Source: Pseudaquabacterium pictum
Lineage (GTDB): Bacteria > Pseudomonadota > Gammaproteobacteria > Burkholderiales > Burkholderiaceae_C
NCBI RefSeq assembly: GCF_005403045.1
Contig: NZ_BJCL01000006.1
Span: 248,001-312,000 of the forward strand
Length of the DNA stretch: 64,000 bases
Direction: 5' to 3'
Shown: positions 1-64,000 of the stretch, piece after piece
Position numbering within the stretch: position 1 is the stretch's first letter
Layout of the letters: every line of letters begins with the position of its first letter
Notes under the pieces: generated by a model
What the model was told of the DNA's origin: nothing
Database searches by the model: none
What the model saw: only the letters and a program-made list of their open reading frames with translations
Position numbers and translations under genes: made by a program

Positions 1-1383
1 GGTGTGCCGGTGCTGGGCATCTGCTACGGCATGCAGACCATGGCGGTGCAGCTGGGCGGCGAAGTGGCCTGGAGCGACCACCGCGAGTTCGGCTATGCCG
101 AGGTGCGGGCCCACGGTCACACCCGCCTGCTCGATGGCCTGCAGGACTTCGCCACGCCGCAAGGCCACGGCATGCTGAAGGTGTGGATGAGCCATGGCGA
201 CAAGGTGAGCGTGCTGCCGCCCGGCTTCACGCTGATGGCCAGCACGCCCAGCTGCCCGATCGCCGGCATGGCCGACGAGGCGCGCGGCTACTACGCGGTG
301 CAGTTCCATCCCGAGGTGACCCACACCCTGCAGGGCACGGCCCTGCTCACGCGCTTCGTGCGCCAGATCGCCGGCTGCCGCGGCGACTGGATCATGGGCA
401 ACTATGTCGACGAGGCCGTGGCCCGCATCCGCGAGCAGGTGGGCGATGAAGAGGTGATCCTCGGCCTGTCGGGCGGCGTGGACAGCAGCGTGGCCGCGGC
501 GCTGATCCACCGTGCCATCGGTGACCAGCTGACCTGCGTCTTCGTCGACCATGGCCTGCTGCGCCTGAACGAAGGCCAGATGGTGATGGACATGTTCGCC
601 GGCCGGCTGCATGCCAAGGTGGTGCATGTGCAGGCGCAGGCGCAGTTCCTCGGCCACCTGCAGGGCGTGACCGACCCGGAGCAGAAGCGCAAGATCATCG
701 GCCGCGAGTTCGTCGAGGTGTTCCAGGCCGAGGCCGCCAAGCTCAAGGCCGCCGGCACCGGCGCCAAGGGCGCCAAGTGGCTGGCCCAGGGCACCATCTA
801 CCCCGACGTGGTGGAGAGCGGTGGCACCGCCAGCAAGAAGGCCACGATCAAGAGCCACCACAACGTGGGCGGCCTGCCGGCCACGCTGGGCCTGAAGCTG
901 CTGGAGCCGCTGCGCGAGCTGTTCAAGGACGAGGTGCGCGAGCTGGGCGTGGCCCTGGGCCTGCCGCATGACATGGTCTACCGCCACCCGTTCCCCGGGC
1001 CGGGCCTGGGCGTGCGCATCCTGGGCGAGGTGAAGCCCGAGTTCGCCGCGCTGCTGCAGCGGGCTGATGCGATCTTCATCGACGAGTTGCGCGCGGCCAT
1101 CGACCCTGCCACCGGCAAGAGCTGGTACGACCTGACCAGCCAGGCCTTCGTGGTGTTCGTGCCGGTCAAGAGCGTGGGCGTGATGGGCGACGGCCGCACC
1201 TACGAGCATGTGGTGGCCCTGCGCGCCGTGCAGACCAGCGACTTCATGACCGCCGACTGGGCCGAGCTGCCCTACAGCCTGCTGAAGAAGGTGAGCAGCC
1301 GCATCATCAACGAGGTGCGCGGCATCAACCGCGTCACCTATGACGTGAGCAGCAAGCCGCCGGCCACCATCGAGTGGGAGTGA
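1..1383 (+). CDS. guaA: GMP synthase (glutamine-hydrolysing), 5' end outside window
   Basis: C-terminal ~460 residues of GMP synthase, the cytoplasmic enzyme that aminates XMP to GMP using glutamine and ATP in the last step of guanine nucleotide synthesis. The window opens inside the class I glutamine amidotransferase domain: the nucleophile Cys is in GICYGMQ close to the start and the catalytic His-x-Glu is in QFHPEVTH near 300-320. The ATP-pyrophosphatase P-loop SGGVDSS follows near 467, and the dimerisation domain ends in the very conserved PPATIEWE. The family is usually about 530-540 residues, so about 75 N-terminal residues are missing. The next gene is on the other strand 318 bases away, and the GC-rich stress-gene block begins directly after it. 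Confidence 0.97.
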
Positions 1384-1701
1384 CGGAGCCTGCAAGGCTT
1401 CACAGATCAATGTCTTGAGAGTTCTCGTTGATGACTCGACCACATCGTCAACGAGTTGGTGCACCCGCGGTGAGGCCGGGTGTCCGGAGAGTGGCGGGAT
1501 CAGTTGGGACGTCGAGCTGACGGAACCGCTGCGCGAACCGTCCGCCGCGACGCTCATGTTGGCCACGCCGGTCCTATGGCGGCTTTTGAGCAAACTGCCC
1601 AGCACTTGCTCGCGGCCAGAACATGACCTTCGCTCATCGCTCCCGTTCGCCGACCTTCGACCAGCCTGCCCATGCCCCGCCGGCAGACTGATGCAGGCGA
1701 C
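1384..1701. other. Gene-free stretch after guaA with an imperfect hairpin
   Basis: No convincing gene is present. An inverted repeat lies at 1424-1455, with arms CTCGTTGATGA and TCGTCAACGAG (10 of 11 pairs) around a 10-base loop. No T-run follows, so a rho-independent terminator is not supported. The open frame at 1415-1753 overlaps the end of the downstream minus-strand regulator and resembles no family I recognise. The 3' end of guaA is a known target of some integrative elements, but I see no integrase and no second copy of the guaA end in the window. Confidence 0.4.
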
Positions 1702-2571
1702 TCAAGCGTGTCGACCCTGCAGCCAAGCCCTGGGCGACACACCCACCGACTGAACGAAGGCTCGCGAGAACGACGCCGCACTGGCATAGCCCAGCCTTTC
1801 GCTCGCCAGCTTGATCGAGCTTCCCGCCAGCAACATCGATTGCGCTAGCGACACCCTCCAACGAAGCAGGTACTCGGCCGGGGTGATGCCGACCTGAAGC
1901 TTGAACTCCGCTGCAAAGGCACTGCGTGACATGCCTGCAGCCTGGGCCATGGGCTCCAGTGCCCATGCAGCCCCGGGGCTCTCGTGCACCGCCGTCAGCG
2001 CGCGGGCCAACTTGGGATGTGCCAGGCCGTGGAGGATCCCCTCAGTGATGCCGGCTTCGGCTGGGTGGTCCAACAGCCAGCGCAGCAACTGCAGCAGCAG
2101 CACCTCGAACAAGCGATCGGCCAGCAGGCGATGACCGCAGCGGACGCGCTCGGTCTCGGCGAACAGCAGCGCCAGCGTCTGTTCCAGGCCGTCCACGGCG
2201 TGCAGGGGCAGCACGAGAACCGGAGGCAGCGCAGCCACCAGGGGGTGCCGGGCACCACCGTCGAAGTCCACGGTCGCGCACACGAAATCAGAACCTTCTG
2301 TGGGCGCGTTGTGGAACTGGTGCTCCAGAGGACGTGGGTAGAGCAGCAGGGTCGGCTCGGCGACCTTGATCTTGCGCGGCGCGCTGCTGCGCGGTCGGTG
2401 CGTCACCACCATCTCGCCCCGACGCAGCACATGCAGAAAGCCGCGTCCCTCTTGGGCGTCGAAGTGCGTGACCCCGCAGAGTGGCCCGGCATGGAACAGG
2501 TGCGCACGCACCCGAAAGCGTTCGAGCATCCCGGACAGCCGATCCAAGGGCCCTGCTGAAGTTGAAGGCAT
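1702..2571 (-). CDS. AraC-family transcriptional regulator (cupin-type sensor domain)
   Basis: A 289-residue AraC/XylS regulator. The N-terminal half (about 1-180) looks like the cupin_6 sensor domain, with HLFHAGPLCG and RGEMVV. The C-terminal ~100 residues form the double helix-turn-helix, including MAQAAGMSRSAFAAEFK and LASERLGYASAASFSRAF, with the usual GVSPRAW ending. I chose the ATG at 2571 because the protein then starts like other family members (MPSTSAGPLDRLSGML). The frame stays open to 2691, but that extension would translate the tandem repeat that looks like an operator. It is divergent from the secreted globin gene and probably controls it and the genes behind it; the inducer is unknown. 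Confidence 0.9.
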   Translation of the reverse strand: MPSTSAGPLDRLSGMLERFRVRAHLFHAGPLCGVTHFDAQEGRGFLHVLRRGEMVVTHRPRSSAPRKIKVAEPTLLLYPRPLEHQFHNAPTEGSDFVCATVDFDGGARHPLVAALPPVLVLPLHAVDGLEQTLALLFAETERVRCGHRLLADRLFEVLLLQLLRWLLDHPAEAGITEGILHGLAHPKLARALTAVHESPGAAWALEPMAQAAGMSRSAFAAEFKLQVGITPAEYLLRWRVSLAQSMLLAGSSIKLASERLGYASAASFSRAFVQSVGVSPRAWLQGRHA

Positions 2572-2615
2572 GGCTGACTCAGATTGGACGAGCATGGCTG
2601 GTTCAGATTGGACGA
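2568..2615. promoter_or_regulatory. Two 24-bp tandem repeats, candidate AraC operator
   Basis: Two adjacent 24-bp units, 2568-2591 and 2592-2615, differ at only two positions. The shared core is TCAGATTGGACGA preceded by GCATGGCTG. AraC-family proteins commonly bind tandem direct repeats of about this size. The unit overlaps the chosen start codon of the AraC gene at 2571 and faces the divergent globin gene, so autorepression combined with divergent activation is a reasonable inference. Binding is not shown. Confidence 0.5.
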
Positions 2616-2729
2616 AATGGATGCTTTGATGGACTCTATGTGCCAAATCATACATCCGTCGACGAGACACTTTCGTCCAGCGCACAGGCACACCGGTGCC
2701 GCGCCAACCCCCGAGCTTCAGGAGAAGTC

Positions 2730-3398
2730 ATGAAACACCACTCGCTCGTCGCCGCCGCATTGGCGGCCCTGGTGGCTGTTGCCGCGGCCCCGACCGCCAA
2801 CGCCCAATCGACGCCCGCCATCCCCGGCTACACCATGGGCCAGAAGTCGCTGGCCAAGGCGCCCTTCACCCTGGCCGATCTGGAGTCGCTGAAGAAGACG
2901 CTGCTGTTCACCGAAGAGGACATTCGCTACCTCCGCATGAGCAGGGCGATCCTGGCCGACCAGCACGAGGCCATCCTCGACGTCTGGTACGGCTTCGTCG
3001 CTTCCACCCCCGAGTTGGTCGTGTATTTCAAGAACAACAAGACCGGCGCTCCGGACGGTGCCTACCTGGGGGCCGTGCGCAAGCGCTTCGGCCAATGGAT
3101 CGCCGATACGGCCGACGCCAACTACGACCAGTCCTGGCTCGACTACCAGTACGAGATCGGCCTGCGCCACACCACGCCCAAGAAGAACAAGACCGACGAG
3201 GCCGACAGCGTGCCGCTGGTCAACTTCCGCTACCTGTCGGCTTTGACGATTCCCGTCACGACCACGCTCAAGCCGTTCCTGGCGAAGAAGGGCGCCTCGG
3301 CTGCCGACGTCGAAAAGATGCACGCAGCATGGGTCAAGTCGGTGCTGCTGCAGTCCATCCTGTGGAGCTATCCGTACATCAAGGACGGTCAGTTCTGA
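2730..3398 (+). CDS. Secreted protoglobin-like haem protein
   Basis: A 222-residue protein with a Sec signal peptide (MKHHS, a hydrophobic alanine-rich core, cleavage after ANA near residue 25). The remainder resembles the protoglobin/globin-coupled-sensor fold: YLRMSRAILADQHEAILDVW, then WYGFVASTPELVVYF, then WLDYQYEIGLRHT. The His of IGLRH is the likely proximal haem ligand. No signalling domain follows the globin. The start is fixed by a good ribosome site (AGGAGAAG) at 2720-2727. A protoglobin exported to the periplasm is unusual, since characterised ones are cytoplasmic gas-binding proteins. Its neighbours (AraC regulator, AhpD-like and thioredoxin-like genes) suggest a redox or nitrosative stress role. 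The fold assignment is from motif reading. Confidence 0.75.
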   Translation: MKHHSLVAAALAALVAVAAAPTANAQSTPAIPGYTMGQKSLAKAPFTLADLESLKKTLLFTEEDIRYLRMSRAILADQHEAILDVWYGFVASTPELVVYFKNNKTGAPDGAYLGAVRKRFGQWIADTADANYDQSWLDYQYEIGLRHTTPKKNKTDEADSVPLVNFRYLSALTIPVTTTLKPFLAKKGASAADVEKMHAAWVKSVLLQSILWSYPYIKDGQF

Positions 3399-3462
3399 GT
3401 CTTTGAAACCGATCCGTCCCAACATCCATTGTTCACTTCCACCTGAACCTGAAGGAACGACC

Positions 3463-4008
3463 ATGAACCGCGTCCCCCTCGTCGACCGCAATGCCACCAC
3501 TGCCGACCGCAAGGCCTTGCTCGACGCCATCCATGGCGCCTTTGGCGCCACGCCCAACATGTTCCGCGCCGTCGCCAACTCGTCGGCTGCGCTGAAGAGC
3601 ATGTGGTCGTCCTTCGGCGCCTTGGGCGCCGGCGTGATTGCGCCCAAGCTCGGCGAGCAGATCGCCGTGGCCGTTGCCGATCGCAACGCCTGTGAGTACT
3701 GCCTGGCGGCCCACACCGCTCTGGGCCGCAAGGCCGGCGCCAGCGCCGAAGAAATGCAACACGCCCAAGCCGGTGAGTCGGCCGATGCAAAGATGCAAGC
3801 CGCGCTGCGCTTCGCCCTCAAGCTGGTCAATGGCCGTGGCCAGGTCGGCGACGCCGACGTGCAGGCGCTGCGCACGGTCGGGTTCGGTGACGAAGAGATC
3901 GTCGAGATCCTGGCTCACGTGGCGTTGAACCTGTTCACCAACTACGTCAATGTCGCCTTCGCAGTGCCTGTCGATTTCCCGGCCGTCAAGCTGCGCCGCG
4001 CTGCCTGA
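3463..4008 (+). CDS. Carboxymuconolactone decarboxylase/AhpD-like protein
   Basis: A 181-residue protein of the carboxymuconolactone decarboxylase/AhpD superfamily. It carries the diagnostic active-site helix NACEYCLAAHTALGRKAG (around residues 70-90), with the Glu, Cys and His typical of alkylhydroperoxidase-D-like proteins. The N-terminal Cys of a full Cys-x-x-Cys pair is present in CEYC. Members act as thiol-dependent peroxidases or decarboxylases; the substrate here is unknown. The ATG at 3463 has a GAAGGAA ribosome site 8 bases upstream. It lies 64 bases after the secreted globin gene on the same strand and is probably co-transcribed with it. Confidence 0.9.
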   Translation: MNRVPLVDRNATTADRKALLDAIHGAFGATPNMFRAVANSSAALKSMWSSFGALGAGVIAPKLGEQIAVAVADRNACEYCLAAHTALGRKAGASAEEMQHAQAGESADAKMQAALRFALKLVNGRGQVGDADVQALRTVGFGDEEIVEILAHVALNLFTNYVNVAFAVPVDFPAVKLRRAA

Positions 4009-4082
4009 AGCCGCATTGTGGGGATAGCGCCGGCTGCCCGGCACGGCATCGCGCCGGGCTCTGCTGGCCTTGCAGCTGAGTC

Positions 4083-4799
4083 ATGACCGCCACCAACCGC
4101 ACAACCCAGGCCCTGCAAACCAGCCTGTGGCTCAACTCGCCGCAACTGGTGACCCTGGAGTGCCTGCGCGGACGCGCAGTGGTGCTGCACGCCTTCCAGA
4201 TGTTGTGCCCGGGTTGCGTGTCGCACGGCCTGCCGCAGGCTTTGCGCATCCACCGGTTGTTCCCGCAGGAACAGGTCGCGGTGATCGGCCTGCACACCGT
4301 CTTCAAGCACCACGATGTGATGGGGCCCGAGGCCCTGCGCGTTTTCCTGCACCGGTACCGGATTCCGTTCCCGGTCGGTGTCGACCAAGCCGATCCAGGA
4401 GGTCCGGTGCTGATGACGATGCAGGGCCATGGGATGCGCGGCACGCCTGGCGTGGTGGTCTTTGACAGGGACGGCCGCGTTCGTCTGAATCACTCTGGTC
4501 AGATCGACGACCTGCATCTGCGCGCCATCGAGCGTGGCCAAGCCGATCCAGCATCGCCAGAGCCATGCCGGCTTCCACTGGAGGGTGGCCGGTCCCGAAA
4601 CGGGCTGAAGGACGGGGCCACGGCACGCACCAAATGCAATGCTGCCGCTTCGGGCGCGCTGCATCCCCTCATCGCCCGATGTGACTCCAGGGTTGCCGCA
4701 CGACTCGTCAGCGGCACCCGCAGCAGCCGCGCTGCTGGACGGGTTCTGCCACCACGGAGGCCGCCTGCAACGGCACCGGCGTGTAACCGGCCTCGGTGA
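4083..4799 (+). CDS. Thioredoxin-like (redoxin-domain) protein with an anomalous tail
   Basis: A 238-codon frame whose first ~160 residues form a TlpA/AhpC-type thioredoxin fold: VVLHAFQMLCPGCVSHGLPQ carries a CPGC redox motif near residues 40-43, and GMRGTPGVVVFDRDGRVR supplies the cis-Pro loop and final strands. No signal peptide is visible, so it is probably cytoplasmic. The last ~75 residues are rich in Arg, Ala and Ser and look like read-through of unselected sequence. They overlap the oppositely oriented copZ gene by 92 bases. A frameshift near 4560 that removed the original stop is one explanation. It probably belongs with the AhpD-like gene 75 bases upstream. Confidence 0.7.
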   Translation: MTATNRTTQALQTSLWLNSPQLVTLECLRGRAVVLHAFQMLCPGCVSHGLPQALRIHRLFPQEQVAVIGLHTVFKHHDVMGPEALRVFLHRYRIPFPVGVDQADPGGPVLMTMQGHGMRGTPGVVVFDRDGRVRLNHSGQIDDLHLRAIERGQADPASPEPCRLPLEGGRSRNGLKDGATARTKCNAAASGALHPLIARCDSRVAARLVSGTRSSRAAGRVLPPRRPPATAPACNRPR

Positions 4800-4965
4800 T
4801 GGCGTCATTCAGTTCCTGCGCGCTCGCTTCGGTCGGCTCCACCATGACGAGGTGCTGCGCCAGGTCGACGGTGACCTTTGCATCCTTGTCAGTGGCCTGG
4901 AGGGCCTTGGTGATGGTGCTGACGCAGTGGCCGCAGGTCATGTCATCCACTCGGAAGACTGGCAT
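4708..4965 (-). CDS. copZ: Copper chaperone, HMA domain (CopZ-like)
   Basis: An 85-residue heavy-metal-associated domain protein. The metal site is MTCGHCVSTITKAL near residues 9-14 (Cys-x-x-Cys), followed by the ferredoxin-like fold and AGYTP. Such proteins bind Cu(I) in the cytoplasm and pass it to the CopA ATPase. The C-terminus adds a second cysteine group (RGCCGCR), which could bind another metal ion. A MerR-type promoter with a 19-bp spacer lies just upstream at 4995-5025, consistent with control by the adjacent CueR-like protein. Confidence 0.92.
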   Translation of the reverse strand: MPVFRVDDMTCGHCVSTITKALQATDKDAKVTVDLAQHLVMVEPTEASAQELNDAITEAGYTPVPLQAASVVAEPVQQRGCCGCR

Positions 4966-4994
4966 CGATTGCTCCTTGGGTTGTCGATCTCGTC

Positions 4995-5025
4995 ATGATT
5001 GGCCTTGTCACTGTGGAAAGGTCAA
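4995..5025 (-). promoter_or_regulatory. CueR/MerR-type promoter of copZ
   Basis: Read on the minus strand: -35 TTGACC, a 19-bp spacer containing the dyad CCTTTCC-N5-GACAAGG, and -10 AATCAT. The 19-bp spacing and the operator inside the spacer are the hallmark of MerR-family activators. The predicted start of transcription is about 20-25 bases before the copZ ATG. Confidence 0.7.
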
Positions 5026-5130
5026 GCCGCCTGGGCATGGCGTCAACGCCTGGCGTGGAGAAGCGGTCGTGCGGCGGGCCGCTGCCAGCCCGTGCATGGA
5101 CTGCGTCAGCCGCAGGGCCGAGTCTGCTGT

Positions 5131-5691
5131 TCAGTGCGAGCCGTGCGCGGCGTGGGCGTTGCGGATCCAGGCCATCAGGTCGGCATGGGGCGACGCTGCG
5201 GCGTCCGCGTGGTTCACCTCTCCGGGCTGGCGTGCCGGTGTCTTGCGCAGCGGCCGCCGGCCCGCACGCCGGGGTTCAGGCGCGGCGGGACTCTCGGCCG
5301 CCAGTTCGGCCAGGATCGCGCAATGCGGGTCCTCGCTGCCGAGGCAGGAAGTCACCAGCCGCTCGAGCGCGGCCTTCATGGCCGCCATCTCGCGCAGCCT
5401 CTCGGCCAGGTCGTCGAGGTGCCGCCTGGCCACCGCCTTGACCTCGCGGCTCGTGCGGTGCCCGTTGCTCCACAAACCGAGCAGGTCGGCGATCTGCGGG
5501 ATCGAGAAGCCCAGATTGCGTGACTGCCGGATGAAGCGCAGCACCGAGACGTCACGCTCGCTGTACTGGCGGTAGCCGGCGTCCGTGCGCTCCGCTGCAG
5601 GCACGAGTCCGATCTGCTCGTAGTGGCGGACCATCTTGGCCGAGACGCCGGCCGCTTTCGCCGCCGCGCCGATGTTCATGCTGCTGTTCAT
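5131..5691 (-). CDS. cueR: MerR-family copper-responsive regulator (CueR-like)
   Basis: A 186-residue MerR regulator. The N-terminal winged helix (MNIGAAAKAAGVSAKMVRHY, then GYRQYSERDVSVLRFIRQSR) is followed by a dimerisation helix and a metal-loop pair of cysteines, SCLGSEDPHC, matching the Cys-x7-Cys layout of CueR. About 55 residues extend beyond the metal loop, ending AWIRNAHAAHG, so it is longer than E. coli CueR (135). The ATG at 5691 is preceded by GGGAGAA. It is the first of two CueR-type genes in the window and sits 165 bases upstream of copZ on the same strand. Cu(I) as inducer is inferred from the Cys pattern and neighbours. Confidence 0.88.
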   Translation of the reverse strand: MNSSMNIGAAAKAAGVSAKMVRHYEQIGLVPAAERTDAGYRQYSERDVSVLRFIRQSRNLGFSIPQIADLLGLWSNGHRTSREVKAVARRHLDDLAERLREMAAMKAALERLVTSCLGSEDPHCAILAELAAESPAAPEPRRAGRRPLRKTPARQPGEVNHADAAASPHADLMAWIRNAHAAHGSH

Positions 5692-5724
5692 GGGTTCTCC
5701 CGGTTCAGTGGAGCCAGTTCAATC

Positions 5725-5755
5725 AGTGTCCACCTTCCCACAGGGGCAAGGTCAA
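5725..5755 (-). promoter_or_regulatory. CueR/MerR-type promoter of the first cueR gene
   Basis: On the minus strand: -35 TTGACC, a 19-bp spacer holding the dyad CCTTGCC-N5-GGGAAGG, and -10 GACACT. The element closely resembles the E. coli copA operator. It places the transcript start about 27 bases before the regulator's ATG at 5691 and implies autoregulation. Confidence 0.72.
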
Positions 5756-5910
5756 GCGCTGCTGGGCGCCTGGCAGAGGGCACGGGTCGCCGGCCACCGG
5801 CGTGGTCGCGGCTCCCGAGCCACGTGCGCGGTCTCGTGGTCGCTTCCATCGTCAGTCCCGTTGCCGAAGGACCATGGGCAGCGTCACCGCCGCCAGACAG
5901 CTCCGCTGCA

Positions 5911-5939
5911 GCAACACTGTGTTGCTGCCACGGCAACAC
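5911..5939. promoter_or_regulatory. LysR-type operator with three half-sites
   Basis: Three copies of one heptamer occur in alternating orientation: GCAACAC (5911-5917), GTGTTGC (5919-5925) and GCAACAC (5933-5939). The last two form a perfect dyad with a 7-base spacer and contain a T-N11-A LysR box. It lies 51 bases upstream of the LysR gene at 5991, so autoregulation is the simplest reading. The 5692-5990 stretch holds only this site and the divergent cueR promoter. Confidence 0.55.
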
Positions 5940-5990
5940 GGGTCTCCAAGACAATGACGGCCACTGCAGCGCAGGAGACTGGAGGCCCCG

Positions 5991-6890
5991 ATGGACCGGC
6001 ATCACGCCATGCACTGTTTCTGTCGTGTCGTAGAAACTGGCAGCTTCGCTGCCGCCGCGCGCGACCTGGACGTGACCCGCTCGGTGGTCACACGCACCAT
6101 CCAGGAACTGGAGGCGTGGACGGCCAGCCGGCTGCTGGAGCGCACCACGCGCACCATGCAGCTCACCGAGGCCGGCGACCGCTTCTACGCCTACTGCCGG
6201 CGCGTGCTGCAGGACACCGAGCAGACCTTGTCGGCCATGCGCAGTGCCCGCGCCGGGCTGGCCGGGCGCATCACTGTGTCGACTCCCGTCTCGCTGACGC
6301 TGTCGTTCCTGAGCGACCACCTGCTCGCCTTCCAGGCGGCCCATCCGGCGTTGGAGCTCGATCTGCGCCTGAGCGACAAGCCGGTGGACCTGGTGCGCGA
6401 GGGGGTGGACCTCGCGCTGCGCGGCCGCGCAGCGCTCGAAGACTCCTCGCTCGTGGCGGTGCCGCTGATGACGCTGCCGCGCTTGGTCTGTGCTTCGCCG
6501 GGCTATTGGCAGCGCCACGCCAGGCCCGAGCATCCGCAGGCCCTGGTGCAGCATGACTGCCTGAGCTATGTGCTGGGAAGCGATGCCTCGCGCTGGGAAT
6601 TTGACGGCCCCGACGGCCACCACGCCGTCGACGTGCGCGGTCGGCTGCGTTCCGACAACAGCCTGCTGCTGATCGACGCGCTGCGGCAGGGCCTCGGTGT
6701 CGGTCTGGTGCCCGAGCCGATGGCGCGTCGTGCACTGGCCGCCGGCGAACTCGAACTTGCGCTTGGCGACTACCGGGCCGAGCCGCGCACGTTGTACGCG
6801 GTCTACCCCAGCCGCGATCACCTGCCCGAGCGCGTCCGCGCGCTGGTGCGCTTTCTCAAGGAGCGCCTGCCCGCACCGGCCGTCGGCTGA
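5991..6890 (+). CDS. LysR-family transcriptional regulator
   Basis: A 299-residue LysR regulator. The winged helix-turn-helix spans about residues 1-60 (FAAAARDLDVTRSVVTRTIQ, then LLERTTRTMQLTEAG). A type 2 periplasmic-binding-like effector domain follows (GRITVSTPVSLTLSFLSDHL, VDLALRG, GLGVGLVPEPMARRAL). It belongs to the CrgA/DsdC-like group common in Burkholderiales. The start has GGAGG six bases before the ATG. The convergent neighbours wrbA, pirin and EamA exporter are candidate targets by position only; the effector is not predictable. Confidence 0.93.
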   Translation: MDRHHAMHCFCRVVETGSFAAAARDLDVTRSVVTRTIQELEAWTASRLLERTTRTMQLTEAGDRFYAYCRRVLQDTEQTLSAMRSARAGLAGRITVSTPVSLTLSFLSDHLLAFQAAHPALELDLRLSDKPVDLVREGVDLALRGRAALEDSSLVAVPLMTLPRLVCASPGYWQRHARPEHPQALVQHDCLSYVLGSDASRWEFDGPDGHHAVDVRGRLRSDNSLLLIDALRQGLGVGLVPEPMARRALAAGELELALGDYRAEPRTLYAVYPSRDHLPERVRALVRFLKERLPAPAVG

Positions 6891-7311
6891 GGGGACGTCG
6901 GCATCGCCAAGGGTCGTGGCGAATCGTGGCCGATCGTTGGCCAGGTCCGCTGCCTCGCCACCGACCACGAGGGACCGCCCAACGGTCAGCAGCCTGGCGG
7001 CGTGAAGTTCGCAGCCTGCGTTCAGACTGTCGACCTGTCGAGGCCCGACACCCGGAACCCACGCGACCAGGGGCACCGCCGTGCCGCTGGCCCCACCCCC
7101 GTGACGGGCAAGCGGCCGCCGAGCGGCCGGACCGCGGCATGCTGGGCCCGCGCGACCGACAGGTCTGCCGCCGGGTTGCTGCTGCCGCACAGGAGGTCCA
7201 CCCGCTCGGTCAGGCGCACGCTGCCCGTCCCGCCGGCCACAGGCGGCCACCACGCGCAGGGCGCCCCCGGCGGCCAGCATCCGCCGGCGCGTGCATGGCA
7301 GCCCGGGTCGA
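6891..7311. other. 421-base stretch without a supportable gene
   Basis: This lies between the convergent LysR and wrbA genes. All six frames were read and none gives a protein family I recognise. One minus-strand frame near 7225-7300 contains RRRMLAAGGAL followed by VVAACG, which looks like the leader of an exported or lipid-anchored protein, but it runs into low-quality sequence and overlaps the end of wrbA. The stretch may be the remnant of a decayed gene. No terminator hairpin with a T-run was seen. Confidence 0.3.
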
Positions 7312-7965
7312 TCATGCGGTGGCCTGCGCGACCCCGGGTCTCGATGTTGAGTCTGCCCGCCCCCGTGCCAGGGCCTGCGCCACCTGGGCGACATGGGCGC
7401 CCTGGAACCGCGCGCCCGCCATCTCGTTGTCCGACACCTGCCGTGCGCCATCGCCGCCGGCCAGCGCCGTGGCGCCGTACGGCGTGCCGCCGGTGATCTC
7501 GTCCATGCGGGTCAGGCCCTCGAACGAGTAGGGCAGGCCGACGATGACCATCCCGTGGTGGAGCAGCGTCGTGTGGAAGCTCGTGAGGGTGGTCTCCTGC
7601 CCGCCATGCTGCGTGCCGGTGACGGCGAACACGCTGCCGACCTTGCCGATGAGCGCGCCGCGCGCCCACAGTCCACCGGTGCGATCGAGGAAGTTGCGCA
7701 TCTGCGCAGCCATGTTGCCGAACCGCGTGGGCGTTCCGAAGACGATGGCGTCGTAGTGCGCCAACTCCTCGGGGTCGGCGATGGGTGCGCGCTGATCGAG
7801 CTTGTAGCCGCTGCCCCTTGCCACGGCTTCGGGCACCAGTTCAGGCACACGCCTGAGGTCAACCTCCACACCGGGCACGGATCGCGCGCCTGCGGCGACC
7901 GCTTCGGCCATCGTCTCGACGTGGCCCCAGCTGGAGTAATAGAGAACGAGAACGCGTGTGTTCAT
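7312..7965 (-). CDS. wrbA: NAD(P)H:quinone oxidoreductase, WrbA type
   Basis: A 217-residue flavodoxin-like quinone reductase that reduces quinones by two electrons, avoiding semiquinone radicals. The FMN phosphate loop is [14 protein letters not shown] (residues 6-19). [19 protein letters not shown] and [20 protein letters not shown] are the diagnostic WrbA loops, and PYSFEG and [12 protein letters not shown] follow. The length is about 15 residues above E. coli WrbA because of a short C-terminal tail. It is 28 bases downstream of the pirin gene on the same strand, so pirin and wrbA may share a transcript. Confidence 0.95.
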
Positions 7966-7993
7966 GGTTGGATCTCCTGTGAAGAAACTGAAT

Positions 7994-8710
7994 TCATCGG
8001 ATGCCAGGCAGCTCGAAGCCCAGCACCTCGGCGCCGTGGCGCGCGGCCAGCATCAGTGGTTGCGCGGCATCTGGCAGCACGAGGGCATCGCCGGCGCAGA
8101 GGGGCTGGCCGTTCACCGACAGCTCGCCGCACATCACGTGCAGGTAGCGGCTCTTGGCAGGTCGCGCCGGCAGCGCGAGCGGCGCGCCTTTGTCGGCCCG
8201 GCCCCACGACACCGTGGCGTCGGCATCGATGGGCAGGCCGTCCGCGCCTGCAGCCGAGGCGATCACCACCCAACTGCCTGCGACCGGAGGCATGAGCCGC
8301 AGCGTCTGGACCTGGGGCTCGACCCCGGTGGTTCGGGGTGCCAGCCAGATCTGGAAGTGGTGGTCGATCTCGTCGGCTGACGGATTCATCTGGCTGTGGC
8401 GGATGCCCGTGCCTGCGCGCATGCGCATCAGCTCGCCAGGTGCGATGGTGGTGTGTCCGCCGAAGTTGTCGCGGTGTTCGATGCGGCCCTGGCGCGGCAG
8501 CATCAGGATCTCGAGGTTGGCATGCGGGTGCATTGCGAAGCCGCGCCCGGGCTGCACGCGGTCCTCGTTGATGGCCAGCAGCGGGCCGAAGCGTGGCCAC
8601 AAGGGGTCGTGCCAGTCGCCGAAGGAGAAGCTGAAGTGGGCGTCGAGCCAGTCGTTGGCGGCGTGGCCCCTGTCGGCCGCCCGGCGGATCTGGAATGAAG
8701 CGTCCATCAT
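7994..8710 (-). CDS. Pirin-family protein (cupin quercetinase-like)
   Basis: A 238-residue bicupin of the pirin/YhaK group. The metal-site motif is in [14 protein letters not shown] and [23 protein letters not shown], with His and Glu ligands in the first cupin. A shorter second cupin carries [13 protein letters not shown]. Members bind Fe or Cu, and some have quercetin 2,3-dioxygenase activity. The start at 8710 overlaps the stop of the exporter gene in ATGA, indicating translational coupling. With wrbA and the exporter it forms a small set suited to handling quinones or phenolics, which is inference. Confidence 0.9.
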
Positions 8711-9642
8711 GGCCGGCTCCCGGTGCCCAGCAGCGTTGCCGCTGGCCGCGCGGTGTTGCTGCTGATCAGCCACAGCGCCGCGCCAATGAAGGCCAGCGCT
8801 GGCGCGGTGGTCCAGGGCAGGCGCTCGCCGAAGAACAGCGTGCCCGAGGCCACGCCAGTGGCCATCACCACGTAGCCCATGAAGCTGAAGGTCACAGGCT
8901 CGGCACGTTGCTGGAGCAGGAAGTAGAGGATGTAGCCGGCCACCAGGGCGGCAGCCTGCAGCGCCAGCCACGACAGCGCCGCAGCCGTCATCGGCACCTG
9001 CAGGCCACCCGCGACGGCACCGAACAGCGCCAGAAAGGTGGCGGACGACAGCAGCGTCAGGCCCGAGAGCCACTCGGCCGCCAGCCCCTGCGGCAACCGC
9101 ACCGATCGGTAGACGTTGGCAGCGGCGATGACGGCAGGGATGGCCAGCACCAGCCACAGCGCGGCAGGCGCTCCATGGGCCGCGTCGGCGGTGTGATCGG
9201 CTTTCGTCGTCAAGACGCCACGGCCTGCCACGAGCAGCAGCGCGCCGGCCAGCCCGACGGCCACGCCAGCCACGCGGCGCAGCACCGGCCGCTCCAATCC
9301 CAGCAGCAGCGTGACGGCCAGCGTGAACACAGGCGGCAGCGTGAACGCCAGCGCCGTGAAGCCGGCACCCGCCTGGGAGGCCAGCCAGTAGGCCGCTGAC
9401 ATCGGCAGCGCGTGGCCGAACAGGCCGGCAATGGCGCCGAAGCGCAGCTGGGCCGCGGTGAAGGCTGGCCTGCCGTGGCGCAGATGGCCGATGCCCATCA
9501 GCACCAGCCCCGCAGCGGCCGTGGGCCACAGCGCAAAGGCCAAAGCGCCGACATGCTGCTCGGCAGCGGCCTTGGCCAGGGGCATGCCCAGGCCGAGGAA
9601 GATTCCGGTGCCCAACAGCACCGGCCAGAGGAAGGGTTTCAT
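8707..9642 (-). CDS. EamA/DMT-family membrane transporter
   Basis: A 311-residue integral membrane protein with about ten hydrophobic segments in two repeated halves, as in the drug/metabolite transporter superfamily. The first half begins MKPFLWPVLLGTGIFLGLG, and the second EamA repeat contains AEPVTFSFMGYVVMATGVA and LFFGERLPW. Members usually export amino acids, metabolites or toxic compounds across the inner membrane; the substrate cannot be read from sequence. It is first in an overlapping set with the pirin and wrbA genes, and a palindromic site lies 46 bases upstream of its start. Confidence 0.88.
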   Translation of the reverse strand: MKPFLWPVLLGTGIFLGLGMPLAKAAAEQHVGALAFALWPTAAAGLVLMGIGHLRHGRPAFTAAQLRFGAIAGLFGHALPMSAAYWLASQAGAGFTALAFTLPPVFTLAVTLLLGLERPVLRRVAGVAVGLAGALLLVAGRGVLTTKADHTADAAHGAPAALWLVLAIPAVIAAANVYRSVRLPQGLAAEWLSGLTLLSSATFLALFGAVAGGLQVPMTAAALSWLALQAAALVAGYILYFLLQQRAEPVTFSFMGYVVMATGVASGTLFFGERLPWTTAPALAFIGAALWLISSNTARPAATLLGTGSRP

Positions 9643-9962
9643 GTCGCGTCACCTCGTCGATGGGAGTCGAGGTCACTGTAGGCAGCGATGTCCAGCAGAC
9701 ATAGGCCGTGACGCGCACTTCATTGTTCGCGGGCCGCGATCAATGCCGAGGCGCGCAGCCTGTCGGGCAGGCCGCCAGGGGTGCTGCGGCGCGGCACGTC
9801 CAACTGCAGCGGACCGGCAGGGGCCACAGGTGTTGCCCGTGCGGCCGGATCCCGGTGCTGGTGCCGATGCCGAAGCGCTGGCCCGGGGCTGCCCGCAGGG
9901 CGCTTGACCTTGCCATTGCGGCAATCCGCAGCATGCCGGCATCAACACTTCCGGAGCCGAAC
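9643..9962. promoter_or_regulatory. Divergent intergenic region with a palindrome at 9688-9702
   Basis: This 320-base region separates the EamA operon (minus) from the RND operon (plus). A perfect 5-5-5 dyad, ATGTC-N5-GACAT, lies at 9688-9702, 46 bases upstream of the EamA start. It is the size of a regulator half-site pair. No gene is supported here, and no clear -35/-10 pair for the RND operon could be assigned by eye. Confidence 0.4.
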
Positions 9963-11183
9963 ATGACGACTGCACACATGCCCCGACCGCCCGGTCCTCG
10001 CAGCCTCCCGGCCACGCTGTCGGTCGGTGCGATCTCTGCGCTGGCGGCTGTGGTGCTCGCTGCCTGCCAGCCCGCCGTGCCAGATGCGCAGGCGAGCCCT
10101 GCCGCATCCGCGCCGGTGCCCACGGTGCCGGTTGCCCTGGTGCGATCCGTCGCCATGGAAGCCGGGACCACCCAGGTGGCCCGTGTCGAAGCGGCGCAGC
10201 AGGTCGAGCTGCAGGCGCGAGTCTCGGGCCCCATCGATGCGGTGCTGTTCCGCGAAGGCGACGCCGTGCGCGCCGGCCAGCCGCTGTTCCAGATCGACCC
10301 CAGGCCCCATGACGCAGCGCTTGCTCGCGCCCGTGCCGAGCTGCAGCTGGCGGAGGCGCGCGAGACGCTGGCCGCAGCCGAGGCCGCGCGTGCGCGCCAG
10401 CTGCACGCCGAGCACGCCATCGCCGGCGAGGAGATGGAGCGCCGCCTCGCTGCCCACGCCGAAGCCCGGGCGCGCCGTGCCGCAGCCGAAGCCGCGTTGC
10501 AGACGGCCCAGCTGGTGCGCGACTTCACGCTGGTGCGTTCGCCGATCGACGGCCGCATCGGCCGAGCGCTGGTCACGGCGGGCCACATGGTCACTGCTGG
10601 CGACAAGGCCACGCCGCTGGCCACGCTGGTCAGCATCTCGCCGCTGCACGTGCACATCGACGTCGCCGACCGCGCCCTGCAGCAGCGCCTGGCCGAGCGT
10701 GGCGGCGCCAAGGGCTGGAAGGCGCGCATCCTCGACGCCGACGGCCAGCGCGAACTGGCGCTGGCGCCGATCGACTTCACCAACCACTCCATCGACGCCG
10801 CCACCGGCACGGTGCGCCTGCGCGCCCGGGTCGATGCCGCCGTTCCGGGCCTGATGCCTGGCCAGTACGTGCGCGTGCAACTCGCGACGGGCGCGGCGCG
10901 GCCGGTGCTGCTGGTGCCCGACAAGGCCATCGGCACCGACCAGGGCCGGCGCTTCGTGCTGGTCGTCAACGATGCCGGCGAGGTCGCGTACCGCCCTGTT
11001 GGCGTCGGTGCGGCGCAAGGTGCGGACCGGATCGTGAGCGAAGGCCTGAAGGCCGGCGAGCAGGTGATCGTCTCGGGCCTGATGCGCGTGCGCCCGGGCA
11101 TGACGGTGACGCCGCAGCAGCCCGCCGAGCCGGCGGCGCCACAGGCGCAGCGCGATCCGTGCCCTGTGCCCGACCGGTCTTGA
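9963..11183 (+). CDS. RND efflux periplasmic adaptor lipoprotein (MexA/AcrA type)
   Basis: A 406-residue membrane fusion protein bridging an RND pump and an outer membrane channel. A lipoprotein signal with lipobox LAAC is near residue 37. The lipoyl half-motifs (VEAAQQVELQARVSG, then FREGDAVRAGQPLFQIDP), a helical hairpin rich in Ala, Glu and Arg, and the beta-barrel segment follow (LVRSPIDGRIGRALVTAGHM, then GQYVRVQLA). The ATG at 9963 is the only start giving a proper signal peptide. It is first in a three-gene operon with the pump (20-base gap) and the channel. Confidence 0.93.
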   Translation: MTTAHMPRPPGPRSLPATLSVGAISALAAVVLAACQPAVPDAQASPAASAPVPTVPVALVRSVAMEAGTTQVARVEAAQQVELQARVSGPIDAVLFREGDAVRAGQPLFQIDPRPHDAALARARAELQLAEARETLAAAEAARARQLHAEHAIAGEEMERRLAAHAEARARRAAAEAALQTAQLVRDFTLVRSPIDGRIGRALVTAGHMVTAGDKATPLATLVSISPLHVHIDVADRALQQRLAERGGAKGWKARILDADGQRELALAPIDFTNHSIDAATGTVRLRARVDAAVPGLMPGQYVRVQLATGAARPVLLVPDKAIGTDQGRRFVLVVNDAGEVAYRPVGVGAAQGADRIVSEGLKAGEQVIVSGLMRVRPGMTVTPQQPAEPAAPQAQRDPCPVPDRS

Positions 11184-11203
11184 CCGATGGGGAGTGACTG
11201 ACC

Positions 11204-14200
11204 ATGAACCGACTTGCCCGACGCTTGATAGACCGCCCGATCGTCGCGATCGTGCTGTCTCTGGTGCTGCTGCTGGCCGGCCTGCTGTCGATGGGCCGCC
11301 TGCCGCTGACCGAGTACCCCAACGTGATGCCCACCACCGTGCAGGTGCGCACCGCCTACCCGGGTGCGAACCCGCAGGTGATCGCCGACACGGTGGCGAC
11401 GCCGCTCGAGACCGAACTCACTGGACTGCCGGGCCTGCAGTCCATGGGCTCGAACGCCAGCGGCGACGGGCGCTACCTGTTGACGCTGAGCTTCGGCGCC
11501 GACGTCGACCCGGCCCGCGCCGAGACCGATGTGCAGAACCGCGTGGCGCGTGCGCTGCCTCGGCTGCCAGCCGAGGTGCAGAAGCTCGGCGTCGTCAGCG
11601 AGCGCGTCGCGCCCGACATGCTGATGGTGGTGCACCTCACGTCGCCGCAGGGCCGCTACGACCTGCTGCACCTGTCGAACTTTGCCCAGCTGCAGGTGCG
11701 TGACACGCTGCTGCGCGTGCCCGGCGTCAGCAAGGTCGTCATCTGGGGTGCGGGCGACTACAGCCTGCGCGTCTGGCTCGACCCCCAGCGCATGGCCGCG
11801 CGCGGCCTGGTGGCGGGCGACGTGGTCGACGCGATCCGCGCGCAGAACCTGCAGGTGGCTGCCGGCTCGGTGGGCCAGCAGCCCGACGCGCGCAGCGCAC
11901 ACCAGCTGCCGCTGACAGTGGCTGGGCGGTTGACGTCGCCCGAGGCCTTCGGCGACATCGTGCTCAGGAGCAGGCCCACCGGCGCGCAACTGCGCCTGAT
12001 TGACGTGGCGCGGGTCGAGCTCGGCGCGAGCGCCTACTCGCTGCGCAGCCTGCTCGATGGAGAGCCCGCGGTCGGCATCCAGATCGTGCAGGACCCGGCC
12101 GCAAGTGCCGTCGAGGTGGCCGCAGGGGTGCGTGCGGCGATGGCGAAGCTGCAGCAAGGCTTCCCGCAGGACATCGCGCACCGCATCGCCTACGACCCGA
12201 CGATGTTCGTCAAGGCCTCGATCCACAACGTCGTGCAAACGCTGGCCGAGGCCATGGTGCTGGTGGTGCTGGTGGTGCTGCTGTTCCTGCAGAACTGGCG
12301 TGCGTCGCTGATCCCGATCGCGGCGGTGCCGGTGTCGCTGCTTGGCACGCTGGCGGTGATGCACGCGGCCGGCTTCACGCTGAACACGTTGAGCCTGTTC
12401 GGCCTGGTGCTGTCGATCGGCATCGTCGTCGACGACGCCATCGTCGTCGTCGAGAGCGTCGAGCGTCACCTGGCACGCGGTCTCGAGCCGCGCGCGGCAG
12501 CGCTGGCGGCGATGAAGGAGGTGACGGGGCCGATCCTCGTCATCACGGCCGTGCTCGCCGCGGTCTTCATCCCGACCGCGTTCATGGGCGGTCTGTCAGG
12601 CCAGTTCTACCAGCAGTTCGCCCTGACCATCGCCATCTCGACCATGCTGTCGGCGATCAACGCGCTGACGCTGTCGCCGGCGCTGTCGGCCATGTGGCTC
12701 AAGCAGCATGCGGTGTCGGGCCAGGGCGTGCTCGCCCGATTCCTGGGTGGCTTCAACCGCGCTTTCGAGCGCGCGTCCGCGCGCTATGCGGTGCTGACGC
12801 ATGCCGGCGTGAAGCGTGGTCTGCGCCTGCTCGCCGTCTACGCCGTGCTCGTGGCCGGTGCGGTGTGGAGCTTCAAGACCGTGCCCTCGGGCTTCGTCCC
12901 GGACCAGGACAAGTACTACCTGGTCGGCATCGTGCAGCTGCCGCCGGGTGCGTCGCTGGACCGCACCGAGGCGCTGACAAGGCAGGTCACCGCGATCGCG
13001 CTGGCGCAGCCGGGTGTCGAGAGCGTCGTGGCCTTCCCCGGCATCTCGATCAACGGTTTCGTCAACAGCCCCAACACCGCGGTGCTCTTCACGATGCTCG
13101 ACCCCTTCGAGCAGCGCCAGGACCCGAGCCTGGCTGCCGGTGCGATCGCCGGGGCGCTGAACGGGCGCTTCCAGGGCATCGACGAAGGCGTCGTGGCGGT
13201 GTTCCCGCCGCCGCCGGTGCCCGGCCTGGGCCAGGCGGGCGGCTTCAAGCTGCAGATCCAGGACCGCCGCCAGCATGGCCACGAGGCGCTGAACGCCGCA
13301 CTCGGCGCGGTGATGGCCGAGGCTGGCAAGGACCCGCGCCTGGTGGGCCTGTTCAGCGGCTACCAGACGGGCGTGCCCCAGCTCGCGCTCAACGTCGACC
13401 GGGAGAAGGCGCTGGCCATGGGCGTCCCGCTGGAGGGGATCTACCAGTCGTTGCAGGTCTACCTCGGTTCGCTCTACGTCAACGACTTCAACTTTCTCGG
13501 CCGCGCCTGGCAGGTCAACGTGCAGGCGGATGCGCCCTTCCGCGCGGATGCCACCGCGCTGGACCAGCTGTGGACGCGCAACGCGCAGGGGCAGATGGTG
13601 CCGCTGGCGGCGCTGGTGACGAGCCAGCCGGCGACCGGGCCCGACCCCGTGGGCCGCTACAACGGCGACGCGTCGGCCGATCTCTCGGGCATGCCGGCCC
13701 CGGGCGTCAGCTCGGTGGAGGCGGTGGCGGCGATGGAAGCCATCCTCGCGCGCACGCTGCCTGAAGGCTTCACGTTCGAGTGGACGGATCTCACCTACCA
13801 GCAACTCCAGGATGGCTCCAGCGGCCTGTGGGTCTTCCCCCTGGCTGTGGGCCTGGCCTTCCTGATCCTGGCCGCGGCCTACGGCAGCTGGAGCCTGCCG
13901 CTGGCGGTGCTGGCCATCGTGCCCACCGTGATCCTGGGCGCCTTGGGCGGCGTCTGGCTGGCCGGTGGCGACAACAACCTGTTCACGCAGATCGGCCTCG
14001 TCGTGCTGGTGGGCCTGGCGACGAAGAACGCGATCCTGATCGTGGAGTTCGCGCGCCGGCGGCAGCAGGAAGGTGCCTCGGCTGTCGACGCCGTGGTCGA
14101 GGCGGCGCGGCTGCGCCTGCGCCCGATCCTGATGACCTCGCTGGCCTTCGTGACGGGGGTTCTTCCGCTGGTCTTCGCCAGCGGGGCCGGCGCCGAGATG

Positions 14201-14338
14201 CGCCAGGCCGTCGGCGTGGCGGTCTTCGCCGGGATGCTGGTGGTCACCGTCGCGGGGCTGCTGTTCACCCCCGTGTTTTACGTGCTGCTGCAACGGCGCC
14301 GCGCCGGTCGCGCGGCCGCGCCGGCCGCGGCGCAATGA
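11204..14338 (+). CDS. RND multidrug efflux pump, HAE-1 type inner membrane permease
   Basis: A 1044-residue AcrB/MexB-like proton-driven pump with twelve predicted membrane segments and two large periplasmic loops. The proton-relay aspartates are in SIGIVVDDAIVVVE (about residues 410-411), the pattern of the hydrophobic/amphiphilic (HAE-1) branch rather than the metal-exporting CusA branch. GLATKNAILIVEFA marks the second half, with its Lys in TM10. Length is normal for the family. Despite the copper genes downstream, this argues for organic substrates such as drugs, solvents or aromatics. It is complete and undamaged. Confidence 0.96.
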   Translation: MNRLARRLIDRPIVAIVLSLVLLLAGLLSMGRLPLTEYPNVMPTTVQVRTAYPGANPQVIADTVATPLETELTGLPGLQSMGSNASGDGRYLLTLSFGADVDPARAETDVQNRVARALPRLPAEVQKLGVVSERVAPDMLMVVHLTSPQGRYDLLHLSNFAQLQVRDTLLRVPGVSKVVIWGAGDYSLRVWLDPQRMAARGLVAGDVVDAIRAQNLQVAAGSVGQQPDARSAHQLPLTVAGRLTSPEAFGDIVLRSRPTGAQLRLIDVARVELGASAYSLRSLLDGEPAVGIQIVQDPAASAVEVAAGVRAAMAKLQQGFPQDIAHRIAYDPTMFVKASIHNVVQTLAEAMVLVVLVVLLFLQNWRASLIPIAAVPVSLLGTLAVMHAAGFTLNTLSLFGLVLSIGIVVDDAIVVVESVERHLARGLEPRAAALAAMKEVTGPILVITAVLAAVFIPTAFMGGLSGQFYQQFALTIAISTMLSAINALTLSPALSAMWLKQHAVSGQGVLARFLGGFNRAFERASARYAVLTHAGVKRGLRLLAVYAVLVAGAVWSFKTVPSGFVPDQDKYYLVGIVQLPPGASLDRTEALTRQVTAIALAQPGVESVVAFPGISINGFVNSPNTAVLFTMLDPFEQRQDPSLAAGAIAGALNGRFQGIDEGVVAVFPPPPVPGLGQAGGFKLQIQDRRQHGHEALNAALGAVMAEAGKDPRLVGLFSGYQTGVPQLALNVDREKALAMGVPLEGIYQSLQVYLGSLYVNDFNFLGRAWQVNVQADAPFRADATALDQLWTRNAQGQMVPLAALVTSQPATGPDPVGRYNGDASADLSGMPAPGVSSVEAVAAMEAILARTLPEGFTFEWTDLTYQQLQDGSSGLWVFPLAVGLAFLILAAAYGSWSLPLAVLAIVPTVILGALGGVWLAGGDNNLFTQIGLVVLVGLATKNAILIVEFARRRQQEGASAVDAVVEAARLRLRPILMTSLAFVTGVLPLVFASGAGAEMRQAVGVAVFAGMLVVTVAGLLFTPVFYVLLQRRRAGRAAAPAAAQ

Positions 14339-14348
14339 GGAGCGTCAC

Positions 14349-15785
14349 ATGATCAAGACAAGCTTGACGGCCATCGCGCTGGCGGCCTGGCTGGTGGCTT
14401 GCGGCACCGCACCGCCTCTGGCCGCGCCAACGGCAGCGCTGCCGACGGCGTTTGCGCAAGGGCAGGGCATCGATGCCGGTGGCGTGGCGCAAGCCGACTG
14501 GTGGACGGTGTTCGCCGACCCGTCGCTCGATCTGCTGATCCAGCGCGGACTCCAGGCCAACCTGGACCTGCAGCAGGCCGCCGAGCGGGTGCAGGGCTCG
14601 CGGGCGCTGGCCGCAGGCGCCCAGGCCGAGCGCGGGCCCGGCGGCGGCGTCGGTCTCGATGCGCGGGCGCAGCAGCTCAGCCGCGTCGAGGCGCCTGGAG
14701 CGACGCGCGACGCGCGTCGCAGCGACAGCGTGTCCGCCGCCGCCGGCCTGTCGTGGGAGATCGATCTGTTCGGCCGGCTCCGCACCACGGCGGAGGCCGC
14801 GGATGCACGCGCCCGGGCGGTCGAGTCCGATGTCGGCGCCATGCAGCTGGCCGTCGGCGCCGAAATCGCCCATGCCTGGTTCGGCCTGAACGGAACGCGG
14901 GCGCAGCTGCAGCTGGCGCGGCGGGTGGTGGACAACCGCCGCACGCTGCTGGACCTGGTGCTGCGGCGTGTCGCGGCCGGCGTCGCGTCGCCGCTCGACG
15001 AGGCACGCACGCGCACCGAACTCGCGGCGGCCGAGGCCGAGCTGCCAGCCCTTGACGCGGCGCTGGCCGTGTCCACGCATCGGCTGGCGGTGCTGCTGGG
15101 TGTTTCGCCCTCCGGCTACGAGGCGCCCGCAGCGGCCCATCGGTCGCCAGCGCTGGTGGCGCTGCGCCTGCCCGACCCCGCGCAGTGGGCGGCGCAGCGC
15201 CCGGACCTGCAGGCAGCCGAAGCCCGCCTGCAGGCGCTTGCGCTGGACGTCGAGGCGGTGCGCGCCGAGTTCCTGCCGCGGCTGTCGGTTGCCGGCGCAC
15301 TTGGCGTCCTGGCGGGCTCGGTCTCCGGGCTGGGTGCGGCTGGTGCTGCCGCGTGGTTCGTGGCGCCCCGTGTCTCAATGCCGGTGTTCGATCACGCCCG
15401 CATCGACGCCCGGCTGCAGGTTGCCCGTGCCGGCGAGCGCGAAGCCCTGCTGGCCTACCGGCAGCGCGTGCTGCTGGCCACGGAAGAAGTGGAAAGCGCG
15501 CTGGCCCGGGTGCGGCAGGGGCAGCTGCGCCTGGCATCCCTGCAGGAACAGGCGCGGCAGGCCGTCGTCGCCGGGCAGCTCGCGCGCAAGCGCTTCGAGG
15601 CCGGCGGCACCGATCTCCTGGAACTGCTGGATGCGCAGCGCTCGACGCAGCGCGCCGAGATCGAACTGTCTGTGGCCTCGACAGAGCAGCAGCAGCAGGT
15701 GGTGGGGCTGCAGCGCGCACTGGGAGCGCGCTTCCTGCCGGCGGGGCGCGCAGCAGTGGTGGGTCCCCTCCAGGGGGAGCGGTGA
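14349..15785 (+). CDS. RND outer membrane channel lipoprotein (OprM/NodT type)
   Basis: A 478-residue TolC-fold lipoprotein, the outer membrane exit duct for the RND pump encoded 10 bases upstream. The signal peptide ends in lipobox LVACG near residue 17. Two outer-membrane-efflux repeats follow, with typical DWWTVFADPSLDLLIQRGLQ and RRVAAGVASPLDEARTRTEL in the first half and VSMPVFDHARIDARLQVA in the second. The ATG at 14349 has a GAGGAG ribosome site. It is the last gene of the efflux operon. Confidence 0.94.
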   Translation: MIKTSLTAIALAAWLVACGTAPPLAAPTAALPTAFAQGQGIDAGGVAQADWWTVFADPSLDLLIQRGLQANLDLQQAAERVQGSRALAAGAQAERGPGGGVGLDARAQQLSRVEAPGATRDARRSDSVSAAAGLSWEIDLFGRLRTTAEAADARARAVESDVGAMQLAVGAEIAHAWFGLNGTRAQLQLARRVVDNRRTLLDLVLRRVAAGVASPLDEARTRTELAAAEAELPALDAALAVSTHRLAVLLGVSPSGYEAPAAAHRSPALVALRLPDPAQWAAQRPDLQAAEARLQALALDVEAVRAEFLPRLSVAGALGVLAGSVSGLGAAGAAAWFVAPRVSMPVFDHARIDARLQVARAGEREALLAYRQRVLLATEEVESALARVRQGQLRLASLQEQARQAVVAGQLARKRFEAGGTDLLELLDAQRSTQRAEIELSVASTEQQQQVVGLQRALGARFLPAGRAAVVGPLQGER

Positions 15786-15901
15786 TGCATGTGCACGCTC
15801 AGGCAGCCGCACATGGCAGGTCACCTGGGATGCCGGTTTGTCGTGCAGGGCTTGGTCCGATCGGGAACACCCCGGCTGGCCGAACAACGTAGACTCCGTA
15901 C

Positions 15902-16336
15902 ATGCGTGTGTTTGTCCGAACGCTGTTGGTCTGGCTGATGGTCCTTGCGCTTCCGGTGCAGGGTGCGGCTGCCGCGTCCATGGCGTTCTGCGGTCCCGAC
16001 CACCACGGCGACGGTTCAGCCGGCCTTGTGGTGACCAGCGCGGTCTCCGGGCATTCGCACCACAGCGGTGCTGACGTCGCACACGGCTTCGAGGTGGTCG
16101 CATCGGCCGAAGCCGCTGTCGCCGACGACCCGTCAGCCATGCTGAAGGCCGGCCAGGCAGCCAAGCAGAAGTGCAGCGTCTGCGCTGCCTGCTGTTCGCT
16201 GGGTGCCATCCTGGGCACGGTGCCAGTGGTTCCAATGACCGATTCGGCGCCGACCGTGTTCACCATCGTCGTGCCCACCGTCGACACGTTCGCCGCCGAC
16301 GGTCCTGACCGGCCCCCTCGAAGCGTTCTCGTGTAA
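15902..16336 (+). CDS. Small secreted His/Cys-rich protein (DUF2946-like)
   Basis: A 144-residue protein with an N-terminal signal peptide (MRVFVRTLLVWLMVLALP, cleavage near AAAAS). The mature part is His-rich (GPDHHGDG, GHSHHSGADVAHG) and has a central cysteine cluster, KCSVCAACCS, then a hydrophobic stretch and ERPPR-like end (DRPPRS). This layout resembles the DUF2946 and related proteins found next to copper genes in Burkholderiales. A periplasmic metal-binding role fits, but no activity is known to me. It starts the copper-handling series that runs to 21.2 kb. Confidence 0.75.
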   Translation: MRVFVRTLLVWLMVLALPVQGAAAASMAFCGPDHHGDGSAGLVVTSAVSGHSHHSGADVAHGFEVVASAEAAVADDPSAMLKAGQAAKQKCSVCAACCSLGAILGTVPVVPMTDSAPTVFTIVVPTVDTFAADGPDRPPRSVLV

Positions 16337-16445
16337 CTGGCCCGGGTTGACGTGCGCGCAGTGACGCGCGGCCCGGTGTCAGGTCCTGTTCCGTCCCCGC
16401 CGCGGCTGCGGCAGGGGCGCCTTCAGACGTTCACACGAGGATTCC

Positions 16446-16841
16446 ATGGTCCCAACCCCCATGCGCCGGCGCAGCCCGTGCGCACTGCCGAGCCTGCTGT
16501 TCACGGTGCTGCTGGCAGCCCAGGCCCAGGCGCAGTCGCCCGTCGCGACGCGGCCCGATCCGCTGGACCCGAAGGCCCAGGTGCCTTCGGTTCGCTACGC
16601 GTCATCGTTCGCGCAGTTCCGTCGCCTCGGTGACGACAAGCCTCTGGCCTGGCGCGAGGCCAACGATGCCGTCGCGCGCATCGGTGGCTGGCGGGTCTAC
16701 GCCCGCGAGGCGCAGCAGCCCGAGCCGGGCGCAGCGGACAAGCCCTCTGGGCCGGCGCAGGCGCCGGCCCAGACGCCGTCGATCGCACCCGCGCCAGCGG
16801 CCAAGCCGGTGCCGCCGGGGCACGCCGGTCACCAGCAATGA
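16446..16841 (+). CDS. Small secreted protein of a copper cluster, unknown function
   Basis: A 131-residue protein with a signal peptide (hydrophobic LPSLLFTVLLAA, cleavage after AQAQA). The conserved-looking core is QVPSVRYASSFAQFRRLGDD followed by WREANDAVARIGGWRVYARE, and a Pro/Ala-rich tail ends in GHAGHQQ. Similar short proteins precede TolC-type genes in Burkholderiales copper loci, so a periplasmic accessory role is likely. It ends ten bases before the next start, so the two are probably co-transcribed. Confidence 0.7.
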   Translation: MVPTPMRRRSPCALPSLLFTVLLAAQAQAQSPVATRPDPLDPKAQVPSVRYASSFAQFRRLGDDKPLAWREANDAVARIGGWRVYAREAQQPEPGAADKPSGPAQAPAQTPSIAPAPAAKPVPPGHAGHQQ

Positions 16842-16851
16842 GGGCCGCACG

Positions 16852-18294
16852 ATGAACCATGACATTCCCAGGCGTTCCCCCGCAAGGGGCGGCGTCCGCG
16901 GTCGCCGGCTGCTGGCGCTGCTGAGCAGCGCCGCCATGCTGGGGGGCTGCGCAAGCTTCACCCCGGACGGTGGTTTCAGCGCAGTGGAACGGACCACCAA
17001 GGAGCGCATCGGCAAAGAGCTGCAGTGGGCGCGTGGCGACGCCGACCTCGACACCATCTCCAGGCGCGTGGCGGAACTGCTGGCCAAGCCACTGACGGCG
17101 GGCGATGCGGTGCAGATCGCCTTGCTCAACAACCGCGGCCTGCAGGCTGGTATCCAGGAGCTCGGCATCACCGAGGCCGAGGTCGTCCAGGCGGGACGTC
17201 TGCCGAACCCGGGCTTCAGCGTCGGGCGATCGCGAAGTGGCGACGAGCGCGAGATCGAGCGTGGCCTGCACGTCAACCTGGCGCGCCTGGTGGCAATGCC
17301 CATGATCGGCCGCATGGAGGCGCGGCGCTTCGAGCAGGCGCAGGCCCGCGTGGCGATGAGCGTGCTGTCGCTGGCCGCCGACACGCGCAAGGCCTACTTC
17401 ACCGCGCTGGCAGCCGAAGAAACCGTGCGCTACATGCGGCAGGTGAAGCAGGCGGCCGATGCCAGCGCCGAACTCGCCCGGCGGATGGAGCAGGTCGGCA
17501 ACTTCAACAAGCTGCAGCGTGCCCGGGAACAGTCGTTCTATGCGAGCGCTGCGCTTCAGCTCGCCCGGGCCGAACAGGCGCAGCGTGCGACGCGGGAGCG
17601 TCTGGTGCGGCTGCTGGGGCTGTGGGGCGCGCAGATCCAGTTCGCCTTGCCCGAGCGGCTGCCGGACCTGCCGCCATCGCCACTGGAACTGCCCGACGTC
17701 GAGCAGGTGGCCCTGGCCCAACGGCTGGACGTGCAGGCTGCCAAGCTGGCAGCGGAGCAGACGGCCAGCAGCCTTGGCCTGACGAAGACGACGCGCTTCG
17801 TCAACGTGCTGGAACTGGGTCTGATGCGCAACAGCTCGAACGAAGGGCCGACCCAGCGCGGCTGGGAGATCGGCTTCGAGCTGCCGCTGTTCGACTGGGG
17901 TGGCGCCCGCGTCGCGCGTGCGGAGGCCATCTACATGCAGACGCTGCACCGCGCCGCCGAGACCGCGATCAACGCGCGCTCCGAGGTGCGCGAGGCCTAC
18001 ACCGGCTACCGCTCGGCCTACGACATCGCACGGCACCACCGTGACGAGATCGTGCCGCTGAACCAGCGCATTGCCGAGGAGAACGTGCTTCGCTACAACG
18101 GCATGTTCATCGGCGTGTTCGAGCTGCTCGCCGACGCGCGCACGCAGATCACCAGCGTCAACGCCTCGATCGAGGCGCTGCGCGACTTCTGGATCGCGCA
18201 GGCCGACCTCGACATGGCCTTGATCGGCAAACCCAGCCTGGCTGCAGCCGCCGGCCCCGTGATGGCGGCCGAAGCCGCTGGCGCTGGCCATTGA
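16852..18294 (+). CDS. TolC-family outer membrane lipoprotein of the copper cluster
   Basis: A 480-residue TolC-like protein. A long N-terminal leader ends in lipobox LGGCA near residue 30, followed by coiled-coil efflux repeats (LTAGDAVQIALLNNRGLQAG, then RLPNPGFSVGRSRSGDE, then IGFELPLFDWGGARVARAE). It is the kind usually paired with copper oxidase genes rather than with an RND pump; no adaptor or pump gene lies next to it in this series. It may serve as an outer membrane exit or structural partner for the periplasmic copper proteins. The start at 16852 was chosen because it gives the lipoprotein leader. Confidence 0.88.
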   Translation: MNHDIPRRSPARGGVRGRRLLALLSSAAMLGGCASFTPDGGFSAVERTTKERIGKELQWARGDADLDTISRRVAELLAKPLTAGDAVQIALLNNRGLQAGIQELGITEAEVVQAGRLPNPGFSVGRSRSGDEREIERGLHVNLARLVAMPMIGRMEARRFEQAQARVAMSVLSLAADTRKAYFTALAAEETVRYMRQVKQAADASAELARRMEQVGNFNKLQRAREQSFYASAALQLARAEQAQRATRERLVRLLGLWGAQIQFALPERLPDLPPSPLELPDVEQVALAQRLDVQAAKLAAEQTASSLGLTKTTRFVNVLELGLMRNSSNEGPTQRGWEIGFELPLFDWGGARVARAEAIYMQTLHRAAETAINARSEVREAYTGYRSAYDIARHHRDEIVPLNQRIAEENVLRYNGMFIGVFELLADARTQITSVNASIEALRDFWIAQADLDMALIGKPSLAAAAGPVMAAEAAGAGH

Positions 18295-18311
18295 ACATGA
18301 AGGACGCTCCA

Positions 18312-19736
18312 ATGCTTTCCCGACGCAAGATGCTCGGTGGCGCCGGTGCCATCACGGCAGCGGCCGCCGCCGCCTCGGTCAGCAAGGTGGCCATGGCCGC
18401 GCTGCCCGAGCCGGTCATGCAGACCAAGCCCGACACCATGCCGCCGCTGGCGCCGAACACCGGGCGCCCCTACAACCCCGTCGTGACACTCAATGGCTGG
18501 ACACTGCCCTGGCGCATGAACAACGGCGTCAAGGAGTTCCACCTTGTCGCCGAGCCGGTGGTGCGCGAGATGGCGCCGGGTTTCAAGGCCCACCTGTGGG
18601 GCTACAACGGCCAGAGCCCCGGTCCGACCATCGAGGTGGTGGAAGGCGACCGCGTGCGCATCTTCGTCACCAACAAACTCGGCGAGCTCACCAGCATCCA
18701 CTGGCACGGCCAGCGCCTGCCCAACGGCATGGACGGCGTGACCGGGCTCAACCAGCCCGGCATCCCACCCGGCAAGACCTACGTGTACGAGTTCGTCGCG
18801 CGCCGCCCCGGCACCTTCATGTACCACCCGCATGCCGACGAGATGGTGCAGATGGCCATGGGCATGATGGGCTTCTGGATCACGCACCCGAAGCAGAAGC
18901 ATCCGCTGATCGACGAGGTCGACCGCGACTTCTGCTTCCTGCTCAACGCCTACGACATCGATCCTGGCGCGGCCACGCCGAAGATCATGACGATGCTGGA
19001 CTTCAACCTGTGGAGCTGGAACAGCCGCATCTTCCCGGGCATCGATCCGCTGGTGGTGCGGCACATGGACAAGGTGCGCATCCGCGTCGGCAACCTGACG
19101 ATGACCAACCACCCGATCCACCTGCACGGACATGAGTTCCTGATCACCGGCACCGATGGCGGCCCCACGCCGAAGAGCACGCGCCAGTACGAGGTGACGG
19201 CCGACATCGCCGTGGGACAGATGCGGCAGATGGACTTCCTCGCCGACGAGGAAGGTGACTGGGCCTTCCACTGCCACAAGAGCCACCACACGATGAACGC
19301 GATGGGCCACGACGTGCCGACCATGATCGGCGTCGACCACCGCGGCGTGGCGCGGCAGATCACCCAGCTCATCCCCGACTACATGGTGATGGGCGAGCGC
19401 GGCATGAAGGACATGACCGAGATGGAGATGCCGCTCCCCGACAACACGGCGCCGATGATGGCGGGGCAGGGCCCCTTCGGCGCGGTGGGCATGGGCGGCA
19501 TGTTCAGCGTGGTGAAAGTGCGCAAGAACCAGAAGCGCGGCGATTACAGCGACCCGGGCTGGTACCAGCACCCGCCCGGCACGGTGGCATACGAGTTCAC
19601 CGGCGCCTTGCCCGACCCGGCGCGCTTCAAGGCCGACACCAGCCCCGGACCCGGCTCCATGCCGGCACTGGCCAAGCCCGCCCAGGACGTCGAGGTCAAG
19701 GTGCGCAAGCCGGCGGGCGGCCACTCGGGCCACTGA
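18312..19736 (+). CDS. Periplasmic multicopper oxidase (CopA/CueO type)
   Basis: A 474-residue three-domain multicopper oxidase that probably oxidises Cu(I) to the less toxic Cu(II). A twin-arginine leader starts MLSRRKML. The copper motifs are all present: HWHG (type 2/3), YHPHADEM, HPIHLHGHEF and HCHKSHHTMNAM, the last giving the type 1 Cys and trinuclear His ligands. The region after the last motif is Met-rich (MGMGGM-type residues), as in copper-resistance oxidases. AAGGA lies eight bases before the ATG at 18312; an ATG at 18297 is possible but less supported. It directly follows the TolC-like gene. Confidence 0.93.
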   Translation: MLSRRKMLGGAGAITAAAAAASVSKVAMAALPEPVMQTKPDTMPPLAPNTGRPYNPVVTLNGWTLPWRMNNGVKEFHLVAEPVVREMAPGFKAHLWGYNGQSPGPTIEVVEGDRVRIFVTNKLGELTSIHWHGQRLPNGMDGVTGLNQPGIPPGKTYVYEFVARRPGTFMYHPHADEMVQMAMGMMGFWITHPKQKHPLIDEVDRDFCFLLNAYDIDPGAATPKIMTMLDFNLWSWNSRIFPGIDPLVVRHMDKVRIRVGNLTMTNHPIHLHGHEFLITGTDGGPTPKSTRQYEVTADIAVGQMRQMDFLADEEGDWAFHCHKSHHTMNAMGHDVPTMIGVDHRGVARQITQLIPDYMVMGERGMKDMTEMEMPLPDNTAPMMAGQGPFGAVGMGGMFSVVKVRKNQKRGDYSDPGWYQHPPGTVAYEFTGALPDPARFKADTSPGPGSMPALAKPAQDVEVKVRKPAGGHSGH

Positions 19737-19821
19737 TGGCAAGCGCAGATCGCAGCACAGACACGACCGCCATCCCGTCGTCATGGACCACCGCCGATCG
19801 CCACATTCCAAGGAAACCCGC

Positions 19822-20367
19822 ATGTCCGACTGCACATCCAAACCGCCCGCCCGCCGCGCCGCCCTCACGCGCATGGCGGCAGCCACCGCTGCCGCGGCAC
19901 TGCCTTTGCTGACGGCACCCGCGCGGGCGCACACCGACAAGCCGCACGCCCCCAAGAAGGGGCCGGTCGTCAAGGAACAGAAGGACTGGGGCATTGCCGG
20001 CGATGCCAAGAACGCCAAGCGCACCATCGAGGTCCGCATGGCCGACAACATGCGATTCACGCCGGAGCGCATCGAGGTGCGTCAGGGCGACACCGTGAAG
20101 TTCGTGGTCCGCAATGCCGGCCAGGTGATGCACGAGTTCGTCATCGGCACCAAGGCCGAGAACGCCAGGCACGCCGAGATGATGGTGAAGTTCCCGAACA
20201 TGGAGCACGACGAGCCGTACATGGCGCATGTCCCGCCCGGCAAGGCCGGCGAGATCGTCTGGACCTTCAACCGCGCTGGACAGTTCGAGTTCGCCTGCCT
20301 GATCGCAGGCCACTACCAGGGTGGCATGGTGGGCACGATCATGGTCGCGCCGGCGGGCAAGTCATGA
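19822..20367 (+). CDS. Periplasmic cupredoxin
   Basis: A 181-residue blue-copper protein. The leader has Arg residues (PPARRAALTRM) before a hydrophobic core and cleavage at ARA-HT, possibly Tat-type. Type 1 copper ligands can be read as His in MHEFVIGT and Cys, His and Met in FACLIAGHYQGGM. It probably shuttles copper or electrons in the periplasm together with the oxidase upstream. AAGGAAA precedes the ATG at 19822. Its stop overlaps the next start in ATGA. Confidence 0.9.
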   Translation: MSDCTSKPPARRAALTRMAAATAAAALPLLTAPARAHTDKPHAPKKGPVVKEQKDWGIAGDAKNAKRTIEVRMADNMRFTPERIEVRQGDTVKFVVRNAGQVMHEFVIGTKAENARHAEMMVKFPNMEHDEPYMAHVPPGKAGEIVWTFNRAGQFEFACLIAGHYQGGMVGTIMVAPAGKS

Positions 20368-20846
20368 AGCGCCGAAAGTTGTTGGGCGCATTGCTCGGCG
20401 CTGGCGGGCTGCTGGCCATCCCCGCGGTGCTGCAGGCGCAGGGCCCGGCAGTGCTCGTCGAGGTCTGGAAGAGCCCGACCTGCGGCTGCTGCAAGGACTG
20501 GATCACCCACCTCGAAGCCCACGGCTTTCGGGTCAAGGTCAACGATGTCGGCAACACCGCAGCCCGCGCCCGGCTGAAGGTGCCGATGAAGCTCGGGTCA
20601 TGCCACACCGCCTGGGTCGGCCGCTACGCCATCGAGGGGCACGTCCCCGCAGCCGACATCCGCCGGCTGCTGAAGGAGCGCCCCGACGCGATCGGCCTGG
20701 CCGTCCCGGGCATGCCGCTCGGCTCGCCGGGCATGGACGGTCCTGCCTACGGCAACCGGCAGGATCCCTACGACGTGCTGCTCATCGCCCACGATGGCAG
20801 CACCCAAGTCTTCAACAGCTACTTCAAGCCAAAGGAACGCTCATGA
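20364..20846 (+). CDS. DUF411 metal-binding protein
   Basis: A 160-residue exported protein of the DUF411 family. The leader MKRRKLLGALLGAGGLLAIP is followed by a thioredoxin-like domain whose metal site is SPTCGCCKDWITHLEAHGF (CxCC near residues 40-43). SCHTAWVGRYAIEGHVPA is the second hallmark. DUF411 proteins recur in copper and silver clusters and are thought to bind the metal in the periplasm. ATGA overlaps at both ends couple it to the cupredoxin and CusF-like genes. Confidence 0.9.
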   Translation: MKRRKLLGALLGAGGLLAIPAVLQAQGPAVLVEVWKSPTCGCCKDWITHLEAHGFRVKVNDVGNTAARARLKVPMKLGSCHTAWVGRYAIEGHVPAADIRRLLKERPDAIGLAVPGMPLGSPGMDGPAYGNRQDPYDVLLIAHDGSTQVFNSYFKPKERS

Positions 20847-21214
20847 ACCACCAACGATCCCTCTTCCGCAGCGCCAGCCTGGCTCTGGTGCTTTCGGCCG
20901 CAGCCGCGATGCCGGCCTGGGCCGCAAGCCACCAAGGCGCACATGGTGCGCATGGCGACCACGGCAAGCCGACGTCGCAGGCCGCCGCCGGCGACATGAC
21001 CGACGGCGAGGTTCGCAAGGTCGACAGGGAGGGCGGCAAGCTCACCCTCAAGCATGCCGACATCAAGAGCCTGGACATGCCGGCGATGACGATGGTGTTC
21101 GTCGTCAAGGACAAGGCCATGCTCGACAAGCTCAAGGCCGGCGACAAGATCAAGTTCAAGGCCATCAACGACGCGGGCAAGTACACCGTCACCGAGCTGC
21201 AGATGGCACAGTGA
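20843..21214 (+). CDS. CusF-like periplasmic copper-binding protein
   Basis: A 123-residue protein: signal peptide (cleavage after AWA), a His-rich linker (HQGAHGAHGDHG) and a CusF beta-barrel domain. The Cu(I)/Ag(I) ligand positions are readable as His in LKHADIKSLDMPAMTMVF with the two Met of MPAMTM and the conserved Trp replaced by an aromatic/hydrophobic context. CusF normally hands copper to a CusCBA pump; no CusA-type pump lies in this window, so it may feed the oxidase or cupredoxin. ATGA overlap with the DUF411 gene. Confidence 0.92.
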   Translation: MNHQRSLFRSASLALVLSAAAAMPAWAASHQGAHGAHGDHGKPTSQAAAGDMTDGEVRKVDREGGKLTLKHADIKSLDMPAMTMVFVVKDKAMLDKLKAGDKIKFKAINDAGKYTVTELQMAQ

Positions 21215-21223
21215 GCGGCGCTG

Positions 21224-21397
21224 GCCGCAGGTCACATCGTGGACATCGCCTGGTCGCCCGATGGCCGCCTTGCGCACAAGGCACGGGTTGCCGCAGGCAA
21301 GTCTGTCGAGGTCTGCGGCGCGCTGGCAGTGGGGGGCGTGGTTCGCTGGCGTTTCACGACCGGCGCGCCAGTGGACTTCAACATCCACCCACGCTGA
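21224..21397 (+). pseudogene. Decayed secreted copper-cluster protein (FNIH-type fragment)
   Basis: The translation from 21224 reads without interruption through SPDGRLAHKARVAAGKSVEV and RWRFTTGAPVDFNIH, then stops at 21395-21397. This matches my recollection of a small periplasmic protein of Burkholderiales copper loci that continues FNIHYH...YP and ends in a Cys-Trp-Met-Trp segment. Both the signal peptide and the C-terminal part are absent; an in-frame continuation FDVLQQA after the stop suggests a single nonsense change followed by decay. No usable ATG was found; GTG at 21239 is the only candidate start. Confidence 0.45.
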
Positions 21398-21425
21398 TTC
21401 GACGTGCTGCAGCAGGCGGCGTCGA

Positions 21426-21905
21426 TCAGGATGCCCGGCGACGCGCCCGCCCCGGTTGCAGCCCTGCGGTCCTGCCGGCTGAGTGACGGCTGTCGGCTGG
21501 CGGCGTGGCAGTTTCGTGGGAGAGCGAGTCGATGATCGGGCAGTCCGGCCGGTCGTCACCGTGGCAGCAGTGCACGAGGTGCTCCAGCGTGGCCTTCATC
21601 GACTGCAACTCCTTCAGCTTCTCGTCGAGTTCCTGGATGTGCGCCTGTGCCAGCGCGCGCACCTGCCGGCTCGGCCGCTTGCGGTCTTGCCACAGGCCGA
21701 GCAGTTCGCGAATCTGCTCGATCGAGAAGCCCAGGTCGCGCGACTGGCGAACAAAGCGCAGCGTGCTGACGTCCTTGGCGGTGTACTGCCGGTAGCCCGA
21801 CTCGGTGCGTTCGGCCTCGGGGAACAGCCCGACGCTCTCGTAGTGGCGGATCATCTTCGCCGACACGCCCGACGCTTTGGCGGCTTCGCCGATGTTCATG
21901 CGCAT
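21426..21905 (-). CDS. cueR: Copper-responsive MerR regulator CueR (second copy)
   Basis: A 159-residue MerR regulator very like the one at 5131-5691 in its DNA-binding half ([40 protein letters not shown]). The metal loop [12 protein letters not shown] is the classical CueR loop for Cu(I). The ATG at 21905 has GGGAGAG six bases upstream. The in-frame ATG at 21899 overlaps the copA stop in ATGA and is an alternative. It lies directly behind copA and probably activates the copA promoter at 24195-24225. Confidence 0.93.
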
Positions 21906-24163
21906 CGCTGCTCTCCCAGGGCGTCCACGGTTTCGGGTTGCCGACTTGGCGGGCTCTTCAGTTCCGCCGCGCGTGCCCCGGCGACACCCTGCCAGCGGCG
22001 CAGCGTCAGCGCGTTCAGCACCACGCTGACGCTGCTGAAGGCCATCGCCGCGCCGGCGATCACGGGGTTCAGCAGGCCGATTGCCGCCAGCGGAATGCCC
22101 AGCACGTTGTAGCCGAAGGCCCAGAACAGGCCCTGCTTGATCTTCGCGTAGGTGCGGCGCGAGATGTCCAGCGAGTCGGCCACCAGGCGCGGGTCGCCGC
22201 GCATCAGCGTGATGCCGGCGGTCTCGGTCGCCACATCGGCACCGCCCGCCATCGCGTACGACACCGACGCGGCGGCAAGCGCCGGGCCGTCGTTGAGGCC
22301 GTCGCCGACGAAGGCCACGATCTCACCGGCATCGCGCAGTTCCTTGACGATGGCCGCCTTGTCGCCGGGCAGCACCTCGGCCCGCACCTCGGTGATGCCC
22401 AGTTCCTTCGCGACGGCCTCGGCCGCGCCGCGGTTGTCGCCGGTCAGCATCACGGTGCGGATGCCGAGCTGATGCAGGCGGGACACCGCCTCTGCGGCCG
22501 CAGGCTTGACCGTGTCGCCGAAGGCCAGCAGGCCCAGCAGGCGCTGCTGGCCGGCATCGGACTGAACCAGCCAGGACACGGTGCTGCCATGTTGCTCCAG
22601 GCGCTGGGCTTCGGCATGCAAGCCGCCTGTCTCCAGACCCAGTTCACGCAGCAGGCGCGTGCTGCCGAGGGCCAGCGTCTGGCCGCGCACCACGCCCTGC
22701 ACCCCACGCCCGGGCAGGGCCTGGGCATCGTGTGCCTGGGGGATCGGCAGGCGCTCGTGGCGAACCTGGGCCATCACGGCCACCGCCAGCGGATGGCTGC
22801 TCGACTTCTGCAGTGCGGCGGCCAGTCGCAGCACCTCGCCCCGGTCCGAACCTTCGGCGGCCACGACGGCAGCCAGCGACGGCTTGCCCTCGGTGAGGGT
22901 GCCTGTCTTGTCGAACGCCACCACGGTCACCGCATGCGCGACCTCCAGCGCCTCGGCGTCCTTGATCAGGATGCCGTGGCGCGCCGCGACACCCGTGCCG
23001 GCCATGATGGCCGTCGGCGTGGCCAGGCCCAGCGCACACGGGCAGGCGATGACCAGCACGGCCACGGCGTTGATGAGCGCCTGCTCCCAGTCGCCCGTGA
23101 AGCCGACCCAGCCGAGGAAGGTCAGCAGCGCGATCACCAGCACCACCGGCACGAACACCGCGCTCACGCGGTCGACGATGCGCTGGATCGGCGCCTTCGC
23201 GGCCTGGGCCGACTCGACCATGCGGATGATGCGGGCCAGCGTCGTCTCCGCGCCGATGGCGGTGGTGCGCACCGTCAGCGCGCCCTCGGCATTGATGGCG
23301 CCCCCGGTCACTTTGTCGCCGACACCCTTGGCCACCGGCAGGCTCTCGCCGGTGATGAGCGATTCATCGATGTGGCTGCGGCCTTCGACGATGTCGCCGT
23401 CGACCGCCACGCGGTCACCGGGGCGCACGATCACGAGGTCGCCCACCAGCACCTGCTCCACCGGAATGTCCACCTCGGCGCCACCGCGGCGCACGCGCGC
23501 GGTGGTCGGGCGCAGCGCGTTCAGCGCCCGGATCGCATCGGCGGTCTGGCGCTTCGCGCGCTGTTCGAGCCACTTGCCCAGCAGCACCAGCGTGATCACG
23601 GCTGCGGAGGCCTCGAAGTAGAGGTGGGGCATGCCATGCGCGGCGTGCTTGAGGAGCAGGTAGACCGACAGCCCATAGGCCGCCGAGGTGCCCAGCGCCA
23701 CCAGCAGGTCCATGTTGCCGGTCTTCGCCAGCGCAGCCTTCCAGCCCGCGCGGTAGAAGCGCCAGCCGAGCCAGAACTGCACCGGCGTGGCCAGCGCCAG
23801 CTGGATCCAGCCGTCCGGCATCCAGTCGATGCCGAACAGCTGCAGCAGCATGGGCAGCACCAGCGGCAGCGTCAGCGCACCGCTCAGGGCCACGGGCCAC
23901 CAGGCGGGCAGGCGTGGCGCCGCCTGCGGCGTCGCGTCCTGAAGGTCCTTCGTGGTGTAGCCGGCCTTGCGCACGGCAGCGGCCAGCATGTCGGCGGTCA
24001 CGGCGGCGTCGGCCTGGACCGAGGCCTGCTCGGTCGCCAGATTGACGCTGGCCTGCCGGACCCCGGGCACCGCCATGAGCGACTTTTCGACGCGGGTGAC
24101 GCAGGAGGCACAGGTCATGCCGGTGACCTGCAGCGTGATCTCGGAGGAATCGGCGGTGATCAT
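21896..24163 (-). CDS. copA: Cu(I)-exporting P1B-type ATPase
   Basis: A 755-residue inner membrane copper pump that moves Cu(I) out of the cytoplasm. One N-terminal HMA domain carries GMTCASC (residues 15-21). The transmembrane metal site is [11 protein letters not shown] (about 372), the phosphorylated Asp is in DKTGTLT (about 417), and the hinge is [11 protein letters not shown] (about 618). YNVLGIP and [13 protein letters not shown] in the last two helices are the P1B-1 copper signature. I start at ATG 24163 because the MerR-type promoter occupies 24195-24225; the frame extends to 24202 but would begin inside that promoter. It is followed by cueR in an overlapping arrangement. Confidence 0.95.
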
Positions 24164-24194
24164 GAAGACCTCGGGCAGTTGTTCGATGTGGCGC

Positions 24195-24225
24195 ATCGTC
24201 AAGCTTCTGACGATGGCAAGGTCAA
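24195..24225 (-). promoter_or_regulatory. CueR/MerR-type promoter of copA
   Basis: On the minus strand: -35 TTGACC, a 19-bp spacer starting TTGCC, and -10 GACGAT. The dyad in the spacer is weaker than in the other two CueR-type promoters. Transcription would start near 24188, about 25 bases before ATG 24163, which rules out the more upstream in-frame starts. The rest of 24226-24455 shows no gene. Confidence 0.6.
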
Positions 24226-24455
24226 CAGCCTTCGAAAGATTCTGCCTTCAGCGCGTCTGCCGAGCCGGCCCGTCAAGTGACCTGTCTGTGGCGCTGCGCA
24301 CCGGGCGCGTGCTGCGCCACGGCGCCTGCGGCGGCACAGGGCGGCGGGGACACAGCGGTACCGGCACCGAGTCGGCTGATGCCAAAGGCGTGCAGGTGCG
24401 CCGGCAGCGTCCTCGCCGGACCCCGACGCAGGCCTGCGTTCGCCGTGCCAGGGAT

Positions 24456-24761
24456 TCAGTAGCGTTCCGGCCGCAGCACCGTCACCGATGCGAAGTGCAT
24501 GGCCACGCTGAAGTTGGCGGCGTAGTTCGCGAGCACCTGCTCGGCGATGTGGTCGGCCACCGCCTCGTCGCAGATCACTTTCATCTCGATCGTGCGGTCG
24601 GCTTCCCAGGCGCCCTCGCGCTCGCCCTCGCGGCCGACGGCGCGCACGTCGTAGACCGTCCAGCTCTGTGCGCCGGCGGCCTTGACGTCGCGCACGAGGT
24701 TCTTCTCCAGCGCAGCCTCGGCAACGATGACGAGCAGGGACTTGGGATGCTTGGCGAGCAT
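24456..24761 (-). CDS. PII-like regulatory protein of an SbtA permease (SbtB-like)
   Basis: A 101-residue small protein with the PII-like ferredoxin fold: KSLLVIVAEAALEKNLVRDV, then GAQSWTVYDVRAVG as the mobile T-loop base, and VADHIAEQVLANY. It ends with SVAMHFASVTVLRPERY. The gene is 12 bases behind the SbtA-type permease, the arrangement of sbtA-sbtB, where the PII-like protein binds the permease in response to adenine nucleotides. Direct nucleotide ligands cannot be confirmed by eye. Confidence 0.75.
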   Translation of the reverse strand: MLAKHPKSLLVIVAEAALEKNLVRDVKAAGAQSWTVYDVRAVGREGEREGAWEADRTIEMKVICDEAVADHIAEQVLANYAANFSVAMHFASVTVLRPERY

Positions 24762-24773
24762 GTCTGGGCTCCG

Positions 24774-25721
24774 TCAGGCGGTGAGCCGGCGTGCCAGCTC
24801 GATGTACAGGGGGATGCCGACCACGATGTTGAACGGGAAGGTGATGCCCAGCGCCGCGGTGATCGACAGCGCGGCATTGGCCTCCGGCACGGCAATGCGC
24901 ATCGCGGTCGGCGCGGCGATGTAGCTGGCGCTGGCGGCCAGGGTTGCCAGCACGGCCACGCCGCCGGTGCTCAGCCCCAGCGCCAGTCCCAGGCCCGCGC
25001 CGGCCAGCGCCAGCACCGGTGGCACGGCCACGCCCACCACCAGCACCGCGGCGCCGAAACGGCGCACCTCGGCCAGCCGGCCGCCGGCGACCAGGCCCAG
25101 CTCCAGCAGGAACAGCGCCAGCACACCCTTGAACGGATCGATGAACACGGCCTTGATCGGCGCCGTGCCGGCCTCGCCGGCCACGGCACCGATGAGCAGG
25201 CCGCCCATGAGCAAGAGCACGCTCTTGCCGAACAGCACGTCGTGGGCCAGTCCGCCCCAGTGCGTGGCGGCGCCGCTGCTGGCACGCTGCGACCAGCGCG
25301 CCAGCAGGATGCCGGCCACCAGCCCCGGGGCCTCCATCACCGCCACCCACAGCGCAGCATGGCTCTCGTAGGCGATGCCCTGACGGGTGAGCGCAGCGGT
25401 GGCGACCGCGAAGGTGACGACGCTGACTGAGCCGTAGTGCGCCGCCAGCGCTGCCGCATCGACGCCGCGCAGCTTGAGCGCGCGCAGCAGCGGGAACAGA
25501 CCGAATGGAATCGCGAAGCCCAGCGCCATGCAGCCCAGCACCTGGGGCGCCAGCGCGGCCATCGGCTGCTTCGACAGCTCGATGCCGCCCTTCAGGCCGA
25601 TCGCCAGCAGCAGGTAGATCGACAGCGTCTCGTACAGCGCCTCGGGCAACCGCAGGTCGCTCTTGACCAGGCGCGCAAACACGCCCAGGAGGAAGAAGAA
25701 GACGACGACATCGATGTCCAT
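24774..25721 (-). CDS. SbtA-type sodium-dependent bicarbonate permease
   Basis: A 315-residue inner membrane protein with about ten hydrophobic segments, matching the SbtA (sodium-dependent bicarbonate transporter) family: YLLLAIGLKGGIELSKQP, HYGSVSVVTFAVATAAL, MEAPGLVAGILLARW and YIAAPTAMRIAVPEANAAL are typical blocks. SbtA brings bicarbonate into the cell with Na+. The ATG at 25721 gives the family's usual short N-terminus (MDIDVVVFFFLLG). It is followed by the PII-like partner gene. Non-cyanobacterial homologues are little studied, so the substrate is inferred. Confidence 0.85.
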   Translation of the reverse strand: MDIDVVVFFFLLGVFARLVKSDLRLPEALYETLSIYLLLAIGLKGGIELSKQPMAALAPQVLGCMALGFAIPFGLFPLLRALKLRGVDAAALAAHYGSVSVVTFAVATAALTRQGIAYESHAALWVAVMEAPGLVAGILLARWSQRASSGAATHWGGLAHDVLFGKSVLLLMGGLLIGAVAGEAGTAPIKAVFIDPFKGVLALFLLELGLVAGGRLAEVRRFGAAVLVVGVAVPPVLALAGAGLGLALGLSTGGVAVLATLAASASYIAAPTAMRIAVPEANAALSITAALGITFPFNIVVGIPLYIELARRLTA

Positions 25722-25867
25722 GGCGCGCCGATGCTGCCACATCCGGCCCCGTGGTCCGCGGCTCCGCGTTGCCTGGGCCGCCACGCGGGGCCGGGCTGGC
25801 GGCCGGCGCGTTGACGGGGTCGCTAGACTGCGCGGACCGCTCCCGCGCATTTCACAGGACCGTGTCC

Positions 25868-26338
25868 ATGCCCATCCGTCTGCCCATGCTGGCGCTGGCC
25901 GCCCTGCTGGCGCTGCCCAGCGCCCACGCGATCAACGCCAGGTACGCCGAGCAGCTGGAGAAGTCCGGCTGCACCCAGGTGACCGAGGCCCAGGGCTGCG
26001 ACATCCGGAAGTCGCGTGCCGACAATGCCAAGGCCGGCTTCGCGGTGACGCCCGCGCCGGTGCCCAAGCCCGCGGGCAAGTCGGCAGCGGCCACGCCTTA
26101 CGCCGGCCAATGGGTGGCCAAGTCGGACACGGGCGCCACCGTGGCAACGATCCGCATCGACGCCAGGGAGCAGGTCTGGGTCGACGGCAAGCAGGTCAAG
26201 GCCAGGCGCAGCGATGGCGGGCTGGTCTTCAAGGCCGGCACCATCACCTACCGCATCCAGGGCGACCGACGCCTGCAGGGCGAGGATGTCTGGAACGACT
26301 TCGATGCCAAGACCCAGGGGCCGATCGTCGCCCGGTGA
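25868..26338 (+). CDS. Small secreted protein, unknown function
   Basis: A 156-residue exported protein with a signal peptide (MPIRLPMLALAALLALPSAHA, cleavage after AHA). The mature part has two cysteines close together (KSGCTQVTEAQGCDIRKSRA), which may form a disulphide, then a beta-rich tail with QWVAKSDTGATVATIRID and VFKAGTITYRIQGDRRLQ. I do not recognise the family. It stands alone between divergent sbtA and the sigma factor gene. The start at 25868 was chosen for the signal peptide. Confidence 0.7.
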   Translation: MPIRLPMLALAALLALPSAHAINARYAEQLEKSGCTQVTEAQGCDIRKSRADNAKAGFAVTPAPVPKPAGKSAAATPYAGQWVAKSDTGATVATIRIDAREQVWVDGKQVKARRSDGGLVFKAGTITYRIQGDRRLQGEDVWNDFDAKTQGPIVAR

Positions 26339-26568
26339 CCGGGCCCACCCGGCGCGGCCCGGGCCTGACTGTCAACCCGGGGAGGGCGGCCGCGCGCGCG
26401 CCGCACTGGACCGGACTTCAACCACCTGGAGGCGTGCCGTGCAACCGTCCCCATCCGGCCAACGGATGACCATCGTGCGGGGCGGCCCGGGGCCGGTCGC
26501 GCTGGCGGCGGGTGTCCAGCCGTGCTGCCATAGCGCCTCGCAGTCGGCGGACCTGCTGCAGCACCGAC

Positions 26569-27816
26569 ATGCGCGCTGCTGAAGGGCCGGACCCGTCCGG
26601 CGCGGTCCAGGCCCGGATCGACAGCCTCTACCGCCAGGACGGGCGCCGGGTCTTCGCCGCCCTGGTGCGGCTGCTGGGCAGCTTCGACCTGGCCGAGGAG
26701 GCGCTGCACGATGCCTTCCTGGCCGCCGCCGCCCAGTGGCCGCAGCAGGGGGTGCCGGCCAACCCGGTGGCCTGGCTGGTGTCGGCCGGGCGTTTCCAGG
26801 CGATCGACCGGCTGCGGCGCGACCGGCGGTTCCGGCCCTGGGATGCCGCGCTGGACGACACCCTGGCCGACCCGGCGCCCGGCTGGGAGCAGCAGCAGGA
26901 TGCCCGGGCCGAGATCGCCGACGACCGGCTGCGCCTGGTCTTCACCTGCTGCCACCCCAGCCTGTCGGAGGAGGCCCGCATCGCGCTGACGCTGCGCGAG
27001 GTCTGCGGCCTGGCCACCGAGGCGGTGGCCGCGGCCTTCCTGGTGCCCACCCCCACGCTGGCCCAACGCATCGTGCGGGCCAAGGGCAAGATCGCCGCCG
27101 CGCGCATCCCCTACGAGGTGCCAGGCCCGGCCGAACTTCCGGCCCGGCTGGCCAGCGTGCTGCGCGTCGTCTACCTGGTGTTCAACGAGGGCCATGCGGC
27201 GCTGGCCGCCGGCCTGTCGGACGAAGCCATCCGCCTGGCCCGGCTGCTGCAGCAGTTGCAGCCCGGCCCCGAGGTCCAGGGGCTGCTGGCGCTGCTGCTG
27301 CTGACCGATGCCCGCCGCGCCGCCCGCCGCAATGCCGCCGGCGATCTGGTCCCGCTGGACCGGCAGGACCGGCGCCTGTGGGATGCCGCGCTGATCGCCG
27401 AAGGCTGCACGCTGGCCGAGGCCGCGCTGCGCCAGCCCGGTTTCGGCGCCTATGCGCTGCAGGCGGCGATCGCCGCCGTGCATGCCGAGGCGGCCGATGC
27501 TGCAGCCACCGACTGGCCGCAGATCATCGGCCTGTACGACGCGCTGCTGCGGCTGGAGCCCAGCCCGGTGATCGCGCTCAACCGCGCGGTGGCGGTGGCC
27601 ATGCGCGACGGCCCCGAGGCCGGCCTGGCGCTGGTGCAGCCGCTGCTGCCGGCGCTGGCCGGCTATGCCGCCACGCCGGCGGTGCTGGCCGACCTGTGCC
27701 GCCGCGCCGGCCGGCTGGAGGCGGCCCGCCTGCACTACCGTGCAGCCGCCACCGCCGCCCGCCAGCCGGCCGAGCGGGACCACCTGCTGCGCCAGCTGGC
27801 GGCACTGGGTGGATGA
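26569..27816 (+). CDS. ECF sigma factor, ECF42 type, with C-terminal extension
   Basis: A 415-residue extracytoplasmic-function sigma factor. Region 2 reads RRVFAALVRLLGSFDLAEEA and NPVAWLVSAGRFQAIDRLRR; region 4 reads LTLREVCGLATEAVAAAFLV and AQRIVRAKGKIA. After this comes the ~200-residue extension (LRVVYLVFNEGHAA, VQGLLALLLLTDARRAARRN, LYDALLRLEPSPVIALNRAVA) that defines ECF41/42-like proteins and carries TPR-like helices. ECF42 factors lack anti-sigma factors and are encoded beside DGPF/YCII genes, as here. The frame stays open to 26512; ATG 26569 gives the family-like N-terminus. Confidence 0.9.
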   Translation: MRAAEGPDPSGAVQARIDSLYRQDGRRVFAALVRLLGSFDLAEEALHDAFLAAAAQWPQQGVPANPVAWLVSAGRFQAIDRLRRDRRFRPWDAALDDTLADPAPGWEQQQDARAEIADDRLRLVFTCCHPSLSEEARIALTLREVCGLATEAVAAAFLVPTPTLAQRIVRAKGKIAAARIPYEVPGPAELPARLASVLRVVYLVFNEGHAALAAGLSDEAIRLARLLQQLQPGPEVQGLLALLLLTDARRAARRNAAGDLVPLDRQDRRLWDAALIAEGCTLAEAALRQPGFGAYALQAAIAAVHAEAADAAATDWPQIIGLYDALLRLEPSPVIALNRAVAVAMRDGPEAGLALVQPLLPALAGYAATPAVLADLCRRAGRLEAARLHYRAAATAARQPAERDHLLRQLAALGG

Positions 27817-27840
27817 GCCGCAGACTTTTTTCAGCGCGCC

Positions 27841-27869
27841 CGTCGAAACCGCGCACGCCCGTTCGACCA
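27841..27869 (+). promoter_or_regulatory. Candidate ECF42-dependent promoter
   Basis: CGTCGA, a 17-base spacer and CGACCA lie 50-78 bases upstream of the VOC gene, between it and the sigma factor gene. Published ECF42 targets carry TGTCGA-like -35 elements and CGA-containing -10 elements, from memory. The match is partial and the location is as expected for a sigma factor activating its own downstream operon. Confidence 0.35.
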
Positions 27870-27918
27870 GTGCAAGCCGACGCCCGCAGGCGTCCAACCA
27901 CCGCACGCAGGAGATCCC

Positions 27919-28365
27919 ATGCCCACCACCCTGACGCCATACCTCAGCTTCCGCGGCAACACCCGCGAGGTCTTCGCCTTCTATGCCCAGGCGCTGGGTG
28001 CCGAGATCCAGGCGATGCTGCGCTTTGCCGACATGCCACCGCCGCCGGCCGGTGCGAGCGGCGACGGCTGCCCACCACCGGCCGGCGACGGCATCATGCA
28101 TGCCTGCCTGGCGCTGCCCGGCGGCGCCATGCTGATGGCCGGCGACGTGCCGCCCGGCATGCCGTTCGACGGCATGCAGGGCGTGATGCTGGCGCTGCAG
28201 TACGACACCGTGGCGCAGGCCGAGCAGGCGTTTGCCGCGCTGCTGCCCGGCGGCCAGGTGACGATGCCGCTGGCGCCCGCGTTCTGGGCCCGCAGCTTCG
28301 GCATGCTGACCGACCGCTTCGGCGTCAGCTGGGCCGTCAGCGGCGAACCGTTGCCGATGCCCTGA
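27919..28365 (+). CDS. VOC-family (PhnB-like glyoxalase fold) protein
   Basis: A 148-residue glyoxalase/bleomycin-resistance-fold protein of the PhnB group: MPTTLTPYLSFRGNTREVFA at the start, FYAQALGAEI, GDVPPGMPFDGMQGVMLAL and WARSFGMLTDRFGVSWAV at the end. The subgroup often lacks metal ligands and has no known reaction. AGGAG lies seven bases before the ATG. It is the first of three short genes that follow the ECF42 sigma factor and are likely its targets. Confidence 0.9.
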   Translation: MPTTLTPYLSFRGNTREVFAFYAQALGAEIQAMLRFADMPPPPAGASGDGCPPPAGDGIMHACLALPGGAMLMAGDVPPGMPFDGMQGVMLALQYDTVAQAEQAFAALLPGGQVTMPLAPAFWARSFGMLTDRFGVSWAVSGEPLPMP

Positions 28366-28383
28366 CCCCCGATGGGAGACACC

Positions 28384-28845
28384 ATGAACGACCCCCGCGA
28401 TCTGATCCTCACCCGCGACATCGCCGCCACGCCGGCGCAGCTGTACCGCTGCTGGACCGAGCCGGCGCTGATCTGCCGTTGGTTCTGCCCGCCGCCCTGG
28501 ACGGTGCCGCATGCCGAGACCGATGTGCGGCCCGGCGGCGCCATCCTGATCACTATGCGCGGCCCCGACGGCCAGGAGATGGCCAACCCGGGCGTCTACC
28601 TGGAGGTGGTGCCGAACCGGCGGCTGGTGTCCACCGACGCCTATGTCCGCGCCTGGGAGCCGTCCGAGAAGCCCTTCATGACCCTGGTGCTGACCTTCGA
28701 CGACCTCGGCGACGGCCGCACCCGCTACACCGCGGTGGCCCGCCACTGGACGGTGGCCGACTGCGAGGCCCATGAAGCCATGGGCTTCCATGCCGGGTGG
28801 GGCATTGCCACCGACCAACTCGCCTCCCTGGCCGCCACGCTGTGA
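28384..28845 (+). CDS. SRPBCC/AHSA1-domain protein
   Basis: A 153-residue START-like (SRPBCC) protein, AHSA1/CalC subgroup. It reads ILTRDIAATPAQLYRCWTEP, WFCPPPWTVPHAETDVRPGG and YLEVVPNRRLVSTDAYVRAW, ending with a helix around GFHAGWGIATDQLASL. Such proteins bind hydrophobic ligands in a helix-grip pocket. GGGAGA precedes the ATG at 28384, five bases away; an ATG at 28372 is less likely. Its stop overlaps the following GTG start. Confidence 0.9.
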   Translation: MNDPRDLILTRDIAATPAQLYRCWTEPALICRWFCPPPWTVPHAETDVRPGGAILITMRGPDGQEMANPGVYLEVVPNRRLVSTDAYVRAWEPSEKPFMTLVLTFDDLGDGRTRYTAVARHWTVADCEAHEAMGFHAGWGIATDQLASLAATL

Positions 28846-29201
28846 AATACCTCTGCCTGGTCTACCTGGATGCGGTGCACTGGAATGCCTGCAGCGACGA
28901 CGACTGCGCCGCCTATGCCGCGCAGGTGGCCGCCAGCCAGCGCCTGCTGGCCGCCGAGCCGCTGCACGGCACCCACACCGCCACCACGGTGCGGGTGCGC
29001 AACGGCGAGGTCACGCTGTTCGACGGCCCGTTCGCCGAGACCCGCGAGATGCTGGCCGGCTTCTACCTGGTGGAGGCGCCCGACCTGAACGCCGCCATCC
29101 AGATCGCCGCCGGCATTCCGCCAGCCCGGCACGGCAGCATCGAGGTGCGGCCGGTGCGCGAACTGCAGGTGGGTGCTGCGCAGGGGGCCGATCCGGGTTG
29201 A
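28842..29201 (+). CDS. DGPF/YCII-domain protein of an ECF42 cluster
   Basis: A 119-residue YCII-like protein with the diagnostic FDGPFAETREMLAGFYLVEA and the start VKYLCLVYLDA. DGPF proteins are the regular partners of ECF42 sigma factors and are their main known targets; their biochemical role is unknown. It starts at GTG 28842, overlapping the SRPBCC stop, so the three genes are translationally linked. In most ECF42 loci the DGPF gene is next to the sigma gene; here it is last. Confidence 0.88.
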   Translation: MKYLCLVYLDAVHWNACSDDDCAAYAAQVAASQRLLAAEPLHGTHTATTVRVRNGEVTLFDGPFAETREMLAGFYLVEAPDLNAAIQIAAGIPPARHGSIEVRPVRELQVGAAQGADPG

Positions 29202-29253
29202 TGCAGCAAGCCGGCAGGCCGGCGGGGCAACCGCGGGCCGCACGGCGCCGGTG

Positions 29254-29555
29254 TCAGCGGCGTTGCATCGGTCGGGTCAGCAGATACACCAGCGGCCCGA
29301 ACGAGCCCAGCGCCAGCGTCGCGACGATCCATGGCCAGGGGTTGCGGCCGGTGGCGCGGGCGTCATGCCACAGCCACACCAGCACCAGGGCCAGCGCGAT
29401 CGCCAGATCGGCGAGCACCTGCAGGCCGGCGCTGGTCTGGAACTGCAGCTGGAAGATGCCGATGTAGCCGTACTGCCACAGCGCGACGGCGGTGAGCGCG
29501 CCGAACCCGGCCAGCACCAGCAGAACGAGCAAGCGTTGCATCGCCATCCCCGGCA

Positions 29556-29556
<1 letters not shown>
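29254..29556 (-). CDS. Small membrane protein (DUF2834-like)
   Basis: A 100-residue membrane protein with three hydrophobic segments: MQRLLVLLVLAGFGALTAVA, the stretch around VLADLAIALALVLVWLWHDA, and WIVATLALGSFGPLVYLL, ending in RPMQRR. This is like DUF2834 proteins, which have no known function. It starts at ATG 29556, overlapping by one base the stop of the c-subunit-like gene (TGATG), so translation is coupled. No further ATP synthase gene is nearby. Confidence 0.7.
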
Positions 29557-29891
<335 letters not shown>

Positions 29892-29933
29892 TCATGCTGC
29901 GCACCCTGCCTGCCCGATGAAAGGCCGCTGCCC

Positions 29934-30764
29934 ATGTCATTGATCACTGCCGCCACCACCCCGCAGCAAGGCGTTGGCGAGATCCTGCGCACCTGGCGCA
30001 GCCGCCGCCGCCGCAGCCAGATGGACCTGGCGCTGGACGTGGGCGTGTCCACCCGCCACCTCAGCTTCATCGAGACCGGCCGCGCCCGGCCCAGCCCGGC
30101 CATGCTGGAGGCCCTGGCCGGCGCGCTGCAGGTGCCGCTGCGCGAGCGCAACCAGCTGCTGCTGGCGGCAGGCTATGCGCCGCGCTATGCCGCCCGCACG
30201 CTGGACGACGCCGGCATGCGCCAGGTGCGCAGCGCGCTGGAGCGACTGTTGCGCGCCCACGAGCCCAACCCCGGCCTGGTGGTCGACCGGCAATGGAACG
30301 TGGTGATGGTCAACCGCACCGCCACCGCCCTGGCCAGCCTGCTGCCGCCCGCACTGCTGCAGCCCATGTTCAACGTCTTCCGCGCCAGCCTGCATCCCGA
30401 GGGCCTGGCCGCGCTGACCGAGAACTTCGCCGACTGGGCCGGCTACCTGCTGCAGGTGCTGCGCCGGTCCATCCTGACCAGTGGCGATGCCGGCCTGCAG
30501 CGGCTGGAGCAGGAGGTGCTGGCCTACCCCAACATCGCCGCCCTGTCCCCGCCACCGGCTGCCGATGGCACCGCTGAGCCGGCGCTGCTGGTGCCCTGCG
30601 TGCTGAGGCTGCCGCAGGGCCGGCTGTCGATGTTCACCACGCTCACCACCTTCGGCACGCCGCGCGACATCACGCTGGAAGAGCTGAGCATCGAGCTGTT
30701 CTACCCCGCCGACGACGCCAGCGAGGCCCTGCTGCGGGCGCTGCACGCCAGCCTGCCGGGCTGA
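29934..30764 (+). CDS. XRE/MmyB-like transcriptional regulator
   Basis: A 276-residue regulator: a helix-turn-helix in residues 13-70 (LRTWRSRRRRSQMDLALDVG, STRHLSFIETGRARPSPAML) followed by an MmyB-type ligand-binding domain with PGLVVDRQWNVVMVNRTATA, the Phe/Trp-rich NFADWAGYLLQVLRRS and LSMFTTLTTFGTPRDITLEE. Related proteins bind fatty acids and control small oxidoreductase genes. It is divergent from the c-subunit-like gene (138 bases between starts), so it may regulate that pair; the ligand is unknown. Confidence 0.9.
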   Translation: MSLITAATTPQQGVGEILRTWRSRRRRSQMDLALDVGVSTRHLSFIETGRARPSPAMLEALAGALQVPLRERNQLLLAAGYAPRYAARTLDDAGMRQVRSALERLLRAHEPNPGLVVDRQWNVVMVNRTATALASLLPPALLQPMFNVFRASLHPEGLAALTENFADWAGYLLQVLRRSILTSGDAGLQRLEQEVLAYPNIAALSPPPAADGTAEPALLVPCVLRLPQGRLSMFTTLTTFGTPRDITLEELSIELFYPADDASEALLRALHASLPG

Positions 30765-30843
30765 GTGGCCGTGGCCGGCCGCAGGATGCGGCCTCCACGG
30801 CCCCAGAATGCGGCCTCCACCGCCCAGCCCCAGGAGCCCGCGC

Positions 30844-31815
30844 ATGCCCGCCACCGTGTTGATCAGCGAAGTCGGCCCGCGCGACGGCCTGCAGAGCGTG
30901 GCCCGCACCCTGCCGCTGGCACACAAGCTGGCCTGGGTGACGGCCCTGCATGCGGCCGGCCTGCGCGAGATCGAGGTCGGCTCCTTCGTGCCCGCCGCGC
31001 GCCTGCCGCAGCTGGCCGACACCGCCGCGGTGGTGGACCATGCCCGCACCTTGCCAGGGCTGACCGTGGTGGCGCTGGTTCCCAACCTGCAAGGTGCGCG
31101 GGCGGCGATCGCCGCCGGCGTGCACAAGCTCACCGTGCCGGTGTCGGCCAGCGCGGCGCATTCGCTGGCCAACGTGCGCAAGACCCGCGAACAGATGGTC
31201 GACGAACTGCGCCGCATCGCGGCGCTGCGGGCCGACCTGGCGCCGCAGGTGGGGCTGGAGGTCGGCCTGTCCACCGCCTTCGGCTGCACCCTCCAGGGTC
31301 TTGTCCCGGAGGATGAGGTCATCGCCCTGGCCGAGCAGGTGGTGGCCGCCGGCGCCGATGAGGTGGGCCTGTCCGACACCACCGGCATGGCCGATCCGGC
31401 CCAGGTGCGGCGGCTGTTCCGCCGCCTGCAGGCAGCGGTGGGCCGCCACGCCGGCGCCGCCCACTTGCACAACACCCGCGGCCTGGGCCTGGCCAACTGC
31501 CTGGCGGCGTTCGATGTCGGCGTCACCAGCTTCGACAGCTCGCAGGCCGGGCTGGGCGGCTGCCCCTACGCGCCGGGCGCCTCGGGCAATGTGGTGACCG
31601 AGGACCTGGTCTTCCTGTTCGAGCGCATGGGCGTGCACACCGGCGTCGACCTGCACCGCCTGGTGGCCGCCCGCGCGGTGCTGCAGCGCGGCCTGCCCGG
31701 CGAGCCGCTGCACGGCATGGTGCCCGAGGCCGGCCTGCCGCCGGGCTTCGTCTATGCCGACGGGCGGCAGCCGGATGCCGACCCGCTGCGGGCAGCAACG
31801 GCGGGGCTGGCATGA
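30844..31815 (+). CDS. Hydroxymethylglutaryl-CoA lyase
   Basis: A 323-residue TIM-barrel lyase that cleaves HMG-CoA to acetyl-CoA and acetoacetate in leucine breakdown. Motifs in order: SEVGPRDGLQ, FVPAARLPQ (FVSP-like), ADEVGLSDTTGMADPAQV, AHLHNTRGLGLAN with the metal His-x-His and Asn, and GLGGCPYAPGASGNVVTEDL with the catalytic Cys. All catalytic residues are present. The stop overlaps the CoA-transferase start in ATGA. AGGAG precedes ATG 30844. Confidence 0.93.
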   Translation: MPATVLISEVGPRDGLQSVARTLPLAHKLAWVTALHAAGLREIEVGSFVPAARLPQLADTAAVVDHARTLPGLTVVALVPNLQGARAAIAAGVHKLTVPVSASAAHSLANVRKTREQMVDELRRIAALRADLAPQVGLEVGLSTAFGCTLQGLVPEDEVIALAEQVVAAGADEVGLSDTTGMADPAQVRRLFRRLQAAVGRHAGAAHLHNTRGLGLANCLAAFDVGVTSFDSSQAGLGGCPYAPGASGNVVTEDLVFLFERMGVHTGVDLHRLVAARAVLQRGLPGEPLHGMVPEAGLPPGFVYADGRQPDADPLRAATAGLA

Positions 31816-33056
31816 TGCTGCCGCTGGCGGGCATCCGCGTCGTCGAGTTCACCCACATGGTGATGGGCCCGACCTGCGGCATGGTGCTGGCCGACCTGGG
31901 CGCCGAGGTCATCAAGGTCGAGCCGCTGGCCGGCGACAGCACCCGCCGGCTGCTGGGCTCGGGCGCCGGCTTCTTCGGCATGTTCAACCGCAACAAGCAG
32001 AGCCTGGCGGTGGACGTGGCCGATGCCCGCGGCCGCGAGATCGTGCTGAAGCTGCTGGCCGGCGCCGACGTGTTCAGCGAGAACTTCAAGACCGGCACCA
32101 TGGACCGCCTGGGCCTGGGCGCCGAGGTGCTGCAGCGGCTGAACCCGCGGCTGATCACCGTGGCGCACAAGGGCTTCCTGCCCGGGCCCTACCAGCACCG
32201 CACCGCGCTGGACGAGGTGGTGCAGATGATGGGCGGCCTGGCCTACATGACCGGGCCCGAGGGTCGGCCGCTGCGCGCCGGCAGCAGCGTCAACGACATC
32301 ATGGGCGGCCTGTTCGGCGCCATCGGCGTGCTGGCCGCGCTGCACCAGCGCGACAAGGCCGCCGGCGGCACCGGCAGCGGCCAGGCGGTGCAGAGCGCGC
32401 TGTTCGAGAACAACGTGCTGCTGGTGGCCCAGCACATGCTGCAGGCCGCCGTCACCGGCCAGGACCCGGCGCCCATGCCCAGCCGCATCAGCGCCTGGGG
32501 GCTGTACGACGTGTTCACCGTGGCTGGTGGCACGCAGGTGTTCCTCGCCGCGGTCAGCGACACGCAGTGGGCCCTGCTGTGCGGAGAATTCGGCTGGCCC
32601 GACCTGGCCACCGACGATCGCCTGGCCAGCAACAACCACCGGGTGCGCGCCCGTGACTGGCTGCTGCCGCAGCTGCGCACCCGCTTTTCGCCGTTCACCG
32701 CGGCCGAACTGATGCAGCGCTTCGAGCGCATCGGCCTGCCGTATGCGCCGATCACCCGGCCGCAGGACCTGTTCGATGACCCGCACCTGCTGGCCACCGG
32801 CGGGCTGGCGCCGGTCACCGTGCCGGCCGATGCCAGCGGCGCCGGCCAGCCGGTCGCCACCCGCATGCCGCTGCTGCCGATCACGCTGGACGGCCAGCGC
32901 CTGCCGCTGCGCAGCCCGCCACCGGCGCTGGGCGCGCACAGCCGGGCGCTGCTGCAGCAGCTGGGCTATGCCGACGCCGCCATCGACGCGCTGGCCGCCG
33001 CCGGCGTGGTGGGTCTGCCGGCCGGTCAGACCGACGGCGCGCCGCCGGCACCCTGA
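31812..33056 (+). CDS. CaiB/BaiF-family (family III) CoA transferase
   Basis: A 414-residue family III CoA transferase. It starts MMLPLAGIRVVEFTHMVMGP and reads GADVFSENFKTGTMDRLGLG, then GFLPGPYQHRTALDEVVQMM, where the conserved Asp that forms the acyl intermediate is expected, then GQAVQSALFENNVLL. These enzymes move CoA between carboxylic acids. With the HMG-CoA lyase it forms an overlapping two-gene unit that could activate and cleave a branched hydroxy acid. Its 3' end overlaps the convergent MscS gene by 31 bases. Confidence 0.9.
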   Translation: MMLPLAGIRVVEFTHMVMGPTCGMVLADLGAEVIKVEPLAGDSTRRLLGSGAGFFGMFNRNKQSLAVDVADARGREIVLKLLAGADVFSENFKTGTMDRLGLGAEVLQRLNPRLITVAHKGFLPGPYQHRTALDEVVQMMGGLAYMTGPEGRPLRAGSSVNDIMGGLFGAIGVLAALHQRDKAAGGTGSGQAVQSALFENNVLLVAQHMLQAAVTGQDPAPMPSRISAWGLYDVFTVAGGTQVFLAAVSDTQWALLCGEFGWPDLATDDRLASNNHRVRARDWLLPQLRTRFSPFTAAELMQRFERIGLPYAPITRPQDLFDDPHLLATGGLAPVTVPADASGAGQPVATRMPLLPITLDGQRLPLRSPPPALGAHSRALLQQLGYADAAIDALAAAGVVGLPAGQTDGAPPAP

Positions 33057-34798
33057 GGCCGGGTGGGCGGCACCGGCGCAGGTGGCGCCAGATCGGGCGC
33101 CCAGCCGCCCGGCGGCACCACCTGGGCCTGCGGCGGGTCGGCCAGGTAGTGCGGGCTCATGATCTGCACGCCGTTCTCGTTGAACACGTCCTGGATGGCG
33201 CTGTGCAGCTGGCTCATGGCCTCGGCGCGGCGGCGTGGTGCGCTGCGGCTGCTGTGGGCGCACAGCCGGTATTCGACGTAGAAGTCCGACAGCGCGGTCT
33301 GCACCACATACGGTGGCGGATCGTCGGCCACGTCCGGTGCGCGGCGGGCGGCCTCCAGCAGCATGGCATGCACCTGGCGCCAGGGCGTGGCGTAGCCGAT
33401 GGTCACCGCGGTGTGCAGCACGAAGCGGCCCTCCGGCGCCAGCCGCGAGAAGTTGCGCACCGGCTGGCCGAACACCCAGGCATTGGGCAGGCTCACCTCC
33501 TCGCCCAGGCCGGTCTGCACCTTGGTGCTGAACATGCCCACGCTGCTGACCGTGCCCTCGGTGTCGCCGATCTTCACGTACTCGCCGCTGCGCAGCGTGC
33601 GGGCGTACATCAGGCTCAGGCCCGCGATGATCTGGCCGACCACGCTGGAGCCGCCCAGCGACAGCATCAGCCCCGCCAGCACCGACACGCCCTGGAAGGC
33701 CTGGCTGTTGGCGCCGGGCAGGAAGGGGTAGGCGAAGGCCAGTGCGAACAGCCAGATCACGAAGCTGCCGACGCGCCGGGTGGGGCCGGCGGTGTCGCGG
33801 TCCAGCCAGGTCATCTGCACCGTGCCGCGCTCCACCCGCCGCAGCACGTTGCCCAGCGCCTGCGCCAGCTGCCGGGCGATGAAGAAGATCAGCGCCGCCG
33901 ACAGCAGCCCCGGCACCGCGCCGGCCACCGCCAGCGCAAACTGCTGGAACAGGCCCAGCAGCCACTGGGTGGAGCGCTCGGCCCAGGGCCGGGTGTAGGC
34001 GAACTGGCCCAGCACGAAGGTGAACCACAGGTCGGCCAGCAGCAGCACCAGCAGCCAGGCCAGCAGGTTCAGGCTGCCGTGGGCGGCGCCCATCGCATGG
34101 TGGGCATAGGTGCGGGTCAGGCCGCGGTTGGCACTGGTCTCTTCCCACCGCGCCAGCCGCTGGGCGGCGTGGTCACGCAGGCGGCGCCGCAGCCACCACA
34201 CCAGGCGCAGCGCGGCCCAGGCCAGGGCGGTGGCCAGCACCGCCAGCGCCAGGCCACGGGCGATGCGGCGCAGGTCGCCGGCCTCGCGCACCTCGGCCAC
34301 GGCGGCCTGCAGCCGGGCACGCACCACCTCGGCCGCGGCGGCCAGCGGCTGACCGGGCAGGTCCAGCGCCACATCGGCCGGCAGCAGGTAGAAGACGATG
34401 CGCCCGTCCACCTGCAGCCCGGCGTTGCCGTCCTGCAGCCACAGCGTCACCTGGCCCGGCCCGTCGGCCGCCAGTGCCTGGCGCAGCAGCACCTGGGCCT
34501 GGGCGGCCCGCTCGGCCGGCGATCGGCCCAGCTGCGTGCCGCGGAACTCGACGATGCGCCGCTGGTTCAGCAGCAACGGCGCGCCGGGCGGCAGCGGGGC
34601 CTGGCTGGCGGCGGCGTCGGGTGGTGCAGTGTCCGTCCGGGCCGCTGCCGGCCGCATGGTCAGCAGCGCGGCCGCCAGCACCAGCAGGGCGGCCAGCCAG
34701 GGCAGCCAGCTGGCGGCGCGGCCGGCGCGGGGTGGGGCGGTGCGGGCAGACGGCAAGCGGCAGGCTCCGAGGCACCGGGCAGCACCCGGCGCGGCCAT
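33026..34798 (-). CDS. MscS-family mechanosensitive channel
   Basis: A 590-residue inner membrane channel. The N-terminus has a membrane segment (LPWLAALLVLAAALLTM) and a ~150-residue periplasmic part, then several membrane helices, and a MscS pore helix and beta domain (AGLMLSLGGSSVVGQIIAGL, ARTLRSGEYVKIGDTEGTV, TKVQTGLGEEVSLPNAWVFG). A C-terminal cytoplasmic part has EYRLCAHSSRSAPRRRAE. It opens under membrane tension to release solutes. The last 31 bases overlap the CoA-transferase gene on the other strand. It resembles the larger MscS-like proteins rather than E. coli MscS (286 residues). Confidence 0.9.
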   Translation of the reverse strand: MAAPGAARCLGACRLPSARTAPPRAGRAASWLPWLAALLVLAAALLTMRPAAARTDTAPPDAAASQAPLPPGAPLLLNQRRIVEFRGTQLGRSPAERAAQAQVLLRQALAADGPGQVTLWLQDGNAGLQVDGRIVFYLLPADVALDLPGQPLAAAAEVVRARLQAAVAEVREAGDLRRIARGLALAVLATALAWAALRLVWWLRRRLRDHAAQRLARWEETSANRGLTRTYAHHAMGAAHGSLNLLAWLLVLLLADLWFTFVLGQFAYTRPWAERSTQWLLGLFQQFALAVAGAVPGLLSAALIFFIARQLAQALGNVLRRVERGTVQMTWLDRDTAGPTRRVGSFVIWLFALAFAYPFLPGANSQAFQGVSVLAGLMLSLGGSSVVGQIIAGLSLMYARTLRSGEYVKIGDTEGTVSSVGMFSTKVQTGLGEEVSLPNAWVFGQPVRNFSRLAPEGRFVLHTAVTIGYATPWRQVHAMLLEAARRAPDVADDPPPYVVQTALSDFYVEYRLCAHSSRSAPRRRAEAMSQLHSAIQDVFNENGVQIMSPHYLADPPQAQVVPPGGWAPDLAPPAPVPPTRPQGAGGAPSV

Positions 34799-34815
34799 GT
34801 TAGCGGCGCCCGCGG

Positions 34816-36015
34816 CTACAGCATCTGCGTGGGCGTGGGCACATCCAGCAGCAGGCGGCCGGTGAGCTCGAAGGTGGCATCGCCCACCATCATGTGCTGC
34901 GTGGCCACCTGCACATTGCGCAGGGCCCGCTGCAGCGGCGAGCTGGCGAACACCGCGCCGCCGCCGGCCAGGGTGTAGAGCCGCGCCACCAGCTCGGCCG
35001 ATGTGTGCACCGCATGGCTGGCGGCCAGGCGCAGGTCGCGCCGGGCGGCCAGCGGCAACTCGCCCGGTTGCTGGGCGGCCTGCCAGGCGGCATCCACACT
35101 GGCCAGCAGGTAGCAGCGGGCCGATTGCAGCTGCGCCTCGGCCCGGGCCACCGCATCCTGCACCGTGGCGCGGGCACCCAGCGGTCGGCTGCCGGCCTGG
35201 GGCACGCTGCGGCTGGCCTCGGCGATGAAGTGCTGCAGCGCCTCACGCGCCACGCCGGTGGCCACCGCGGCGATGGCAATCGCCAGCAGGCCGAACACCG
35301 GGAAGCGGTACAGCGGCGTCTGCAGCCGTGGGCCGTCCAGCAGGCTGGCGGTGTGGGCCAGCGGCACGAAGGCATCACGCACCTCGAACTCGCCGCTGCC
35401 GGTGCCGCACAGGCCGAAGGCGTCCCAGTTGTCGGCCAGGTGCACCTGGCTGCGGTCGAGCACCACGCTCAGCACCCGCGGGCTGCCGTCGGGCATCAGC
35501 TGCGGCTGGCCGTCCGGCCCGATCACCAGGCAGCCGGCGGTCACCAGGTCGGCATTGCGGCTGCCCGATCCCCAGGCCCAGCGGCCGCTGATGCGCAGGC
35601 CGGCCACGCCGCGCTGCTCGGTTGGCACGGCGCGGCCGCGCGGGGCGAACACGCCGGCCAGTTTCAGGTCGGGCCGCTGGAACAGCCGGGCGGCGCTGTC
35701 CTCGGGCAGGTAGGCCGCCAGCAGGGCCGAGGTGCAGCTGATGAAGCAGCACCAGGCCGCGGCGGCGTCGGTCTGCGCCAGCTGCTCGACCACCAGGTAG
35801 AAGCTGGCCGGCGGCGCCTCGTGGCCGCCCAGGGTCTGCGGGGTGAGCAGGCGGTAGAGCCCGGCCTCGGCCAGCATGTCGGCCACATCCTGCGGCAGGG
35901 CATGCTGGGCTTCGAACTCGCGGCTGCGGCCGGCCAGCGCCAGGCCGGCACGGGCCGCGGTCTGCATCAGGGCCTGGTGCTGGGGAGTGCGGGTGGCAGC
36001 GGTGGCGACGTGCAT
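34816..36015 (-). CDS. Acyl-CoA dehydrogenase-like flavoprotein (DszC/hydroxylase type)
   Basis: A 399-residue acyl-CoA-dehydrogenase-fold protein. The helical N-domain reads FEAQHALPQDVADMLAEAGL and YRLLTPQTLGGHEAPPASFY, with ISGRWAWGSGSRNADLVTAG in the middle domain and a C-terminal helical bundle. In place of the catalytic Glu region of true dehydrogenases this subgroup has HTSAELVARLYTLAGGGAVF, as in flavin-dependent monooxygenases such as DszC or HpaB-like hydroxylases. A reduced-flavin monooxygenase role is thus likely; the substrate is unknown. ATG 36015 is preferred over an upstream in-frame start at 36072. Confidence 0.85.
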   Translation of the reverse strand: MHVATAATRTPQHQALMQTAARAGLALAGRSREFEAQHALPQDVADMLAEAGLYRLLTPQTLGGHEAPPASFYLVVEQLAQTDAAAAWCCFISCTSALLAAYLPEDSAARLFQRPDLKLAGVFAPRGRAVPTEQRGVAGLRISGRWAWGSGSRNADLVTAGCLVIGPDGQPQLMPDGSPRVLSVVLDRSQVHLADNWDAFGLCGTGSGEFEVRDAFVPLAHTASLLDGPRLQTPLYRFPVFGLLAIAIAAVATGVAREALQHFIAEASRSVPQAGSRPLGARATVQDAVARAEAQLQSARCYLLASVDAAWQAAQQPGELPLAARRDLRLAASHAVHTSAELVARLYTLAGGGAVFASSPLQRALRNVQVATQHMMVGDATFELTGRLLLDVPTPTQML

Positions 36016-36088
36016 GGCGGATCCGGCGGTGGTGGCCGGGCGATGATGCACTGCACCCTGCCACCCCGCCACCGTGGCCGACCCGGTG

Positions 36089-37387
36089 TCAGCCCGGGTG
36101 CGCGGCGTCTGCCAGCAGCGTCTCCAGCGTCTGCTGGCGCACGCCGAAGAAGGCCTTCAGCGCCGCCAGCTCGTCGCGCACCGCCTGCAGCTGGGCGGGC
36201 GGCAGCGGCCGGGCGCGGCGCACCGCCAGCACCATGCGGTTCTTGCTGGTCTGTTCGGGCGAGATGAACTCGAACACCCGGGTGTCGTAGCCGGCGGTCT
36301 GCAGCAGCAGGGCGCGCAGGGTGTCGGTCAGCATCTCGGCCTGCGTGGCCATGTGGATGCCGTGGCGCAGCAGCGGCGCCAGCACCGGCGGCGCCTGCAG
36401 CTGCGGCCGCAGCTCCTGGTGGCAGCAGGGCGAGCACAGGATGATGGCCGCGCCGGCGGTGACGCCGCGGTGCATGGCCACATCGGTGGCGGTGTCGCAG
36501 GCATGCAGGGCGATCATGATGTCGGTGGCGGCGGCCGGGTGGCTGCGCACGTCGCCGGCATCGAACTGCAGGCCCTGCAGGCCCAGGCGGGCCACCGCCT
36601 GGTTGCACAGGCTGGCCAGCTCGCCACGCAGTTCCACGCCGGTGACAGCGGGCACGCGGCCGCTGGCGCGCAGGTGCTCATGCACCGCGAAGGTGAGGTA
36701 GCCCTTGCCGGCGCCGAAGTCCAGCACCCGCACCGGCTGGGCCGGATCGCGCCCGGCCAGTGGCGACTGGGCGATCGCATGGCCCAGCACCTCGACGAAC
36801 TTGTTGATCTGCCGCCACTTGCGCGCCATCGCCGGCACCAGGCGCTGCTGCGCATCGGTGATGCCCAGCTCGGCCAGGAAGGGCAGGGTGAGGGCCAGCG
36901 GATGGCGGCGGGCACGGTCGTGGCCGAGGTAGCGGCCATCGCCGGAGTCGGTGGCGCCGTCGTCCTCGTCAGCGCTGGCCGCAACGGGTGCGGCAGCGGG
37001 CGGTGCCGCCGCGCTCAGCCGCCCGATGCGCAGGCCCCACTGGCCCTTGCGGCCGCGGGCCAGCTGGATGTCATGGCCGCTGGTCTGCAGGTGGGCATGG
37101 TGGAAACCGCTGGCCGCCGCGTCACCCAGCAGGCTGTCGACCAGGGCCACCGCTTCGGTGGGCGGCAGGTTCTTGGTGATGTCCTTGGTGCGGTGGCGCC
37201 ACACCAGCGACAGCTGGTCCTGGCCCTTGATCACCACCCGGCGGGCCAGCAGCTTCAGCAGCGTGGGGTCACCGCCGTGCGGCCGGCCGAGGCCGAGCTT
37301 GACGAAGCTGCCGTCGGCCAGGCTCTGCTGCAGGCGGGCGATGAATTTCTGCGGGTCGGTCTGGGCGGCGGAGGCTGGCAGGGGCAT
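36089..37387 (-). CDS. SAM-dependent methyltransferase (Methyltransf_32 type)
   Basis: A 432-residue protein. An N-terminal ~170 residues (FIARLQQSLADGSFVKLGLG, RRVVIKGQDQLSLVWRHRTK) precede a methyltransferase domain with the SAM motif VRVLDFGAGKGYLTFAVHEH, VTGVELRGEL and the cysteine-containing IILCSPCCHQELRPQL. The latter motif is the hallmark of a family that includes uncharacterised RNA or small-molecule methyltransferases. A low-complexity Ala/Asp linker lies between the two parts. The start at 37387 follows the end of the preceding gene by 26 bases. Confidence 0.85.
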   Translation of the reverse strand: MPLPASAAQTDPQKFIARLQQSLADGSFVKLGLGRPHGGDPTLLKLLARRVVIKGQDQLSLVWRHRTKDITKNLPPTEAVALVDSLLGDAAASGFHHAHLQTSGHDIQLARGRKGQWGLRIGRLSAAAPPAAAPVAASADEDDGATDSGDGRYLGHDRARRHPLALTLPFLAELGITDAQQRLVPAMARKWRQINKFVEVLGHAIAQSPLAGRDPAQPVRVLDFGAGKGYLTFAVHEHLRASGRVPAVTGVELRGELASLCNQAVARLGLQGLQFDAGDVRSHPAAATDIMIALHACDTATDVAMHRGVTAGAAIILCSPCCHQELRPQLQAPPVLAPLLRHGIHMATQAEMLTDTLRALLLQTAGYDTRVFEFISPEQTSKNRMVLAVRRARPLPPAQLQAVRDELAALKAFFGVRQQTLETLLADAAHPG

Positions 37388-37413
37388 GGGCGCATTGTCG
37401 GCGCAGCCCCGGC

Positions 37414-38613
37414 TCAGTACAGGCTGTCGCGCTGGCGTTGCGGCAGGGCGGCGTCGTAGGCCGCGCCGTCGAAGCTGCCGCCAGTGGCGGCGGTCAGCAT
37501 CTGGCCGGCGGTGGGCAGGGCGCCACGGTCGGGCCAGGTGGCCGGCTGCCACAGCCCCGACCGCATCAGCGCCCGCGCGCACTGGAAGAACACCAGCTCG
37601 ATGGTGATCACCACCACCGTGGCCGGCGGCTTGCCGTCCACCGACAGGCGGGCCAGCAGTGCGGGGTCGGTGCTGAGGTGGGCGCGGCCGTTGATGCGCA
37701 GCGTCTCGCTGGTGCCGGGCACGAGGCACAGCAGGGCCACCCGCGGATCGGCCACGATGTTGCGCAGGCTGTCGAGCCGGTGGTTGCCGCGCCGGTCGGG
37801 CAGCAGCAGGGTGCGGCTGTCCTGCACCACCAGGGCGGGCGCCGGGTCGCCGCGCGGCGAGGCGTCCAGCCCGCCTGGCCCGCAGGTGGCCAGCACCAGG
37901 AAGGGCGAGGCCTCCAGCAGTGCGCGGTAGGGCGGGGTCAGTTCCGCGGCTTCCTTGCGCAGCGCCGCCTCGCTGGGCTGGCCGTACAGCGCGGCCAGCT
38001 GCGCCGGTGTGTCGACCCGGTGCGTGGTGGCGGCTGGCGCCGGCGCAAAGTGGATGTCGGCCGCCGGCACGGCCCGGATCGGCACGCCGAAGCTGGTCAG
38101 GTCGGCCAGGCTGGCATTGTGGTGGGCGCGGATCAGCGCACCGCTGGCGTGCGGCTTGTCATGGGTGGTGTGGGCATCGGCGGCCAGGGTGACGGCCAGG
38201 CCCAGGCCGGCGGCGCGGCGCACGGTGGTGTCGATGCAGAACTCGCTGGCATAGACAGCCACCACCAGTTGCCGGATGCCGCGGTGCGCCAGCCAGTCGG
38301 CCAGGCCGGTGTGCAGGAAGCTGTCGGGCGTGGTCTTGCGCAGGCGCATGTCGCTGTCGGCCACCGCCAGGCCGTCGGCCAGCGCCCAGCCGGGGCTGCC
38401 ATGGGCGAGGCGGTGGCCGGGCGTTGTCTCGTGCTGCACCCACAGCACCGGCACGCCGGCAGCGCGGGCGCTGGCGGCCAGGGCGTTGACGCGCTCAATC
38501 ACCGCATCGGCCTCGTGCGGGCGCGGCGCGGGCTGGAACAGCGCCTGCTGCAGGTCGATCAGCAGCAGGGCGGTGGTGGTGGCGGAGAGCGGGCCGGTCG
38601 GCGATGTGGACAT
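37414..38613 (-). CDS. Fused isochorismatase-like hydrolase and PPOX-family flavin protein
   Basis: A 399-residue two-domain protein. Residues 1-190 are an isochorismatase-like cysteine hydrolase: LLLIDLQQALF supplies the catalytic Asp and VYASEFCIDTTVRRAAGLG the nucleophile Cys126, with a Lys in KTTPDSF between. Residues ~210-399 resemble a pyridoxamine 5'-phosphate oxidase-like flavin/F420 domain (YRALLEASPFLVLATCGPGG, DSLRNIVADPRVALLCLVPG, LRINGRAHLSTDPALLARL). The two functions are normally separate genes, so this is a fusion. It may hydrolyse an amide or vinyl ether and reduce or bind a flavin; the product is unknown. ATG 38613 is preceded by a weak site. Confidence 0.85.
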   Translation of the reverse strand: MSTSPTGPLSATTTALLLIDLQQALFQPAPRPHEADAVIERVNALAASARAAGVPVLWVQHETTPGHRLAHGSPGWALADGLAVADSDMRLRKTTPDSFLHTGLADWLAHRGIRQLVVAVYASEFCIDTTVRRAAGLGLAVTLAADAHTTHDKPHASGALIRAHHNASLADLTSFGVPIRAVPAADIHFAPAPAATTHRVDTPAQLAALYGQPSEAALRKEAAELTPPYRALLEASPFLVLATCGPGGLDASPRGDPAPALVVQDSRTLLLPDRRGNHRLDSLRNIVADPRVALLCLVPGTSETLRINGRAHLSTDPALLARLSVDGKPPATVVVITIELVFFQCARALMRSGLWQPATWPDRGALPTAGQMLTAATGGSFDGAAYDAALPQRQRDSLY

Positions 38614-38629
38614 GGCGAATCCTTGGCAG

Positions 38630-40447
38630 TCAACGGGCCGGCTTGCCGGCAGCGGGCTTGGACGGCGTGCGGCTGCCGGGCTTGGCACCGGGCTTGCCGG
38701 CTGCCTTGGCGCCGGGCTTGGCGGACGCTCTGGTCCCGGCTTTGGCACCCGCTTTGCGCGTGGCCTTGGCCGCGGCCTGGCGCTGCGTCTGGCGGCTGCC
38801 GGCGCGGGCCGGGGCCTCGTTGCGCACCCGGGGCGCCAGGGCCAATGCCTCGGCCTGCGGGTCACCGCCCAGCCAGCCCTGGCAGGCCGGCTGCTGCAGC
38901 GCGCCGGCCAGCGGGCGGTAGGCCGGCGTGCCCGCTGCGCCGTCCACTGGTTGGAAGCAGGGGCCCAGGCTGTCGGCGGCAAAGCTGAAGGGCTGGCCCT
39001 GGTCGATGTGCTGCTGCAGGTCGCGCAGCGGCTGGTCCTGCAGCACGCCGCGCAGCGCGGCCACCACCCGGTGGGTGGCCAGGGGCGCGCTGATCGGGCC
39101 GTCGCGGCGGGCCTGGGCGGCCGGCACCAGCAGCTGGCGCAGCACCGCGTCCAGCCCCGGGTGGCCGGCGCGGCGCAGGGCCAGGTGCCACTGCAGCGCC
39201 AGCCACTCGCCGCGCAGGGCCTGCATTGCCGCCAGCTGCGGCGCCTGCAGGCTGAGGCCGGCCAGCTGGTTGTTCGGCAGCGTCCGCGCCGGCTCGGCCA
39301 GGTAGGCCGCGATGCGGCTGTTCAGCGCGGCGGCATAGTCGTCGGGCGTCCACAGGCCGGCGCGCAGCAGGCTGCGGTGGGCCAGGAAGTCGGCCCAGCC
39401 GTCGCTGAACCAGGCCCGCAATGCGGCATCGCCCCGGCCGGCATGGGCCAGCGGGCCGAAGCGCTCGGCTGTCCAGGCCCGTGCCAGGGCCTGGGTGAAC
39501 TGGGCCTCCAGCGCGGCATCGGCGCCCGGCCACGCCGGCGGCAGCTGCAGCGCCAGGGCATGGTGCCAGGCACTGGCCAATGCGGTCTCGGGGGTGGCGG
39601 CGGCTGCCGCGGGCAGCACCAGCAGCAGCCAGGGCGCGGCTGCGTCGCGCGGGCCAGCCGGCGCCGGCCACTGGCGCTGCTGGGCCGCCAGCGCGCGGGC
39701 GCCGGCCTGGGCCACGGTGTCGGCGCCAAAGCGCCACGGCGCCGCGGCCGGCAGCACGGCCAGCACGCCGTCGGCCGCTTGCAGCTGCAGTGCGCCGCCG
39801 GCATACAGCGCCTGCTGCACCCGTTGCGCCAGCGGTACCGGCGACGGGCCCAGCACGAACAGCGCGCTGGCGCCGGCGGCCGTGCCGTGGCTGCTGGCCC
39901 AGCGGCTGTCGGCCGCCAGGCCCTGCAGCGCGATGCAGGCGGGGGCGGCGCCGGTGTCGTCCAGGCCTTCGGGCATCGGCAGCACGCCCTGGCCGCTGAA
40001 GGCGAACCAAGTGGCGCTGAGCTGGGCATGGCCGCCCTGGGCGGCGTCGCCGGTGGGCTGCAGCATCCACTGCGCGGTGACGGTGCCGCCCGGTGCATGC
40101 GGCAGATCGCGCCAGGCCGGCTCGCCGGGCCGCGGCCGCAGGCGGGGGCTGTCGCCGGGTTGCGCCGGCAGCTCGGTGTGACCGGCCCAGCCGCCGGGCA
40201 GGTGCAGGCCGGTCTGGCTGCGGCGGCCGGCCGGAAACCGCAGCTGCACCTGCAGCTGTGGCGGTGCATCGGCGATGCCGCTGCGCATGGCCGTGACCTG
40301 CCACAGCACGGCGCAGGCCGTGGTGTCCGCCGTGGTGTTGGTCGGGGTGGATGTCGCGGTCTGCGCGGCCGCCGGCCGCAGCGCCAAGGCACTGGTCAGC
40401 AGCAGGGTGCCGAGCATGGCCAGGCGGGCAGATCGGAACAGCGGCAT
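38630..40447 (-). CDS. Secreted M61-like protein lacking catalytic residues, cationic tail
   Basis: A 605-residue exported protein with a signal peptide (cleavage after AAAQT). The central part aligns by eye with M61 glycyl-aminopeptidases: AWFSDGWADFLAHRSLLRAG near residue 346 matches the M61 segment with the third zinc ligand, but Asp stands where Glu is expected. Where HEXXH should be (about 285-300) the sequence reads ALASAWHHALALQL. So the zinc site appears lost. The last ~70 residues are repeats rich in Lys, Ala, Pro and Gly (AKPGAKAAGKPGAKPGS), highly cationic. This is probably a non-catalytic relative; its target is unknown. Confidence 0.65.
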   Translation of the reverse strand: MPLFRSARLAMLGTLLLTSALALRPAAAQTATSTPTNTTADTTACAVLWQVTAMRSGIADAPPQLQVQLRFPAGRRSQTGLHLPGGWAGHTELPAQPGDSPRLRPRPGEPAWRDLPHAPGGTVTAQWMLQPTGDAAQGGHAQLSATWFAFSGQGVLPMPEGLDDTGAAPACIALQGLAADSRWASSHGTAAGASALFVLGPSPVPLAQRVQQALYAGGALQLQAADGVLAVLPAAAPWRFGADTVAQAGARALAAQQRQWPAPAGPRDAAAPWLLLVLPAAAAATPETALASAWHHALALQLPPAWPGADAALEAQFTQALARAWTAERFGPLAHAGRGDAALRAWFSDGWADFLAHRSLLRAGLWTPDDYAAALNSRIAAYLAEPARTLPNNQLAGLSLQAPQLAAMQALRGEWLALQWHLALRRAGHPGLDAVLRQLLVPAAQARRDGPISAPLATHRVVAALRGVLQDQPLRDLQQHIDQGQPFSFAADSLGPCFQPVDGAAGTPAYRPLAGALQQPACQGWLGGDPQAEALALAPRVRNEAPARAGSRQTQRQAAAKATRKAGAKAGTRASAKPGAKAAGKPGAKPGSRTPSKPAAGKPAR

Positions 40448-40517
40448 GCGGTGTGGCGGGCCGGCGCAGGCCGGTCCAGTCGACAGGGCCGGCGAGCTTA
40501 GCCGATGCTGCCGGCAG

Positions 40518-40931
40518 CTATTGTTGCTGGGCCTGGCCCTGCTTCAGCCGCTCGAGCATCGCGCCCATCTGCTGGTGCAGCATGTGGACGGCCTTCAGCG
40601 GCCGCACCATCACCTTGAAGTCGGTGATCTGGCCGGCATCGTTCCAGCGGATCAGGTCGATGCCGTTGATCTGGATGCCGTCAATCTCGGTGGCGAACTC
40701 CAGCACCGCATCGTGGCTGCCGATGATCTCGCGCTCATAGCGGAAGCTGGCGTTGTTCAGCACCTGCATCGCGCCGGTGAGGTACTGCGTGGTGATGGCC
40801 TTGCCGCGCTGCGGGGTGTGCACCACGGGTGAGTGGAAGACCACGTCGTCGGCGAGCAGGGTGCGCAGCGCGGTCATGTCGCGGGTCTGCACCAGCCGGT
40901 GCCAGGCGTCGATCACGGGGGAGGTGGACAT
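40518..40931 (-). CDS. SnoaL/NTF2-like protein
   Basis: A 137-residue nuclear-transport-factor-2 fold protein: MSTSPVIDAWHRLVQTRDMT, then LRTLLADDVVFHSPVVHTPQ, and WNDAGQITDFKVMVRPLKAV. This cone-shaped fold is used by SnoaL-type enzymes and small ligand-binding proteins; no catalytic residues were assigned. The C-terminus is rich in Gln (LKQGQAQQQ). It is a single gene 71 bases from the M61-like gene, on the same strand. Confidence 0.88.
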   Translation of the reverse strand: MSTSPVIDAWHRLVQTRDMTALRTLLADDVVFHSPVVHTPQRGKAITTQYLTGAMQVLNNASFRYEREIIGSHDAVLEFATEIDGIQINGIDLIRWNDAGQITDFKVMVRPLKAVHMLHQQMGAMLERLKQGQAQQQ

Positions 40932-41237
40932 CGGTGTCTCCAGCAGTGGGCGGCGGCCCGGGCCCCGGGGCCGCCTGCGTGGATTCTCGCCGCCGCACCA
41001 ACCTGCCCCGCACTGCGGCATGCACCGCGGTGGCGCAGCGTGGCCGGGGACCGCCCTCAACCTGCCCCATGCCAAGGCGCCTGGCCATGCAGCGGGCCCG
41101 TGGACACGCACGTTGCTTACACGAAGTTGCAACCGCGGGCCATTGGTTTGAGGGGGGTGTTTGCCCGGATCGGTGTCAAATCAGGCATGGTTTCTGCCAT
41201 TCACTTCACTGTGTAGGACCGACCCGAAAGGACTGCG
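40932..41237. other. 306-base stretch without a gene
   Basis: No supportable gene. Promoters for the divergent SnoaL and small membrane protein genes must lie here. A near sigma-54 motif at 41101-41117 has the wrong spacing. No hairpin with a T-run and no repeat was found. Confidence 0.45.
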
Positions 41238-41519
41238 GTGCTGCGTTTCCGCCCGATGGCCACTGTGGCCGTGCTGCTGTTGACCGCCTTGGCTGCCCCT
41301 GCCAGCCAGGAGATGGCCGCGGCCGACGGCCGCCCGCTGCCCGTGGTGGCGCAGCGCAGCCCCCCCGAGGTGGCGGCGCCTGTGCAGTCCCCCAGCGCGC
41401 GCGCGCCGGACGCTGCCGATGCGGCCGAAGCCGAGGGCAGCACGACCGCGCTGGCCTTGCTGCTGGCCGGGCTGGGCGCCGTCGGCCTGATGGCCAGCCG
41501 CCTGCGGCGACCCGACTGA
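41238..41519 (+). CDS. Small predicted exported protein with a C-terminal membrane anchor
   Basis: A 93-residue protein. A signal peptide (ATVAVLLLTALAAPASQ) is followed by a Pro/Ala/Asp-rich linker, then a single hydrophobic segment (TALALLLAGLGAVGLMAS) and a basic end (RLRRPD). The C-terminus resembles PEP-CTERM anchors but lacks the Pro-Glu-Pro triad, so I do not call it one. GTG 41238 is chosen because AAAGGA lies five bases upstream; an ATG at 41256 is weaker. It stands beside a PEP-CTERM protein and may share its fate. Confidence 0.6.
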   Translation: MLRFRPMATVAVLLLTALAAPASQEMAAADGRPLPVVAQRSPPEVAAPVQSPSARAPDAADAAEAEGSTTALALLLAGLGAVGLMASRLRRPD

Positions 41520-41552
41520 CGGCATGGTGCGGGCCGTCGTGGTGGACTTGCC

Positions 41553-41568
41553 TGGCGCGAGTTTTGCT
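41553..41568 (+). promoter_or_regulatory. Sigma-54 type promoter of the PEP-CTERM gene
   Basis: TGGCGC, five bases, TTGC matches the sigma-54 consensus (TGGCAC-N5-TTGC) except for one base, with exactly ten bases between the GG and GC pairs. Transcription would start near 41580, leaving a ~178-base leader. Sigma-54 control by PrsK/PrsR is known for PEP-CTERM genes in Betaproteobacteria such as Zoogloea and Aquincola. Confidence 0.55.
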
Positions 41569-41757
41569 TTTCCTCTGCAAGTCGGGAATTTTTGTCGCAA
41601 CCCCGGGTCGTTGCTGCTTGCGGACATGGGCAGCTTGGGTTGGCAACATTTGCTGACGTTGTCGGGCACAAACCCCCCGGATCACAGGCTTCTGGCCCGA
41701 GTTTCGGGGGGCACAATCCGGTTCAGTTGGTTTTCTTTTTCGAACTCAGGAGTGGTC

Positions 41758-42213
41758 ATGAAATTCAAGCAAGCGGCTGTTGGTGCGGTACTGGCCCTGT
41801 CGGGCCTGGTTGCAAACGCAGGTGGATCGCTGGGCGTGCTGACCGAAGACGGTGAGAGCTTCAGCTCGGTGGTGTCGCAAGCGGGCATCACGTTCGACAC
41901 GTTCAGCTTCTCGCTCACGACGCTGAGCGATGTCTGGGGCGGTGCCTTCAAGTCGCCCCGGGTGCTCGGCCTGGGTGTCGAGCTGGCCCAGGGTGCGACG
42001 GTCCTCGGCGCTGACGGCGATGTGACGGACGGCTTTTCCTTCGCCGGCCTGACCGCCGGGATGTACACGCTGAAGTTCGCGGCGTTCTCCACCGGCAAGG
42101 GGTCCTACGGCGGCAACATCGCGGCCACCCCGGTGCCGGAACCCGAGACCTACGCCATGATGCTGGCCGGTCTGGTGGCCGTGGGCTTCCTGGCCCGCCG
42201 CCGTCAAGGCTGA
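41758..42213 (+). CDS. PEP-CTERM sorting-domain protein
   Basis: A 151-residue exported protein. A signal peptide (MKFKQAAVGAVLALSGLVAN, cleavage near ANA-GG) and a ~100-residue beta-rich mature part end in the PEP-CTERM tripartite signal: VPEPETYAMM, a membrane segment LAGLVAVGFL and ARRRQG. Exosortase recognises it and places the protein on the cell surface or in exopolysaccharide. The mature region has FDTFSFSLTTLSDVWGG but no recognised domain. AGGAG lies six bases before ATG 41758. Confidence 0.9.
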   Translation: MKFKQAAVGAVLALSGLVANAGGSLGVLTEDGESFSSVVSQAGITFDTFSFSLTTLSDVWGGAFKSPRVLGLGVELAQGATVLGADGDVTDGFSFAGLTAGMYTLKFAAFSTGKGSYGGNIAATPVPEPETYAMMLAGLVAVGFLARRRQG

Positions 42214-42246
42214 TCGACCGCCGGGCCTGGCCCGGCTGGCAAGAAC

Positions 42247-42272
42247 AAAAGGCGGCCTCGGCCGCCTTTTTT
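42247..42272. terminator. Bidirectional rho-independent terminator
   Basis: AAAAGGCGGC, loop CTCG, GCCGCCTTTT followed by TT. The stem is perfect and is flanked by A-rich and T-rich sides, so it works for both the PEP-CTERM gene (34 bases downstream of its stop) and the convergent icmF gene. Confidence 0.85.
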
Positions 42273-42306
42273 CATGGTGCGGCGGCAACCGGCGCCGCCG
42301 CAGCGC

Positions 42307-45300
42307 TCACATGCTGCGCCGGTACTGTCCGCCCACCTCGAACAGCGCGTTGGTGATCTGGCCCAGGCTGCAGCAGCGCACGGCGTCCATCAGCACGTCG
42401 AACACGTTGTGGTTGTCGATCACCGCCTGTTGCAGGCGCTTGAGCATGGCCGGCGCCTCGGCGGCATGGCGGGTGTGGAAGTCGGCCAGCCGCGCCAGCT
42501 GCGATTCCTTCTCGTCCGTGGTGCTGCGCGCCAGCTCGATCTGCTTCGGGTTCGGGTCTTCGTGCGGGTTGCGGAAGGTGTTGACGCCGATGATCGGGTA
42601 CTCGCCGGTGTGCTTGAGCATCTCGTAGTGCATGCTCTCCTCCTGGATCTTGCCGCGCTGGTAGCCGGTCTCCATCGCGCCCAGCACGCCGCCGCGGTCG
42701 GCGATCTTCTCGAACTCGGCCAGCACCGCTTCTTCCACCAGCTCGGTCAGCTCGTCGATGATGAACGCGCCCTGGTTCGGGTTCTCGTTCTTGGCCAGGC
42801 CCCACTCGCGGTTGATGATCAGCTGGATGGCCATGGCGCGGCGCACGCTGTCTTCCGTCGGCGTGGTGATCGCCTCGTCGAACGCGTTGGTGTGCAGGCT
42901 GTTGCAGTTGTCGTAGATCGCGATCAGCGCCTGCAGCGTGGTGCGGATGTCGTTGAACTGGATCTCCTGCGCGTGCAGGCTGCGGCCCGAAGTCTGGATG
43001 TGGTACTTCAGCTTCTGGCTGCGCTCGTTGGCGCCGTACTTGTCACGCATGGCCACCGCCCAGATGCGCCGCGCCACCCGGCCCAGCACGGTGTACTCCG
43101 GGTCCATGCCGTTGCTGAAGAAGAAGCTCAGGTTGGGCGCGAAGTCGTCGATGTGCATGCCGCGCGCCAGGTACGCCTCCACGAAGGTGAAGCCGTTGCT
43201 CAGCGTGAAGGCCAGCTGGCTGATCGGATTCGCGCCGGCTTCGGCGATGTGGTAGCCCGAGATCGAGACCGAGTAGAAGTTGCGCACGTTGTGGTGCACG
43301 AAGTACTCGGCGATGTCGCCCATCACCTTGAGTGAGAACTCGGTGCTGAAGATGCAGGTGTTCTGGCCCTGGTCTTCCTTCAGGATGTCGGCCTGCACCG
43401 TGCCGCGCACATTGGCCTGGGCCCATTCGCGGATCTTGGCGATCTCGGTGTCGGTGGGCGCGCGGCCGTTCTGCTCGGTGAACTTGGCGATCTGCTGGTC
43501 GATCGCGGTGTTCATGAACATCGCCAGGATGCTGGGCGCCGGGCCGTTGATCGTCATGCTGACGCTGGTGCTGGGGTTGCACAGGTCGAAGCCCGAGTAC
43601 AGCACCTTCATGTCGTCCAGCGTGGCGATGCTGACGCCCGAGTTGCCCACCTTGCCGTAGATGTCGGGCCGGCGGTCGGGGTCGTTGCCGTAGAGGGTGA
43701 CGGAGTCGAAGGCGGTGCTCAGTCGCTTGGCCGGCATGCCTTCGCTCACCAGCTTGAAGCGCCGGTTGGTGCGGAAGGCGTCGCCCTCGCCGGCGAACAT
43801 GCGGGTCGGGTCCTCGCCCTCGCGCTTGAAGGCGAAGGTGCCGGCGGTGTACGGGAAGCTGCCGGGCACGTTGTCCAGCATCAGCCACTTCAGCAGCTCG
43901 CCATGGCACTCATAGCCAGGCAAGGCCACCTTGCGGATCTTGCTGCCGGACAGCGTGGTGTGGACCAGGCTGGTGCGGATCTCCTTGTCGCGGATCTTCA
44001 CCACGTACTCGTCGCCGGCATAGGCCTTCTGCATCTCGGGCCACTGCGCCAGCAGCCGGGCGGCGGCCGGGTCCTGCCGGGTGGCGCGCTGGTCGGCCAG
44101 GCGCAGCACGGTGTTCTTCGCGCCGTCCTTGGCGGCGTCGTCGGCCTGCAGCATGGCGGCGGTGGCACGCAGCTGCTGCAGTTCACGCGCCAGCGTGGCC
44201 TGCGCGCGCGCCCTGGCCTTGTAGCCGCGCACGGTGTCGGTGATCTCGGCGAGATACCGGGTGCGCGAGGCCGGCACCACCGGCGTCTGGTGGGTGCTGT
44301 GCCGGGTGTGGACCAGCGGCAGGCGGCCTTCGGTGAGCGGCAGGCCCAGTGCGCCCAGGCGGGTCTTCAGCGCCTGGTACAGCGCGGTCACGCCGTCGTC
44401 GTTGAAGCGGCTGGCCATGGTGCCGAACACCGGCATGGCATCGGGCATCACGTTGAAGGCTTCACGGTTGCGCTGCACCTGCTTGGCCACATCGCGCAGC
44501 GCATCGGCAGCGCCCTTGCGGTCGAACTTGTTGATCGCCACGAACTCGGCGAAGTCGAGCATGTCGATCTTCTCCAGCTGGCTGGCGGCGCCGAATTCGG
44601 GCGTCATCACGTACATCGGCACGTCGACCAGCGGCACGATGGCCGCGTCACCCTGGCCGATGCCCGAGGTCTCGACGATCACCAGGTCGAAGCCGGCCAC
44701 CTTGGCCGCGGCCAGCACGTCGGGCAGGGCGGCGCTGATCTCGCTGCCGGTGTCGCGGGTGGCGAGCGAGCGCACGTAGACGCGGTGGCCCTGGCTCCAG
44801 GGGCCGATGGCGTTCATGCGGATGCGGTCGCCCAGCAGGGCGCCACCGCTCTTGCGGCGTGACGGGTCGATCGAGATCACCGCGATGCGCAGCGCGTCGC
44901 CTTGGTCCAGGCGGATGCGGCGGATCAGCTCGTCGGTCAGGCTGCTCTTGCCGGCGCCGCCGGTGCCGGTGATGCCCAGCACGGGCGCCTTGGCCTGCCT
45001 GGCCGCTGCATGCAGATCGGTCACCAGGGCGGCGTCGGCCTTGCCGTTCTCCAGCGCGGTGATCAGCTGGGCCAGGCAACGCCAGGCGGCCTCGGTGTGG
45101 CCCTGGATGGCCGACAACGCGGTGGGCGCATGGGCCGTCAGGTCGCGGTCGGCCCGCATCACCATCTCGCCGATCATGCCCTGCAGGCCCATGCGCTGGC
45201 CGTCCTCGGGGCTGAAGATGCGCACGCCGTGGCCGGCCAGCATGGCGATCTCTTCGGGCACGATCACGCCGCCGCCGCCGCCGAAGACCTGGATGTGCTC

Positions 45301-45597
45301 ACCGCCGCGCTGCTTCAGCAGCTCGACCATGTAGGTGAAGTACTCGTTGTGGCCGCCCTGGTAGCTGCTGACGGCGATGCCCTGCACGTCCTCCTGCAGC
45401 GCGGCGGTCACCACCTCGTCGACCGAGCGGTTGTGGCCCAGGTGGATGACCTCGGCGCCCATGCCCTGCAGGATGCGCCGCATGATGTTGATCGCGGCAT
45501 CGTGGCCATCGAACAGGCTGGCGGCGGTGACAAAGCGCACCTTGTGCGTGGGCCGGTAGTTGGCCAGGGCCTGGAACTCGGCGGACAGATCGGTCAT
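42307..45597 (-). CDS. icmF: Fused isobutyryl-CoA mutase (IcmF)
   Basis: A 1096-residue adenosylcobalamin enzyme that interconverts isobutyryl-CoA and n-butyryl-CoA. The domain order is that of IcmF: an N-terminal B12-binding Rossmann domain ([15 protein letters not shown], then [13 protein letters not shown]), a MeaI/ArgK-type G-protein chaperone ([20 protein letters not shown] near 210, [19 protein letters not shown]) and a C-terminal mutase barrel ([33 protein letters not shown]-like region, [20 protein letters not shown]). The fused chaperone repairs B12 on the enzyme itself. It is read divergently from an AraC regulator 126 bases away. Confidence 0.96.
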
Positions 45598-45723
45598 CGG
45601 GTTGTCTCCTGGATCGGGCGGCGCCGTGCATGGCGCCGGCAGGCGCTGAGTCTAGGCCGCCGGCCGCCGGTGCGTGATGGCGCAAACGCGCGGTGCCCTG
45701 AGCGGATTTGCCAGAATGCGCCG

Positions 45724-46806
45724 ATGCCCAGCCCACCCGGCACCGACCGTCCGCGCAGCGTCTCCATCGCCTTCGTGCGCAGCGCCGTCCGTGCGCTGGA
45801 TGCGGCCGCCCGCGCCACCGTGCTGGACGAGGCCGGCATCGCCCCCGCGCTGCTGGCCCAGCCGGGTGCCCGGGTGCCGGCCCAGGCCTTTGCACGGCTG
45901 TGGATGGCGGTGGCCCTGGCGCTGGACGACGAGTTCTTCGGCCTCGATGCCCGGCGCATGAAGGTGGGCAGTTTTGCCATGTTGTGCCATGCGGTGGCGG
46001 GCCAGCCGACGGTGGGCGCCGCGCTGCGGCAGGCGCTGCGCGGATTCGGCCTGTTCTTCGACGATCTGACGGTCAGCCTGCGGGTGGCCGGTGGCCAGGC
46101 GCTGCTGCAGATCGACAACCGCATCCGCACCCACGTTCACACCCACTTCCACGCAACCGCGGGCGATGCGGCCGATGCCCGCCGCTTCGCCGACGAGACC
46201 CTGCTGGTGATGCTGCACGGCCTGCTGTGCTGGCTGGCCGGGCGCCGGGTGCCGCTGGCCCGGGTGGACTGGGCCCATCCGCCGCCGGCCCATGCCGACG
46301 AGTACCGGCGCATGTTCGGCCCGCTGCAGCGCTTCGACGCCACGGCCACGGTGGCGGTGTTCGACGCCCGGGTGCTGGCGGCGGCGGCCACCGTCACCCC
46401 GGCCAGCCTGAAGGCGTTTCTGCGTGACGCGCCGCAGTCGGTGTTCCTCAAGCAGGTGGTGCCCACCGGCCTGGGCGACCGCGCCCGCCGCCTGTGCCGC
46501 AGCGCGCTGGACCAGGGCCAGGCCGCGCCCACGCTGGCCGAGCTGGGCCGGGCGCTGGGCCTGTCCACCGCCACGCTGCGCCGCCGGCTGGATGCCGAGG
46601 GCGCCGCCTGGGGTCCGCTGAAGGACGAGGTGCGGCGTGACCTGGCGCTGCAGCTGCTGGCCGAGCGGCGGCTGAGCGTGGCCGACATCGCCACCCGCCT
46701 GGGCTTCGAGGATGCCAGCACCTTCTACCGCGCCTTCCGCAAGTGGACCGGCAGCGCACCGGGCGCCTGGCGCAGCGCGCAGCAGGCCACGTTGCCGGCT
46801 GGATAG
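45724..46806 (+). CDS. AraC-family regulator (OruR/ArgR-like sensor domain)
   Basis: A 360-residue AraC regulator with the long N-terminal arabinose-binding-like domain of the PF12625 group (LDEAGIAPALLAQPGARVPA, AFARLWMAVALALDDEFFGL) and a C-terminal double helix-turn-helix (LAELGRALGLSTATLRRRLD, VADIATRLGFEDASTFYRAF, KWTGSAPGAWR). It is divergent from icmF, so it probably controls that mutase; the effector might be a short-chain acyl compound. It ends 12 bases before greB. Confidence 0.92.
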   Translation: MPSPPGTDRPRSVSIAFVRSAVRALDAAARATVLDEAGIAPALLAQPGARVPAQAFARLWMAVALALDDEFFGLDARRMKVGSFAMLCHAVAGQPTVGAALRQALRGFGLFFDDLTVSLRVAGGQALLQIDNRIRTHVHTHFHATAGDAADARRFADETLLVMLHGLLCWLAGRRVPLARVDWAHPPPAHADEYRRMFGPLQRFDATATVAVFDARVLAAAATVTPASLKAFLRDAPQSVFLKQVVPTGLGDRARRLCRSALDQGQAAPTLAELGRALGLSTATLRRRLDAEGAAWGPLKDEVRRDLALQLLAERRLSVADIATRLGFEDASTFYRAFRKWTGSAPGAWRSAQQATLPAG

Positions 46807-46818
46807 ACTGCGTCCACC

Positions 46819-47385
46819 ATGAACAAGGCCTTCACGAAAGAGCCCGAGGGCGACGCCGACGATGACGACGGCGGCCCCGGCCTGCCGCCGCTGCCGCCCG
46901 GCGGCAAGAACTACATCACGCCGGCCGGCTACCAGCGCCTGCGCGGCGAGCTGGTGGCGCTGATCGACGAGGAACGGCCGAAGATGGTGGAGACCGTCTC
47001 CTGGGCCGCGAAGAACGGGGACCGCAGCGAGAACGGCGACTACCTCTACGGCAAGAAGCGGCTGCGCGAGATCGACCGCCGCATCCGCTTCCTGACCAAG
47101 CGGCTGGACATCGCCGAGGTGGCCGACCCCAGCCTGCACCACGGCAACGACCAGATCTATTTCGGCGCCACCGTCACCTATGCCAACAGCCGGGGTGAGG
47201 AACGCACCATCACCATCAAGGGCATCGACGAGGCCGACAACCTGGCCGGCGAGGTGAGCTGGATCGCGCCGATCGCCCGGGCGTTGCTGAAGGCCCGCGA
47301 AGGCGACGAGGTGAAGCTGCAGACGCCGGGTGGCGTGGAGGTGCTGGAAGTGATCGCGGTCAACTACCCGGCGCCCGGCGGCTGA
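46819..47385 (+). CDS. greB: Transcription elongation factor GreB
   Basis: A 188-residue Gre factor. It inserts a coiled coil into the RNA polymerase channel to stimulate cleavage of backtracked transcripts. The coiled coil has AAKNGDRSENGDYLYGKKRL with the catalytic Asp/Glu tip, and the C-terminal FKBP-like domain has DQIYFGATVTYANSRGEERT. The N-terminus carries an extra ~30-residue acidic, Pro/Gly-rich leader absent from E. coli GreB (158). It overlaps nothing and follows the AraC gene closely. Confidence 0.95.
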   Translation: MNKAFTKEPEGDADDDDGGPGLPPLPPGGKNYITPAGYQRLRGELVALIDEERPKMVETVSWAAKNGDRSENGDYLYGKKRLREIDRRIRFLTKRLDIAEVADPSLHHGNDQIYFGATVTYANSRGEERTITIKGIDEADNLAGEVSWIAPIARALLKAREGDEVKLQTPGGVEVLEVIAVNYPAPGG

Positions 47386-47386
47386 C

Positions 47387-49699
<2,313 letters not shown>

Positions 49700-49747
49700 G
49701 CACCCGAATTTAGCCTGCTTTGCCCAGGCGGCCGATCGGCAATGAGA

Positions 49748-49769
49748 AAGGGCGCCCGGAGGCGCCCTT
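49748..49769 (-). terminator. Rho-independent terminator after rpoZ
   Basis: On the minus strand a 9-bp GC-rich stem (arms AAGGGCGCC and GGCGCCCTT) with a 4-base loop is followed by TTCTCATT. It lies between the rpoZ stop at 49790 and the spoT start at 49699. Confidence 0.75.
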
Positions 49770-49789
49770 GGCAGCGGTGCGGCGGCTGT

Positions 49790-49993
49790 TTACAGCGGCA
49801 CGCGGCGCAGCATCTCGATGCCGACTTCACCGGCGGCGATCTCGCGCAGGGCGGTCACGCCGGGCTTGTTCTTGCTCTCGATCTTCGGGGCGTGGCCCTG
49901 GCTCAGCATGCGGGCGCGGTAGGTGGCGGCCAGCACCAGCTGGAAGCGGTTCGGGATCTTGGTGAGGCAGTCTTCGACAGTGATGCGGGCCAT
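49790..49993 (-). CDS. rpoZ: RNA polymerase omega subunit
   Basis: A 67-residue omega subunit that helps assemble RNA polymerase and, in proteobacteria, takes part in the ppGpp binding site. [40 protein letters not shown] and [16 protein letters not shown] are typical. It sits between gmk and spoT, the usual proteobacterial order. The ATG at 49993 is unambiguous. Confidence 0.97.
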
Positions 49994-50052
49994 GGGCTTG
50001 CCTTCGGTTCAGTTCGGTGATGCTGGCAGGGAGATCCGGCGTCAGATCAGGG

Positions 50053-50673
50053 TCAGATCAAGTTGAGCGCCGAGAACACCTGGGATTTGTTGCGTTGCTG
50101 TGCGGCGTAGCGCAAGCGCTGCGAGTGCACGACGGTCTTCAGATCGAACAGCGCCGTCTCGAATAAACCGTTGATGATAACAAAATCGAAATGGCGCGCC
50201 TGCGCCACCTCCAGCCGGGCGTTCTCCATGCGGCGGGCGATCACGTCGGCGCCATCTTCGCCGCGGCGCTTCAGCCGCTGCTCCAGCTCGGCCCAGCTGG
50301 GCGGCAGGATGAAGATCAGGATGGCGTGGCCGAAGATCTGCTTGATCTGCAGCGCGCCCTGCCAGTCGATCTCCAGCACCACGTCCTCGCCGCGGGCCAG
50401 GCGGTCTTCGATGGCACGGCGCGAGGTGCCGTACAGGTTGCCGTGCACCTCGGCCCATTCGAAGAAATCGCCCTGCGCCGCCATCTGGCGGAATTCATCG
50501 GTGCCGACGAACCAGTACTCGCGGCCGTGCTGTTCCTGGCCGCGCGGCGCGCGGGTGGTGTGCGAGACCGACACGGCCAGATGGGAGTCGAGCTCCAGCA
50601 GCGCCTTGACCAGGCTGGACTTGCCGGCGCCGCTGGGCGCCGCCACCACGAAGAGGTTGCCGGGGGTTTCCAT
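50053..50673 (-). CDS. gmk: Guanylate kinase
   Basis: A 206-residue kinase that phosphorylates GMP to GDP. The P-loop is [11 protein letters not shown] (residues 12-22), followed by the GMP-binding segment [13 protein letters not shown] and HGREYWFV, and the lid region [19 protein letters not shown]. Length matches the family. It is 48 bases after ureC and 59 bases before rpoZ on the same strand. Together with guaA at the start of the window it is a second guanine nucleotide gene. Confidence 0.97.
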
Positions 50674-50721
50674 CGCGGGATTTTCACCCAGACCGGCGGC
50701 ACCCCGGGCGGCGCTGAAGCG

Positions 50722-52461
50722 TCAGAACAGGAAGTACTTCTGCGCCATCGGCAGCACCGTGGCCGGCTCGCAGGTCAGCAGCACGCCGTCGGCGCGCACC
50801 TGGTAGGTCTGGGCGTCGATCTGCATCTGCGGCAGGTAGGCGTTGTGCACCATGTCGCGCTTGGTGACGGTGCGGTTGCCCTTCACCGCCACCAGCCGCT
50901 TGGCCAGGCCGTAGCTCTCGGCCACGCCGCTGGCCAGGCTGGCCTGGCTGACGAAGCTGATCGACGTGGGGCCGACGGCCTTGCCGAAGCTGCCGAACAT
51001 CGGCCGGTAGTGCACCGGCTGCGGTGTCGGGATGCTGGCATTCGGGTCGCCCATGGCGGCGGCGGCGATGAAGCCACCCTTCAACACCACGCTGGGCTTG
51101 ACGCCGAAGAAGGCCGGCTTCCACAGCACCAGGTCGGCCCACTTGCCCACTTCCACGCTGCCCACCTCGTGGGCGATGCCGTTGGCCAGCGCCGGGTTGA
51201 TGGTGTATTTGGCGACGTAGCGCTTGACGCGGAAGTTGTCGTGGCGCTCGCTGGACTGGCCATCTGGGCCCGCCAGCGTGCCGCGCTGCTGCTTCATCTT
51301 GTGCGCCGTCTGCCAGGTGCGGATGATGACTTCGCCCACCCGGCCCATGGCCTGGCTGTCGCTGCTCATCATGCTGATCGCGCCCATGTCGTGCAGCACG
51401 TCCTCGGCGGCAATGGTCTCGCGGCGGATGCGGCTCTCGGCGAAGGCCAGGTCCTCGGCGATCGACGCATCGAGGTGGTGGCAGACCATCAGCATGTCCA
51501 GGTGCTCGTCCACCGTGTTGGCGGTGTAGGGCATGGTCGGATTGGTGCTGCTGGGCAGGAAGTTGGCCTCGCCCACCACCCGCAGGATGTCGGGCGCGTG
51601 GCCGCCGCCGGCACCTTCGGTGTGGAAGGCGCAGAGGCTGCGGCCCTTGGTGGCGGCGATGGTGTCCTCGACGAAGCCGCTCTCGTTGAGGGTGTCGCTG
51701 TGGATCGAGACCTGGATGTCGTGCGCTTCGGCCACGTTCAGGCACTGGTCGATGGCACTCGGCGTGGTGCCCCAGTCCTCGTGCAGCTTGAGGCCGATGG
51801 CGCCGGCCTCGGCCTGCTGGTTCAGGGCCTCGGGCCTGCTGGCGTTGCCCTTGCCCAGGAAGCCCAGGTTCATCGGGAAGGCCTCGGCCGCCTGCAGCAT
51901 CAGCCGCATGTGCTCGGGCCCGGGCGTGCTGGTGGTGGCCAGCGTGCCGGTGGCCGGGCCGGTGCCGCCGCCGAGCATGGTGGTCACGCCCGAGTACAGC
52001 GCCTCGTCGATCTGCTGCGGGCAGATGAAATGGATGTGGCTGTCGATGCCGCCGGCGGTGACGATCATCCCCTCGCCGGCCAGGATCTCGGTGCCCGGGC
52101 CGATGACGATGTCCACGCCCGGCTGCACATCGGGGTTGCCGGCCTTGCCGATGGCGGCGATGCGGTGGCGCTTGATGCCGATGTCGGCCTTGACGATGCC
52201 CCAGTGGTCGATGATCAGCGCGTTGGTGATCACCAGGTCGGCGGCCTCGTGCGCACCGGGGCCGTTGGGCGCCTGGCCCTGGCCCATGCCGTCGCGGATG
52301 GTCTTGCCGCCGCCGAACTTCACCTCTTCGCCGTAGCCGCCGGCGCGCAGGGTGAAGTCGTCCTCGACCTGCACCACCAGCGCGGTGTCGGCCAGGCGCA
52401 GCCGGTCGCCCACGGTGGGGCCGTACATCTCGGCGTAGGCACGCCTGCCGATCGTGGCCAT
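50722..52461 (-). CDS. ureC: Urease subunit alpha
   Basis: A 579-residue nickel-dependent amidohydrolase subunit that hydrolyses urea to ammonia and carbamate. [20 protein letters not shown] starts the protein. Metal-site motifs are present: [27 protein letters not shown] (with the carbamylated Lys), the [10 protein letters not shown] segment, [15 protein letters not shown] and VCHHLD. ATG 52461 overlaps the ureB stop by one base (TGATG); a GTG at 52464 is also possible. The order alpha then gmk is unusual because accessory genes normally follow ureC. Confidence 0.97.
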
Positions 52462-52766
52462 CACAAGGCTCCCTGGATCTGGCCGCGGAAGCCGAACACC
52501 TGCCGGGCGCCCGCGTAGTCGACCAGCTCGACCGTGCGTTGCTGGCCCGGCTCGAAGCGCACCGCCGTGCCGCTGGCGATGTTCAGCCGCATGCCGCGGG
52601 CGGCGGCGCGGTCGAAGCTGAGGGCGCCGTTGGTCTCGGCGAAGTGGTAGTGCGAGCCCACCTGGATCGGCCGGTCGCCGGTGTTCTGCACCACCAGGGT
52701 GTGGGTGCGGCGGCCAGGGTTCAGGATGTGGTCGCCGTCGTCGGTCAGCAGTTCGCCGGGGATCAT
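52461..52766 (-). CDS. ureB: Urease subunit beta
   Basis: A 101-residue beta subunit of urease. It has [20 protein letters not shown] and [40 protein letters not shown] and [20 protein letters not shown], all typical. The start at 52766 removes an unlikely 39-residue upstream extension. It is separated from ureA by the small gene 52777-52941 and joined to ureC by the TGATG overlap. Confidence 0.96.
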
Positions 52767-52776
52767 GCGCTGCGCC

Positions 52777-52941
52777 TCACTTGCGCCGGGCCAGCCACAG
52801 GCCGGCGACGGCCACCGCGGCCAGCAGCCAGGCGGCGTCGGTGGCATGCCAGTGCGAGGCGCCCGGCAGGCCGTGGCCCTCATGCGCCTGCGCCAGACCG
52901 GCGCCTGCCATGGCCAGCAGGGCCAAGATTTGCTTCTTCAT
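52777..52941 (-). CDS. Small membrane protein between ureA and ureB
   Basis: A 54-residue protein: a signal-like hydrophobic start ([19 protein letters not shown]), a short HEGHG segment and a second hydrophobic helix ([16 protein letters not shown]) with a basic end (RRK). Short His-containing membrane proteins of this kind occur inside urease clusters, but no function is established. It is the only gene between ureA and ureB and is short enough to be missed by annotation. Confidence 0.6.
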
Positions 52942-52969
52942 GGTGCGCTCCAGCAGCGTTTTGGCTGCG

Positions 52970-53272
52970 TTATGCAATGGGTTGGTGCACTGTCACCAGT
53001 TTGGTGCCATCCGGAAACGTGGCCTCGACCTGGATTTCCCGGACCATGTCGGCCACGCCGTCCATCACGTCGTCGCGGGTCAGCACCGTCTTGCCGTCGC
53101 TCATCAACGCGGCCACGGTCTTGCCGTCGCGGGCGCCTTCCATGATGGCGGCGGTGATCAGGGCCACCGCCTCGGGCACGTTGAGCTTCAGGCCCCGGGC
53201 CTTGCGCCGCTCGGCCAGCAGCGCGGCGGTGAAGATCAGCAGCTTGTCTTTTTCACGCGGGGTCAGATCCAT
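52970..53272 (-). CDS. ureA: Urease subunit gamma
   Basis: A 100-residue gamma subunit: [40 protein letters not shown] and [20 protein letters not shown] are the family hallmarks. It is the first gene of the urease structural unit in transcription order. No ureD lies upstream, where the divergent diguanylate cyclase gene starts 213 bases away. No NAC or nitrogen-responsive site was assigned. Confidence 0.97.
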
Positions 53273-53484
53273 GGTGTCGGCCTCAGCACATTCAGTGCCA
53301 TCGTAACCAGTGCGACGCAGGTCGCCATCGGGGTGTCACCGCGCACCGGCAGGCAAGCCTGTCAGCAAAACTGCACAAAATGCAGGTCCGGCCTCAGAAT
53401 CCCGGCGTTGCCGGGCGTGTGCGGTGACGCACACCGGGTCCACCCACAGGAGCAGACGCGCCGAGGTCAGGCGCCAGTGCCACC

Positions 53485-54846
53485 ATGCAGCACGAGCAGA
53501 ACGCGCCCGCTCCCCGCCCCTCGCTGCCCGAGGACACCCTGGGTGACAGCGCGGCCCTGATGCTGGACCTGGCCGCATCGATTCCGGGGGCGATGTTCCG
53601 GCTGTCGCGCTGGGCGGGCGGGCAGTGGCGCTTCACCTATGTCAGCCCGGGCATCGAGCCGCTGTTCGGGCTGACGCCGGCACAGGTCTGCGCCGACATC
53701 CGGGCCCTGGGCCGGGTGATCCTGCCGGAGGACCGCCCGCAGCACGACGCCACCATCCGCGCTGCACTGCTGGCCGGCCAGGCCTTCGAGCAGGAGTACC
53801 GCATCCGCACCGCCGATGGCGTGCTCAAGTGGGTGCATGCCCGCGCCAGGCCGCAGCCCGGCGGCGCCGGCGAGGTGGTGTGGACCGGGCTGCTCACCGA
53901 TGTCTCCGACCGCAAGCAGCTGGAGGCGGTGGTGCGCGACAGCGAGGAGCGCTACCGCACCCTGTTCGAGACGGTGGCCCAGGGCGTGGTCTACCAGGAC
54001 GCCGCCGGCCGCATCACCTCGGCCAACCCGGCGGCGCAGCGCATCCTGGGGCTGACGCTGGACCAGATGCAGGGCCGCCACAGCGTCGACCCGCGCTGGC
54101 AGGCCATCCATGAGGACGGCAGCCCGTTTCCCGGCACCGAGCATCCCGCCATGGTGGCGCTGCGCACCGGCCAGCCGGTGCACCAGGTGGTGATGGGCGT
54201 GCATGCGCCGAACCGCGGCTGCACCTGGTTGCTGGTCAATGCCACGCCGGTGCTGCGCGCCGGCCAGGCGCAGGAGGTGTACAGCAGCTTCGAGGACATC
54301 ACCGAGCGGGTGCTGCTCAGCCAGGAGCTCAAGCGCCAGGCCAGCACCGACGACCTCACCGGCGTGGCCAACCGCCGCAGCCTGATGCAGCGCCTGGCGC
54401 TGGAGTTCGAGCGGGTGCGCCAGCCCGGCGCCGGCCACCGCTGTGCGGTGTTGGCGGTCGACCTCGACCTGTTCAAGCTGATCAATGACCGCCACGGCCA
54501 TGCCGCTGGCGATGCGGTGCTGCAGCATGCGGCCACGCTGATGCGCCGCGTTACCCGCCAGCACGACCTGGTGGCCCGCAGCGGCGGCGAGGAATTCACC
54601 CTGGTGCTGCCCGACACCGGCCCGGACGAGGCCGCCGCCCTGGCCGAGCGGCTGCGCGCCAGCCTGCAGGCCCAGCCGCTGCAGCACCAGGGCCTGGCGC
54701 TGGTGGTGACGGTGAGCGTGGGCGTCAGCCAGATCCTGCCTGCCGATGCCAGCCTGGACGCGGTGCTGGCCCGCGCCGATGCCGCGCTGTACGCCGCCAA
54801 GGGCGCCGGCCGCAACCAGGTGTGCCTGGCACCAGCAGCGGGCTGA
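53485..54846 (+). CDS. PAS-PAS diguanylate cyclase
   Basis: A 453-residue cyclic-di-GMP synthase. Two PAS domains (about 25-145, with FTYVSPGIEPLFGLTPAQVC, and 155-275, with RYRTLFETVAQGVVYQDAAG) precede a GGDEF domain: LTGVANRRSLMQRL, VDLDLFKLINDRHGHAAGDA and the active site GGEEF. The inhibitory site RxxD (RQHD) lies five residues before GGEEF, so product inhibition is likely. No membrane segment is present. It is the first of three plus-strand genes with the transporter-kinase and its response regulator. Confidence 0.94.
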   Translation: MQHEQNAPAPRPSLPEDTLGDSAALMLDLAASIPGAMFRLSRWAGGQWRFTYVSPGIEPLFGLTPAQVCADIRALGRVILPEDRPQHDATIRAALLAGQAFEQEYRIRTADGVLKWVHARARPQPGGAGEVVWTGLLTDVSDRKQLEAVVRDSEERYRTLFETVAQGVVYQDAAGRITSANPAAQRILGLTLDQMQGRHSVDPRWQAIHEDGSPFPGTEHPAMVALRTGQPVHQVVMGVHAPNRGCTWLLVNATPVLRAGQAQEVYSSFEDITERVLLSQELKRQASTDDLTGVANRRSLMQRLALEFERVRQPGAGHRCAVLAVDLDLFKLINDRHGHAAGDAVLQHAATLMRRVTRQHDLVARSGGEEFTLVLPDTGPDEAAALAERLRASLQAQPLQHQGLALVVTVSVGVSQILPADASLDAVLARADAALYAAKGAGRNQVCLAPAAG

Positions 54847-54907
54847 GCAGCCAGGCACCAGGCCCCGGCTGGGGCAGACTCGGTGTGTTTCTTGCACCCA
54901 CGCCGCC

Positions 54908-57900
54908 GTGAACGACCCCCGCCCGCCCGCCGCCCTGACCGCACCGCCTCAGCAGGTGGTGACCTTCCGGCGTGACTACAACAGCTGGGTGGCGCGCGAG
55001 ACGATGGAGGACTACGCGCTGCGCTTCACGCCGCGCACGTTCCGCAAGTGGAGCACCTGGCGGGTGGCCAACACCGCCTTCGGTGCCGCCTCGTTCCTGA
55101 TCCTGGAGGCGGTGGGCGCCACGCTGCTGGTGCAGTACGGCTTCGTCAACGCCGCCTGGGCCATCCTGGCCACCGGGCTGATCATCTTCCTGGCCGGTCT
55201 GCCGATCAGCGTGTATGCCGCACGGCACGGCGTCGACATGGACCTGCTGACCCGCGGCGCCGGCTTCGGCTACCTGGGCAGCACCATCACCAGCCTGATC
55301 TACGCCAGCTTCACCTTCATCTTCTTCGCCCTCGAGGCGGCGGTGATGGCCTATGCGCTGGAGCTGGCCTTCGACATCCCGCCGGCCTGGGGCTACGTGA
55401 TCTGTTCCCTGGTGGTGATCCCGCTGGTCACCCACGGCGTCACCGTCATCAGCCGGCTGCAGGTGTGGACGCAGCCGCTGTGGCTGGCCATGCTGGTGCT
55501 GCCGCTGGCCTGGGTGCTGGTCAAGAGCCCGCCCGAGCTGGCCGGCCTGACCAGCTATGCCGGCGCCGACGGTTCCCATGCCGGCTTCAGCCTGATGGGC
55601 TTCGGCGCCGCGCTGACGGTGGGCATCGCGCTGATCACGCAGATGGGCGAGCAGGCCGACTACCTGCGCTTCATGCCCGAGAAGCGGCCCGGCCAGGCCG
55701 GCCGCTGGTGGTTCGGCACCCTGCTGGGCGGGCCCGGCTGGGTGCTGATGGGCGTGCTGAAGATGCTGGCCGGCGTGCTGCTGGCCTACCTGGTGCTGGC
55801 CCACATGGTGCCGCCCGAGCGCGCGGTCGATCCCAACCAGATGTACCTGGCGGCCTGGGAGTACGTGTTCCCGCACTACGGCTGGGCGGTGGCGGCCACC
55901 TGCCTGTTCGTGGTGGTCAGCCAGCTCAAGATCAACGTCACCAACGCCTATGCCGGCAGCCTGGCCTGGAGCAACTTCTTCTCGCGGCTGACCCACAGCC
56001 ATCCCGGCCGGGTGGTGTGGGTGGTGTTCAACACCCTGATCGCCCTGGTGCTGATGGAACTGAACGTGTTCCAGGCCCTGGGCCATGTGCTGGGGCTCTA
56101 CAGCAACATCGCCATCGCCTGGATCATGGCGGTGGTGGCCGATCTGGTGATCAACAAGCCGCTGGGGCTCAGCCCCAAGGGCATCGAGTTCCGCCGCGCC
56201 CACCTGTACGACGTGAACCCGGTGGGCGTGGGCGCGATGGGCATCGCCTCGGTGCTCAGCATCGCCGCCCACCTGGGCGCCTTCGGGCCGATGGCGCAGG
56301 CCTGGTCGGCCATGATCGCGCTGGTGGTGGCCATGGTGGCCTCGCCGCTGATCGCTTGGGCCACTGGCGGCCGCTACTACCTGGCCCGCCGCACCGCGGC
56401 GGCACAGCAGCTGGAAGCCGCCGAGGATGTGGCCCACGGCCGCTACCTGGGCCGCCATGCGTTGCGCCGCTGCAGCATCTGCGAGCGCGACTACGAGCCC
56501 GAGGACATGGCCGCCTGCCCGGCCTACGGCGGCTTGATCTGCAGCCTGTGCTGCACGCTGGATGCCCGCTGCGACGACCTGTGCAAGCCGCAGGCGCGGC
56601 TGGCCGAGCAGTGGTTGGGCCTGTTGCAGCGCCTGCTGCCGGCGCGCATGGCGCCGCACCTGGCGGGCGGCCTGTCGGCGTACCTGCTGCTGATGTGCGC
56701 GGTGGTGCCGGGCCTGGCCCTGCTGTTCGCCGGCCTCTACCTGCTGGGCCTGCGCTCGCTGGGCAGCCTGGATGCGATCAGCGCCGCCGCGGTGGCGCCG
56801 CTGCTTCGCACCGGCTTCGGCCAGGCGTTTGCCGTGCTGCTGCTGATCGCCGGCATGGTGGCCTGGTGGGCGGTGCTGGCCCAGCGTGGCCGGGCCCTGG
56901 CCCAGGCCGAGGCGCGCCGCCAGACCCAGGCCATGAACGAGCAGGCCGGGGCGCTGCGCGCGCAGGCCCTGGTGCTGGAGCAGCAGGCCGCCGCGCTGCG
57001 CGACGAGGTCGAGTCCCACCAGCGCACCGATCTGCAGCTGCAGCAGGCCAAGGCCCAGGCCGATGCCGCCAACCAGGCCAAGAGCCGCTACATCACCGCC
57101 ATCAGCCATGAGCTGCGCACGCCGCTCAACAGCATCCTGGGCTATGCCCAGCTGCTGGAGGACGACCCCGCCATTCCCGGCCACCGGCGCAGCGCGGTGC
57201 AGGTCATCCGCCGCGGTGGCGACCACCTGCTGAGCCTGATCGAGGGCACGCTGGACATCGCCCGCATCGAGAGCGGCCGCCTGGCGCTGGAGCTGGGCCC
57301 GATGCACTTTGCCGACGCCATGGACGAGCTGGTGCGGCTGATCGAACCGCAGGCCACTGAGCGCGGCCTGCGCTTCGAGCACCAGCGCACCGGCACCCTG
57401 CCCGAGCTGGTGCGCGCCGACGAGAAGCGGCTGCGCCAGATCCTGATCAACCTGCTGGGCAATGCGGTGAAGTTCACCCGCAACGGACAGGTCAGCTTCC
57501 GCGTCGACTACAGCCGCGAGATGGCGCGCTTCGAGGTGGAGGACACCGGCCCCGGCATGTCCGAGGCCGAGCTGGCGCAGGTCTTCGAGCCCTTTGTGCG
57601 CGGCACCGCCGCCGGCGGCAATGCCAGCACCGGCACCGGCCTGGGCCTGACGATTGCCCGCATGCTGACCGGCCTGATGGGCGGCGACCTGACGGTGCGC
57701 AGCACGCCGGGGCAGGGCAGCTGTTTCACCGTGCGGTTGTACCTGCCCGAGCTGCAGGCCCGCGCCAGCCAGCGTGAGCGGCCGGCCCTGCAGCGCCACA
57801 CCGGCTACGCCGGGCCGCGGCGCCGGCTGCTGGTGGTCGACAACGAGGAGACCGACCGCCGCCTGCTGGCCGACCGGCTGGCGCCGCTGGGCTTCAGCCT

Positions 57901-58501
57901 GCTGCAGGCTGAATCGGGCGAGGCGGCGCTGGCCCTGCTGGCCACCGAGCCGGTGGATGCGATCTTCCTCGATCTGGCCATGCCCGGCATCGACGGCTGG
58001 ACCACGCTGCGCCGCCTGCGCGACCAGGGTTTGAGCGACGCGCCGGCCGCCATCGTTTCGGCCAATGCCTTCGACAAGGGGCTGGAGAACGACCTCGGCA
58101 TCACGCCGGCCGACTTCCTGGTCAAGCCGGTGCGCATGGCCGAACTGCTGGGCTGGCTGCAGCGCCGCCTGGAACTGCAGTGGGTGGACGAGCCCGCCAC
58201 GCCGGCCTCCGATGCCGAGGCGGCCGGCGCGCCGGCCCTGGTGCCACCGCCGGCCGAGGCGCTGCGCGCGCTGGACGAACTGGTGCGCCTGGGCTACCTG
58301 CGCGGCATCCAGAAGAAGCTGGACGCGCTGGCCGCCGAGCATCCAGCCAGCACGGCCTACATCGACCGGCTGCGCAACCTGGCACGCGGCTTCCAGCTCG
58401 ACACCATGGCGCATCTGATCCAATCCGCGCTGGTCGATGCGTCCGCACCGGCGGCCGCACCGCGGCCCGGTGTCTCGCCGCCCCCGTCCGATGCCGTCTG
58501 A
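54908..58501 (+). CDS. NCS1-family transporter fused to hybrid sensor histidine kinase
   Basis: A 1197-residue membrane protein. Residues 15-490 are an NCS1 (purine/cytosine/hydantoin/allantoin) permease: RRDYNSWVARETMEDYALRF, FLILEAVGATLLVQYGF, GFSLMGFGAALTVGIALITQ, QMGEQADYLRFMPEKRPGQA. A cysteine cluster (RRCSICERDYEP, LICSLCCTLDARCDDLC; about 522-560) precedes two more membrane helices and a coiled coil. The kinase has phospho-acceptor His734 (SHELRTPLNS), N and G boxes (NLLGNAVKFT, DTGPGMSEAE, TGLGLTIARM) and a receiver with Asp1022 (FLDLAMPGIDG). It starts at GTG 54908. The fusion suggests transport-linked sensing; the ligand is not predicted. Confidence 0.9.
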   Translation: MNDPRPPAALTAPPQQVVTFRRDYNSWVARETMEDYALRFTPRTFRKWSTWRVANTAFGAASFLILEAVGATLLVQYGFVNAAWAILATGLIIFLAGLPISVYAARHGVDMDLLTRGAGFGYLGSTITSLIYASFTFIFFALEAAVMAYALELAFDIPPAWGYVICSLVVIPLVTHGVTVISRLQVWTQPLWLAMLVLPLAWVLVKSPPELAGLTSYAGADGSHAGFSLMGFGAALTVGIALITQMGEQADYLRFMPEKRPGQAGRWWFGTLLGGPGWVLMGVLKMLAGVLLAYLVLAHMVPPERAVDPNQMYLAAWEYVFPHYGWAVAATCLFVVVSQLKINVTNAYAGSLAWSNFFSRLTHSHPGRVVWVVFNTLIALVLMELNVFQALGHVLGLYSNIAIAWIMAVVADLVINKPLGLSPKGIEFRRAHLYDVNPVGVGAMGIASVLSIAAHLGAFGPMAQAWSAMIALVVAMVASPLIAWATGGRYYLARRTAAAQQLEAAEDVAHGRYLGRHALRRCSICERDYEPEDMAACPAYGGLICSLCCTLDARCDDLCKPQARLAEQWLGLLQRLLPARMAPHLAGGLSAYLLLMCAVVPGLALLFAGLYLLGLRSLGSLDAISAAAVAPLLRTGFGQAFAVLLLIAGMVAWWAVLAQRGRALAQAEARRQTQAMNEQAGALRAQALVLEQQAAALRDEVESHQRTDLQLQQAKAQADAANQAKSRYITAISHELRTPLNSILGYAQLLEDDPAIPGHRRSAVQVIRRGGDHLLSLIEGTLDIARIESGRLALELGPMHFADAMDELVRLIEPQATERGLRFEHQRTGTLPELVRADEKRLRQILINLLGNAVKFTRNGQVSFRVDYSREMARFEVEDTGPGMSEAELAQVFEPFVRGTAAGGNASTGTGLGLTIARMLTGLMGGDLTVRSTPGQGSCFTVRLYLPELQARASQRERPALQRHTGYAGPRRRLLVVDNEETDRRLLADRLAPLGFSLLQAESGEAALALLATEPVDAIFLDLAMPGIDGWTTLRRLRDQGLSDAPAAIVSANAFDKGLENDLGITPADFLVKPVRMAELLGWLQRRLELQWVDEPATPASDAEAAGAPALVPPPAEALRALDELVRLGYLRGIQKKLDALAAEHPASTAYIDRLRNLARGFQLDTMAHLIQSALVDASAPAAAPRPGVSPPPSDAV

Positions 58502-59507
58502 ACCCACGCCACCGTCGCCGCCCGCCCCGCTGGCCCATGCCGCGGGCGAGGTGGTGCTGATCGTCGACGACCTGCCCGACAACCTGAGCCTGCTGCACGA
58601 CGCGCTGGACGAGGCCGGCTACACCGTGCTGGTGGCCACCGACGGCCCCAGCGCCCTGCAGCGCGCCCGCCAGGCGCGCCCGGCCATCGTGCTGCTGGAT
58701 GCGTTGATGCCCGGCATGGACGGCTTCGAGGTGGCGCGCCGGCTGAAGGCCGACCCGGCCACCGCCGCCATCCCCATCGTCTTCATGACGGCGCTGACCG
58801 AGACCGAGCATGTGGTGGCCGCCTTCGGCGCCGGCGGGGTCGACTACGTCACCAAGCCGCTGCAGCCGCGCGAGGTGCTGGCCCGCATCGGCGTGCACAC
58901 CCAGGCCGCGCGGCTGCAGCGCCAGGCCCGCAATGCGTTGGATGCCTTCGGCCATGCCACCCTGGTGGTGCGGGCGGGGGATGGCCGCCTGTTGTGGCAG
59001 ACCGCCCTGGCCCGCAGCCTGCTGCGCGACTACTTCGGCAGCGAGGGCAGCGCCGCGCCGGTGCCATTGATCGACTGGCTGCGCAGCCAGGCCGCCGGCG
59101 TGGCGCGTGGCGAGCCGCCGCAGCCGCTGGTCAGCGCCCGCGGCGGGCGGCGGCTCACCCTGGCCCTGCATGCGATGACCGGCGAGCTGGCCGAACGCAG
59201 CCTGGGCGACGAGGACAGCGACCCCGACGAGGCCGAGTGGCTGATCGTCGCCAGCGAGAGCGACGATGCCGCGGTGCTCGAATCGCTGATGGGCCAGTTC
59301 AAGCTGACGGCGCGCGAGGCCGAGGTGCTGTACTGGGTGGCCAAGGGCAAGACCAACCGCGATGTCGGCGACATCCTGGGGGCCAGCCCGCGCACGGTGA
59401 CCAAGCACATGGAGCACATCCTGCCCAAGCTGGGCGTGGAGACGCGCACCGCCGCCGCCGCCCTGGTGCTGGCGCGGGTGCCGGGCTTCGGCGCATCCCG
59501 CGGCTGA
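58491..59507 (+). CDS. LuxR/NarL-type response regulator of the transporter-kinase
   Basis: A 338-residue response regulator. The receiver (residues 20-140) has VLIVDDLPDNLSLL, phospho-acceptor Asp in IVLLDALMPGMDG and the switch Lys in VTKPLQPREVL. A ~110-residue middle part without a known domain follows, then a LuxR helix-turn-helix (LTAREAEVLYWVAKGKTNRD, SPRTVTKHMEHILPKLGVET). ATG 58491 overlaps the kinase stop by 11 bases, so the pair is translationally coupled. The targets are probably the adjacent genes; none was identified by sequence. Confidence 0.92.
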   Translation: MPSEPTPPSPPAPLAHAAGEVVLIVDDLPDNLSLLHDALDEAGYTVLVATDGPSALQRARQARPAIVLLDALMPGMDGFEVARRLKADPATAAIPIVFMTALTETEHVVAAFGAGGVDYVTKPLQPREVLARIGVHTQAARLQRQARNALDAFGHATLVVRAGDGRLLWQTALARSLLRDYFGSEGSAAPVPLIDWLRSQAAGVARGEPPQPLVSARGGRRLTLALHAMTGELAERSLGDEDSDPDEAEWLIVASESDDAAVLESLMGQFKLTAREAEVLYWVAKGKTNRDVGDILGASPRTVTKHMEHILPKLGVETRTAAAALVLARVPGFGASRG

Positions 59508-59531
59508 TCAAGCGGCTGATCCCGCAGCTGA

Positions 59532-60572
59532 TCAGCCCGGCGCCTTGGCGGGCGCGCCACGCTCGTACCAGCCGCGGCTGGCGTTGACCACGCGCACCAC
59601 CACCAGCATCAGCGGCACCTCGATCAGCACGCCCACCACCGTGGCCAGGGCCGCGCCGGATTCGAAGCCGAACAGGCTGATGGCCGCGGCCACCGCCAGC
59701 TCGAAGAAGTTGCTGGCGCCGATCAGCGCCGACGGGCAGGCCACGCAATGCGCCTCGCCCAGCCGGCGGTTCAGGCCATAGGCCAGCGCGGCGTTGAACA
59801 CCACCTGCAGCGTGATCGGCACCGCCAGCATCGCGATCACCAGCGGCTGCTGCAGGATGGCCCGGCCCTGGAAGGCGAACAGCAGCACCAGCGTGGCCAG
59901 CAGCGCGGCCATCGAGGCCGGCCCCAGCCAGGCCAGCACGGCGGCCAGCGCCTCGGGCCCGCGCCGCAGCAGGGCGCGCCGCCACAGCTGGGCCACCACC
60001 ACCGGCAGCACGATGTACAGCCCCACCGAGGTGAGCAGCGTGTCCCAGGGCACGGTGATGGCCGACAGGCCCAGCAGCAGGCCGACGATGGGCGCGAAGG
60101 CGAACACCATGATGGTGTCGTTCAGCGCCACCTGGCTCAGCGTGAACAGCGGGTGGCCGCCGGTGAGCCGGCTCCAGACGAACACCATCGCGGTGCAGGG
60201 CGCCGCCGCCAGCAGGATCAGCCCGGCGATGTAGCTGTCGGCCTGGTCGGCTGGCAGCCAGGGCGCGAACACATGGCGCACGAACAGCCAGCCCAGCAGC
60301 GCCATCGAGAACGGCTTGACCGCCCAGTTGACGAACAGCGTGACGCCGATGCCGCGCCAATGCTGGCGCACCTGGGCCAGCGCGCCGAAGTCCACCTTCA
60401 GCAGCATCGGGATCACCATCACCCAGATCAGCACGCCCACCGGCAGGTTGACGCGGGCGATCTCCAGCGCGCCGATCGCCTGGAACGGCGCCGGGAACCA
60501 CTGCCCCAGCGCGATGCCGGCGGCGATGCACAGCGCCACCCACAGCGTGAGCCAGCGCTCGAAGGTATTCAT
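59532..60572 (-). CDS. acr3: Arsenite efflux permease ACR3
   Basis: A 346-residue ten-helix exporter that extrudes As(OH)3 from the cytoplasm. Diagnostic ACR3 blocks are FVNWAVKPFSMALLGWLF, LILLAAAPCTAMVFVWSRL (with the essential Cys), NDTIMVFAFAPIVGLL and ASNFFELAVAAAISLFGFES. It is last in the arsenic operon and overlaps arsC in ATGA. The C-terminal tail GWYERGAPAKAPG ends near the end of the response regulator gene on the other strand, 24 bases apart. Confidence 0.95.
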   Translation of the reverse strand: MNTFERWLTLWVALCIAAGIALGQWFPAPFQAIGALEIARVNLPVGVLIWVMVIPMLLKVDFGALAQVRQHWRGIGVTLFVNWAVKPFSMALLGWLFVRHVFAPWLPADQADSYIAGLILLAAAPCTAMVFVWSRLTGGHPLFTLSQVALNDTIMVFAFAPIVGLLLGLSAITVPWDTLLTSVGLYIVLPVVVAQLWRRALLRRGPEALAAVLAWLGPASMAALLATLVLLFAFQGRAILQQPLVIAMLAVPITLQVVFNAALAYGLNRRLGEAHCVACPSALIGASNFFELAVAAAISLFGFESGAALATVVGVLIEVPLMLVVVRVVNASRGWYERGAPAKAPG

Positions 60573-61063
60573 TGCTTGCCGATGTCGCGCAGCCCCTGCT
60601 GCAGCGCCAGCCGGTCCAGCGACGCCAGCGGCAGGGCCAGCATCAGCTCCAGCCGGCGGCGCAGCACCAGCGCCGCATCCCAGAAGGCCGGCTGCTGCTG
60701 GGCGTCGGTGCCGGTGACGGCGGCGGGGTCGGGCACGCCCCAATGGGCAGTGACCGGCTGGCCCGGCCACACCGGGCACACCTCGCCGGCAGCCTGGTCG
60801 CAGACGGTGAAGACGAAGTCCAGCCGCGGCGCGCCGGGCTGGGCGAAGGATGCCCAGTCCTTGCTGTGCAGGCCGTCGGCGGGCAGGCGCAGCCGCTGCA
60901 GCGTGGCCAACGTCAGCGGGTGCACGCTGCCGCGCGGGTGGCTGCCGGCCGAATGCGCGGCAAAGCGGCCGCCGCCCAGGTGGTTGAGCAGCGCCTCGGC
61001 CAGGATCGAGCGGGCCGCGTTGTGGGTGCAGATGAACAGCACCTGGTAGATCTTGTCGGACAT
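60569..61063 (-). CDS. arsC: Arsenate reductase, low-molecular-weight phosphatase type
   Basis: A 164-residue arsenate reductase of the LMW-PTP fold. The P-loop is FICTHNAARSILAEALLNH with catalytic Cys near residue 12, and the second half has FVFTVCDQAAGEVCPVWPGQ with the redox cysteines, then WGVPDPAAVTG with the Asp-Pro motif. It reduces As(V) to As(III) for export by ACR3. It sits between arsR and acr3. Confidence 0.95.
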   Translation of the reverse strand: MSDKIYQVLFICTHNAARSILAEALLNHLGGGRFAAHSAGSHPRGSVHPLTLATLQRLRLPADGLHSKDWASFAQPGAPRLDFVFTVCDQAAGEVCPVWPGQPVTAHWGVPDPAAVTGTDAQQQPAFWDAALVLRRRLELMLALPLASLDRLALQQGLRDIGKQ

Positions 61064-61093
61064 CGTGGGCTCCAGAGTCGAGAGTGGGCGCAG

Positions 61094-61429
61094 TCAGCAG
61101 CAACCGCCGCTGCTGGCCGGGCCCAGCGCGCAGGTCGTGCTGGGGGCGCCTTCGCAGCAGTGCGCCGTCAGGTAGTCCAGCAGCGCGTTCATCTGCACGA
61201 TGGCGGGGCGGTAGATCAGGTGGCGGCCGTCGCGCTCCTGCGTGACCAGGCCGGCGTGTTCCAGCGCCTTCAGGTGGAACGACAGCGTGGAGCCGGGCAC
61301 GTCCAGCGTGGCGCACAGTGTGCCGGGCGTCATGCCGGCCGGTCCGGCGCCCACCAGGGCGCGGAACACCCGCAGGCGCATGCCCTGGGCCAGGGCGGCC
61401 AGGGCGGTGACGGCAGCTTGTTCGTCCAT
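61094..61429 (-). CDS. arsR: ArsR-family arsenic-responsive repressor
   Basis: A 111-residue winged helix repressor: LRVFRALVGAGPAGMTPGTL, then STLSFHLKALEHAGLVTQER. The classical metal box ELCVCDL is not present (only Cys39, LCATLDV). Instead, cysteines at 91, 92, 100, 110 and 111 crowd the C-terminus (HCCEGAPSTTCALG, GGCC), close in position to the C95, C96, C102 site of Acidithiobacillus ArsR. It probably represses the whole operon and binds As(III) through the C-terminal cysteines. Confidence 0.92.
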   Translation of the reverse strand: MDEQAAVTALAALAQGMRLRVFRALVGAGPAGMTPGTLCATLDVPGSTLSFHLKALEHAGLVTQERDGRHLIYRPAIVQMNALLDYLTAHCCEGAPSTTCALGPASSGGCC

Positions 61430-61442
61430 CGGGTGTCTCCGT

Positions 61443-62693
61443 TCAGGTGGCGGGGGCGGTGTCAGTGCTGGCGGTGCTGCGCACCAGCGGCAGCATCAGC
61501 GTGATGGCCCAGCAGGCCAGAAGCATCACCGCCGAACCCAGCAACGCGGCCAGCAGCCCGCCCCACTGGTACAGCAGGCCCGACAGCAGCGTGCCCAGGA
61601 AGCGGCCCAGCGCGTTGGCGGCGTAGTAGAAGCCCACGTCTTCGGCCGCCTTCTCCGATCCGGCATAGGCCAGCACCAGGTACGAGTGCACCGACGAGTT
61701 GACGGCAAACGCCACGCCGAACAGCCCCAGGCCGACCACCACCACCCAGTCCAGGTGCGGCCGCAGGGCCGGCAGATCCAGCGCCACCAGCGCCGCCAGC
61801 ACCAGCGGCACCGCCGCCAGCAGGGCCGACCAGGTGCGTGCGGCGGGCACCTCGGTGCTCAGCCCGTCGGTGCTGCGGCGCACGATGGCCGGCGCGGCAG
61901 CCTGCACCGCGCCGTAGCCGATGGTCCACAGCGCCAGGAAGGCGCCCACCATGGTGAAGGTCCAGCCCGCCGCATACAGGAACACCGGCACGCCGACGAC
62001 GAACCACACGTCGCGCGCGCCGAACAGCGCCACCCGTGCGGCGGCCAGGGCATTGATGCCCGGGTTCTTGGCGAACAGTTCCTTCGCCGACTTCGACGCC
62101 TTGGCCTTGCCCATCAGCCGCGGCACGCACAGCAGCACGCCCGCCAGCACCACGGCCAGCAGTGCGGCCATGGCCCACAGCGAATGCTGGAAGCCCAGCG
62201 TCTGCAGCAGCAGCCCGCCCAGGAAGAAGCCCACGCCCTTCATCGCGTTCTTGCTGCCGGTGAAGAAAGCCACCCACTTGAACAGCTGGCCCGATGCCGT
62301 GCCGGCGGTGAGCTTGATGGCCGATTTGCTGGCGGTCTTGGTCAGGTCCTTGGCCACGCCGCAGAGGCCCTGCGCGCCCACCACCCAGGCCACCGAGGCC
62401 GCCACCGTCCAGCCTGGCTGCAGGGCCGACAGCAGCAGGAAGCCGCTGATCTGCGTGGCCAGGCCCACCGCCAGCATGCGCGCGATGCCGTAGCGCGTGG
62501 CCAGCCACCCGCCCAGCAGGTTGGCCACGATGCCCATGGCCTCGTACAGCAGGAACAGGAAGGCCAGCGTGAACGGCGAGTAGCCCAGCCGGTAGAAGTG
62601 CAGCAGCACCAGCATGCGCAGCGCACCGTCGCTGAGGGTGAAGCCCCAGTAGGCGGCGGTGACGATCGCGTAGTTCCGGGTCCCGGCGTTCAT
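61443..62693 (-). CDS. arsJ: ArsJ organoarsenical efflux transporter
   Basis: A 416-residue MFS transporter of the ArsJ family: NYAIVTAAYWGFTLSDGALR, GIVANLLGGWLATRYGIARM, KDLTKTASKSAIKLTAGTAS, KWVAFFTGSKNAMKGVGFFL. ArsJ exports 1-arseno-3-phosphoglycerate, made by the GAPDH encoded directly upstream, giving resistance to arsenate. ATG 62693 is 14 bases after the GAPDH stop. Length is normal for the family. Confidence 0.95.
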   Translation of the reverse strand: MNAGTRNYAIVTAAYWGFTLSDGALRMLVLLHFYRLGYSPFTLAFLFLLYEAMGIVANLLGGWLATRYGIARMLAVGLATQISGFLLLSALQPGWTVAASVAWVVGAQGLCGVAKDLTKTASKSAIKLTAGTASGQLFKWVAFFTGSKNAMKGVGFFLGGLLLQTLGFQHSLWAMAALLAVVLAGVLLCVPRLMGKAKASKSAKELFAKNPGINALAAARVALFGARDVWFVVGVPVFLYAAGWTFTMVGAFLALWTIGYGAVQAAAPAIVRRSTDGLSTEVPAARTWSALLAAVPLVLAALVALDLPALRPHLDWVVVVGLGLFGVAFAVNSSVHSYLVLAYAGSEKAAEDVGFYYAANALGRFLGTLLSGLLYQWGGLLAALLGSAVMLLACWAITLMLPLVRSTASTDTAPAT

Positions 62694-62706
62694 CGCGTGC
62701 AGCGGG

Positions 62707-63750
62707 TCAGAGACCCTGCGCCTCCAGGTGGCATGCCAGGTCGACCATGCGGCAGGCATAGCCCATCTCGTTGTCGTACCAGGCGTAGACCTTCAGCAGC
62801 GTGCCGTCGGTCACCAGGGTGGACAGGCCGTCGACCACCGCGCTGCGGGTGTCGCGGGCGTAGTCGGCGCTGACCAGCGGCCGCGCCTCGTAGCCCAGGA
62901 TGCCGGCCAGCGGCCCGGCCGCGGCGGCCTGGAACAATGCGTTCACCTCGTCGGCGCTGGTGGCGCGTTGCAGCTCGAACACGCAATCGGTCAGCGAGGC
63001 ATTGAGCACCGGCGCCCGCACCGCATGGCCGTCGAGCTTGCCCTTGAGCTCGGGGTAGATCAGCGCGATGGCGGTGGCGCTGCCGGTGGTGGTGGGCGCC
63101 AGGCTGGTCATCGCGCTGCGGGCGCGGCGCAGATCCTTGTGCGGCGCATCCACCACCCGGTTGGTGTTGGTCGGGTCATGGATGGTGGTGATCTGGCCGT
63201 GGCGGATGCCGATGGCCTCGTGCACCACCTTGACCACCGGCGCCAGGCAGTTGGTGGTGCAGCTGGCCGCGGTGACGATGTGGTGCTGCGCCGGCTGGTA
63301 CAGGTGGTGGTTCACGCCCACCACGATGTTCAGCACGCCGCCCACCTTCACCGGCGCGGCCACGATCACCCGCTTGGCGCCACGGTCCAGGTGGCCCTGC
63401 AGCGTCTCGGGGGTCAGGAACTTGCCGGTGCACTCCAGCACCAGGTCCACGCCCAGCTCGCCCCAGGGGATGGCGGCGGCCGTGGCGTGGCTGCTGAAGC
63501 CGAGCCGGCGGTCGTCGATGCGGATGGCGTCTTCACCGTCGGCGGTGATGTTCGCCCGCCAGCGGCCCTGCACGCTGTCGAACTGCAGCAGATGGGCCGT
63601 GGCGGCGGCGCCGCCCTGCAGCTCGTTGCAGTGCACCACCTCCAGCCGGTGGCCGGCGCGCGGGTCGTCCTGCGGGCGCTCGGCGGCGCCCAGGGCCGCG
63701 CGCAGCGCCAGCCGCCCGATGCGGCCCATGCCATTGATGCCGACTCTCAT
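62707..63750 (-). CDS. ArsJ-associated glyceraldehyde-3-phosphate dehydrogenase
   Basis: A 347-residue GAPDH with the NAD-binding start [20 protein letters not shown], the catalytic Cys in [16 protein letters not shown] and [20 protein letters not shown] in the catalytic domain. In ars operons with arsJ this enzyme forms 1-arseno-3-phosphoglycerate from arsenate and glyceraldehyde 3-phosphate, which ArsJ exports. It is the first gene of the operon. The start follows an inverted repeat at 63775-63790 that probably binds ArsR. Confidence 0.94.
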
Positions 63751-63774
63751 GCTGCGTGCTCCATCACTTGATGA

Positions 63775-63790
63775 TTCCAGAAGCCTGGAA
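63775..63790. promoter_or_regulatory. Inverted repeat before the arsenic operon, candidate ArsR box
   Basis: TTCCAG-N4-CTGGAA, a perfect dyad of 6-base arms, lies 25 bases before the GAPDH start. ArsR repressors bind such dyads over the promoter. A confident -35/-10 pair could not be drawn around it. Confidence 0.5.
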
Positions 63791-63850
63791 ATTTACGATG
63801 GGCCTGTGACGGCTGGATGACACCCGGCCGCGCGGCCGGGCCCTGCGCGC

Positions 63851-64000
63851 TCAGACCGCGATGGTGTCGATCTCGGCCATCGCGTGGGACAGCCACATCT
63901 TCAGCCGCTGGCGCTCCATCAGGCCCAGGCCGGGACCGCCTTTCTCGGTGACGTTCTTGGCCGCCCAGAAGCTGGCGTTGGCGGCGTCGATCTTCTGCAC
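63851..64000 (-). CDS. C-terminal fragment of an unrecognised gene cut by the window
   Basis: Only the last 49 residues are visible, ending in a stop at 63851-63853. They read VQKIDAANASFWAAKNVTEK followed by GLMERQRLKMWLSHAMAEID and TIAV. The sequence looks like a real, mostly helical protein end with several conserved-looking Trp residues, but I do not recognise the family. The gene is convergent with nothing here and starts beyond the window. Confidence 0.55.
   Translation of the reverse strand: MQKIDAANASFWAAKNVTEKGGPGLGLMERQRLKMWLSHAMAEIDTIAV

Follow-up and report, generated by a model that had tools for sequence, protein, structure and literature searches.

A putative urea- or amide-responsive two-component system with an NCS1-fold histidine kinase in Pseudaquabacterium pictum

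Introduction

For bacteria, urea and the short-chain amides rank among the important sources of nitrogen. According to the available part of PMC10781810, at least one studied case shows substrate induction of the genes for their uptake and hydrolysis. No membrane sensor for these compounds was found in open-access full text. For the fmdCABDEF regulon of Methylophilus methylotrophus the portion of the description available to us mentions no regulator other than a putative positive one, and no kinase, unlike the system presented here.

The closest described systems are the SLC5/STAC kinases CbrA, CrbS and RpuS which, in the accessible sections of the literature, join a transporter-fold membrane domain to a histidine kinase (in some cases with a receiver) and possess a nutrient-linked regulon and an adjacent gene for the partner regulator. 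An earlier, sequence-only reading of this DNA had compared the locus with CbrA-type fusions, and the comparison holds for the fused transporter fold and the adjacent partner regulator. The SLC5/STAC kinases differ in carrying an SLC5 rather than an NCS1-type domain, a STAC linker where the present protein has an eight-cysteine segment, and a PAS domain, and their regulons concern histidine, acetate or pyruvate. Ks-Amt5 of Kuenenia likewise employs a transporter fold attached to a histidine kinase as the receptor for a nitrogen compound, but its fold is Amt/Rh and its ligand ammonium (PMC5764959, PMC8534201, in the parts seen). In the 5TMR-LYT sensor kinases, too, a transporter-related membrane fold serves as kinase input, but this is the S-component fold of ECF transporters and not a LeuT-type carrier fold (available part of PMC11109136). 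Alongside the SLC5, Amt and S-component-like folds which we found described as kinase inputs, NCS1 would be a further transporter fold in that role. The earlier reading knew of no characterised NCS1-kinase, nor did we find a published description of this architecture in open-access full text.

One pair already listed elsewhere deserves mention. In Dechloromonas aromatica a histidine kinase of 1131 aa and a CheY-like receiver protein of 308 aa (VIMSS583663/583664) lie by urtA in a nif/urt/ure cluster (PMC2907700, seen in part) and, judged from that table listing alone, are probably members. GrtK of Burkholderia glumae was considered as a relative and set apart, by its description alone, on account of its Fis-type regulator and the lack of an Amt module.

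Sequences compared

The analysis covered a 64-kb stretch of P. pictum DNA (the window) together with 80 related loci, a further 100 loci, and 10 plasmid loci picked for annotation and variety among 40 listed. The set of 100 joins 20 loci picked first, stand-alone forms included, to another 80 matches; some genomes are represented twice. Alignment A1 held the window and 50 of the 80 loci, and alignment A3 the window and 90 of 99 non-redundant rows; L191 and incomplete matches were dropped from the 193-row set. The tree kept 141 rows with 139 ingroup leaves (L015 and L028 each with one of two copies); a single distant stand-alone protein served as its root, and support is low at several of the deep nodes. 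Regions searched for motifs were reduced from 122 to 103 for redundancy. At least 584 relatives occur among the matches listed, a number which may include generic kinases and is not a family size; nor is that of the 520 plasmid records, most of which cover less than 80% of the query. We propose that the system is widespread and proteobacterial.

The kinase and its partner regulator

The sequence-only reading had described one 1197-residue protein joining a permease, a cysteine cluster, a kinase with intact H, N and G boxes and a receiver, followed by a LuxR-type regulator gene overlapping it by 11 bases. This description is confirmed by the two open frames (Table 1), which share 58491–58501, and by the domain matches. 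The order is permease-like domain, eight-cysteine segment, two further helices, kinase and receiver. Pfam recognized HisKA (residues 724–790, 62.2 bits), HATPase_c (838–946, 98.5 bits) and Response_reg (975–1081, 60.4 bits), all with their catalytic residues, which makes this a hybrid histidine kinase. Among 189 full-length rows the phosphoacceptor H734 is kept in 98.9%, N848 of the N-box in 99.5%, the receiver D1022 in 98.9% and the G-box glycines in 93.7–100%.

The protein is present from about residue 1–15 onward, at 62–85% identity, in 79 of the 80 loci kept, the remaining one (L004) being cut by a contig end; because so many loci carry a nearly full protein the fusion is not a chance event. 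Near-invariant columns (≥98.5%) number 93/491 in the permease domain, 5/67 in HisKA, 19/109 in HATPase_c and 4/107 in the receiver. The permease domain is thus strongly conserved.

The regulator contains Response_reg (residues 22–133) and GerE (272–324) motifs, and its phosphoacceptor D70 is found in 179/179 rows; the receiver aspartate and the GerE helix-turn-helix place it in the LuxR/NarL type. Its frame follows that of the kinase in 178 of 188 cases. With start codons chosen by rule, 142 of 169 pairs overlap, 19 of them by exactly 11 nt.

Table 1. Coordinates of features in the window
Feature	Position	Strand	Remarks
ureC (urease alpha)	50722..52464	-	PF00449 and PF01979
ureB (urease beta)	52461..52766	-	PF00699, 148.1 bits in 52461-52829; start putative
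ureA (urease gamma)	52970..53272	-	PF00547, 161.2 bits
Sigma-54-like site TGGCACTGAATGTGCT	53285..53300	-	pattern match, 1 mismatch; 12 nt from ureA start codon
PAS-PAS-GGDEF protein	53485..54846	+	between ureA and kinase; lineage-specific neighbour
NCS1-fold hybrid histidine kinase	54908..58501	+	1197 aa; GTG start putative
NCS1-like permease domain	54950..56422	+	residues 15-505; hhalign, AF2, Foldseek
Codon of K341	55928..55930	+	invariant Lys, 193/193 rows; aligned to Mhp1 S312 (T313 if gap placed earlier)
Eight-cysteine segment	56471..56584	+	residues 522-559; C-x2-C-x11-CP-x6-C-x2-CC-x5-C-x3-C
Two further long predicted helices	56645..56887	+	about residues 580-660; AF2; poorly conserved
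HisKA	57077..57277	+	phosphoacceptor H734; Pfam and conservation
HATPase_c	57419..57745	+	Pfam and conservation
Receiver domain	57830..58150	+	D1022; Pfam and conservation
LuxR/NarL-type response regulator	58491..59507	+	338 aa; ATG start; overlaps kinase gene

Gene neighbourhood

Genes of the urt, ure or fmdA type were found near the kinase (in a span from 9.5 kb before to 11.5 kb after the permease domain) in 69 of the 80 loci, 84 of the further 100 and all 10 plasmid loci, or in 62/70, 82/94 and 10/10 where at least 3 kb lay upstream. Twenty control regions of 20 kb, chosen arbitrarily from as many of these genomes, contained none. The link to nitrogen that had been suggested from the window is supported. 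No marker was in range in 11/80 and 16/100 loci, some of which are contig ends, and in L045 and L197 the markers lie just outside it; a single clade, made up of L199, L200, L248 and L250, lacks urea or amide gene context, which counts against our proposal.

A dedicated UrtABCDE importer often adjoins the kinase, and many members have urt, formamidase and amidase neighbours with no urease in the stretch seen. The P. pictum genome holds two copies of the kinase, that of the window by ureABC and the other (L188, on G000:C4) by urtABCDE-fmdA-fmdB. Two of its 23 UrtA matches exceed the curated cut-off, one beside the C4 copy and the other on the window's contig some 14.5 kb past the regulator. Among stand-alone relatives without a kinase L190 adjoins ureABCEFG and L191 a carbon-nitrogen hydrolase.

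The first reading had listed nucleobases, hydantoin, allantoin and urea-like compounds as possible ligands. The genes nearby favour urea and short-chain amides; the other three found no such backing, save for a hydantoinase/oxoprolinase pair that lies past the regulator in a Shinella plasmid locus (one of the 10 annotated loci). For the window's clade urea is the most likely candidate; members of the urt-formamidase group may respond to formamide, acetamide or urea.

A link to lifestyle switching by way of the neighbouring diguanylate cyclase had also been suggested. At a threshold of at least 40% identity over 250 residues this enzyme adjoins the system in L001, L002 and L005 as well as in the window, that is, in three of the 190 related loci searched. 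The cyclase was consequently rejected as a conserved part, and the general link is unsupported. One member (L219) is situated beside nifH-type and draT genes.

A palindrome upstream of urtA

The palindrome TACG-N8-CGTA occurs between urtA and the kinase gene in 48 of 53 divergent regions (≥12 bits; shuffled 1/159), from 43 of which the matrix was built. Outside this training set, upstream of urtA elsewhere, it is perfect in 31 of 37 regions and has at most one mismatch in 32 (shuffled 39/370). The P. pictum urtA on C6 is among the 37. Nine of the 37 regions share one palindrome sequence and the loci have a common descent, so that counts throughout are not independent. A scan of the genome gave six sites with at most two mismatches. 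One of these, scoring 24.2 bits by the matrix, precedes by 63 nt a gene for an aliphatic amidase (NF009802, 713.9 bits vs a cut-off of 427). The pattern read backwards gave 21 sites, so that the number of sites means nothing and only the position does.

On the urease side the palindrome is weak, with 6 of 50 regions at ≥12 bits; at ≥9 bits it is absent from all eight such regions whose regulator has the urt-type recognition-helix arginine. Upstream of the window's own ureA and kinase genes there is none, the best scores being −11.5 and −21.8 bits. The commonest dyads of the urease side were rejected as a motif as they are largely ureA coding sequence.

Proposed function

Computation here showed how the protein is built, its relationship in fold, its gene neighbours, the palindrome and the sigma-54-like sites; the ligand, the direction of regulation, phosphotransfer and binding of the palindrome by the regulator are inferred. 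It appears probable to us that this is a two-component system with an NCS1-fold receptor for urea or short-chain amides, the regulator of which switches on urt, fmd and amidase genes. Urea or an amide would bind the NCS1-fold membrane domain and alter it, and the change would be relayed through the eight-cysteine segment and the two further helices to the kinase. The phosphoryl group would then pass to the LuxR-type regulator encoded by the overlapping gene, which would bind TACG-N8-CGTA and switch on urtABCDE together with formamidase or amidase genes, depending upon the lineage. With a constant partner regulator and with a probable operator and regulon, the family lends itself to direct tests of urea and amide sensing.

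The membrane domain

Pfam gave no family for residues 1–524 even at E 10, and PF02133 has no match anywhere in the P. pictum genome; a search combining PF02133 with HisKA, as had been advised, thus misses this protein. Neither phmmer nor hmmsearch gave a meaningful identification of the permease domain. Hhalign matched it to the NCS1 profile at 98.3% over 383 columns, and the control profiles ruled out assignment to SLC5 (SSF, 10.8%) or the amino-acid permeases (AA_permease_2, 0.8%). The AlphaFold2 model of residues 15–670 (pLDDT 88.6, pTM 0.90) was compared by Foldseek, in which Mhp1 and CodB took ranks 1–5; the best hit from any other family came within tenfold of rank 5. Stand-alone relatives L190 (31.5 bits) and L191 (35.9 bits) pass the PF02133 cut-off of 23.5. 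The NCS1 assignment of the earlier reading was right, with support from all three lines, and the domain is a remote NCS1 branch that Pfam misses.

We take W117, Q121, W220 and N318 to be the substrate residues of Mhp1, and the side chains of S312 and T313 to be its Na+ ligands. The domain resembles Mhp1 and CodB in fold and in its colinear profile alignment, at 16–18% identity in structural alignments, and unlike them is fused to a kinase. That the site residues would be conserved, as the earlier reading had proposed to check, holds in part. N318 is kept in 193/193 rows; W117 is replaced by F (177/193), Q121 by E (192/193) and W220, which is lost, by I, V or M (I in 131/193), while S312/T313 are replaced by K (193/193) and I (188/193), the family's own residues being invariant. 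The alignment of the Na+-site helix has a one-residue gap, and its register is uncertain by one.

Replacement of the S/T pair by Lys-Ile makes Na+ coupling as in Mhp1 unlikely, and the invariant lysine suggests that the protein may be a transporter turned receptor. The same lysine occurs in four shorter relatives aligned (L189, L190, L206, L207) and so may not mark loss of transport. Rather tentatively, we suggest that a non-transporting receptor arose when stand-alone NCS1-like carriers, situated by urease or amidase genes, gained the eight-cysteine segment and the kinase, with the lysine replacing ion coupling in the former Na+ site, and gave rise to a large proteobacterial family of receptors for urea and short-chain amides. 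The stand-alone relatives may reveal how a carrier becomes a receptor.

In a true transceptor the NCS1 domain would carry urea or amides across the membrane as well, and its transport cycle would give the signal; this reading differs from our explanation only in whether transport occurs. The fold is complete in the predicted structure, L190 adjoins urease genes and the SLC5 domain of CbrA, in the part seen of PMC13022988, takes up histidine; but Mhp1-like Na+ coupling is unlikely and the UrtABCDE importer is often at hand already. Proton coupling or facilitation is possible, and we regard transport as a real, if not the favoured, alternative to the receptor.

The eight-cysteine segment

All eight cysteines (C522, 525, 537, 545, 548, 549, 555 and 559) are kept in 189/189 full-length rows, and 15 of the 51 columns of the segment are near-invariant, a share even above that of the permease domain. 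The two further helices have a mean top-residue frequency of 0.53, and for residues 525–724 Pfam found no family above cut-off.

Urease is a nickel enzyme, and nickel is therefore one candidate signal for this segment. Such conservation might suggest that the cysteines sense a metal, redox or nitric oxide, with the permease domain only modulating or anchoring the kinase. The transporter domain of CbrA was reported dispensable for sensing (PMC9100948, available part), so that a ligand could act elsewhere, for example on the cysteine segment. Against this, many members have urt, formamidase and amidase genes without urease in the stretch seen, L190 with its reduced cysteine segment still lies beside urease, and the permease domain is strongly conserved too; we consider cysteine sensing unlikely.

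Sigma-54-like sites

Sigma-54-like sites pointing to ureA were found in 47 of 50 urease-side regions (shuffled 1/150). Those pointing to the kinase gene occur in 36/50 regions on the urease side (shuffled 6/150) and 23/53 on the urt side (shuffled 4/159); towards urtA they are at background level (4/53; shuffled 5/159). The window has five such sites with no more than one mismatch, of which TGGCACTGAATGTGCT alone falls in the stretch from 50 to 60 kb; it is unusually close to the ureA start codon and its function is accordingly uncertain. In the proposed receptor system nitrogen limitation would form a second gate by way of promoters of the sigma-54 type, which would precede ureA and, in many cases, the kinase gene too. 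A LuxR-type regulator alone does not activate sigma-54 promoters, which complicates its role at ureA.

That the sensor answers to ammonium, the product, or to nitrogen status in general, instead of to urea or amides, seems to us highly improbable: these sites and the member beside nifH-type and draT genes would suit it, but nitrogen status is already covered by sigma-54 and NtrC in B. cenocepacia (PMC5491218, in the portion seen) and most of the neighbouring genes deal specifically with urea and amides.

Kinase and regulator genes

The kinase and regulator frames overlap by 11 nt, as had been read from the sequence, and the hybrid character claimed for the kinase is borne out by its Pfam matches. 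Upstream of the kinase, and divergent to it, are ureA, ureB and ureC. The frame which follows ureC encodes, judging from its translation, guanylate kinase and not ureE, while the genome's single UreD is located on a different contig (C2). The proposed link to a diguanylate cyclase is not generally conserved: a PAS-PAS-GGDEF protein of at least 40% identity adjoins the kinase in only three related loci (L001, L002 and L005). Downstream is a likely arsenic cluster composed of an SBF-family carrier, probably for Acr3-type arsenite efflux, a low-molecular-weight phosphatase-like arsenate reductase, an ArsR-type regulator, and an MFS protein and GAPDH which we take to be an ArsJ-type pair.

Coordinates of features in the window and in related loci (window positions unless a contig or locus is named)
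Feature	Position	Strand	Remarks
Guanylate kinase frame	50053-50673	as ureC	after ureC
Sigma-54-like site	53285-53300		12 nt from ureA start
PAS-PAS-GGDEF protein	53485-54846	+	Pfam; upstream of kinase, between ureA and kinase, gap to kinase 61 nt
Hybrid kinase, 1197 residues	54908 (GTG)-58501	+	open frame; Pfam HisKA, HATPase_c, Response_reg
LuxR-type regulator, 338 residues	58491-59507	+	open frame; Pfam Response_reg and GerE
Likely arsenic cluster	59532-63750	-	
Palindrome at own-genome urtA	C6:321803-321818		window's contig, about 14 kb past regulator, outside window
Permease-cysteine protein, 617 aa	L189:9593-11443		adjoins full-length fusion
Stand-alone NCS1-like protein, 562-aa frame	L190:8092-9777		directly 3' of ureABCEFG
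Family member beside nitrogenase genes	L219:5462-8922		

The membrane domain

The PF02133 search suggested by the sequence-only reading would have missed this protein: this genome has no PF02133 match, and residues 1-524 of the kinase match no Pfam family even at an E value of 10. The NCS1 assignment itself stands on other evidence. A profile built from 51 family members matched 11 PF02133 proteins at 96.5% across 376 columns, and a profile-profile comparison of 193 rows, with Mhp1 added, gave 98.3% over 383 columns, against only 10.8% for a sodium:solute symporter control profile and 0.8% for an amino-acid permease one. Two stand-alone relatives score above the PF02133 threshold: those from loci L190 (47% identical) and L191 (29%). 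AlphaFold2 modelled the domain alone with pLDDT 76.2 and pTM 0.79, and residues 15-670 with 91 sequences at 88.6 and 0.90; Mhp1 and CodB entries took Foldseek ranks 1-5 in both searches. The structural ranking is on its own modest: further LeuT-type carriers come soon after (in the second search a sialic acid symporter at 7.3e-7, behind 1.1e-7), and TM-scores lie at 0.48-0.50 when normalised by query length and at 0.66-0.76 when normalised by target length. The membrane domain is a remote branch of NCS1.

In Mhp1 the substrate is bound through W117, Q121, W220 and N318, and Na+ through S312 and T313. The former align with F139, E143, I243 and N346 (F 177, E 192, I 131 and N 193 of 193 rows), the latter with K341 and I342 (K 193, I 188); a one-residue gap leaves the register of the Na+-site helix uncertain by one, and the lysine coincides with one of the two Na+ ligands under both gap placements considered. 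Conservation of the transporter sites, which the sequence-only reading had left to be checked, thus holds in part: N346 and residues peculiar to the family (Q245, E248, Q249, D251, R254 and N343, each 193/193) are invariant, and Mhp1 W220, S312 and T313 are replaced. Each of eight cysteines (residues 522-559) is kept in all 189 full-length rows. Near-invariant columns number 93/491 in the permease, 15/51 in the cysteine segment, 9/63 in the coil, 5/67 in HisKA, 19/109 in HATPase_c and 4/107 in the receiver.

Distribution and neighbouring genes

The domain occurs in 35/200 genomes of an order sample, 17/369 of a class sample and 54/398 of a phylum sample; these samples overlap, each includes the genome studied here, and that of the phylum contains a few weak or fragmentary matches. 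All 36 matches of the order sample lie in frames of at least 1127 aa, and 145 plasmid records have at least 80% query coverage.

The suggested link to nitrogen is upheld by marker searches, which placed urt, ure or fmdA nearby in 69/80 loci of a first set, 84/100 of a second and 10/10 plasmid loci, with urt, ure, fmd and amidase markers in 0/20 arbitrary 20-kb stretches taken one per genome from 20 of the same genomes; the only control match was a generic kinase-regulator pair. A regulator adjoins the kinase in 77/80, 90/100 and 10/10 loci, respectively. Annotated examples come from Burkholderia, Paraburkholderia, Mitsuaria, Methylobacterium, Chelatococcus, Roseomonas, Azospirillum, Shinella and Methylovirgula. 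In the tree the kinase falls within a clade of 61 leaves (support 1.0; urease 44, urt or fmd 7, none 10), and 55 of the remaining 78 leaves have divergent urt genes. Marker-free loci include some contig ends and a four-member clade with different neighbours (L199, L200, L248 and L250), which possibly has another ligand; RuBisCO large chain, RNA helicase or NadA is nearby in three of the four. One member (L219) directly adjoins nifH-type, nitrogenase component 1 and draT genes.

Upstream sites

Where urtA and the kinase gene are divergent, 43 of 53 non-redundant intergenic regions contain the dyad TACG-N8-CGTA; no dyad exceeded 14 in three shuffled sets. A matrix built from these 43 regions scored at least 12 bits in 48/53 urt-side regions (shuffled 1/159) and 6/50 urease-side regions (shuffled 0/150). 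Outside the training set, urtA genes that are not divergent from a kinase, this genome's own on C6 among them, gave 37 upstream regions. Of these, 31 carry the perfect dyad and 32 the dyad with at most one mismatch (shuffled 39/370 for the latter); nine of the 37 share one identical palindrome. Matrix scoring found no palindrome in the window's own upstream regions. A scan of this genome at up to two mismatches gave six sites versus 21 for a backward control pattern; of the six, the one on contig C4 precedes an aliphatic amidase gene by 63 nt.

The recognition helix is typically SPRTV[NDH]KHLE among urt-group regulators; in the urease group the usual form is SP[AM]TVKKHLER or a close variant, and the window's regulator has SPRTVTKHMEHIL. 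Arginine at position 3 accompanies a palindrome of at least 12 bits in 48/52 urt-side and 0/8 urease-side regions, a pairing that is consistent with the operator being at urtA and not at ureA.

Sigma-54-like sites point towards ureA in 47/50 and towards the kinase in 36/50 urease-side regions, and towards urtA in only 4/53 urt-side regions. The window's own site is so near ureA that almost no leader would remain. In B. cenocepacia, urease and urt genes are reported to be controlled by NtrC/sigma-54 (PMC5491218).

Proposed mechanism

In the simplest model, a receptor descended from an NCS1 carrier would bind urea or a short-chain amide and drive the kinase and then, by phosphotransfer, the LuxR-type regulator, which would bind DNA at urtA and amidase promoters. 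Nitrogen status would gate urease, and often the sensor genes too, via sigma-54. Since the Pfam matches of the kinase include no Hpt domain, one option is that the phosphoryl group passes straight from H734 to the regulator, the receiver acting as a modulator.

Known kinases with SLC5, Amt or S-component-like inputs also have a transporter-type input; here it is NCS1. The sequence-only reading knew of no characterised NCS1 version, and in agreement with this, full-text searches of open-access literature turned up no account of a kinase fused to an NCS1 domain. A likely family member adjoining urtA is listed in a genome paper (PMC2907700).

Shorter and unusual relatives

The L189 protein has the permease and eight-cysteine parts without the kinase, and those of L206 and L207 have the kinase without the receiver. 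The stand-alone L190 protein, with a reduced cysteine motif, is a candidate urea carrier from its position. Locus L197, of the urt-fmdA type, has two kinase copies about 9.5 kb apart on the same strand.
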